Source: Candidatus Saccharimonadota bacterium (GTDB lineage Bacteria; Patescibacteriota; Saccharimonadia; Saccharimonadales; 2-12-FULL-41-12). Taken from it: 38,438 nucleotides of DNA. The stretch spans positions 1 to 38,438 of the forward strand of contig JACRNE010000017.1 of the NCBI GenBank assembly GCA_016219345.1, written 5' to 3'. Position 1 is the stretch's first letter; each line of letters starts with the position of its first letter. Below, one piece after another: positions 1 to 38,438 of this stretch. The notes under the pieces were generated by a model. That model saw only the letters and a list, made by a program, of their open reading frames with translations, was not told where the DNA came from and searched no databases. Both the position numbers and the translations under genes were made by a program.

Positions 1-118
1 CATGCGCTACAAAACATTCATATCCAAGAAGTTCTAATCTTGTCTTATATATATCAGCTAGCTCTACATTGTCTTCTACTATTACTACTTTTTGCGATAG
101 GCCAAACTGCTCTGTCAT
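1..118 (-). CDS. Response regulator receiver domain protein, N-terminus only (runs off window edge)
   Basis: Minus-strand translation from ATG at 118: MTEQFGLSQKVVIVEDNVELADIYKTRLELLGYECFVAH. The VVIVEDN..LADIYKTRLELLGYE pattern is typical of a CheY-like receiver. Not in the supplied ORF track. Confidence 0.8.
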   Translation of the reverse strand, partial: MTEQFGLSQKVVIVEDNVELADIYKTRLELLGYECFVAH

Positions 119-201
119 GCTGACAATTTTAACTTAGTGCATTTAGATTAGCCAATAATTGTGCTTTGGTTAATAAATAATCATGCATTTGCTTTACTGA
201 G

Positions 202-1386
202 ATGATTTATTCTTGTAGAGTAATCATGAACAAGGAACTCCTAAGCATGCACAACCTCCGGGTCAACGAGTCTCAGAAGAAAGCTTTAGCTATCGCCACC
301 GCGCTGGCAATTGTAATTGGTGTTTTTTTCCTAAAAAACTACTTAATGTTGATAATTTTATCAGCTGTCGTAGTAGTGCTGTTCAATCCTGTCTATAAAT
401 GGCTCATCCGGAAAGGCAGCAAACCATCCAGCGCAGCAACATTAACGACTTTTGTGTCTTTGCTGGCTGTAATAATTCCGTTTTTGATTGTTGGGGCATT
501 ATCTCTTTTTCAGATTGATAAATTAGTATCAAACATTTCAGCGGGCAATTACTCGTTCAATTCCGAAACCGTGAGTGAAATTATATATACGACCAATGAC
601 AAACTCTCGGAAGCAGGTGTCACATACAGAGTTAGCACAGAAGGTATAGCCGAAGCGATCTCAAATGCTGCCGAGCAATTTGGAAAGATTTTACTCGAGG
701 GATTACTCAGTTCGGTAACAGGATTCTTTGCGCTCCTAACTGCTGCGATAATTTATCTTTATGTATTCATATCAATGCTGATTAATCAGAAGAAAATCAT
801 AGAGATAGCCAAAAAATTGAATCCGCTAGGTGAGCAGATAAGCGATCTTTATATCAGCCGAATAGGTGCCATGACAAAAGCCACCGTGAGAGGGCAGCTA
901 ATAATCGCATTGTGCCAGGGTCTAGCTAGCGCAGCTGTTTTATCATTTGCAGGGCTTAGCGATTTATTTTTCTTCTTTGCCGTACTCTTAACCGTTCTCT
1001 CCGTAATACCGCTTGGCGCAGGAATCATTACGATCCCAATCGGTGTCGTTATGATATTAATGGGAAATTTCTGGCAGGGTATCTTAGTGATAGCCAACCA
1101 CATACTTATTGTTACAAATATTGATAACATTCTCCGCCCCCGGCTTGTACCAAAAGAAGCTAAGCTTGACCCAGCATTAATGATCTTGGCTGTATTTTCT
1201 GGTCTTGCACTGTTCGGATTCATTGGAATTATAATCGGCCCTGTGCTGATGATAGTTTTGGTAACTACTGTTCAGGTATATCTAGAGGTCTTTAAAGACA
1301 CAAAAGCCCTAAACACAAGCCCAGAAAAAAAGCCCGAAAAGCTTATTAAAAAGATATCTTCCTGGATTAAAGATAAAACATCTTAG
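202..1386 (+). CDS. AI-2E transporter (PerM/YdiK) family membrane protein; start may be the ATG at 226
   Basis: Multi-TM protein with family-typical FFAVLLTVLSVIPLGAG.. and IIGPVLMIVLVT motifs. Confidence 0.85.
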   Translation: MIYSCRVIMNKELLSMHNLRVNESQKKALAIATALAIVIGVFFLKNYLMLIILSAVVVVLFNPVYKWLIRKGSKPSSAATLTTFVSLLAVIIPFLIVGALSLFQIDKLVSNISAGNYSFNSETVSEIIYTTNDKLSEAGVTYRVSTEGIAEAISNAAEQFGKILLEGLLSSVTGFFALLTAAIIYLYVFISMLINQKKIIEIAKKLNPLGEQISDLYISRIGAMTKATVRGQLIIALCQGLASAAVLSFAGLSDLFFFFAVLLTVLSVIPLGAGIITIPIGVVMILMGNFWQGILVIANHILIVTNIDNILRPRLVPKEAKLDPALMILAVFSGLALFGFIGIIIGPVLMIVLVTTVQVYLEVFKDTKALNTSPEKKPEKLIKKISSWIKDKTS

Positions 1387-2318
1387 TCAATTTTTATTAC
1401 AATCTTTCCGCGAACTTTGCCCGACTCTTTTAACTCGAAGGCTTGAGAAATTTCATCCAATTTAAACGTCTTGTCTAGCTGGGGCTTAACAATACCCGAC
1501 TCGACTAGTTCACGTATGGAATTCAGACTATTTTTTGTTACATTAGTCATTTGTCTAATAGCTTCGATTTTTTGCTCTTTTGCTTTTTCCTCATCAACTT
1601 GCGCAATCATAGATACGGCGACTCCACCCTCCTTTAGAACCAAATATGACTTAGCAAAATCATCACCTCCTACGGCGTCGAATACAGCATCATAATCTGA
1701 TAAAGCTTCCGAAAAATCCTGCGTTTTATAGTCAATCACTTCGTCCGCACCCAGGCTCTTTACGTAATCAATGTCTTCACCAGTAGCAGTAGTGGCTACA
1801 TATGCACCGATATTTTTCGCTATCTGGATTGCTATTGTACCTATGCCGCCAGCACCACCGTGAATAAATATTTTTTGATTAGGCTTTAAATTAATATGCT
1901 CAACCAAACCTTGCCATGCACTAACGGCTACGAGCGGCAAGGATGCGGCTTGCAAAAAATCTAGATTGTTAGGCATTATCGCTATTTGTTGTTCAGCGGT
2001 TGCTGCAAACTCTGCAAAAGCGCCACTATTGCCTGCTACTACATTCGCTTGGCCATAAACTTTATCACCAACAGCCAAATTAGTAGCAGAACCACCAATT
2101 TCGCTTACTTCACCCGCTATATCTCCTCCTAGTGTAATAGGTAATTTAAGCGGTATATTATCCTTCATATAACCAGCTCTTATTGCTGTGTCAAAAGGGT
2201 TAATACTCGAAGCATGAACTTTTACTAGAACCTGGTCTTCATTAATTTTTGGCTTTTCGATATCTACTATTTTTATTACTGATGGATCTCCATATTCGTT
2301 AATCTGTGCTGATTTCAT
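1383..2318 (-). CDS. Quinone oxidoreductase / zinc-less MDR-family NADP(H) oxidoreductase
   Basis: MKSAQINEYGDPSVIKI, HASSINPFDTAIRAG, HGGAGGIGTIAIQIAKNIGA nucleotide-binding motif. Confidence 0.9.
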   Translation of the reverse strand: MKSAQINEYGDPSVIKIVDIEKPKINEDQVLVKVHASSINPFDTAIRAGYMKDNIPLKLPITLGGDIAGEVSEIGGSATNLAVGDKVYGQANVVAGNSGAFAEFAATAEQQIAIMPNNLDFLQAASLPLVAVSAWQGLVEHINLKPNQKIFIHGGAGGIGTIAIQIAKNIGAYVATTATGEDIDYVKSLGADEVIDYKTQDFSEALSDYDAVFDAVGGDDFAKSYLVLKEGGVAVSMIAQVDEEKAKEQKIEAIRQMTNVTKNSLNSIRELVESGIVKPQLDKTFKLDEISQAFELKESGKVRGKIVIKID

Positions 2319-2695
2319 TTTGAACTCCCTTTTTTGTCCTTATCAAAATAGTTAATTATTGGTTGTATAGCTATATGGTACTTATCGAACGCGACCAAAC
2401 TATAAAGCTCAATAAATAATAAAAGTCCGATTGAAATAGCCAGAAGCGTTTCAGACGAAGGTGATATTACATTAATTAACGCATAGGAAATTAAAGCCAC
2501 TACCACAAAAACTGATATGCCTAAAGAATATGCTTTAGCCCTTGTATTTATATTCATTGGATATGGTTTTAGATTTTTATCATTTTTTGCGTCAACCAAC
2601 CGTTTAATCTTTGCGTTAACATTCGCAGCCTCGCCAAATGTATGGAACGAATGAGAAATTATTATTGCCGTTAGGATTTGTATCGTATTTTCCAC
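2315..2695 (-). CDS. Hypothetical membrane protein, cotranscribed with the oxidoreductase
   Basis: 126 aa with predicted TM segments; 4-nt overlap with the downstream gene. Confidence 0.7.
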   Translation of the reverse strand: MENTIQILTAIIISHSFHTFGEAANVNAKIKRLVDAKNDKNLKPYPMNINTRAKAYSLGISVFVVVALISYALINVISPSSETLLAISIGLLLFIELYSLVAFDKYHIAIQPIINYFDKDKKGSSK

Positions 2696-2729
2696 TGTTT
2701 ATTCTCCTTGTTTTTAGTGGTATAATTTA

Positions 2730-2758
2730 TATAGTACTTAATATAATATAGTACTATA
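2730..2758. promoter_or_regulatory. Inverted repeat TATAGTAC-N13-GTACTATA, candidate HxlR operator
   Basis: Perfect 8-bp arms at 2730-2737 and 2751-2758, in the divergent HxlR/oxidoreductase intergenic region. Confidence 0.6.
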
Positions 2759-2787
2759 AAAAATATAGCAATGATAAAATACGGATT

Positions 2788-3090
2788 ATGGAAAAAAGCT
2801 GTAAACACACAATGAAACTTCTGGGAGATTATTGGACTCTTAGGATTATTGATAATTTGTCAGAACGAAATTCTAGATTCTGCGAACTTCAAAGAAGCCT
2901 AGATAATCTAAATCCAGTAACCCTAACCGACAGGCTCAAAAAGCTCGAAGACTCTGGACTTGTTAACAGAACGGAAGACCTAGAAGACAAGGTTTCAGTA
3001 ACCTATTCCCTGTCAACGTTAGGCAAAAAAGCAGTTCCAGTAGTAAGTTCTGTTAATAAATTTTCAAAAGATTTATCTAAAGCCCGATAG
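2788..3090 (+). CDS. HxlR-family winged-helix transcriptional regulator
   Basis: MEKSCKHTMKLLGDYWTLRIIDNLSERNSRFCELQRSLDNLNPVTLTDRLKKLEDSGLVNR; conserved N-terminal Cys. Confidence 0.93.
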   Translation: MEKSCKHTMKLLGDYWTLRIIDNLSERNSRFCELQRSLDNLNPVTLTDRLKKLEDSGLVNRTEDLEDKVSVTYSLSTLGKKAVPVVSSVNKFSKDLSKAR

Positions 3091-3499
3091 CGCCTATCAC
3101 TAGACCCATTCCCAGCAAAGTAATTAGCCAGTTACCTGCCTGTATGGCAGTCAATTTCCATGGAGCTTGATTAAACAGACTATCACTGGCCGCTACTGGT
3201 AGAACAAATCCTACCCACATCCAAAAAGCTGAAGAAATTGCTGCACCCTGGTAAGTATAGTCGGCAAAAAAGGAGCTGGATAGATATGTCACGTGAGCCA
3301 GCACATACGCCATTACTAAAGCCAGTGCAACCATGCCAAGCATTGCCTTAGCGGCACCCTCTTTAGCCTTTTTTTCATCTATTTTGCGCAGTTTTGCCCA
3401 TGTCTTACCAAAGACAGCATTGCTATACCAAACACCACCAACAGCCAAAGATACAACTGCGGCAGCTAGTACTCCGACAAAATTTACTTCTACATCCAT
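3077..3499 (-). CDS. DUF1761-like membrane protein
   Basis: VNFVGVLAAAVVSLAVGGVWYSNAVFGKTWAKL.. N-terminus resembles DUF1761. Confidence 0.75.
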   Translation of the reverse strand: MDVEVNFVGVLAAAVVSLAVGGVWYSNAVFGKTWAKLRKIDEKKAKEGAAKAMLGMVALALVMAYVLAHVTYLSSSFFADYTYQGAAISSAFWMWVGFVLPVAASDSLFNQAPWKLTAIQAGNWLITLLGMGLVIGAIGL

Positions 3500-3550
3500 T
3501 TTATTCTCCTCCTTAAGAGCTAATGCTTAGTATTATTATCTAAAATTTTC

Positions 3551-4771
3551 GTGAAAACAATACTTTGCTCAATCTACGCAATGTCAGATAATATATCTAT
3601 CCTTATGAAACAAAGGAAGTCTAATCAACCAAAAAAGTATGACCTTCATAGGACTATGTCTTACAGACCGGCCGGCGCTGGATCCAGCGCAGCTACACTT
3701 GAGGGTGTTAATCTAGCAAAAACTGTTCAGAAGAAGAAAGAATCAAGTTGGCTAAGCTGGAAGAAGGCCATTTTAATTTTATTCATTATCATTATTACCC
3801 CTTTGTTGTTTATCGGGATCTGGGATCTTCGCAATTTCTCTAGTGCCAGCCAAAAGTTATTTGGCTCGAGCAACATGTTTTCTTTGCTAGCAACTAGCCA
3901 GCTAAAAAGTACTAACGAAGGACGAACTAATATACTAATAATAGGCTACTCGGCAGATGATCCAGGACACGGTGGAGCTAAGCTGACAGACTCCATAATG
4001 GTTCTAAGCCTAGATAAATCGGATAAATCTGGCTATATGCTGAGTGTTCCAAGAGATTTATATGTGAGCATACCCGATTATGGAAAAGCCAAAATCAATG
4101 AAGCCTACCAGGCTGGAGAGCGCAAAACAGGTAGTACGGAAGGTGGTGTTAACTTACTCAAAGATGTTATTACCGAAAATTTTGCTATTGATATTCATTA
4201 CTATGTAATTGTCGACTACGGCGCGACCAAAAATATTGTCGATGCTCTAGGTGGCGTAAACATGAATATTGAAAGTCCAGACCCAAGAGGAATTTACGAT
4301 CCTAACTTTAAACCTGAAGAAGGAGGTCCATTAAAATTAGCTAATGGCGCCCAGGAAATAGACGGTCAAACAGCCCTTCGACTAACCAGAGCCAGGGGCT
4401 CCACCTATGGTTCCTATGGTTTTCCTCAGTCTGACTTTAACCGGACTCAAAATCAGCAAAAAGTCTTATCTGCCATTAAGTCAGAGCTTAACTGGACATT
4501 GGTGCTAGATCCCAGGACAAATAGCAAAATTTTTGCAGCCGTAGCCGATAACGTAATAACTAATCTAGAAATATCAGAGGTAATCCCGATATACAGACTG
4601 TTCACATCAGTACCGAACGATCAGCTTAAAACTATCACTTTAAATAATGTAAACAATGTGAATCTCCTGACAGGCCACAGAACTCCTAATGGACAATCTG
4701 CCCTCGTGCCAGCTGCCGGAATCAGCGATTTTAGCGACATTCAACGAGCTTTAAAGCAGCTCGGCTTCTAA
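3551..4771 (+). CDS. LytR-CpsA-Psr (LCP) family protein; internal ATG starts possible
   Basis: One N-terminal TM, then NILIIGYSADDPGHGGAKLTDSIMVLSLDK..GYMLSVPRDLYVSIPDYGKAKINEAY; RLTRARGS.. motif. Confidence 0.93.
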   Translation: MKTILCSIYAMSDNISILMKQRKSNQPKKYDLHRTMSYRPAGAGSSAATLEGVNLAKTVQKKKESSWLSWKKAILILFIIIITPLLFIGIWDLRNFSSASQKLFGSSNMFSLLATSQLKSTNEGRTNILIIGYSADDPGHGGAKLTDSIMVLSLDKSDKSGYMLSVPRDLYVSIPDYGKAKINEAYQAGERKTGSTEGGVNLLKDVITENFAIDIHYYVIVDYGATKNIVDALGGVNMNIESPDPRGIYDPNFKPEEGGPLKLANGAQEIDGQTALRLTRARGSTYGSYGFPQSDFNRTQNQQKVLSAIKSELNWTLVLDPRTNSKIFAAVADNVITNLEISEVIPIYRLFTSVPNDQLKTITLNNVNNVNLLTGHRTPNGQSALVPAAGISDFSDIQRALKQLGF

Positions 4772-4830
4772 TTTAATGCTTGAAAGTGTCGACTCTCTGG
4801 GAGTATCATGAGAATACATAAGGGGGATTT

Positions 4831-5031
4831 ATGGCAAAAAGTGATAAAAAAGTAGAAGTTATTAATAAAGGTGGTCCGGCTGGTGGATTTTACTTTTTAA
4901 CTTTTATCGGAACGGCTGTTTACTTCGTGGATAAAGCCGATGGATTCTGGGAGGTTATACTGGCGTTGCTACAAGCGGCTGTTTGGCCAGCCTTTTTGAT
5001 ACATCGTATATTCCAGCTACTTCAAATTTAG
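4831..5031 (+). CDS. Small (66 aa) membrane protein
   Basis: ATG preceded by AGGGGG; TM-rich GGFYFLTFIGTAVYF..FWEVILALLQAAVWPAFLIHRIF. Confidence 0.7.
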   Translation: MAKSDKKVEVINKGGPAGGFYFLTFIGTAVYFVDKADGFWEVILALLQAAVWPAFLIHRIFQLLQI

Positions 5032-5052
5032 AACAGGCCAGAAATTTAACTA

Positions 5053-5081
5053 TTGACACCCCTAGTCACTAGGGATAGAGT
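5053..5081 (+). promoter_or_regulatory. Promoter with embedded palindromic operator
   Basis: TTGACA (5053-5058), 17-nt spacer, TAGAGT (5076-5081). The spacer holds the perfect palindrome CCCTAGT-C-ACTAGGG (5060-5074). Confidence 0.65.
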
Positions 5082-5107
5082 TAAGTTATTAGCATAAGAA
5101 GATAAAA

Positions 5108-5254
5108 ATGAAAATAAATGCTAAAACAAACAATCGGAATTTTTACATAGATCCTCCCTGCTCCTGCTGCAAAAATGATTTAGAAGCATTCAGCTCCCAG
5201 CCTGGGAGCTTTTTTAATAAAAATTATAAAAGGAGAGGCTATGAAAAACGGTAA
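5108..5254 (+). CDS. Candidate 48-aa cysteine-containing leader or micropeptide
   Basis: ATG ORF below the 60-aa track cutoff: MKINAKTNNRNFYIDPPCSCCKNDLEAFSSQPGSFFNKNYKRRGYEKR*; overlaps the start of the 5241 CDS. Confidence 0.35.
   Translation: MKINAKTNNRNFYIDPPCSCCKNDLEAFSSQPGSFFNKNYKRRGYEKR
5192..5215 (+). terminator. Intrinsic terminator/attenuator-like hairpin with T-tract
   Basis: AGCTCCC-AGCCT-GGGAGCT immediately followed by TTTTT. Confidence 0.65.
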
Positions 5255-5432
5255 AATAGCTACTGCCGAAACTTATGGCTTAGCATTTATGGGTCTGGCT
5301 AGAGGAGTTTTCGAAGTGATTGCTCACGAAGCAAGCGATAAATTATACAAAAGACAGGTTGAGGATGCGCCACAGTTAGGGCAAGTGATGTTGATGGAAG
5401 GTGGGGACGATGAACTACCAAAAGCAGCCTAG
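5241..5432 (+). CDS. Small hypothetical protein (63 aa)
   Basis: ATG preceded by AAAGGAGAGG ribosome-binding site. Confidence 0.6.
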   Translation: MKNGKIATAETYGLAFMGLARGVFEVIAHEASDKLYKRQVEDAPQLGQVMLMEGGDDELPKAA

Positions 5433-5473
5433 AAGAAAAGCTCAGAAAATACGCGTTTATATTATATAGCTGA

Positions 5474-6283
5474 TTATCGTTGCGAGCGACGCCTAAATAA
5501 TCTAGAGGTTATTGGCACAGATACAATAATTATTCCAACGCACCATACAATAGATAACCAGCCAGAATTATCTAGTGGCGTCCCCACAAGCAAAGACCTC
5601 ATTGTGTCGATAACATGAGTGATCGGCTGATTTTCGGCAAAAGCTCTGAGAGCCGATGGCATTGTCTCGGTGGGAACAAATGCGCTGGAGATAAATGTAA
5701 GGGGAAATATAATTATGAATCCAACCCACTGTGCAGCCTCTAGGCTCTTAACTAGTAGTCCCAAAATGGCTGATAGCCAAGATATTGCCAAGGTAAATAA
5801 CATAGCTAAACCGATAACCATCAGCCACTCGCCAAAGTTTGCATTAGGCCTAAAGCCAACCAACAAGCCAACCAAAATTATTATCGCACCAGATATTATA
5901 TTTCTAACTAAATCCGAAACTATATGCCCGGTCACTAGAGCGCTGTTCCCCATTGGCAAGGATCTAAACCTATCAATAATCCCCTCTTTCATATCAACTG
6001 CTAGGTTGATGGTGGTGTAGTTTGCCCCAAAGGCTAGTGTCTGAACAAAGATACCGGCAAAAAGATAGTTTGCATAGCTAATATCGCCCGTATCTATCGC
6101 TCCGCCAAACACATAACGATTTAGCAGCATAAACATGATTGGGAAAAGTATTAGTGACATTACCTGGTCAAGACTACGAATAATATGCGTTGTGCTACGC
6201 TTAGCCATCAGCCAAGTGTCAGATACAGTCCAATAAATAGAAGAGCGTTTCTCCGGGGTAATGATAGATTCCTCGCTGCTCAT
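5474..6283 (-). CDS. ABC-2 type permease, DrrB/daunorubicin-resistance-like
   Basis: Multi-TM, GIIDRFRSLPMGNSALVTGHIVSDLVRN; coupled to the ATPase gene. Confidence 0.88.
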   Translation of the reverse strand: MSSEESIITPEKRSSIYWTVSDTWLMAKRSTTHIIRSLDQVMSLILFPIMFMLLNRYVFGGAIDTGDISYANYLFAGIFVQTLAFGANYTTINLAVDMKEGIIDRFRSLPMGNSALVTGHIVSDLVRNIISGAIIILVGLLVGFRPNANFGEWLMVIGLAMLFTLAISWLSAILGLLVKSLEAAQWVGFIIIFPLTFISSAFVPTETMPSALRAFAENQPITHVIDTMRSLLVGTPLDNSGWLSIVWCVGIIIVSVPITSRLFRRRSQR

Positions 6284-7254
6284 TTTTTGGACTCTTTCTC
6301 TTCTTCTGAAGTAACCTTACCCGTTAATGACAAGAACACATCATCTAAAGTGGGTCTGTGCAACGACACATCCACAACGTCAATCTTTGCCTTTTCAAGC
6401 TGTTCTAGAATTCGCCTAAGTTCGCCAGCGCCCTTTTTAGTCGCGATACTTATAATCCTATCGTCTTTATCGACATTCAGAACTTTACCATCAATAATTT
6501 TTTCGGCCTTCTCTAAACTGCTGTTTTTAGCAATCTTTAGCTCTAGCCTATCGGACCCAACCTTACTTTTCAGAGTATCAGATGTCCCCTCGGCAATCAC
6601 TTTGCCGTTATCAATCACAACTATATTATCGGCCAGATAATCAGCTTCTTCCATGTATTGAGTCGTGAGCAAAATTGTCGTACCGCCCGATGCAAGCTTT
6701 TCTATCATTGCCCACATGGTTAAACGACTCCGCGGATCAAGACCGGTTGTAGGCTCATCCAAAAAGATAACTGGCGGAGATGCAATCAAACTCATCGCTA
6801 AATCAAGCCGACGGCGCATGCCTCCAGAATAAGTCTTAACCGGTCGGGTAGAAGCCTCCACCAGATCAAACTGCTCTAGAAGTTGCTTTGATCGTCTATT
6901 GACGTCATCTTTATTTAGGCGGTAGAGCCTACCTATCAACTTCAAATTCTCTTCACCTGTTAGATACTCATCAACTGCTGCGTATTGGCCAGTTAACCCA
7001 ATGTTAGATCGTACAGCAGCCTCATCGCTTTTGATATCATAGCCATTTATTTGCGCTTCTCCCTTGTCAGGATGAAGTAGCGTGCTTAGGATTTTTACGG
7101 TAGTAGTCTTGCCCGCACCGTTAGGTCCAAGCAGGGCCAAAATATCACCCTTTTTAACAGAAAAACTAACCCCATCAAGAACCTTCAAGTCTTTATATGA
7201 CTTGTGCAAATCCTTAACAACAATCGAATTTGTACTATTAACAGACTTTCCCAT
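6280..7254 (-). CDS. ABC transporter ATP-binding protein, DrrA-like
   Basis: LLGPNGAGKTTTVKIL Walker A, YSGGMRRRLDLAMSLI signature, VIFLDEPTTGLDPRSR Walker B. Confidence 0.95.
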   Translation of the reverse strand: MGKSVNSTNSIVVKDLHKSYKDLKVLDGVSFSVKKGDILALLGPNGAGKTTTVKILSTLLHPDKGEAQINGYDIKSDEAAVRSNIGLTGQYAAVDEYLTGEENLKLIGRLYRLNKDDVNRRSKQLLEQFDLVEASTRPVKTYSGGMRRRLDLAMSLIASPPVIFLDEPTTGLDPRSRLTMWAMIEKLASGGTTILLTTQYMEEADYLADNIVVIDNGKVIAEGTSDTLKSKVGSDRLELKIAKNSSLEKAEKIIDGKVLNVDKDDRIISIATKKGAGELRRILEQLEKAKIDVVDVSLHRPTLDDVFLSLTGKVTSEEEKESKK

Positions 7255-7305
7255 AATTTATTCCTATCAATGATAGATGTTTTTTATCCAACAATCCAGC
7301 TGTTA

Positions 7306-8169
7306 TTAAATATTCAGGATTATTAGACCTATGGTGCCTATTATTGCTGATAGAATTTTTAGCCAGAGCCACTGCTTTTCCTTCAAAAATATATAAGCAG
7401 CTAGGACCACAGAAACAGCCGTGAAACTTGATGCCGCTGATACCAGCGACACATTAGTAGTTACTTTTAGGGCACTGACAAAAAATACACCCTTAAATGT
7501 ATTGGTTAGTGCATACCAGATTACGTGGTTGAAATTCTTCTTAGCAAATATTAAATTCAAATTTTTTCGCTCCGGCCATGCGAGCAACACCATCCATAAA
7601 GTTTGCGCCCCCCAGCCATAAACAAGATAAGCTCCGTAATCTATCCTTGTCAGCATCCACCTTTCGAACACGATTCCAAGACCTAATATCACCACGGATA
7701 GAAGAGCAAACATAACTCCTACAGAATTACTCCTGTGTTTTCCGCTTAAATTCGGCAGTGTTACCAAAAAGGCTGAGAGAATAATTATTATAGCCCCAAG
7801 CAGCTGAAGCCCTGATAAACTTTCGCTCAAAAGTACAGTAGCAGCAATAATGGTTACTATTGGTGCAATGTTGTTCAATATTGTGTAGTGACCTGCGTCA
7901 ATATCTCTGTTTGCTCTAAATGCCAAAACCATCACTAATGGAAAAGCCAAACTGCCTAACATGGTAAAAATAAAGTTAGTCCATCCTATAGACAGGTCGG
8001 GTGAGCTAAAAGCAGCTATAATCAGGCCGACAGGATACAAAGTACCTAGAAAGAAAAAAGCGTTGATGAGCCTGTTATGCTCCGATAGGGATTGGGCTAG
8101 GGTTCTACGAAGCAAAAACGATGCCGTCGCAAAAACTAAATATCCAAATACAAAAATCTGCCAAGTCAT
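7306..8169 (-). CDS. EamA/DMT-family transporter; start likely ATG at 8169 (MTWQIFVFGYLVF) rather than 8355
   Basis: About 10 TM segments. The track's upstream extension overlaps the divergent IMPase start. Confidence 0.8.
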   Translation of the reverse strand: MTWQIFVFGYLVFATASFLLRRTLAQSLSEHNRLINAFFFLGTLYPVGLIIAAFSSPDLSIGWTNFIFTMLGSLAFPLVMVLAFRANRDIDAGHYTILNNIAPIVTIIAATVLLSESLSGLQLLGAIIIILSAFLVTLPNLSGKHRSNSVGVMFALLSVVILGLGIVFERWMLTRIDYGAYLVYGWGAQTLWMVLLAWPERKNLNLIFAKKNFNHVIWYALTNTFKGVFFVSALKVTTNVSLVSAASSFTAVSVVLAAYIFLKEKQWLWLKILSAIIGTIGLIILNI

Positions 8170-8197
8170 GAAACAACTATACCAATACTCATGTATA

Positions 8198-8974
8198 ATG
8201 CCATCAAAGATGTTTGACAAAGAACTCCAGGTCGCGAAAGATATTGCCCTAATGGCCGGCAAGATAATGCTTGAGTATTTTGATGGCGACCAACAAAAAG
8301 AACATAAAGATGACGGCACCGATGTAACTATTGCTGATAAAAAAATCAATAGCATGGCTATCGAGGAGCTTACAAAGCATTTTGATTACGGAATAGTCGG
8401 CGAAGAGGAAAGCACAGCAGAATACGGCGACGGTTATAGGTGGTTCTGCGACCCTATAGATGGCACCAAAGCCTTTGTCATGGGAGTTCCAACCTCAATG
8501 TTTTCTCTTGGTTTAGTTATAGATGGCCAGCCAGTCCTTGGGGTTGCCTATAGCCCTTTTCTGGATAAGCTGTACTACGGAGTTAGGGGAAATGGAAGCT
8601 ACTGTAATGATAAGAAGCTCCAAGTATCAAAGGAAAGTGGCCTTGAGGGTAATTTTGTAGCTATAACCAGCCATCTAGAAGATGTCATGCAAGATCCAAT
8701 ATATGTAGAAAATTTAATCAAAATGGGCGCTAGACCAAACTCATTTTGTGGAGCTGTTTACAAAGGCTGTCTAGTTGCCTCTGGAAAGTTCGTTGGCTAC
8801 TCCGAACCCGGGACACATGCTCACGATGTAGCCGCCATACAAGTAATTATTGAAGAAGCTGGCGGAAAAGTAACGGGTCTTGACGGCAAGCCTTTCGACT
8901 ACACAAAGCCATTTCGCGGCGTTATAGCCTCCAACGAAATCGTCCACGAAGAGATATTAAGGGCATTAAAATAA
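8198..8974 (+). CDS. Inositol monophosphatase / histidinol-phosphatase family enzyme; the track start at 7961 is an over-extension
   Basis: VGEEES, WFCDPIDGTKAFVMGVPTSMFSLGL and HAHDVAAIQVIIEEAGG motifs; start MPSKMFDKEL at 8198 or 8210. Confidence 0.92.
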   Translation: MPSKMFDKELQVAKDIALMAGKIMLEYFDGDQQKEHKDDGTDVTIADKKINSMAIEELTKHFDYGIVGEEESTAEYGDGYRWFCDPIDGTKAFVMGVPTSMFSLGLVIDGQPVLGVAYSPFLDKLYYGVRGNGSYCNDKKLQVSKESGLEGNFVAITSHLEDVMQDPIYVENLIKMGARPNSFCGAVYKGCLVASGKFVGYSEPGTHAHDVAAIQVIIEEAGGKVTGLDGKPFDYTKPFRGVIASNEIVHEEILRALK

Positions 8975-9835
8975 TTACTTGAGCTTAAGGCTTTTTATTA
9001 TTTCAATAGCCGTTATATAGGCTTCCTGAGTTTTGTACTCATTCACTGACAAAATGTTTGTAGCTAGATTTTCCGTTTGATCAGACGAACTAAAACCACC
9101 GGTTATAAGATAAGCGTCGATTTCTTTTGCAAAATTAGGTCCTAGAGTATCACCTTTTTTTAGATCAAAATTTCCCTGAACTACAAAGTAGGCAAAGTTA
9201 TCAGGAGTATCTAGTCCAAAATCTGTTAAAAAAGTCTCCGTGCGCTGACCCGTAGCCGGCTCAGAGTATGTAATTTTTTCAGACGGTGCCACTGCATAGC
9301 CCCTGCCTAGATACTTACCATCAGAATCAGTTGCACCCTTCTTTATATATATTTTGAAGAATCCATCTTTTTCCATGCCATTATTTTGCTTGTATTTAAA
9401 ATCCGGAGACTTAACTATGATCGCATCATTTACTTCGTTCACAGTCCAAGAGCTAGGATGCTTAAAGCTAATGCGTAAAAAATCACTTTTATACTCTTCT
9501 GTTAAGCTTGCGTCCCCAAGCCCTTGGCTGTTGTTTGATTGGGTTGTCTGCTCAGTAGTTTGCTCAGGTTGAGTCGAATTTGCTGTTTCGTTTTTTGATG
9601 GGACTAATTTCCAGACAGCAAAACCTATTGTTATAGCAAACAATATTAGCCCAAGAACAAACAGTATCTTCTTCGGAATTTTTTTTGGTTTCTTAGTTTT
9701 AAACTGGGGAGTCGCTTCATGATGATCTTCGCCAGGTAGATTCATTTGTTCATTATCGACATAATTCTCATCGTAGTTAATCTCTAAATCAACTTTTTGT
9801 TTATCACCTGTTTCTATAGATTCATCTTCTGGCAT
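8975..9835 (-). CDS. Hypothetical single-pass membrane-anchored extracytoplasmic protein
   Basis: Acidic N-terminus, basic stretch and TM (KKIPKKILFVLGLILFAITIGFAVWKLV), Thr/Gln-rich linker, soluble domain. Confidence 0.7.
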   Translation of the reverse strand: MPEDESIETGDKQKVDLEINYDENYVDNEQMNLPGEDHHEATPQFKTKKPKKIPKKILFVLGLILFAITIGFAVWKLVPSKNETANSTQPEQTTEQTTQSNNSQGLGDASLTEEYKSDFLRISFKHPSSWTVNEVNDAIIVKSPDFKYKQNNGMEKDGFFKIYIKKGATDSDGKYLGRGYAVAPSEKITYSEPATGQRTETFLTDFGLDTPDNFAYFVVQGNFDLKKGDTLGPNFAKEIDAYLITGGFSSSDQTENLATNILSVNEYKTQEAYITAIEIIKSLKLK

Positions 9836-9903
9836 AAATCCACCTCAATTATGTTAAGAGTATTATGCTCCTGCAAAGTCGCTTATGCAACCAAGCAGGG
9901 AAT

Positions 9904-12105
9904 TCAACCTATGATTTTAGCGAATTCTCTAATTTTGGCTTGATCCACCTGACCATCTGTTTCTATGCCGCTGGCTGTATCAAAACCTAGCGGCTTTTTG
10001 ATGATTTGCAAATTTTTTGCAATTTCTACCGTAATTCCTCCGGCTATAAGACTTGGCTCATTTTCAGAAATTTTTGAATGATCAAATGTTCTTCCACTGC
10101 CAGGTTGTTCATTATCCATAATTCCTAGAAATGCTTCTTTAGGCTTAATCTGCCCCAGCTTAATTGTTTTTATGATCGGCAGATCATACTCCTTTAGATC
10201 AGTTTCATCGCCTGAAAGCTGAACTGCCTTAACGCCGGTTTCCCTAGCAATTTTGTTTACTTCGTCTGGAGACTGGTTCTCAAAAACACCTACAGGAATT
10301 GGGTTTTTACATTGAGCTACAATTTTATTAGCAGTTTTAATGTCAACCTTTCGATTACTTCTGGGGACAAAATTTATACCAATCATGTCAACGCCCAATT
10401 TTTCGCATAATTTCGCATCTTCTCCGCTGCGAATACCGCAGAGTTTTAGAAGTGTCTTCCCTCTCAGCTCTTTTATTTTTAGGGACGGAAAAGGATGCTT
10501 CATCAAAACCGTGCCTACCAAAGCTCCGTCAGCACCCTTTGGAATATCTCGGAGATTTTCAATGCCACTTTCGGCAACAACAATAGTGTTTTTTGGTATT
10601 AAACTTTTTAATTGAGAGAAGATGTCCGGACTGATTGAAAAATCATGTAAATTCCGTGAGTTTATACCAACAATCTTGGGTTTTATAGGTAGAACTTTCT
10701 TGAGCTCTGATTTATTATGGACTTCCACCAGAACCTGCAAGCCAACTGACTGAGCATACTTATAAAGTCGGTTTAGATCTGCTTCATCCAAAACTGCCGC
10801 TATTAAAAGAATCATATCCGCCCCGGAATTTTTAGCAGCATCTATATGTTCTTTGCTGATAATAAAATCTTTGCAAAGGATGGGAATGCTTACAGCCTCT
10901 CTAATTTTTTCTATGTCATCAAAACTTCCGCCAAAATATTTTGGTTCTGTTAACACACTTATGGCTGCTGCACCGGCCGATTCATAAATTTTTGCTTGAG
11001 CAACTACATCTATATCGCTAACAATGTTTTGCTCACTTGGACTTTTCCTTTTAATTTCGGCTATCAGCCCACCTTTGTATTTTATTGGCTTGTGAGTTAG
11101 TGATTTTATTTTAGAAAAATCACGTTTTTTTGTCTGATCTATAATTTTTTTTAGAACACTGGGTTTTTTGTAGTCTTCTAAAGTCTCATATGCTTTTTGG
11201 GACTCTAAAACTTGCTTAGCCATCCTATAAGCATTTTTCAAATCGTCCGTTTTATCGACTAGATGAAGTGCTAGAGCGGTATTAACAAGTACTAAATCGG
11301 TTTTTCTTGATTTATCCTGGCCTTTCAATATTGAAAGAGCAATCTCGACATTCTGATCGGCCGATCCGCCAGATATTTCTGTAAAGCTTTTTATGGGTTT
11401 TACGCCAAAATCTTTCGGCTCTAAAATATATTCCTTGATCCGACCATCCTTGAGCTCAAACACATTTGTCGGTCCACTAAGAGTTACGTCGTCTAGCCCA
11501 TCACAGCCAGTTACAGCAATTACTCTGTCTTTACCTAGTTCCTTTGCTGCTTCGATTATTATCTTAGCGTTTTCAATATTCGATGTTCCGATAATCTGTT
11601 TTTTTGCATTTATTGGACTAAGTAGGGGCCCTAAAATATTAAAGAAAGTCGGCTTGCTTAGCTCTGCCCTGACTGGTGCAAAGTGACGCATTATTGGGTG
11701 GAAGCTTCTGGCATAAAGAAAGGCCAAGTCATTTTCCCTGAAACGTAGCTGAAGCTCCCCTGTAGATAAATTTGTCGGTACATCAAGCGCTGCCAGTAAA
11801 TCAAAGCTGCCAAAACGCCCGCTGGCGGCATTGTTTCCATGCTTAGCTACAGGCACACGCAAAGCAGCCAGGAGAAATGCGCTTATAGTGCTGGTATTTA
11901 TCCTGTCCAGTCCCGAACCGCCAGTGCCACAAATGTCTATAGCACCAGGTAGATTTGGCACTTCAGGCATTTGCCTATAAAGGTAGCGGACTGCTTCTGC
12001 TAATTCTTGTGGTGTGCCAAAAGGATTATTCTCGAGATATTTTTTTTGTTCTTCGAGAGATAATTTGCCTGAAATCGTAGCTTCTAAAAATTCTCTTATA
12101 GTCAT
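9904..12105 (-). CDS. trpDCF: Triple-fusion TrpD (anthranilate phosphoribosyltransferase) - TrpC (IGP synthase) - TrpF (PRA isomerase)
   Basis: TrpD: IDICGTGGSGLDRINTSTIS..KHGNNAASGRFGSFDLL. TrpC: LIAEIKRKSPSE..PILCKDFI..GINSRNL..VAESGI. TrpF: LLKLCGIRSGEDAKL..PGSGRTFDHSKI..LIAGGI. Confidence 0.95.
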   Translation of the reverse strand: MTIREFLEATISGKLSLEEQKKYLENNPFGTPQELAEAVRYLYRQMPEVPNLPGAIDICGTGGSGLDRINTSTISAFLLAALRVPVAKHGNNAASGRFGSFDLLAALDVPTNLSTGELQLRFRENDLAFLYARSFHPIMRHFAPVRAELSKPTFFNILGPLLSPINAKKQIIGTSNIENAKIIIEAAKELGKDRVIAVTGCDGLDDVTLSGPTNVFELKDGRIKEYILEPKDFGVKPIKSFTEISGGSADQNVEIALSILKGQDKSRKTDLVLVNTALALHLVDKTDDLKNAYRMAKQVLESQKAYETLEDYKKPSVLKKIIDQTKKRDFSKIKSLTHKPIKYKGGLIAEIKRKSPSEQNIVSDIDVVAQAKIYESAGAAAISVLTEPKYFGGSFDDIEKIREAVSIPILCKDFIISKEHIDAAKNSGADMILLIAAVLDEADLNRLYKYAQSVGLQVLVEVHNKSELKKVLPIKPKIVGINSRNLHDFSISPDIFSQLKSLIPKNTIVVAESGIENLRDIPKGADGALVGTVLMKHPFPSLKIKELRGKTLLKLCGIRSGEDAKLCEKLGVDMIGINFVPRSNRKVDIKTANKIVAQCKNPIPVGVFENQSPDEVNKIARETGVKAVQLSGDETDLKEYDLPIIKTIKLGQIKPKEAFLGIMDNEQPGSGRTFDHSKISENEPSLIAGGITVEIAKNLQIIKKPLGFDTASGIETDGQVDQAKIREFAKIIG

Positions 12106-12740
12106 TTGCTGGCCTCTATAATTTTCACAAAATTTTTTGCCAATTTATCTCCCAAGTCCGTGGCAAAACTTTCTGGGTGAAACTGAACACCGTGGATGGG
12201 ATACTTTTTATGTCTTATCCCCATAATCTCCCTACCGTTCTGCTGTACTGTTGCACTTAATGGATCTATCTCTGCTGTTATGACTAAATCGTCGCTTATA
12301 TCTTTTTTTGTATCTATCATTAAGCTGTGATATCGCATAACCTCTGTGCCGCTTGGCATGCCTTCAAACATACCTTCAGACTCTATGACTTCTAGCCTGG
12401 AGGTTTTGCCGTGCTGCGGAACCGCTGCTTGTTTGAGGTGAGCACCAAATGTAGTAGCTATGCCCTGAAAACCTAAACAAACGCCCAAAATAGGCAATCC
12501 GCTGGTTCCGAACTTTTTGATCACTAAAGTATTTTGTCCAAAATATTCTTCGTCCGTCGGATCACCTGGGCCGGGGCTAATTATCACCCCGTCGTATTCA
12601 CCTTTTTCTATTTTGCTGAGTGGTACTTCATCATTCCTGACAACATCCGCATCAACACCCGGAATTTCCGCAAACAAATGAATCAGGTTATAGGTAAAGC
12701 TATCATAGTTATCAATTATTAAAATTCTAATAGATTTCAT
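12102..12740 (-). CDS. trpG: Anthranilate synthase component II (glutamine amidotransferase)
   Basis: LIIDNYDSFTYNL, IISPGPGDP, GVCLGFQGIA, HGVQFHPES. Confidence 0.93.
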   Translation of the reverse strand: MKSIRILIIDNYDSFTYNLIHLFAEIPGVDADVVRNDEVPLSKIEKGEYDGVIISPGPGDPTDEEYFGQNTLVIKKFGTSGLPILGVCLGFQGIATTFGAHLKQAAVPQHGKTSRLEVIESEGMFEGMPSGTEVMRYHSLMIDTKKDISDDLVITAEIDPLSATVQQNGREIMGIRHKKYPIHGVQFHPESFATDLGDKLAKNFVKIIEASK

Positions 12741-14104
12741 GGCGTAACGTCCTTAATAGTCTGTTCTAGGCCAGCTAATTTTGCAATAACTTCTTTGTAT
12801 TCGCGTGGAGGCATAGAGTCATAGACTATGCCCGCGCAGGCTTGTGTGTAACACTTGTCACCCGAACAGAATAGACTTCGGATAGGCATCGCAAAAGCGC
12901 AGTCACCATTTAGGCTGAACCGACCGACCGCTCCGCCATATGGGCCCCTAGGTGTTTTCTCATTGCGGGCAATTATTTTCATTGTTTCCACTTTCGGTGC
13001 GCCGGTTAAAACACCACAAGGCATTATGCTAGCCAATAAATCGAAGCTGTCTTTATCATCTCTAAGCTCACCGGTTATGTCGCTTACAATGTGTTGTACA
13101 AATTTAAATTTCATCAGATGCATTAGGTCATTAATTTTTACTGTACCAGGCTTGCAGACCTTAGAGATATCATTTCTATGCATATCGACAAGCATGGCGT
13201 GCTCTGCAATTTCTTTAGGATCTTTTAGCAGTTTTCCTGACAGCAAGTCATCCTCTGCTTTGCTTGAGCCACGACCGATAGTACCTGCAGCTGGAGTTGT
13301 CAGGACTTTTCCAGATATTGAGCTAACCACCAGCTCCGGACTGGACCCAAAAACCTCACGGGCTCCGAATTTTACGTAAAACATATACGGACTTGGATTA
13401 ACGTCTCTGAGCTTTAGATAAGCTGCAAATTTATCACCCTTGATCTCGTAATCAGACCTTATACCTACCTCGGCCTGGAACGTATTGCCTTTTCTAATCT
13501 CAACAAGTGTATCTTCAACGATTTTTTCATACTCCTCACGCACAATATTGTGTCCAACTTTTTTAACATAATCGAGTTTTTTCGGTAGATTGACTTCGGC
13601 GAGTTTATTTATTAAATCTACTACGAGGCTGCTCCTGTCCTCGGCGTATGTGTAGTATTCCAATTCAGACGTTTTGCTATCGTAAATGAGGCCATCCATA
13701 TAAAGCCCGAGTTCGAAATTCGGAAAATCTTCGTGCTCTGGCAGATCCAGCGCTGGCTCAAAATAATTTGCAGACTCATAGGAGAAATATCCAACCAAGC
13801 CTCCTCTATAAGTACTAGACTTGGGAAGATTTGGTAAATACTTTTTAAGTTCTTGGTAAGGATTTTCTGTTTTTATAGCTGAAATTTTAAAATTCTTGCT
13901 AACAAATAATTTGTTTTTTTGTGAATAGAAAATGGCTTTCGGGTCAAACCCAAATGTATAGTAACGTTCTTGTTTTTTTGGGATAGATAACGATTCAAAT
14001 AAATAAGTGTTTGAAAAATTCTGACGGATTAAATAAAAAAGCTTTAGATAGTCGACACCATCTGGAAGCTTAATTTTAGTTAATTTTGGTTCTGGCTTAG
14101 TCAT
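12737..14104 (-). CDS. trpE: Anthranilate synthase component I
   Basis: LFES motif near the N-terminus, GSSPELVV, TTPAAGTIGRG, HAMLVDMHRNDI, GVLTGAPKVETMKII, GPYGGAVGRF. Confidence 0.93.
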   Translation of the reverse strand: MTKPEPKLTKIKLPDGVDYLKLFYLIRQNFSNTYLFESLSIPKKQERYYTFGFDPKAIFYSQKNKLFVSKNFKISAIKTENPYQELKKYLPNLPKSSTYRGGLVGYFSYESANYFEPALDLPEHEDFPNFELGLYMDGLIYDSKTSELEYYTYAEDRSSLVVDLINKLAEVNLPKKLDYVKKVGHNIVREEYEKIVEDTLVEIRKGNTFQAEVGIRSDYEIKGDKFAAYLKLRDVNPSPYMFYVKFGAREVFGSSPELVVSSISGKVLTTPAAGTIGRGSSKAEDDLLSGKLLKDPKEIAEHAMLVDMHRNDISKVCKPGTVKINDLMHLMKFKFVQHIVSDITGELRDDKDSFDLLASIMPCGVLTGAPKVETMKIIARNEKTPRGPYGGAVGRFSLNGDCAFAMPIRSLFCSGDKCYTQACAGIVYDSMPPREYKEVIAKLAGLEQTIKDVTP

Positions 14105-14366
14105 ACTTTAAAGCTTTTGATACACCGGGTTTACCGTACTTTAACTCCTTGCTTCCCCTGCTTACAGTAGCTAAGCTAACATCCAGTCTTCTCGCTATAT
14201 CTCTCTGACTTTCACCTGACTTAAGAGCTTTGAATATTTGTAATCTAATGGCTAGCTCTTCTCTTTCGGCGGGCGTTAGAATATTAGACAAGACATCAGA
14301 CATGGCTTTATCCGTTGATATTTCAGACAAAAACCTCAAAAGCTCCTGATCATACTTATTTTTCAT
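14097..14366 (-). CDS. trpR: Trp operon repressor homolog (TrpR); track start is 14378, likely start ATG at 14366
   Basis: LTPAEREELAIRLQIFKALKSGESQRDIARRLDVSLATVSRGSKELK resembles E. coli TrpR [44 protein letters not shown]. Coupled to trpE. Confidence 0.88.
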   Translation of the reverse strand: MKNKYDQELLRFLSEISTDKAMSDVLSNILTPAEREELAIRLQIFKALKSGESQRDIARRLDVSLATVSRGSKELKYGKPGVSKALKYD

Positions 14367-14376
14367 AACAATAAGC

Positions 14377-14405
14377 ATTATATATGTTTTAGCGTACTAT
14401 TACAA
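14377..14405 (-). promoter_or_regulatory. Candidate trp promoter: -35 TTGTAA (14405-14400), 17-nt spacer, -10 TATAAT (14382-14377)
   Basis: Read on the minus strand; a perfect -10 hexamer just upstream of trpR. Confidence 0.6.
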
Positions 14406-14412
14406 TAGAACG
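14393..14412. promoter_or_regulatory. TrpR-type operator CGTACTATTACAATAGAACG
   Basis: Near-perfect 20-bp palindrome (9-bp arms, one mismatch) overlapping the -35. By hand it matches the E. coli trp operator core CGAACTAGTTAACTAGTACG at 14/20 positions. Confidence 0.7.
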
Positions 14413-14430
14413 TATGAAAGGAGTTAGTGT

Positions 14431-16047
14431 TTAATGTGCAAAAAATCCACGAGATAATGAATCAGGCATAGTTACAAATGAGACCTTATATTTTTTAAGG
14501 GCTTCTATAACCTCGTTATCTCTTATTGAGCCTCTTGATGCGATGATCCCAGATATACCAGCCTTAGCTAAAAGTTCAGCTCCGTCGGGAAAAGGGAAAA
14601 AACTATCGCTGTAAGCGGATGCTCCCTTAAGTTCATGTCCAGCATTATTTGCTCTCATTATTGCTAATTCTGCTGATGTGACGCGATCCTGCTGGCCTAC
14701 GCCATTTGAAATAAGCATTCCATCTTTAACTATCGAAATGGTATTGCTGTTGCTGGTAGATCCTATGCCCCATGCCATTATCATGTCTCTCTTCTGTTGT
14801 TCGGTTGCCTTCTCTCCTGACCACTGTATCTCAGGATGATTAAAGTCATACACGAAAGTATAGTTATCTTGTTTTAAACGACCACCACGCACATGTCTTA
14901 CTCGCTGTGTTTTGTCTATAGAGTTTTCGCCAAGATCCCTTAGCACAGGATTTAAAAATACTCTGAGCTTACCATTCTTTCTCGAGACTATCTCAAGTGC
15001 TTCTTTATCAATTTCAGGAGCCATAACTATATCCAAGATGCGTTTACCTTTTTCCATCTTGTAGGTCATTATTGTTTCAGCAATTTCTGCTGTGATCGGA
15101 AAATTAACTATTATTGAACCACCGAAAATCGCTCTTTGGTCACCGTCTAGCATCTTCTTAATAGCTTTAACTGGATTATCATCTACGGCTGCACCGCACA
15201 AGTTGCCGTGCTTCGCCCCTAGTGCCAAAGGTGGAACTTTTTTAAAATTGCGCTCAAACCCAGCGGCCACGTGAGCGGCTGATTGAAGCATTCTGTCTAC
15301 ATCTGTGTAGTTGTTGTAACTAAGTGGCTTGCCTTGCACCAAATCAAATTTTCCAATTCCTAGCGGATCTTCTATGTGTCTTGATACGAACAGGCCGCCT
15401 CCCTGCTGCCAGGGGTTCTCGCCATAAGTCGTAGCTGCTATCCGCTCGCTGATCAAGCCAGTAACTTCGCCGTCTCCTAGGTAGTTAGCGGAATCTATCA
15501 TGTATTCGGCTACGTCGTATTCTGCAACGGCTGCGAGTTTCTTAAGATATTTATCTTTATCTGGCTGTCCAGCTTTAAGCCACTCTATAACCTTAGGACG
15601 CTGCGAGGCTCTTGATAATACAATCCTTCTGCCTTTGGCGGCGGCATGAAGTAAGGTTGGCCCACCGACATCAGTTTTTTCAATTACTGATTCTTCGGTA
15701 CTTTTCGGATCTCTAACCTCTGTGCTTAATGGATACATATCAACGCACACTAGATCTATTCTAGGTATGCCGAGATCTTCTAGTTCTTTAGAGTGTTTTT
15801 TGCTGTCATCGGCAAGAATACCAGCGTAAATTTCTCTAGATAGTGTGACTACCCTGTGACCGAGTATCTCGCCACCTTTACTTAGCTCGGTGATGTCAGT
15901 TACTTTAACGCCTGCTTTTTTGATAGTTGAAGCGGTCCCGCCAGATGCGTAAATTTTCCAGCCCATATCTGATAGATCACGAGCAAACTGCTCGATACCA
16001 GTTTTATCGAAAACAGAAATCAACGCAACGCCACCGTTATTAGTCAT
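14431..16047 (-). CDS. purH: Bifunctional AICAR transformylase / IMP cyclohydrolase
   Basis: ALISVFDKTGIEQFARDL.. IYASGGTASTIKKAG, HAAAKGRR, GENPWQ, AKHGNLCGAAV, SDSFFPFPDGAELLAKAG. Confidence 0.95.
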   Translation of the reverse strand: MTNNGGVALISVFDKTGIEQFARDLSDMGWKIYASGGTASTIKKAGVKVTDITELSKGGEILGHRVVTLSREIYAGILADDSKKHSKELEDLGIPRIDLVCVDMYPLSTEVRDPKSTEESVIEKTDVGGPTLLHAAAKGRRIVLSRASQRPKVIEWLKAGQPDKDKYLKKLAAVAEYDVAEYMIDSANYLGDGEVTGLISERIAATTYGENPWQQGGGLFVSRHIEDPLGIGKFDLVQGKPLSYNNYTDVDRMLQSAAHVAAGFERNFKKVPPLALGAKHGNLCGAAVDDNPVKAIKKMLDGDQRAIFGGSIIVNFPITAEIAETIMTYKMEKGKRILDIVMAPEIDKEALEIVSRKNGKLRVFLNPVLRDLGENSIDKTQRVRHVRGGRLKQDNYTFVYDFNHPEIQWSGEKATEQQKRDMIMAWGIGSTSNSNTISIVKDGMLISNGVGQQDRVTSAELAIMRANNAGHELKGASAYSDSFFPFPDGAELLAKAGISGIIASRGSIRDNEVIEALKKYKVSFVTMPDSLSRGFFAH

Positions 16048-16140
16048 TTTTTCTCCAAAAAATATAAATTGCCTCGAGTATTCTACACTGTTATTAACAA
16101 TTAATAAACTTTACTTTTATGATTTATACTTAGATGCATT

Positions 16141-16518
16141 GTGAATATACCCTCAGATGAATTTTTTGAAGATTTGGTAAATCAAGGAATTGAAAAGATA
16201 CCTAAGCTATTTCAAGAGCATCTAAACAATGTGGCGATTGTAATAGCAGATGAGCCTACGCCAGAGCAGCGCCGTAAACTTAAGTTACGTTGTAATCAAA
16301 CACTTTTTGGACTTTATGAAGGGATACCTCTGACTAAAAGAGGTGCTGGCTACAACATGGTATTGCCTGATAAAATTACAATTTTTAAGATGCCAATAGC
16401 TCTTGCCAGCCAAAACGAAGGAGATCTAAAAGAGAAAGTTAGAAATACGGTTTGGCATGAGATAGCTCATTATTACGGACTTAATCACGAACAAATCCAC
16501 AAACTCGAACAATCCTAG
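16141..16518 (+). CDS. Zincin-like metallopeptidase family protein (PF06262-like); GTG start
   Basis: HEIAHYYGLNHEQIHKLE zinc motif near the C-terminus; ~125 aa. Confidence 0.85.
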   Translation: MNIPSDEFFEDLVNQGIEKIPKLFQEHLNNVAIVIADEPTPEQRRKLKLRCNQTLFGLYEGIPLTKRGAGYNMVLPDKITIFKMPIALASQNEGDLKEKVRNTVWHEIAHYYGLNHEQIHKLEQS

Positions 16519-16675
16519 AACCGCAACATAAAAGAATGAACAAGTAATTCTTGTATGTTGCTCTTCTGCCATTTTGAATTTTTTATCTGCGATGCGCGCT
16601 CTATGTACTTCATGTACATTTCCCTTGCTCTTCTCGATAAGAAAATCCAAACTGCCTAGAAGTTCTAGGATTGTT
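16508..16675. ncRNA. Candidate structured RNA or inverted-repeat element, strand undetermined
   Basis: 14-bp perfect inverted repeat AACAATCCTAGAAC (16508-16521) / GTTCTAGGATTGTT (16662-16675). It encloses hairpin GCAACATA..TATGTTGC (16523-16561), inner ATGTAC/GTACAT (16603-16619) and longer imperfect pairing over 16563-16662. Confidence 0.5.
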
Positions 16676-16678
16676 TAA

Positions 16679-16759
16679 GCTCGGGTGGTTCTTTTGGAGG
16701 GATCCCGTGAACGAATATCGTGGAAGTTCATGGGAAACCAAAAGAATCAGGACCCGAGC
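16679..16759. repeat. Long imperfect hairpin of about 27 bp
   Basis: GCTCGGGT/ACCCGAGC (16679-16686, 16752-16759); TTCTTTTGG/CCAAAAGAA (16689-16697, 16738-16746); TCCCGTGAAC/GTTCATGGGA (16703-16712, 16726-16735; one G-U). Confidence 0.75.
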
Positions 16760-16781
16760 ACTACGCTGGCTTGTCGTTCAT

Positions 16782-17972
16782 TTAATCTTGGTCACAGAGT
16801 GGGCAGAGGTCTTCTTCCTTGTACTCTGCAAACCAGTGTTTCGTGGCCTTAAACCAAGGTTCATAATCACGATATGCTACGAAATCCGCTGCACGACGCA
16901 ACCACCATCCTAGACGTCCAAAAAAGTAAAATCTTCCCCATACGACAGCAGCCCAATTGGGCCCGGCAGGTAGAACATAAACTGGTCTTTTGGCTTCATA
17001 TGGAATCGGGTAGTCATCGTTTGCAAGTCTGATTATATTTTCGGCAATATAACGACCATCATACAGCGCTGTCTGAGCCAATCCACTGTAGGGTGTGTCT
17101 GCGTTATCACCTATTACATAAATCCCTCTTTCAGCCTGCAAAAATTGGTCAACTCGGACTTTGCGATTTCCGGATATTTGAAAACCATTATTCGTAAAAA
17201 ATTCATTATTAGATGTGCCGGCCGTCCAAATGACTGTATGGCTTCTGATAGGTTTGTCATTGACCATCAGCTCATCATCGCTTAAAGATTTGACCGCACT
17301 ATTAAGATATATTTTTACGCCTAATTTTCTCAGATTCCGCGACACTCTACTGGATACTATTTTTGGCATTATTGGCAGAAGTCTAGGCGAAGCCTCTACT
17401 AAATCAACATGCACGCTAGCTTTACTTACACCGTGTTGGCTGCAAACTTTTTTCACATACTGCCCGAGCACACCGGCCAGCTCAACACCTGAGGGACCAC
17501 CGCCCACAACCACATAATTAAGATCAGGATGTTTAGTATTAATTATATGCTTATGAATATGTTTTTTAAGCCTTTCCGCCTCCGTATTGGTCTTTATGCC
17601 AAAAGCTAATTTCTCAAGCCCAGGTATGCCAAAATAGTTGGTCTTCATTCCCAGGGCGAAAACTAAAACATCATACTCATATTTTTCGCCAGATTCTGTT
17701 AAAATGAATTTCTTTTCTCTATCAATAGATTTCGCAGAATCAATAGCTACCTTAACAGAAGGATAATCCTCAAATATATCTTTTATCGGTATACTCGTGG
17801 CCTCGCGACTACCCCCGGTAGCCGTGTGATACAACGAGGGATAATATCTAAATGTTGGTTTATGCGTTAGTACTGTAATAGAAAATCGTGAATCATGACT
17901 CAGCTCTAGAGCGGTCTTGATTCCACCAAATCCCCCGCCGACTATTAAAGCCTTGAATTTTGTCTTTGACAT
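16782..17972 (-). CDS. ndh: Type II NADH dehydrogenase (NDH-2), FAD-dependent; start likely 17972 (MSKTKFKALIVGGGFGG)
   Basis: ALIVGGGFGGIKTALEL, VVVGGGPSGVELAGVL, VIWTAGTSNN, GIYVIGDNADTPYSGLAQTALYDGRYIAENI; C-terminal CPLC. Confidence 0.93.
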   Translation of the reverse strand: MSKTKFKALIVGGGFGGIKTALELSHDSRFSITVLTHKPTFRYYPSLYHTATGGSREATSIPIKDIFEDYPSVKVAIDSAKSIDREKKFILTESGEKYEYDVLVFALGMKTNYFGIPGLEKLAFGIKTNTEAERLKKHIHKHIINTKHPDLNYVVVGGGPSGVELAGVLGQYVKKVCSQHGVSKASVHVDLVEASPRLLPIMPKIVSSRVSRNLRKLGVKIYLNSAVKSLSDDELMVNDKPIRSHTVIWTAGTSNNEFFTNNGFQISGNRKVRVDQFLQAERGIYVIGDNADTPYSGLAQTALYDGRYIAENIIRLANDDYPIPYEAKRPVYVLPAGPNWAAVVWGRFYFFGRLGWWLRRAADFVAYRDYEPWFKATKHWFAEYKEEDLCPLCDQD

Positions 17973-17986
17973 TATGAGCATAAGTT

Positions 17987-18022
17987 TACCATAAGCAAGC
18001 CTCAAGCAAGCCTCTTATGGTA
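17987..18022. repeat. Inverted repeat TACCATAAG/CTTATGGTA around a tandem 11-bp duplication (AAGCAAGCCTC x2)
   Basis: 9-bp perfect arms 17987-17995 and 18014-18022; tandem copies 17993-18003 and 18004-18014. Confidence 0.85.
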
Positions 18023-19690
18023 GACTTATTTAAAAGTATGTCCGATTTAAAATCAGAACTTGAGAAAATTGTTAGCGGAGAAGTTGATGCTTCTGCTAAA
18101 TCACGTGATTTTTATAGTAATGATGCCTCTATGTTTGAATTGCGCCCCGACGTAATTATTTCGCCCAAGGACAGTTCGGATAGCCAAAAAATCGTAAAAT
18201 ACGTTTCCGAAAATAAAGGCAAAAACCCAAAGCTTTCAATAACGCCTAGAAGCGCTGGAACAGACATGACCGGTGGAGCTATAAATGACTCCATAATTTT
18301 GGATATGACCAAGCATTTTAACCAAATAATTGAAGTTAGCTCCAAGTCTGCTCACGTGCAGCCGGGAGTTTATTATCGAGATTTTGAAAAAGCCACACTC
18401 GAACACAATGCCCTGATGCCGTCATTCCCAGCTAGCAGGCAGCTATGTACTGTTGGGGGCATGGTTGCCAACAATTCAGGCGGTGAGAAATCTTTGGAAT
18501 TTGGCAAAACTGAAAAATTTGTACAGGAATTAAAAGTTATTTTATCTGATGGCAAAGAATATGAAATCAAGCCACTTAGCAAAAAAGAGCTTGATGAAAA
18601 GATGAAAAAAAGAACATTTGAGGGAAAATTATATAAACAGCTTTTCAAGCTGCTAGAAGAAAATAATAAAGAAATTAAGGCAGCCAAACCAAAAGTATCT
18701 AAGGATTCAACGGGTTATCATCTTTGGAATGTATGGGATCCTAAAAAGAAAATTTTCGACCTAACTCAGCTTATAGTGGGGTCTCAGGGAACTTTAGGTA
18801 TAGTTACAGACATAAAATTTAAATTGGTAAAAAACCCTAAAGAATCCGGCAGTCTAATAATATTTCTGAATCATCTGGATAATTTGGGCGAAGTTATTAA
18901 TAAAGTCTTAGAGCACAAACCAGCCACATTTGAAGGATTTGATAACTACACACTTAAACTAAGTTTTAAGCTATTTTTTGACTTTAGAAAAACTATTGGG
19001 CTAAAACAAACAATCAAACTTGGGCTGCAGCTAGTGCCGTCTTTAATTAATTTTAGAAGAGGCATCCCAAAGATGGTTTTGATAGCCCAATTTACTGCTG
19101 ATACGGATGAGGAAATTGTTAAAAAAGTCAGGGACTTGCACTGGGACATGGCGGAATTTGGCCATGACGCGCTCTTTGAAGAGGATGAGACTGAGCAAGA
19201 TGAAATGAAGTTTCAAATTATGCGACGCGAGAGCTTTAATCTGCTTCGGAAGAAAGTCCACGACAAACATACCGCGCCTTTCATAGATGATCTTGTAGTC
19301 CCGCCAAAATACCTACCAGAGTTTTTACCTCAGCTTAGAGAGATAATTGATAGGTATGAACTAGTCGCAACAGTTGCTGGACACATGGGTGATGGCAATT
19401 TCCACGTTATACCCTTGATGAAGATCGAGCTTGAAAGCGAAAGAGCAAAGCTTGAGCCAGCTATGCGCGAAGTTAACGAACTTGTACTTAGCTATGGCGG
19501 ATCAATGAGCGGTGAACACAACGACGGAATGACCCGTGGCCCTTGGCTTGATCAGCAATACAGTGAAAATATAATGTCGCATTTCCGAGAAGTTAAAAAT
19601 ATCTTCGATCCAAAAAATATCTTCAACCCACATAAGAAAACTGATTCAGATTGGCAATTCTCAATGGATCACATACGAGAGCACTTCTAG
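18017..19690 (+). CDS. FAD-linked oxidase, D-lactate dehydrogenase / glycolate oxidase GlcD-like; start 18017 or 18038
   Basis: PCMH-type FAD domain (SITPRSAGTDMTGGAIND.. FPASRQLCTVGGMVANNSGGEKSLEFG..) and C-terminal VAGHMGDGNFHVIPLM..SGEHNDGMTRGPW. Confidence 0.93.
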   Translation: MVDLFKSMSDLKSELEKIVSGEVDASAKSRDFYSNDASMFELRPDVIISPKDSSDSQKIVKYVSENKGKNPKLSITPRSAGTDMTGGAINDSIILDMTKHFNQIIEVSSKSAHVQPGVYYRDFEKATLEHNALMPSFPASRQLCTVGGMVANNSGGEKSLEFGKTEKFVQELKVILSDGKEYEIKPLSKKELDEKMKKRTFEGKLYKQLFKLLEENNKEIKAAKPKVSKDSTGYHLWNVWDPKKKIFDLTQLIVGSQGTLGIVTDIKFKLVKNPKESGSLIIFLNHLDNLGEVINKVLEHKPATFEGFDNYTLKLSFKLFFDFRKTIGLKQTIKLGLQLVPSLINFRRGIPKMVLIAQFTADTDEEIVKKVRDLHWDMAEFGHDALFEEDETEQDEMKFQIMRRESFNLLRKKVHDKHTAPFIDDLVVPPKYLPEFLPQLREIIDRYELVATVAGHMGDGNFHVIPLMKIELESERAKLEPAMREVNELVLSYGGSMSGEHNDGMTRGPWLDQQYSENIMSHFREVKNIFDPKNIFNPHKKTDSDWQFSMDHIREHF

Positions 19691-19759
19691 GCTTGAAGGG
19701 TTATTTCTGTTTAGCGAAAGCAAGTTTACGACGCGCAATAACTATCGCAAATGTCACAC

Positions 19760-19793
19760 AAGATAGATAGATAATTCTATCTTTAGATTTTTT
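19760..19793 (+). terminator. Possible intrinsic terminator after the FAD dehydrogenase
   Basis: AAGATAGA-N8-TCTATCTT stem followed by TAGA then T6. Confidence 0.45.
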
Positions 19794-19796
19794 CGA

Positions 19797-20660
19797 CTAG
19801 GGTAAAAAATTATCAATAGCGATCACAAAACTAAAAAGTGCTAGCACGTTCAAAGAAACTTTGAACATTGAGATAGCCCAAGCTTTATCGTCTTTATTAT
19901 TCTTTATCTCAAATCCTTTAATGGTAGTACCGAGCCAAAAAGCTGTGGCTAATGTCATGATTACCTGGTATGTAGCACTGGCATGTCCCTGAATATACAG
20001 CCAACTAACAGCCATGAAGAAGAATAGAAGATAAATTGTTATTTGAATTTTTGTATTTAAAATACCCTTTTTTATCGGCAACATTGGAAGTTTAGCCGCC
20101 TGGTATTCTTTCATTCTAAATATCGCTATGGAGTAAAAATGGGGCATCTGCCAAAAAACTAGGATGAAAAATAAAATTAATGCTACTTCATCGATTTTTC
20201 CTGCAACTGAAGTATAGCCCGCAGTTATAGGCAATGCTCCTGAAATACTACCTACAAGTGTCCCGTGCTCTGACCGACGCTTGGTAAATCCATATAAAAT
20301 TACATACACAAGAAACGCCAGAAAACCAAGAGCCATTGTTAGCGTATTAACAAAAACCCCCAATATAATGAGTCCAGCTAAGCCAATTATAGTTCCGAAT
20401 ATCAGTGCATTAACAGGCTTGATGCTTGACTTAGCTAGGGCTCGTTGTTTTGTCCTCTCCATGGCTCGGTCGATGTCTCGGTCGATATAATTGTTAAAGA
20501 CACAAGCCGATGCGATCACTAGTGCTATCCCTGCCATCGCATATATAAAAAGACCTACGTTCACCTCACCCTTTGATGCAAATAAAAACGCACCAATAGC
20601 AGTTATTAGGTTGCCTCGGATAATGCCGGGCTTTGTCATTACATAATAATCTTTAAGCAT
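19797..20660 (-). CDS. cyoE: Protoheme IX farnesyltransferase (heme O synthase)
   Basis: UbiA-family NNYIDRDIDRAMERTKQRALAK; last gene of the cyoABCDE-order cluster. Confidence 0.95.
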   Translation of the reverse strand: MLKDYYVMTKPGIIRGNLITAIGAFLFASKGEVNVGLFIYAMAGIALVIASACVFNNYIDRDIDRAMERTKQRALAKSSIKPVNALIFGTIIGLAGLIILGVFVNTLTMALGFLAFLVYVILYGFTKRRSEHGTLVGSISGALPITAGYTSVAGKIDEVALILFFILVFWQMPHFYSIAIFRMKEYQAAKLPMLPIKKGILNTKIQITIYLLFFFMAVSWLYIQGHASATYQVIMTLATAFWLGTTIKGFEIKNNKDDKAWAISMFKVSLNVLALFSFVIAIDNFLP

Positions 20661-21052
20661 TAGTCTTTATGGGGCTGAGAATTATCATGAACATCATATG
20701 AATTATCATTCCTAAATCCCTCATCCTCAATAATAGAATCTTCGACAGATTGCGGTGCGGAATTATCACCATGATGGTAGTCGAGGTTAGACATAATCCA
20801 CATAGAACCTAAGATAATTGTCACGACCACCATGATCATGAAGTAAAGAGCGACATCACTCCAGGTTGGCTTAGAGGTTTTACCCATATGCAGGAAGAAC
20901 ACCACTTGCACAGAAAACTGAGCCAAAGCAAGCAGCATGATTATTCCAAGCGTATTCTCATCGAACCAGTCATTAACTACGGCAAAATAAGCTATAAATG
21001 TTAGAGCTATAGACAACAAAAATCCTACAACGTACGAATTTCTTAGGCTCAT
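20660..21052 (-). CDS. cyoD: Cytochrome bo3 quinol oxidase subunit IV
   Basis: YVVGFLLSIALTFIAYFAV..LLALAQFSVQVVFFLHMG, and position. Confidence 0.9.
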   Translation of the reverse strand: MSLRNSYVVGFLLSIALTFIAYFAVVNDWFDENTLGIIMLLALAQFSVQVVFFLHMGKTSKPTWSDVALYFMIMVVVTIILGSMWIMSNLDYHHGDNSAPQSVEDSIIEDEGFRNDNSYDVHDNSQPHKD

Positions 21053-21631
21053 TTAAAGCTCCCCCACTAAAAATACAATCGTAAAAATAAATATCCATAC
21101 GATATCTAGGAAATGCCAAAACAAGCTAAGAAGAGTAAGTCTTTTAAGATTAATCTTTGTTATCCCCTGACTTCTAATTCTGGCCATTAGAAATGCAATC
21201 CAGCCCAAGCCAATTGATATATGAAGTCCATGCGTGCCTACAAGCGTAAAGAACGCAGACAAAAATGCGCTGGTTCGCCAGCTATGTCCTTCGCTGACTA
21301 AATTTGAAAATTCGTTAATCTCCATACCCAAAAACGCTAAACCTAACAAAAAGGTAGCACCGAACCAAAGCAACGTCTGACTCTTATCTTTTCTATAAGC
21401 CGCAAGTAGCCCCAAACCACAGGTAAAGCTACTTATAAGCAACAACAAAGTCTCAACAAGAACATACGGCATACTAAATATTTCATTGCCGGCAGGGCCA
21501 CCAAAAGTATTGCCCCTAAGCACAATGAAAGTGGCGAATAAACTGGCAAACAACACACAGTCTGTCATCAGATAAATCCAGAAGCCGAAGACTGTTTTAT
21601 CTTCTTGGGTCTTGGTTATGGCTTCACTCAT
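21053..21631 (-). CDS. cyoC: Cytochrome bo3 quinol oxidase subunit III
   Basis: [24 protein letters not shown].. [14 protein letters not shown].. [23 protein letters not shown]. Confidence 0.95.
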
Positions 21632-23589
21632 AACTTACTGCCCCTTTCCTGCTCAATCATTTGTTTTGTCATCTTATACTCAGTATTTTCGTTAGTCGCA
21701 CGTAATATTATTGTGCCAATTACACCAGCTACACCGACAGCTATAAGCCAGGCAATATGCCAAATTACAGCAAAGCCTGCAAGCCCTGCAAATAATCCTA
21801 TAAACATCCCCCCTGAGGAGTTGTTTGGCATATAAAATGATTTGAAATCAGGTTTTTTAGCTTTTTGGGATTTATTTTGTTTCATGTCCCAGAAAGCATC
21901 ACGGTCAGTAACTTCAGGTATTTCGGCAAAGTTGTAATGTGGTGGCGGCGAAGACGTAGCCCATTCAAGTGTTCTGGCGTTCCAAGGATCACCTGTAGTG
22001 TCGCGATTTTTGTTCCTGTCACGGATACTAACGGCAAGCTGAAGAATCTGGAATAATACCCCAAGTCCTATGACAAGCACCCCTACCCCTGCGACTATAA
22101 ATAGCTGTTGCCAGCCCATTGAAGCATCGTAGTGATCAAGCCGCCTGGTCGCACCCATTATTCCCAGTATGTAGAGAGGAATAAATGCGAGGGCAAACCC
22201 ACCAACCCAGCACGCGACGGCATATTTACCTAGACGCTCGTTGAGCTTGAAGCCAAATATTTTAGGGAACCAGTAAGTTAGGCCAGCGAAGTAACCAAAG
22301 ACTACGCCACCGATAATCATATTGTGGAAATGAGCAACTAAAAAGAGACTGTTATGAACCTGGAAGTCTATGGCCGGAACTGCCAGCATTACGCCTGTAA
22401 CTCCACCAATCGTAAAAGTAAAGACAAAACTCAAGAACCACCACATTGGCGATGTGAACCGCACCCTTCCCCTATACATAGTGAACAGCCAGTTAAAGAC
22501 CTTTACGCCTGTTGGCACTGCGATAATCATCGTCATAATGCCGAAGAATGCATTAACGTTACCTCCGGCGCCCATTGTAAAGAAGTGATGCAGCCAAACA
22601 ACATATGATAAGAATGTAATAGCCATAATTGCTCCGACCATTGACTTATAGCCAAAGAGGCGTTTGCCCGAGAATGTCGCCACTACCTCAGAGAAAATAC
22701 CAAAAGCTGGCAAGACTAATATATAAACTTCGGGATGACCCCACGCCCAAATAAGATTTATATACATCATTGGATTACCACCAAAATCCGAAGTAAAGAA
22801 ATGCATGCCAATTGTTCGGTCTAGAGACAACATAGCCAATGTTGCGGTCAGTATCGGGAACGCGAAAAGTATGAGAATCATGCTACCAAGAACGCTCCAA
22901 GCAAACATCGGCATTTTCATTAATGTCATACCAGGTGCACGCATTTTTAAAATGGTAGTAAAGAAATTAACACCTGAGAGAAGACTACCAATACCCGCTA
23001 TTTGGACGCTCCAGATCCAATAGTCCACTCCAGGGCCAGGACTATATTGAAGCTCTGACAGGGGCGGATAAGCCAACCAGCCTGTTGCAGCAAACTCACC
23101 ACCTACCAACAAAGAAAGATTCATCAGTCCAGCACCAGCTACAAAAAGCCATAGACTAGTTGAGTTCAAAAACGGAAAAGCGACATCGCGCGCGCCAAGC
23201 ATTTGAGGCAAAACAAGATTTATAAGGCCGAACATCAAACCCATAGCAACAAAGAAAATCATCATTGTCCCGTGCGCAGTAAATACTTGCTGGAAGTGCT
23301 CGGCATCTAAAATCCCTTTTGTGTCACCGGATGCCATAGCTTGTTGCGCCCGCATCATTAACGCATCAGCGAATCCTCGGAGCAGCATGATAATAGACAC
23401 GACGATGTACATAATGCCGATTTTTTTGTGATCCAGCGTTGTCAGCCATTCTTTCCAGAGCCATTTCCATTTCTTAAAATATGTAAGAGCTGCGACAACC
23501 AAAATGCCAGATACTACCATCATTGCCTGACCACCAAATAAAATTGGGTCAAATCCTCTATGGTGCGCAAATAGAGTCAAAAAACCCAT
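21628..23589 (-). CDS. cyoB: Cytochrome bo3 quinol oxidase subunit I
   Basis: [89 protein letters not shown]. Confidence 0.98.
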
Positions 23590-24500
23590 TAGTACCGTTC
23601 CGTTCCTTCATGTGATTTATGTGGAGATTCGCCTTTATTGCTCATATACTTGCCTACAACGTTAGCATATAAATCACCGTCTACGGACGAATAGTTTTCT
23701 CTATCGGACGTACCTGGCCGTGCTAATTCGTTGTAGGAGTCAAGGTCCAGTGATTTTGGCACGTGCTTGATACCATTAACCCAAGTTTCGTAATCGGCCC
23801 TATTTGTTGATATAACCTGGAAGTTCATATCGGAAAAACCAGCGCCACTTATATTGGCAGAGTAGCCTTCGTAAGTTCCTGGTTCTTCTGCCATCAAGTT
23901 TAATTCCGTGGACATACCACTCATGGCGTAAATTTGCCCTCCAAGCTGAGGAACCCAGAATGAATTCATAGGAGCATCGGATGTAATTTCAAATTTTACA
24001 GGTGTGTCCTCCGGAATATTTAAATAGTTGACAGTTGCTATATTCTCATCTGGATATATAAACAGCCATTTGTACTGAAGAGCCACTACCTGAATGGTCT
24101 TGGTTTCGTTCTTAGCATTTTCGATAGGCCTGAACGGATCAAGACTGTGACTAGTTTTATAAGTAACAACTGAGAGGATAGTTATTAACAATATCGGTAC
24201 ACCCCACCAAATAGCCTCAAGCTTATTACTATTATCCCACTCGGGCGTGTAGCGAGCTTTTTTATTACTAGCCCTGTATTTGTACGCAATAAAGCCTGTC
24301 ATAAAAAATACCGGTAAAACCACAACCAGTGACAGTAGTGCTGCAAAAACCAACAAGTCTCTTTGCTGTGAGGCTATCGTGCCCTTAGGATTAAGGATCT
24401 GTAGATTATTGCCGTAAACAAGCATAATTAAAATAACAATTACAGCTACAACTAGTGCAGCTACTAGACCAACCTTGTCTCTGTTATTCATTTTCTTCAT
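23589..24500 (-). CDS. cyoA: Cytochrome bo3 quinol oxidase subunit II; start likely 24500 (MKKMNNRDK) rather than 24575
   Basis: [57 protein letters not shown]; CuA ligands absent ([10 protein letters not shown]), as in quinol oxidases. Confidence 0.93.
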
Positions 24501-24583
24501 CAATTTTTCACCACGCGCTAATGCTAATACTATACCAGTAAATATTGGCCTGGCTCTATAAATAATTTGCAGCATGTTAAAGT

Positions 24584-25231
24584 ATGAATATGAAAATCAG
24601 CCCTATCGGTAGAGGCGAATTATTTCAGGCTCAGTTGGTTCTGTTTGTTGCTATAGGACTGCAAATAGCAGTTAGCTTAATAAGTGAACATTTAACTTTC
24701 GGGCCGCAGTACTTAATCATCGCTACAGAAATAGCTCTAGCCGTTTCACTTGGTTTAACCACCTCAAATCATGGTAAATTCAGGAGATCTGCCTCAATAG
24801 TACTTTTGGGAATTATATCTTTAGCCAATATCAGTTCTTTTGTTCTTGTTGCCCAATCGCTAATTAATGGCACGCAACAAATAACAGGTTATGAGCTTCT
24901 TGTTTCAGCAGTAGCAATCTTCCTGACAAACATTATTGTTTTTGCGCTCTGGTACTGGGAAATAGATAGTCCAGGACTTACAGGCAGCAAATGGTCAAAA
25001 CATGACAAAGACTTTCAATTTACCCAGCAGGATCTTGAAAAAGATTTCCCATATTGGCAACCAAAATTTATTGACTATTTATACTTATCAAGCACAAATG
25101 CCATAAACTTTGCAGCTGCTGATGCAAAACCCCTAACGCACCAAGCAAAAGGCCTGATGGGTACTCAGGCGCTGATTTCGGCATTCACGCTCGCACTAGT
25201 TGTTGCCAGATCTGTCAACATCCTCGGCTAG
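24584..25231 (+). CDS. Hypothetical multi-TM protein divergent from the cyo operon
   Basis: About 4 TM segments, FALWYWEIDSPG motif (DUF1345-like). Confidence 0.7.
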   Translation: MNMKISPIGRGELFQAQLVLFVAIGLQIAVSLISEHLTFGPQYLIIATEIALAVSLGLTTSNHGKFRRSASIVLLGIISLANISSFVLVAQSLINGTQQITGYELLVSAVAIFLTNIIVFALWYWEIDSPGLTGSKWSKHDKDFQFTQQDLEKDFPYWQPKFIDYLYLSSTNAINFAAADAKPLTHQAKGLMGTQALISAFTLALVVARSVNILG

Positions 25232-25235
25232 ACTT

Positions 25236-25505
25236 TTAGTCACTTTTTCTATTCTCCTTCTCTGAGTTTTTGGGTTTTGACTTGGGCTTTGGTTTCGCTT
25301 GATCAACTACTTTTTTTACCTGGGCTCTTGCCTTATCGCGGTATTTCTTTGCAACCTCAAATTCCATTGAGAGAATAACAAGACCGAGGATTATAACAAC
25401 TAAACCTGGGCCTGGCAGAACAAGTAATGCCACTCCCAAAGCTATAACAGGAATACCTATTAAAAGAATGCCGATTTTCCTTGCTATGTCTATTGATTTC
25501 TTCAT
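25236..25505 (-). CDS. PGPGW-family transmembrane protein
   Basis: LLVLPGPGLVVIILGLVILSMEFEVAKKYRDKA. Confidence 0.8.
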   Translation of the reverse strand: MKKSIDIARKIGILLIGIPVIALGVALLVLPGPGLVVIILGLVILSMEFEVAKKYRDKARAQVKKVVDQAKPKPKSKPKNSEKENRKSD

Positions 25506-25506
25506 A

Positions 25507-25932
25507 TTAAAACTGATAATTCGACGGATCTTTGCTCAATTTATCCGCTTCCTTAAGTAAAAATTTAGTTGTCTCAAGATTTAAATCAGAAAGTTTTTTA
25601 AATCTTATGCAGCTTTTACCGCAGTTGACCTTGCCTAATTTATCACCATAAGTTTCAGGCAAATACTTGCCATCTTTAGCTAGGCATATATAAAGACTGA
25701 TGTAATTTTTCTGATTAGCCAGGCCAATTATAGGCCAGTCGCCTTCTCGACCACTCTTGGATTTATAATGCATTGTTCCATAACCAACCATGGTTATACT
25801 CATGCCATCAAATAAATAAGGCTTAAGATCTGGAACTTCGCTCGAGATAATTTTATGAAGTTGGCTGATATCAGACTTCCGTTCACCGGTAGCAGCAAAA
25901 TATTCATCTAGGGTTTTAGCATTTATCCTCAT
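25507..25932 (-). CDS. DUF1801-like protein
   Basis: MRINAKTLDEYFAATGERKSDISQLHKII..; KVNCGKSCIRFKKLSDLN. Confidence 0.75.
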   Translation of the reverse strand: MRINAKTLDEYFAATGERKSDISQLHKIISSEVPDLKPYLFDGMSITMVGYGTMHYKSKSGREGDWPIIGLANQKNYISLYICLAKDGKYLPETYGDKLGKVNCGKSCIRFKKLSDLNLETTKFLLKEADKLSKDPSNYQF

Positions 25933-26372
25933 TAGCCCTCCAAATCTCCAAGTTTAAACTCTTCTAATTGTCCCTCTGCGCTAGAACTATGAGGAGTTCC
26001 GCTGCCTATTGACTCACCGTTTGAAGTTTCACGCTGCTTAAATAAGCTAGTCCCATCAATCCCACAAGCTCGCAAAATTTCACTGCCTCCAGGGTGTCGA
26101 GAAATAAATGATGTTAAGTCATAAACTGCGCCATCAATTACTGTCCAGCAATTATCGGCAGAGGAATGCTTGGCAACCTCATCTTTAGTTAGTTTTATTT
26201 CAGCATTTTCTGTACCATTACTGGCTTGAGACGAGACGAATGACTGCCCATTTGAAGTTTCGGTAATAGCCGCATTAGGAGTATTGTCCTTAGAATTTGC
26301 CTTGAATAGGAAAAATCCCGAAATAGCCAAAATAATCACTGATATCAAGATTATTATTTTGTTTTTATTCAA
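25932..26372 (-). CDS. Membrane-anchored cytochrome b5-like heme-binding protein
   Basis: N-terminal TM, then LTKDEVAKHSSADNCWTVIDGAVYDLTSFISRHPGGSEIL..PHSSSAEGQLEEFKLGDLEG (HPGG and a second candidate axial His). Confidence 0.88.
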   Translation of the reverse strand: MNKNKIIILISVIILAISGFFLFKANSKDNTPNAAITETSNGQSFVSSQASNGTENAEIKLTKDEVAKHSSADNCWTVIDGAVYDLTSFISRHPGGSEILRACGIDGTSLFKQRETSNGESIGSGTPHSSSAEGQLEEFKLGDLEG

Positions 26373-26436
26373 GAAAACCTCCGTTATCGCACATATGTAA
26401 TTTTATCATGGACCCAAGGTTAAATATAATTAAGGA

Positions 26437-27231
26437 ATGCGACTTTCAGAATATGTATGGCATAGAGTTTTAAGACGCCCTTACCGCCTTAAAAAAATCA
26501 TTGATCAAGGCTCTGGTGATAAAGTAATTATTTTGATCCATGGCCTTGGCGCTAAAGCCCAGCAGTGGAGGCCTCTTGTTAGGGCCTTGAATGGTAGTGA
26601 CTGTCGGATAATTGCTTACGATCTTTTAGGTTTTGGATCCTCGCCTAAGCCTAAGTTCATAGAATATTCAGTCGAAGAGCATTCAAGATCTTTACTAAAA
26701 AGCATAAAGAAAGATCTTGGATCAAGGAAAAAAATAATTGTAGTTGGACACTCAATGGGCTGCATAATCAGCACTAACCTGGCGTATAACAATCCGGAAC
26801 TTATAAATAAGCTTGTCTTATACGAACCCCCTATACTGGCCAGCACAGGTAAGAGAATCCTGGTTCGCAAGTCATTTTATGAATACATCGCTGGAAGACC
26901 CGCCCTTGTAGCGTCATATCTACGCATGGCTGGGAGATTCACGGATAAGTTTTCAAGCTTCAAAACTTCAAACGCTTCTGACGAACAATGACTACCTTTC
27001 GAAAAATCCCTCAGAAATACAATTCTCAATCAAGAAACTACTTATGAACTAAAGCATATAGATATAGATACTCACGTGGTTTACGGTCGTTTAGATTTTG
27101 TCGTATCTAAAATTGATGCAAAAAAAATGGCCGCTATAAACCCTCACATAAAGCTGCATTATGTTACTGAAATTCATGATGTAACCGAAAAATCAGCAAA
27201 ATTCCTGAAAAATTTAATTGAATCAGTATAA
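26437..27231 (+). pseudogene. Alpha/beta hydrolase with an in-frame TGA at 26989-26991 (265 codons including internal TGA and final TAA)
   Basis: HGLGAKAQQWRPL and VVGHSMGCIIS upstream. The same frame continues after [82 protein letters not shown]. Confidence 0.85.
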
Positions 27232-27254
27232 TAGTAAGAATAAAAGGAGGGATA

Positions 27255-27854
27255 ATGTTTTCACTGCCAGAATTACCGTATTCATATGATGCTCTAGAAC
27301 CGTATATCGATGAACAGACTATGCGCATACATCATACAAAGCACCATCAGACTTACGTCGATAAACTAAATGCCGCTCTGCAAAACCATCCTGAACTATT
27401 AGAAAAATCTATCGAAGAAATTCTACAGGATCTAAATTCACTACCCGAAGATATCCGCACTCCAGTCCAAAATAATGGTGGAGGACATTATAATCACAGC
27501 CTGTTCTGGCAACTAATGGGGCCTAGGCAGTCAGGCACTCCTTCAGTCAAGATTAGTGAAGCCATCAACAATATTTTCGGTGATTTTAAAAATTTCCAAG
27601 ATAAATTTGCCGAGGCGGCAACCGGAAGATTTGGCTCCGGCTGGGCTTGGCTAGTAGATAATAAAGGTAACTTAGAGATTACCAGCACCGCAAATCAAGA
27701 TTGCCCGACTAGTGATGGACAGAAGCCCATCTTAGGCCTGGATGTTTGGGAGCATGCATACTATTTGAAATATCAGAATCGCCGTCCAGAATATATCGAT
27801 GCTTGGTGGAACGTAGTTAATTGGCAGGAAGTAGAAAAGAGGCTTTCAGCGTAG
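27255..27854 (+). CDS. sodA: Superoxide dismutase (Fe/Mn)
   Basis: [65 protein letters not shown]. Confidence 0.96.
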
Positions 27855-29494
27855 TGAAGGCAGCAGAAATATTTGTTGAAAGTCTTGAAGCCTGCGAGGT
27901 TGAATATGTCTTTGGTGTGCCTGGTGAAGAGAATCTAGAACTACTTGAGGCCATTAGAAAATCATCCATTAAAATGATCACCACCCGTGATGAGCAAACC
28001 GCCGTTTTTATGGCAGCTACGGTAGGTAGATTAACCGGACGGGCGGGGGTTGCCCTTTCCACGCTTGGGCCTGGAGCTACAAATCTAGTAACTGGTGTTG
28101 CCTACGCGCAGTTAGGTGCTATGCCCTTACTAGTCATAACCGGCCAAAAGCCTATTAAAAAAAGTAAGCAGGGTAAATTCCAAATCCTTGATGTCGTTGG
28201 AATGATGAAGCCGATCACCAAGCTCAGTGAAACAATCGTAAGCGCTGAGCGTGTTCCTAGTTCTGTCTACAACGCAATTCGTTTAGCCGAACAAGAAAGG
28301 CCGGGCGCCGTACACTTAGAGTTCCCAGAGGATATAGCTGAGGAAAGAAGCGACGTAAGACCCATCAAATGGCAGAAAACCAGGCGCCCCAACCCAGACG
28401 AAAAAAGCATCGACAACCTTGTAGAGGCTATAGAAAATTCACACTCCCCTATCATTTTGATAGGCGCGGGCGCCAACAGAAAGCTAATCCGCAAACAACT
28501 CCGCAGCTTCATAGACAAGACAAAAATACCGTTTATTACCACGCAAATGGGTAAAGGCGTTGAGGACGAAAGCAGCCCTCACTACATAGGCACAGCCGCT
28601 TTGAGCGATAGTGATTTCGTGCATAAAGCTTTAGAAAAAGCAGATTTAATCATAATGGTTGGTCACGACATAACAGAAAAACCACCTGTACTAAGCGAAA
28701 ATACCCATAAATTTGCCCACATTAACTTTTCGCCGGCGGAGATTGATGACGTGTATAAGCCAGACATGGAAGTTATAGGTGATATCAGCTACGCGCTGTG
28801 GGCAGCTACGGAAATAATTGAAGTTAAAGATTGGGATTTCTCAAATTTCCACGCCATTAAAGAAAGATTGCAGAAAAATATTGAAAAAGGATCCGACTCG
28901 GATAATTTCCCGATCAAACCCCAACGTTTTGTTAGCTCTCTCAGAAAAATCCTACCAAAGGACGCAATATTATCACTAGATAATGGAATGTATAAACTTT
29001 GGATTGCCCGTAATTACCCTGCTTATGAGCAGAATACAGTTCTGCTTGATAACGCCCTAGCCACCATGGGCGCGGGACTTGGAGTTGGCATGATGGCGAA
29101 GATGATAAATACGGACAAAAAGGTTGTAGTTGTAGCTGGGGATGGCGGCTTCCTAATGAACTTAGCAGATCTTGAAACAGCGGTGAGACTGAAGCTGGAC
29201 CTAACCATAATAGTACTGAAGGATGATGGCTACGGAATGATCAAATGGAAGCAAAAATCAATGGATCTACAGGACTTTGGACTAAGTTTTTCCAACCCTG
29301 ACTTTGAACAATTGGCAGATAGCTTTGGCGCTCAAGGACATGGTAAAAATATAAATTCACCTGACGATTTTGAAAAGCAACTTCAAGAGTCAATTAATTC
29401 AAAAGGTGTTCATATTATCGAATTGCCGATTGATTACTCTGACAATAACAGCTACTTTGGCGAAGATCTAAAGAAAAGTACGGAGGGAATCTGA
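27854..29494 (+). CDS. alsS: Acetolactate synthase-type ThDP enzyme, large subunit; likely GTG start at 27854
   Basis: YVFGVPGEENLELLEAI, TRDEQTAVFMAATVGRLTGR, TLGPGATNLVTGVAYAQL, GDGGFLMNLADLETAVRLKLDLTIIVL. Confidence 0.88.
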   Translation: MKAAEIFVESLEACEVEYVFGVPGEENLELLEAIRKSSIKMITTRDEQTAVFMAATVGRLTGRAGVALSTLGPGATNLVTGVAYAQLGAMPLLVITGQKPIKKSKQGKFQILDVVGMMKPITKLSETIVSAERVPSSVYNAIRLAEQERPGAVHLEFPEDIAEERSDVRPIKWQKTRRPNPDEKSIDNLVEAIENSHSPIILIGAGANRKLIRKQLRSFIDKTKIPFITTQMGKGVEDESSPHYIGTAALSDSDFVHKALEKADLIIMVGHDITEKPPVLSENTHKFAHINFSPAEIDDVYKPDMEVIGDISYALWAATEIIEVKDWDFSNFHAIKERLQKNIEKGSDSDNFPIKPQRFVSSLRKILPKDAILSLDNGMYKLWIARNYPAYEQNTVLLDNALATMGAGLGVGMMAKMINTDKKVVVVAGDGGFLMNLADLETAVRLKLDLTIIVLKDDGYGMIKWKQKSMDLQDFGLSFSNPDFEQLADSFGAQGHGKNINSPDDFEKQLQESINSKGVHIIELPIDYSDNNSYFGEDLKKSTEGI

Positions 29495-30864
29495 TGGCTT
29501 TGCAATCAATAAATCCAAAAAACAAACAGGTCATAAAAGAATTCTCAGAATTAACCGATGCTGAGATCGAAGACAAGATAGATCAGGCTCAACTGGCTTT
29601 TGAAAGTTGGCGTAGTTCCAGTTTTTCTGAACGATCTAACCTAATGAAGAAAGCAGCCCAAGTTCTGCGAGACAAAAAATCAGAATACGCAAAAATAATT
29701 ACAGACGAAGTTGGAAAAACCCTTGCGGCTTCCGAAGCGGAAGTTGAAAAATGTGCCATGACCTGCGATTACTATGCGGACAATGCTGAAAAATTCCTAT
29801 CTAAAGAAATTGTAGAAACCGACGCTACTAAAAGCTATGCGCGCTTTGACCCAGTTGGAATTGTATTAGCTGTAATGCCTTGGAACTTCCCTTTCTGGCA
29901 AGTCTTTAGGTTTGCTGCACCTGCACTCATGGCCGGAAATGTTGGGCTACTTAAGCACGCGTCTAACGTACAGATGAGCGGCGAAGCAATAGAGGAAATC
30001 TTTAGAATTGCCGGCTTCCCTGACGCTACATTCATAAATCTATCAATCGGCTCTGCAAAAGTTGAACAAGTTATTAGAAATCCTAAGGTCAAGGCTGTAA
30101 CCCTTACTGGTAGCGAGAAAGCTGGCGCAGCCGTGGCAGCGACTGCGGGTAACGAGATCAAAAAAACAGTCATGGAGCTTGGTGGGAGCGACCCATTTAT
30201 AGTTCTAGCCGATGCAGATATAGACCAAGCAGTCGCTGCAGCCGTAACCGCCAGGTTGCAGTACAATGCTGGCCAAAGCTGTATAGCGGCAAAGAGATTT
30301 ATCGTCGAAGAAAATGTTATTGAAGATTTTACCAATAAACTTAAAATCGCTGTCGAAAAATTAAAAGTCGGTGATCCTTATGACCCCGAAACAAATGTTG
30401 GACCGTTGACTAACCAGCAAATGGTTGATGATGTAGAAAAACAAGTTGAAGAGTCGCTAAGCCTGGGTGCTCGAATATTATGTGGCGGTAAATCTGAAAA
30501 TTCCGAAGGATATTTCTACAACCCAGTCGTAATCGCAGACTGTACGCTTGATATGCCAGTACTAAACCAAGAGACTTTTGGACCGGTTTTTGCTGTTATT
30601 TCAGTTAAAAATTTCGAGGAAGCCATTAGGGTAGCAAACACCAGTGATTATGGATTAGGCGCAAATTTATTTACTGCCGACACAGAAAAAGCTGAAAAAG
30701 AGATAGTCCCACGTATTGATTCAGGAGCAGTATTTATAAATGGTCCGGTAAAGTCAGACCCTCGCCTTCCTTTCGGTGGAATTAAGAAATCAGGCTATGG
30801 GCGCGAATTGTCACACTATGGTATTAAAGAATTTGTAAACATAAAAACCGTATGGCTGAAGTAA
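29494..30864 (+). CDS. NAD(P)-dependent aldehyde dehydrogenase, succinate-semialdehyde-dehydrogenase-like
   Basis: MPWNFPFWQVFRFAAPALMAGN, VMELGGSDPFIVL, YNAGQSCIAAKRFIV (catalytic Cys), NQETFGPVFAVI. Confidence 0.95.
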   Translation: MALQSINPKNKQVIKEFSELTDAEIEDKIDQAQLAFESWRSSSFSERSNLMKKAAQVLRDKKSEYAKIITDEVGKTLAASEAEVEKCAMTCDYYADNAEKFLSKEIVETDATKSYARFDPVGIVLAVMPWNFPFWQVFRFAAPALMAGNVGLLKHASNVQMSGEAIEEIFRIAGFPDATFINLSIGSAKVEQVIRNPKVKAVTLTGSEKAGAAVAATAGNEIKKTVMELGGSDPFIVLADADIDQAVAAAVTARLQYNAGQSCIAAKRFIVEENVIEDFTNKLKIAVEKLKVGDPYDPETNVGPLTNQQMVDDVEKQVEESLSLGARILCGGKSENSEGYFYNPVVIADCTLDMPVLNQETFGPVFAVISVKNFEEAIRVANTSDYGLGANLFTADTEKAEKEIVPRIDSGAVFINGPVKSDPRLPFGGIKKSGYGRELSHYGIKEFVNIKTVWLK

Positions 30865-31904
30865 TAACCCTCCCTGGATTAATTGATCTACACGTTCACC
30901 TGCGTGACCCTGGCCAAACTCATAAAGAGGATTTTTATACCGGATCATCGGCAGCACTAGCTGGCGGCTTTACAACAATAGTCGATATGCCCAACAACCA
31001 AAGACTCATAACAAACAGCGAACTTCTGGTTGAAAAAATATCATCGGCAAAATCCAAAACTGTCTGTGATATTGGTTTCAATTTTGGCACACTAGGAGAT
31101 AACTTAGACCAATTTGAAGCCATCTACGATAAAGTTGTGGGACTAAAAGTTTATCTCAATATAACAACTGGTGGTTTTATTGTCGATAAGCCCAAGCTAG
31201 CTGAAATTTATAAAGCCTGGGAATCCGATAAACCAATTTTTCTACACGCAGAAGAAGATGTTTCAGATCTAGTAACGTCAACTCTTAGAGAGATAGAAAG
31301 AAAAACCCATATTTGTCACGTATCAAGCGAAGATGAACTAAAATTTGTCATGAAAGCAAAAGAAGCTGGACTGCCAGTAACGTGCGGCGTTACTCCACAT
31401 CATCTATTTCTAAGCGACAAAGACACCGAACGACTTGGGCCATATGCAAACGTGAAACCATATTTAAAGCCAGAGTCCGACCAAAAGTTCTTGTGGGATC
31501 ACCTAGATGCAATCGATATTATCGAATCAGATCATGCGCCCCATACAAGGCAAGAAAAAGAAAGTAATGAACCGCCATTCGGATTGCCTGGCCTTGAAAC
31601 CACACTGCCTTTAATCCTGACTGCTGAGGCTGAAGGCAGGATAAGTCGCCAACAATTACTTGAAAAGCTACATTTCACACCAGCAAAAATTATTAATCTA
31701 GAAACTAACCCTGAGACAAAAATTGAAGTCTCAATGGAAGAATATGAAATAAAAAATGAAGACCTAAAGACTAAATGCGGCTGGTCCCCCTACGCGGGCA
31801 AAAAAGTAATCGGAAAAATAGAAAGAGTAAATCTTCGCGGGCAATTAGTTTATGAGCACGGCAAAATATTAACTCAACCCGGCTCAGGAAAAACTATAAG
31901 TTAG
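30852..31904 (+). CDS. pyrC: Dihydroorotase family amidohydrolase
   Basis: LPGLIDLHVHLRDPGQTHKEDFYTGSSAALAGGFTTIVDMPN; VGLKVYL; HVSSEDEL; VTPHHLFL; IESDHAPHT. Confidence 0.88.
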   Translation: MAEVITLPGLIDLHVHLRDPGQTHKEDFYTGSSAALAGGFTTIVDMPNNQRLITNSELLVEKISSAKSKTVCDIGFNFGTLGDNLDQFEAIYDKVVGLKVYLNITTGGFIVDKPKLAEIYKAWESDKPIFLHAEEDVSDLVTSTLREIERKTHICHVSSEDELKFVMKAKEAGLPVTCGVTPHHLFLSDKDTERLGPYANVKPYLKPESDQKFLWDHLDAIDIIESDHAPHTRQEKESNEPPFGLPGLETTLPLILTAEAEGRISRQQLLEKLHFTPAKIINLETNPETKIEVSMEEYEIKNEDLKTKCGWSPYAGKKVIGKIERVNLRGQLVYEHGKILTQPGSGKTIS

Positions 31905-32997
31905 CTTTAACTTCTTGCGCTAATTCAGGATTCCACATCGAGCCTGTAGCGGATTGAACCACATCAGCACCGGCATTTCTGTATTCTTTGAAGTCTTGAG
32001 CGTTCATAACCCCGCCAACTCCGATAATCTCGTATCTGTAATTTTTTTTCTTACGTAACAAATTCAGTCTTTTTACCATATCGAGCCCAGCCCACTTTAT
32101 GCCAGCACCACATATTCCACTCATGAGCCTTCCCTCTCCAGGTAGTGCTTGATTACCATCTTCGTCAACCACGGCTACAGGAATGGTGTTGATAACCGAA
32201 ATTGCTGAAATATATTCACTAATATTGCTCACTATATCTTCTAACAAATCCTGCTGTGATTCAGAAAAATATCCAAACTTTACTATAAGCGGAGCATCGC
32301 CAACTGCCTGTTTAACTTTTTTGCAAACGGAGACAACAGCATCTTTTGAGTAGCAGAGTATACCCTCGTTAGCTACATTTGGGCAGGAAAGATTAATCTC
32401 TATAGCCTTAACGCCTGTTGATGCAGCTAATTTTGCAGCGCGGGCAAAGTCATCATAATAATCCTCCTGGGAATATCCATCGCGAATTGTCCCCACAACA
32501 CTCATTATTAAAAGCTGGCCATCTTTTTCGTAGCCCAAGGCTTTCTTGAGATCGCCAACCCAAAACTCTGGCCCTTTGCTTGGATTGCCAAACGAATTTG
32601 TTATAGATATTTCATCCAGACCTTTATCCGTATATTCCCTGCCGACTAAAGGATTTTTGGCTTTTTCTAAAGTTAGATCACCATCTGTATCGACATAAAG
32701 AACATTTGGAAATTGGTTTACCGGAAATTTTCCACTTCTTTGAGTTTTATAACAGACCACATCGAAACCTGTTTCAAACGCATACTTTATGTGCTGGCTA
32801 GTTGGGAGCGATCCGGCTGGGATTCCGAACGGCGAGTTTATTGGATAGCCTAAAAATTTGTAATCTGACTTGGCCGTTTGTTTTTGCGGCTTAAAGTCCT
32901 TTGCCGGAAAAGGTCCGTTATTAAAGTTATCTTCGAATGTTTTATGAGGATCGTAGAAGCCAATCTCATCATTTATGGTTTTACTCTGGCTCGACAT
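31894..32997 (-). CDS. pyrD: Dihydroorotate dehydrogenase family protein; start likely 32997 (MSSQSK)
   Basis: GIPAGSLPTS, KTQRSGKFPVN, IEINLSCPNVANEGILC, IGVGGVMNAQDFKEYRNAGADVVQSATG. Confidence 0.88.
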   Translation of the reverse strand: MSSQSKTINDEIGFYDPHKTFEDNFNNGPFPAKDFKPQKQTAKSDYKFLGYPINSPFGIPAGSLPTSQHIKYAFETGFDVVCYKTQRSGKFPVNQFPNVLYVDTDGDLTLEKAKNPLVGREYTDKGLDEISITNSFGNPSKGPEFWVGDLKKALGYEKDGQLLIMSVVGTIRDGYSQEDYYDDFARAAKLAASTGVKAIEINLSCPNVANEGILCYSKDAVVSVCKKVKQAVGDAPLIVKFGYFSESQQDLLEDIVSNISEYISAISVINTIPVAVVDEDGNQALPGEGRLMSGICGAGIKWAGLDMVKRLNLLRKKKNYRYEIIGVGGVMNAQDFKEYRNAGADVVQSATGSMWNPELAQEVKANL

Positions 32998-33074
32998 CAG
33001 ACTATATTCTACCACATAAAAATATGTTATAATTTGCCTTCTCAACTAAGTTTTTACTTATTTGGAGTCATGGA

Positions 33075-34826
33075 ATGAATAAGCCCATAGCCGAACAAGG
33101 CCAAGATCATAGAATTTTATCCCCTGAAATCGCCAGAAATTTTCAGTCTGGTGGTACTGAAATTGATGTTATTGGTGCAATCAAAGGAACGACTATTGAG
33201 TCTGAGCTAGTCGAGCTAGCAAGTATGGGCGGCGAACCAAAAGAACCAACGGAAAATCTTCCCATAAGATACGGAACAAATCGGCTTGCCCTAAGTGAGC
33301 AAGACCATATTGCTCGCAACCAATACACCAAGCCAAAAATGCTTGAAGCAGGCATGGAGGTAATAGAGCACCCATTAGCAGACATAGGAGTTTATAGAGG
33401 CTCGGATTCAGAGCTTCCTCCCTTGCTGATAATGTCACATACGGATACGGTACCTAATGGTGATATGTATGATGGCACTACAGGAGTAATCGGTGGAATT
33501 GAAGTAATTAGAGCCATGAACGATGCCGGTTTTAGGCCAGATAGAGATATCGTCGTTGCTTCACTAACGGGAGAAGAGTCATCAAGATTTAACTTTGCGC
33601 TTTTTGGGAGCCGTGCATTGTTTCATGGACTGACAGACAGTGAACTAGCTTCCTCAGACAAAGATGGAGTGAGTATCGGGGATTTGTTAGACGATGAGCA
33701 AAAAGAAATTGTATGTAAGCCTTTTTTTGAAGCACAGAAAGATATCAAAAAGCCAGGGGCCATCATAGAGCTTCATGTAGAGCAATTTGATAAACTAGCT
33801 GAAAGCAATAAAGATATTGGAGTTGTTGACTCCATAGCGGCGCCAGTTAGGTACTCGGTTTCTGTAGGAGATACAGCGCTTACACCTGAGGATGAAACGC
33901 CCAAAAACCCTAAGTTCCTTAGGCTAAATGTCAAAGGAAAAGCTGATCACTCCGGAGCCACACCAATGGGTACTGAAAACCGAGCGGATGCGTTGGTAGA
34001 AACAGCGAGATATGTATCAAGCGTACTCAACTTAATAAAAGAATCCCCGGGTTTGGAAATAAACATCGGTGATATTGATCTAAGAGATGGTCAAGCAATA
34101 AACAAAATCCCAGGCGAAGCAGGCACGATAATAAGGCTGTCTGGCGGGGACACTGAAAAAATCGATGCTGCGTTTCGTAAATTATTAGAGCAAGCAGAGG
34201 AACAAAACACAGATTTATCAAGTAAGAACGGTAGATTCGATCTGCAGCCAATACAGTTAGAAGAGATTGATGAGCCAGCCGAAATAAAGTTTTTCAAAAC
34301 TTCAAGCATCCTTCCGCGGATAGAAGCCGCACTTGAATTGGTAACTTCAGTTAACAACTTCGCGACTAATCAGAAGGACGAAAAAGTAGTTGGCACAATT
34401 GGAACTTTCAGGCTAGACGATGACGGCGTGATAAGACTAGGTCTAGATATCCGTGGCAAAAACATAGTACAGCGCGACAGATGCGAATATTTAATAAAAC
34501 AAAGAGCAGGTCTGCTTCAGAAAATTGCTGAAATTTCTTTTGGGAAACCGCTTTCAGGCAGCGGTGAACCTGTTGAGATGGATCCAAGACTGGTAGAAAC
34601 CGCAACTACGGCTATTGAAAAATTTGAAATTGGTAGCTCCATGACAATGTTTAGTCCTGCTGGACATGATGCCCAGAATGCAGCAAGAGCCGGTATACCA
34701 ACAGTTATGCTCTTTTGCCCGAGCCACGAGGGCGCGCATAACCCGGACGCCTTCTCTACTGCCGCAGAGCTTGAGAAAGGCGTAAAGGCCTTAGCTGCAG
34801 TAACCTTAGAACTTTGCCAACGCTAA
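33075..34826 (+). CDS. M20-family Zn amidohydrolase (allantoate amidohydrolase / N-carbamoyl-amino-acid hydrolase-like), unusually long at 583 aa
   Basis: MSHTDTVPNGDMYDGTTGVIGGIEVI, SLTGEESSRF, IIELHVEQFDKL, SPAGHDAQNAARAGIPTVMLFCPSHEGAHNPDAFS. Confidence 0.9.
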   Translation: MNKPIAEQGQDHRILSPEIARNFQSGGTEIDVIGAIKGTTIESELVELASMGGEPKEPTENLPIRYGTNRLALSEQDHIARNQYTKPKMLEAGMEVIEHPLADIGVYRGSDSELPPLLIMSHTDTVPNGDMYDGTTGVIGGIEVIRAMNDAGFRPDRDIVVASLTGEESSRFNFALFGSRALFHGLTDSELASSDKDGVSIGDLLDDEQKEIVCKPFFEAQKDIKKPGAIIELHVEQFDKLAESNKDIGVVDSIAAPVRYSVSVGDTALTPEDETPKNPKFLRLNVKGKADHSGATPMGTENRADALVETARYVSSVLNLIKESPGLEINIGDIDLRDGQAINKIPGEAGTIIRLSGGDTEKIDAAFRKLLEQAEEQNTDLSSKNGRFDLQPIQLEEIDEPAEIKFFKTSSILPRIEAALELVTSVNNFATNQKDEKVVGTIGTFRLDDDGVIRLGLDIRGKNIVQRDRCEYLIKQRAGLLQKIAEISFGKPLSGSGEPVEMDPRLVETATTAIEKFEIGSSMTMFSPAGHDAQNAARAGIPTVMLFCPSHEGAHNPDAFSTAAELEKGVKALAAVTLELCQR

Positions 34827-34851
34827 GTGCTATAATTAGCATTAGAAATAT

Positions 34852-35835
34852 ATGACGATCGACCCGACCGCTTTATACGTATTCTTACTGGTTGCCCTAG
34901 CAGCCGTCTGTTCAGGACTAAATATTTCATTGATTTCACTTTCACCAAGTGATCTTAAGCGCAAGGCAAAATTAGGCAATAAACAGGCTAAGCGAGTTCT
35001 ACCCCTGCGAGCCAATGCTCATTTAAGCTTAGCTAGCATCTTGCTGGTTAATGTCGCCGCCGCCTCAGCTACTCCTTTGGTATTAAATACAAGCTTTAAT
35101 GGATTCTTCGCTGCAGCAATTGCCACATTACTTCTTGTAATATTTAGCGAGTTAGCTCCACAAGCCTTATTCACAAAACACGCTCTAAGAGTCTGTTCAT
35201 TCTTTACCCCGCTAATGAAACTTATGATACTCGCAACATATCCAATATCTAAACCTCTCCAATTAGGACTTGATAAAATTTTTGGACGTCATGATGAAGT
35301 ACGTCTGCACTCCAGAAGAGAGCTTGGACTTTTAATCCATGAGCATCTTGGAATGGATGAAAGTGAGTTGGATGAAGATGAAGTTGAAATTATAAAAGGT
35401 GCTCTAAAGCTCAGCGAAAAACAAGTCAGCACAATCATGACAGAGATGCGACATGTTTATTGGATGACACCGGAAACAGTGATTGATGCAGCGAAAATTG
35501 ATGAAATAAAAGACGCCAGCTGGAGCAGAATACCCATTTTTAATGAGAAATTGACCAAGTGCTACGGAGTACTTCGCATGAAAGATTTAGTAGATATAGA
35601 TTTTGACGAGAAAAGTCTAAAAGTCAGCGAGCTTCCCCTCCATAGTACTAAGATGGTTGGTAGCCGAACTGCACTAGACACCATGTTTCGTAAATTTATA
35701 GCAGCTAGAACACATCTTATACCTGTTGAAAAGAATGACCAGGTAGTAGGAATCGTAACTATAGAAGATCTGGTAGAAGAAATAATCGGACACGAAATTA
35801 TTGACGAATCCGACCATACAGTCGGACGTTCATAA
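34852..35835 (+). CDS. CNNM/CorC-type (DUF21 + CBS) membrane protein
   Basis: N-terminal DUF21 TM region (CSGLNISLISLSPSDLKRKAKLGNKQAKRVLPLR..), CBS-like QVVGIVTIEDLVEEIIGHEI.DE. Confidence 0.92.
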   Translation: MTIDPTALYVFLLVALAAVCSGLNISLISLSPSDLKRKAKLGNKQAKRVLPLRANAHLSLASILLVNVAAASATPLVLNTSFNGFFAAAIATLLLVIFSELAPQALFTKHALRVCSFFTPLMKLMILATYPISKPLQLGLDKIFGRHDEVRLHSRRELGLLIHEHLGMDESELDEDEVEIIKGALKLSEKQVSTIMTEMRHVYWMTPETVIDAAKIDEIKDASWSRIPIFNEKLTKCYGVLRMKDLVDIDFDEKSLKVSELPLHSTKMVGSRTALDTMFRKFIAARTHLIPVEKNDQVVGIVTIEDLVEEIIGHEIIDESDHTVGRS

Positions 35836-35867
35836 ACCATAGTAATCTCTGTTATACTAAATTTATT

Positions 35868-36776
35868 ATGGATGGTGTGCTCCAAACTAATAAGTTGTCG
35901 AAAAGCTATGGTAAGAATGCTTTTGCCCTTAGGGATCTGACTATAAACGTCAAAAAAGGCGAGGTTTATGGCTTTTTAGGAGCCAATGGAGCTGGCAAAA
36001 CCACAGCTATCCGCACACTTATGAATTTCATTCAGCCGACCGAAGGTTCTGCCACCATTCTAGGCAAAGACATTGTGAAAGATTCTGTAGAACTAAAGCG
36101 TGAAATTGGTTATTTATCTGGTGAGATCGCCCTTTATCCCAAAATGAACGGCAGACAATTCTTAAGCTATATGTCATCCCTCCGCCCTCCAAAAAATAAG
36201 GACTATCCAGGCAAATTGGTAAAAACCTTTAAAGCTCAGCTTGATAAACCCATCGGAAATATGTCCAAAGGTAATCGCCAAAAACTAGGCTTGATCCAAG
36301 CACTTATGCACGAACCAGAAATTTTAATATTAGACGAACCTACAAGCGGATTAGACCCATTGATGCAAGAATATTTCTTTGACATCGTAAAGGAAAGAAA
36401 ATCCAAAGGGGCGACATTTTTTATAAGTAGCCACAATCTAAGTGAAGCCCAGCGCATGTGTGATCGAGTCGGTTTTATTAGGGATGGCAGACTTGTAGCG
36501 GAACAATCTATTGCTGACCTGACTGAAGCTTCGTCGCATTCATTTGAGATAACTTTTGCAAATAGCATTCCGATGTCTTCGCTTCAGAGTATAGATGGAG
36601 CTAGCGTAGAAAAACTTTCAGATAGAAAAATTAAGATATCGATAAAAGGCAACTTAAAGCCCCTATTCCGCCTTCTGGCCAACTCCCATGTAATCCATTT
36701 TGACAAGCCAGCTGCCAGCCTAGAAGAAGAATTTCTCCAGTTTTATGAATCTACCAACAGAAAAGGTGCGAAATAA
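35868..36776 (+). CDS. ABC transporter ATP-binding protein
   Basis: LGANGAGKTTAIRTL, NMSKGNRQKLGLIQAL, ILILDEPTSGLDPLMQ. Confidence 0.95.
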   Translation: MDGVLQTNKLSKSYGKNAFALRDLTINVKKGEVYGFLGANGAGKTTAIRTLMNFIQPTEGSATILGKDIVKDSVELKREIGYLSGEIALYPKMNGRQFLSYMSSLRPPKNKDYPGKLVKTFKAQLDKPIGNMSKGNRQKLGLIQALMHEPEILILDEPTSGLDPLMQEYFFDIVKERKSKGATFFISSHNLSEAQRMCDRVGFIRDGRLVAEQSIADLTEASSHSFEITFANSIPMSSLQSIDGASVEKLSDRKIKISIKGNLKPLFRLLANSHVIHFDKPAASLEEEFLQFYESTNRKGAK

Positions 36777-37576
36777 TGCTAGCTGTTATCAAATGGGGTC
36801 TATGGAGCCGTAGATGGTCAACTGTCTGGTGGTGCGTAGGCATAATTTCGCTGATCGCTATCAATGTACTTTTTTATCCGTCATTCAGGGATCAATCCGC
36901 CCAGCTAGAACAGTCTTTTGCGCAAATACCGGATGCAGCCAAAGCCCTATTTACCGATACCGGTGATTTTCTATCGCCTGTCGGCTATTTAAGCTCACAG
37001 ATTTACTACCTAATGCTACCCCTCATACTGAGCATTCTTACAATATCTATGGGAAGCTCCCTAATTACAAAGGAAGAGCAAGACGGAACTCTCGAACTTT
37101 TACTTTCAAGACCGATTTCTAGAACAAAACTTATTTCCGCTAAAGCCGTAGTAGCCTTTATAATTATTTGCCTAGTCACCGTTGTAACGATGATTTCTAC
37201 CTTAATCTTTGCAAGTATGGTCGATATAGAAGTTGGATTGGATAAAATAGCTCTCGCTACACTACTCTCAGCTATCTTAAGTACCTTATTCGGTATAATA
37301 GCCTTTTGCTTAAGTGCATTCGGTGGATTTGGAAGATCAATTAGCGTAAGCATTGCCGCCTTGGTAGCTTTTGGCAGCTACATAATCAGCTCTCTGGGCG
37401 AAGTAGTTAGCTGGTTAAGTGGGGTCGCGAAGTTCCTGCCTTTTCATTACTATCAACCCGCTGAGGTTATGTATGGCACATATAACTGGAGTTATGCTGC
37501 CGCGTTTGTCGTAATCATTATGATACTCTTCGTAATTTCAATAATTGGTTTTAGAAGAAGAGATATAAAAAATTAA
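36776..37576 (+). CDS. ABC-2 family permease
   Basis: Six-TM-like; ITKEEQDGTLELLLSRPISRTKLISAK; adjacent to the ATPase. Confidence 0.92.
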   Translation: MLAVIKWGLWSRRWSTVWWCVGIISLIAINVLFYPSFRDQSAQLEQSFAQIPDAAKALFTDTGDFLSPVGYLSSQIYYLMLPLILSILTISMGSSLITKEEQDGTLELLLSRPISRTKLISAKAVVAFIIICLVTVVTMISTLIFASMVDIEVGLDKIALATLLSAILSTLFGIIAFCLSAFGGFGRSISVSIAALVAFGSYIISSLGEVVSWLSGVAKFLPFHYYQPAEVMYGTYNWSYAAAFVVIIMILFVISIIGFRRRDIKN

Positions 37577-38226
37577 TTTTTAGATTTTTCTGAATTTTCT
37601 TTGCGCCATTTGGCTATTTGACCGTGGTTGCCACTTAAAAGAACTTTGGGGACTTTTTTATCCCTAAACTCTTCGGGCCTTGTGTATTGTGGATATTCAA
37701 GAGTCTCGCCATCCGAAAAACTCTCAATCTCAGCACTAGTTTCTCCACCTAAAACACCTGGGATGAGCCTAATTACACTGTCGGCAATCACCATTGCCGG
37801 CAACTCCCCACCAGTTAATACATAGTCCCCGATTGATATTTGCTCATCAACATATTCAACAACCCGCTCGTCATAACCCTCATATCTAGCACAAACGAAA
37901 ATCAAATCATTATTACAAGCAGCCAGTTTTTTTGCCTTATGCTGAGAGTAACGTTCGCCCCTAGGAGTCATTAGTATTACATGAGGATTTTTGGCTTTTT
38001 CTTTGGCCTGCTCTATGGCAGAAACTAGCGGCTCTGGCTTTAGAAGCATTCCATCCCCCCCACCGTAAGGCGTATCATCTACTTGTTTACGTGGGCCCAG
38101 GCCAAAGTCTCTTAGACTAATGTATTCGAATTCAACTAAGCCTTTTTCTTTGGCCTTAAAGAGCATACTAGTCTCAAGTACTGGTGCAAACATCTCCGGA
38201 AATAAACTAATAAAAAATATCTTCAT
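37573..38226 (-). CDS. trmD: tRNA (guanine-N1-)-methyltransferase
   Basis: MKIFFISLFPEMFAPVLETSMLFKAKEKG; DDTPYGGGDGMLLKPEPLV; CARYEGYDERV; ISIGDYVLTGGELPAMV; PQYTRPEEF. Confidence 0.97.
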   Translation of the reverse strand: MKIFFISLFPEMFAPVLETSMLFKAKEKGLVEFEYISLRDFGLGPRKQVDDTPYGGGDGMLLKPEPLVSAIEQAKEKAKNPHVILMTPRGERYSQHKAKKLAACNNDLIFVCARYEGYDERVVEYVDEQISIGDYVLTGGELPAMVIADSVIRLIPGVLGGETSAEIESFSDGETLEYPQYTRPEEFRDKKVPKVLLSGNHGQIAKWRKENSEKSKN

Positions 38227-38240
38227 AACCTAACTCTATA

Positions 38241-38267
38241 ATAAAACAATCCGCCAAGCGGCGGATT
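38241..38267 (-). terminator. Intrinsic terminator-like hairpin upstream of trmD (minus strand)
   Basis: AATCCGCC-GCTT-GGCGGATT on the minus strand, followed by GTTTTAT. Confidence 0.65.
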
Positions 38268-38438
38268 ACTTTAACACATAAGGCTCCGATTCAACCATGA
38301 ATCGCTCGCAATGAGCCTGTCATTTTTTTAAAGTCAAAGACTTGACTCCAAGTATTCTATCAGTCTAATCACCCCAGTTCAACCCCTTATCCACATCTTT
38401 TACAGAGTACTCACTTAAGAATGTCACGTATGATGAAA

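What the first reader, a model, noticed from the sequence alone, without database searches (positions are those of the whole stretch)
16508..16760. Elaborately folded ~265-bp convergent intergenic region: candidate novel structured RNA or mobile inverted-repeat element
Sequence: a 14-bp perfect inverted repeat (AACAATCCTAGAAC/GTTCTAGGATTGTT), with its left arm over the stop codon of the metallopeptidase, encloses ~140 nt containing a strong hairpin (16523-16561) and a longer imperfect stem. Immediately after it is a second ~81-nt hairpin of about 27 bp. Other convergent gene pairs in this window abut or overlap, so this large spacer stands out. I could not match it to tmRNA, RNase P or SRP RNA by eye.
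Basis: seen in the sequence. Interest (0 to 1): 0.68.

Follow-up and report, generated by a model that had tools for sequence, protein, structure and literature searches.

The report
Two spreading palindromic DNA elements
The odd spacer consists of two different small palindromic DNA elements that occur as scattered repeats in the genomes of very small bacteria (Saccharibacteria), sitting between genes and also, in relatives, in reading frame inside essential enzymes, much like the 'selfish' palindromes of Rickettsia but belonging to families I could not find described.

Summary
The folded spacer is real: 263 bp between convergent stop codons, with a perfect 14-bp inverted repeat, and both strands fold far better than shuffles (z -7.2 and -6.1). 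It is an insertion: the same-genus relative has 5 bp at this junction, and in a same-family genome the two stops overlap. The insert is two unrelated repeat elements side by side. Element A (16508-16675) has 6 copies in this genome and occurs in 84 of 393 genomes of the order. Element B (16677-16761) has 4 copies here, occurs in 18 of 259 genomes sampled across the phylum, and a pattern scan also found it in Actinomycetota, Omnitrophota, Deltaproteobacteria and others. Both are long imperfect hairpins with conserved internal loops and strongly covarying stems (0/500 shuffles). About 35 B copies in Saccharibacteria lie inside enzyme genes (IleRS, QueA, IscS, CysS, MurB, Tgt, ExoI, FemAB), all in frame; one A copy is in frame in GlmS. 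This behaviour matches Rickettsia palindromic elements, but sequences, structures and hosts differ from anything I found described, and Rfam has no match. Best reading: non-autonomous mobile palindromes, mobiliser unknown. A 3'-UTR regulatory RNA is disfavoured. Movement was not observed directly.

The parts
16508..16675 (-). Element A: palindromic repeat element of ~168 bp, bounded by a perfect 14-bp inverted repeat; a conserved-loop core plus a side hairpin (three-way shape). Strand given is that of the model.
   Evidence: Sequence, folds, absence in relatives, 84 of 393 genomes with model R2, covariation
16508..16521 (+). Left arm of the inverted repeat of A; contains the metallopeptidase stop codon
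16662..16675 (+). Right arm of the inverted repeat of A
16523..16561 (-). Side hairpin of A (variable in sequence among copies)
16561..16657 (-). Core of A: long stem with conserved internal loops
16677..16761 (+). Element B: ~84-bp palindromic repeat, three stems separated by two conserved internal loops (CGGGTGR / CAGGACCCG and GGAGGG / GGA), here with 13-nt loop GAATATCGTGGAA
16141..16518 (+). Metallopeptidase-like gene whose last residues and stop (QS*) come from element A
16782..18005 (-). NADH dehydrogenase-like gene, the convergent neighbour

Best explanation
The spacer consists of two different non-autonomous, repeated palindromic elements inserted next to each other at the junction of two convergent genes. 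Shown: they are multi-copy, absent from the same junction in relatives, patchily distributed, found in either orientation, and folded into hairpins whose stems covary while internal-loop sequences stay fixed; in other genomes they lie in frame inside conserved enzymes. Inferred: an unidentified trans-acting machinery recognises the folded single strand (DNA or RNA) through the conserved internal loops and moves it with little target specificity. Insertions survive beside stop codons, or where they leave the reading frame open in a tolerant protein loop, so the host gene is lengthened rather than destroyed. In the window, A landed on the metallopeptidase stop and supplied a new one, and B landed beside it.
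For: Empty site: spacer 5 bp in G001, stops overlapping in G005, 263 bp here. Repeats: B 4 copies at 80-96% identity in this genome, A 6 copies by model. Patchy: B in 11/393 of the order and 18/259 of the phylum, A in 84/393. Both orientations relative to neighbouring genes. Intragenic copies: about 35 Saccharibacterial B copies with homologs aligning across, all in frame; clear extra segments against solved structures of IleRS, QueA and IscS; IleRS loop short in most of 118 genomes of one genus and filled with B in a few. Covariation 0/500 shuffles for both.
Against: No movement observed, no exact boundaries or target-site duplications found, no mobilising enzyme identified: RAYT not linked with B, reverse transcriptase inconclusive. 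Some insertion sites (IscS, QueA, IleRS) are shared by several genomes and may be old, so present activity is uncertain. Stems covary more than simple copying would suggest.
Confidence: 0.78

Rival explanations
1. A and B are functional structured RNAs (3'-UTR stabilisers, bidirectional terminators, processing sites or sRNAs) kept by selection for what they do to the transcript.
For: Strong covariation with fixed internal loops; many intergenic copies within 0-38 nt of a stop codon; pairing kept even where encoded residues change (IscS of L070 and L165).
Against: Orientation relative to the adjacent gene is mixed; no run of T follows; some copies lie between divergent genes (L032) or inside coding sequence; host genes are unrelated; distribution is patchy; absent at this junction in close relatives.
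Confidence: 0.12
2. The intragenic copies are removed or skipped (RNA splicing, or ribosome bypassing) and the fold is the signal for that; intergenic copies are by-products.
For: Stable conserved folds sit inside essential enzymes, and pairing is kept while encoded residues change.
Against: All intragenic copies with spanning homologs are in frame and free of stops, and the sense frame containing TGA was seen only where it reads TGG. Neither would be required of a removed or skipped segment.
Confidence: 0.05
3. The covariation needs no selection: palindromes are kept perfect by template-switch repair, so A and B are just mutational palindromes.
For: Long near-perfect arms differ completely between copies in one genome while staying complementary; such repair is known for quasi-palindromes (own knowledge).
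Against: It would also erase the mismatched internal loops, which are the most conserved part in distant phyla; it does not explain scattered homologous copies.
Confidence: 0.05

Closest known systems
Rickettsia palindromic elements (RPE) and Wolbachia palindromic elements (WPE)
   Same: Small palindromic repeats of ~100-150 bp, between genes and in frame inside conserved enzymes; orthologs often carry inserts at the same locus; QueA (tRNA ribosyltransferase-isomerase) is a host gene in both (PMC10969869, PMC3767692).
   Different: Hosts are Saccharibacteria, other Patescibacteria and several more phyla; conserved part is internal-loop sequence and fold, not one peptide; several reading frames and both orientations used. 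No sequence comparison with RPE families was made.
MITEs and REP/BIME elements with RAYT transposases
   Same: Non-autonomous interspersed palindromes, many beside stop codons.
   Different: B is not associated with Y1/RAYT genes (1/11 genomes); A is associated (35/84) but uncorrected for ancestry; no target duplication or REP tetranucleotide identified.
[quoted passage not shown]
   Same: Palindromic coding sequence scattered over distant microbes (PMC2996958).
   Different: PARCELs are tandem 25-residue repeats in surface proteins; A and B are mostly single insertions, intergenic or in enzymes.

Membership tests
RPE-like protein-coding palindromic element (as a kind) | Interspersed multi-copy palindromic repeat of about 80-170 bp | tested here: met
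RPE-like protein-coding palindromic element (as a kind) | Inserted in frame inside unrelated conserved genes | tested here: met
   About 35 B copies, all in frame; solved-structure alignments; one A copy in GlmS. In the window and the other own-genome B copies the insertion is intergenic.
RPE-like protein-coding palindromic element (as a kind) | Element-encoded segment is translated in the host protein | not testable with these tools
   Only open frames, no peptide data
Rickettsia RPE families 1-10 | Sequence homology to a named RPE family | not tested
   No RPE sequences were compared
MITE | Terminal inverted repeats with target-site duplication | tested here: inconclusive
   A has a 14-bp terminal inverted repeat here; duplications could not be defined
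MITE | Parent transposon with the same ends | not tested
   No systematic search for a longer element with matching ends
REP/RAYT system | Genome carries the cognate Y1/RAYT transposase | tested here: not met
   No Y1_Tnp in G000 or G005; 1 of 11 B genomes. For A alone 35 of 84 genomes; own genome is 87% complete.
Rfam RNA families | Match at the gathering score of any of 4227 families | tested here: not met
   No match for the window, none at the elements of 17 further B loci

The most novel reading that the evidence does not exclude
A and B are new classes of horizontally spreading structured element, distinct from RPEs: the folded strand, recognised through conserved internal loops, is the mobilised unit; they cross phylum boundaries (Patescibacteria, Actinomycetota and others) and keep pairing under selection even within coding sequence.
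Probability: 0.25. Interest if true: 0.85.

Novelty: new variant of a known kind. Interest (0 to 1): 0.68.

Why it matters
In-frame palindromic elements are known mainly from Rickettsia and Wolbachia. Here such behaviour appears in very small Patescibacterial genomes, with many divergent copies, strong covariation, relatives in other phyla, and invasion of some of the same enzymes (QueA). That makes questions open since RPEs were described (what moves them, what part is recognised, why proteins tolerate them) accessible to comparative tests. It also warns that in-frame inserts in Saccharibacterial enzymes, and structured intergenic regions in these genomes, may be repeats rather than functional domains or riboswitches.

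Tried and rejected
Rfam at gathering and lax thresholds: nothing. tRNA/tmRNA: none. Phage origin: no match of the spacer in the phage collection, and only two pattern hits in viral contigs that do not fold as B. Element A as a small gene: its frames contain stops in many copies and differ between copies. RAYT as mobiliser of B: not associated. Reverse transcriptase: 7 of 11 B-positive genomes of the order have one, but not G000, G041, G102 or G168; inconclusive. Target-site duplications at IleRS, QueA, Tgt and others: not definable. Thirteen of 124 pattern hits failed a strict fold test and were set aside; one or two may be real. L050 and L128 were left out of the in-gene count because the covering frame may not be a gene. 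Literature searches for palindromic elements in Saccharibacteria, CPR or Patescibacteria found no description in the open library; subscription papers could not be searched.

Full report
Observation. The spacer between the metallopeptidase-like gene (16141-16518 +) and the NADH dehydrogenase-like gene (16782-18005 -) is 263 bp, while other convergent pairs in the window abut or overlap. The 14-bp perfect inverted repeat, the inner hairpin, the longer imperfect stem and the second hairpin are all there. Both strands fold far better than shuffles (z -7.2 and -6.1). Rfam and ARAGORN find nothing.

Two elements, not one. A DNA search of the whole assembly (0.73 Mb, 36 contigs) found that only the right-hand part is repeated at high identity, with three further copies at 80-96%. 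I call this element B (16677-16761). The left-hand part, element A (16508-16675), was first seen as weak DNA matches in two other genomes of the order, G001 and G019. A covariance model from those three sequences then matched 84 of 393 genomes of the order, with six copies in this genome. A and B have independent distributions (2 genomes shared).

Empty site. In G001 (same genus) the metallopeptidase ends KLER* and the dehydrogenase stop follows after 5 bp. In G005 (same family) it ends KLEN* and the two stops overlap. The window's protein ends KLEQS*, and the last residues and stop come from the left arm of element A. The block from 16508 to about 16775 is therefore extra, with insertion the simplest reading. 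The 21 nt between B and the dehydrogenase stop cannot be assigned.

Element B anatomy. Ten copies from G000 and G005 share: outer stem, CGGGTGR, stem 2, GGAGGG or GGAAGG, stem 3 with a 13-nt loop (GAATATCGTGGAA), stem 2', CAGGACCCG, outer stem'. Eighteen of 29 pairs show a change on both sides, 92% of cells pair, and 0/500 shuffles reach the observed pairing or covariation. In the wider family the 13-nt loop and the stems vary widely, and the two internal loops are what stays. A pattern built on those loops found at least 118 stretches in GTDB genomes: mostly Saccharibacteria, but also Gottesmanbacteria, Microgenomates, Omnitrophota, Deltaproteobacteria, Melainabacteria, Acidimicrobiales, Solirubrobacterales, rumen Bacillota and others; 111 of 124 matches passed a fold test. 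A 101-sequence alignment gives covariation 0.577 against 0.137 shuffled and at most 0.084 when partners are slid; it was fitted to the structure and includes a few reverse-strand self-matches. B is in 11 of 393 genomes of the order and 18 of 259 sampled across the phylum, so it is patchy.

Element A anatomy. The core covaries even more strongly (35 sequences, 94.9% of cells paired, score 0.725 against 0.202, same caveat about fitting). Whole copies consist of a variable outer stem, the core, and often a variable side hairpin.

Placement. Around the first 23 B copies many lie 0-38 nt from a stop codon, with the motif strand equal or opposite to the adjacent gene. At least one lies between divergent genes (L032). 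Scanning frames across the wider set showed copies inside long reading frames. A conservative codon-usage test put 21 of 68 Saccharibacterial pattern hits inside coding frames. A homology test found about 35 Saccharibacterial copies with a protein from another locus aligning across the element, every one in frame; frame-broken pairs appeared only in low-complexity GC-rich matches outside Saccharibacteria. Ascertainment is a limit, since homologs were drawn from the loci in hand. Frame use fits translation: the sense frame that would read the TGA of GGGTGAC was seen only in QueA of L133, whose copy reads GGGTGGC.

Host genes. Against solved structures, IleRS has residues 579-618 facing 7 residues of the chain, QueA residues 272-294 have no counterpart, and IscS has a gap over the element segment. 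MurB, Tgt, FemAB, exonuclease I, a P-type ATPase and CysS were named by Pfam or by alignment; the CysS case is less clean, because the solved chains have residues of their own there. Across 118 genomes of one genus, IleRS usually has a short loop (FDIDGEHF); a few genomes carry B there, and others carry unrelated long inserts. One genome has three B copies in IleRS (L173). At IscS two genomes have B at the same site with paired changes in the stem and changed residues, so pairing is kept at the expense of the peptide. Selection on the fold, or template-switch repair of palindromes, could both do this; the fixed internal loops favour recognition or selection. One A copy is in frame in GlmS of G001.

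Mechanism. Shown: repeats, empty site, conserved fold, either orientation, in-frame survival. Inferred: mobilisation by a trans-acting enzyme that recognises the folded strand. Not identified: the enzyme. Y1/RAYT genes are associated with A (35 of 84 genomes against 47 of 309, p 6e-7, not corrected for ancestry) but not with B (1 of 11), and are absent from G000 and G005. Two of 14 RAYT loci examined have an A copy nearby, and those two were chosen because they did. Reverse transcriptases are not universal in B-positive genomes.

Comparison. The behaviour is that of Rickettsia palindromic elements: ~100-150 bp, in and between genes, in frame, with orthologs often carrying inserts at the same locus, tRNA ribosyltransferase-isomerase (QueA) among them (PMC10969869, PMC3767692). 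A and B work like RPEs; membership in the named Rickettsia families was not tested by sequence. I found no description of A or B in the searchable literature. I therefore rate this a new variant of a known kind.

Limits. Draft MAGs (own genome 87% complete), naive ORF calls, no expression or protein data, no strain-level comparison, no exact insertion boundaries.

Noticed in passing
L174 (G437) and L175 (G120), IleRS loop: The same IleRS loop that holds element B in some genomes holds other, unrelated palindromic inserts in these two, so more families of this kind probably exist.
   Followed up: partly
L173, copies at 1959-2044, 2639-2726 and 2946-3034: Three element-B copies inside one IleRS gene, all in frame.
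   Followed up: partly
L254 (G005:C1:536147-536242 and 536333-536417): A and B lie side by side in G005 with the same relative orientation as in the window, but between different genes.
   Followed up: no
QueA loci L096, L133, L141, L155: All four genomes carry B or a B-like insert at the same QueA site but in different reading frames: a hotspot, or frame drift of one old insert.
   Followed up: partly
L032, L037, L038, just 3' of element B: A TGATATAAT-like extended -10 sequence follows the element within about 15 nt in three unrelated loci.
   Followed up: no
82 of 393 genomes of the order: RAYT-like Y1 transposases of about 210 aa (weak Y1_Tnp match) are common in this order; their own REP sequences were not examined.
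   Followed up: partly
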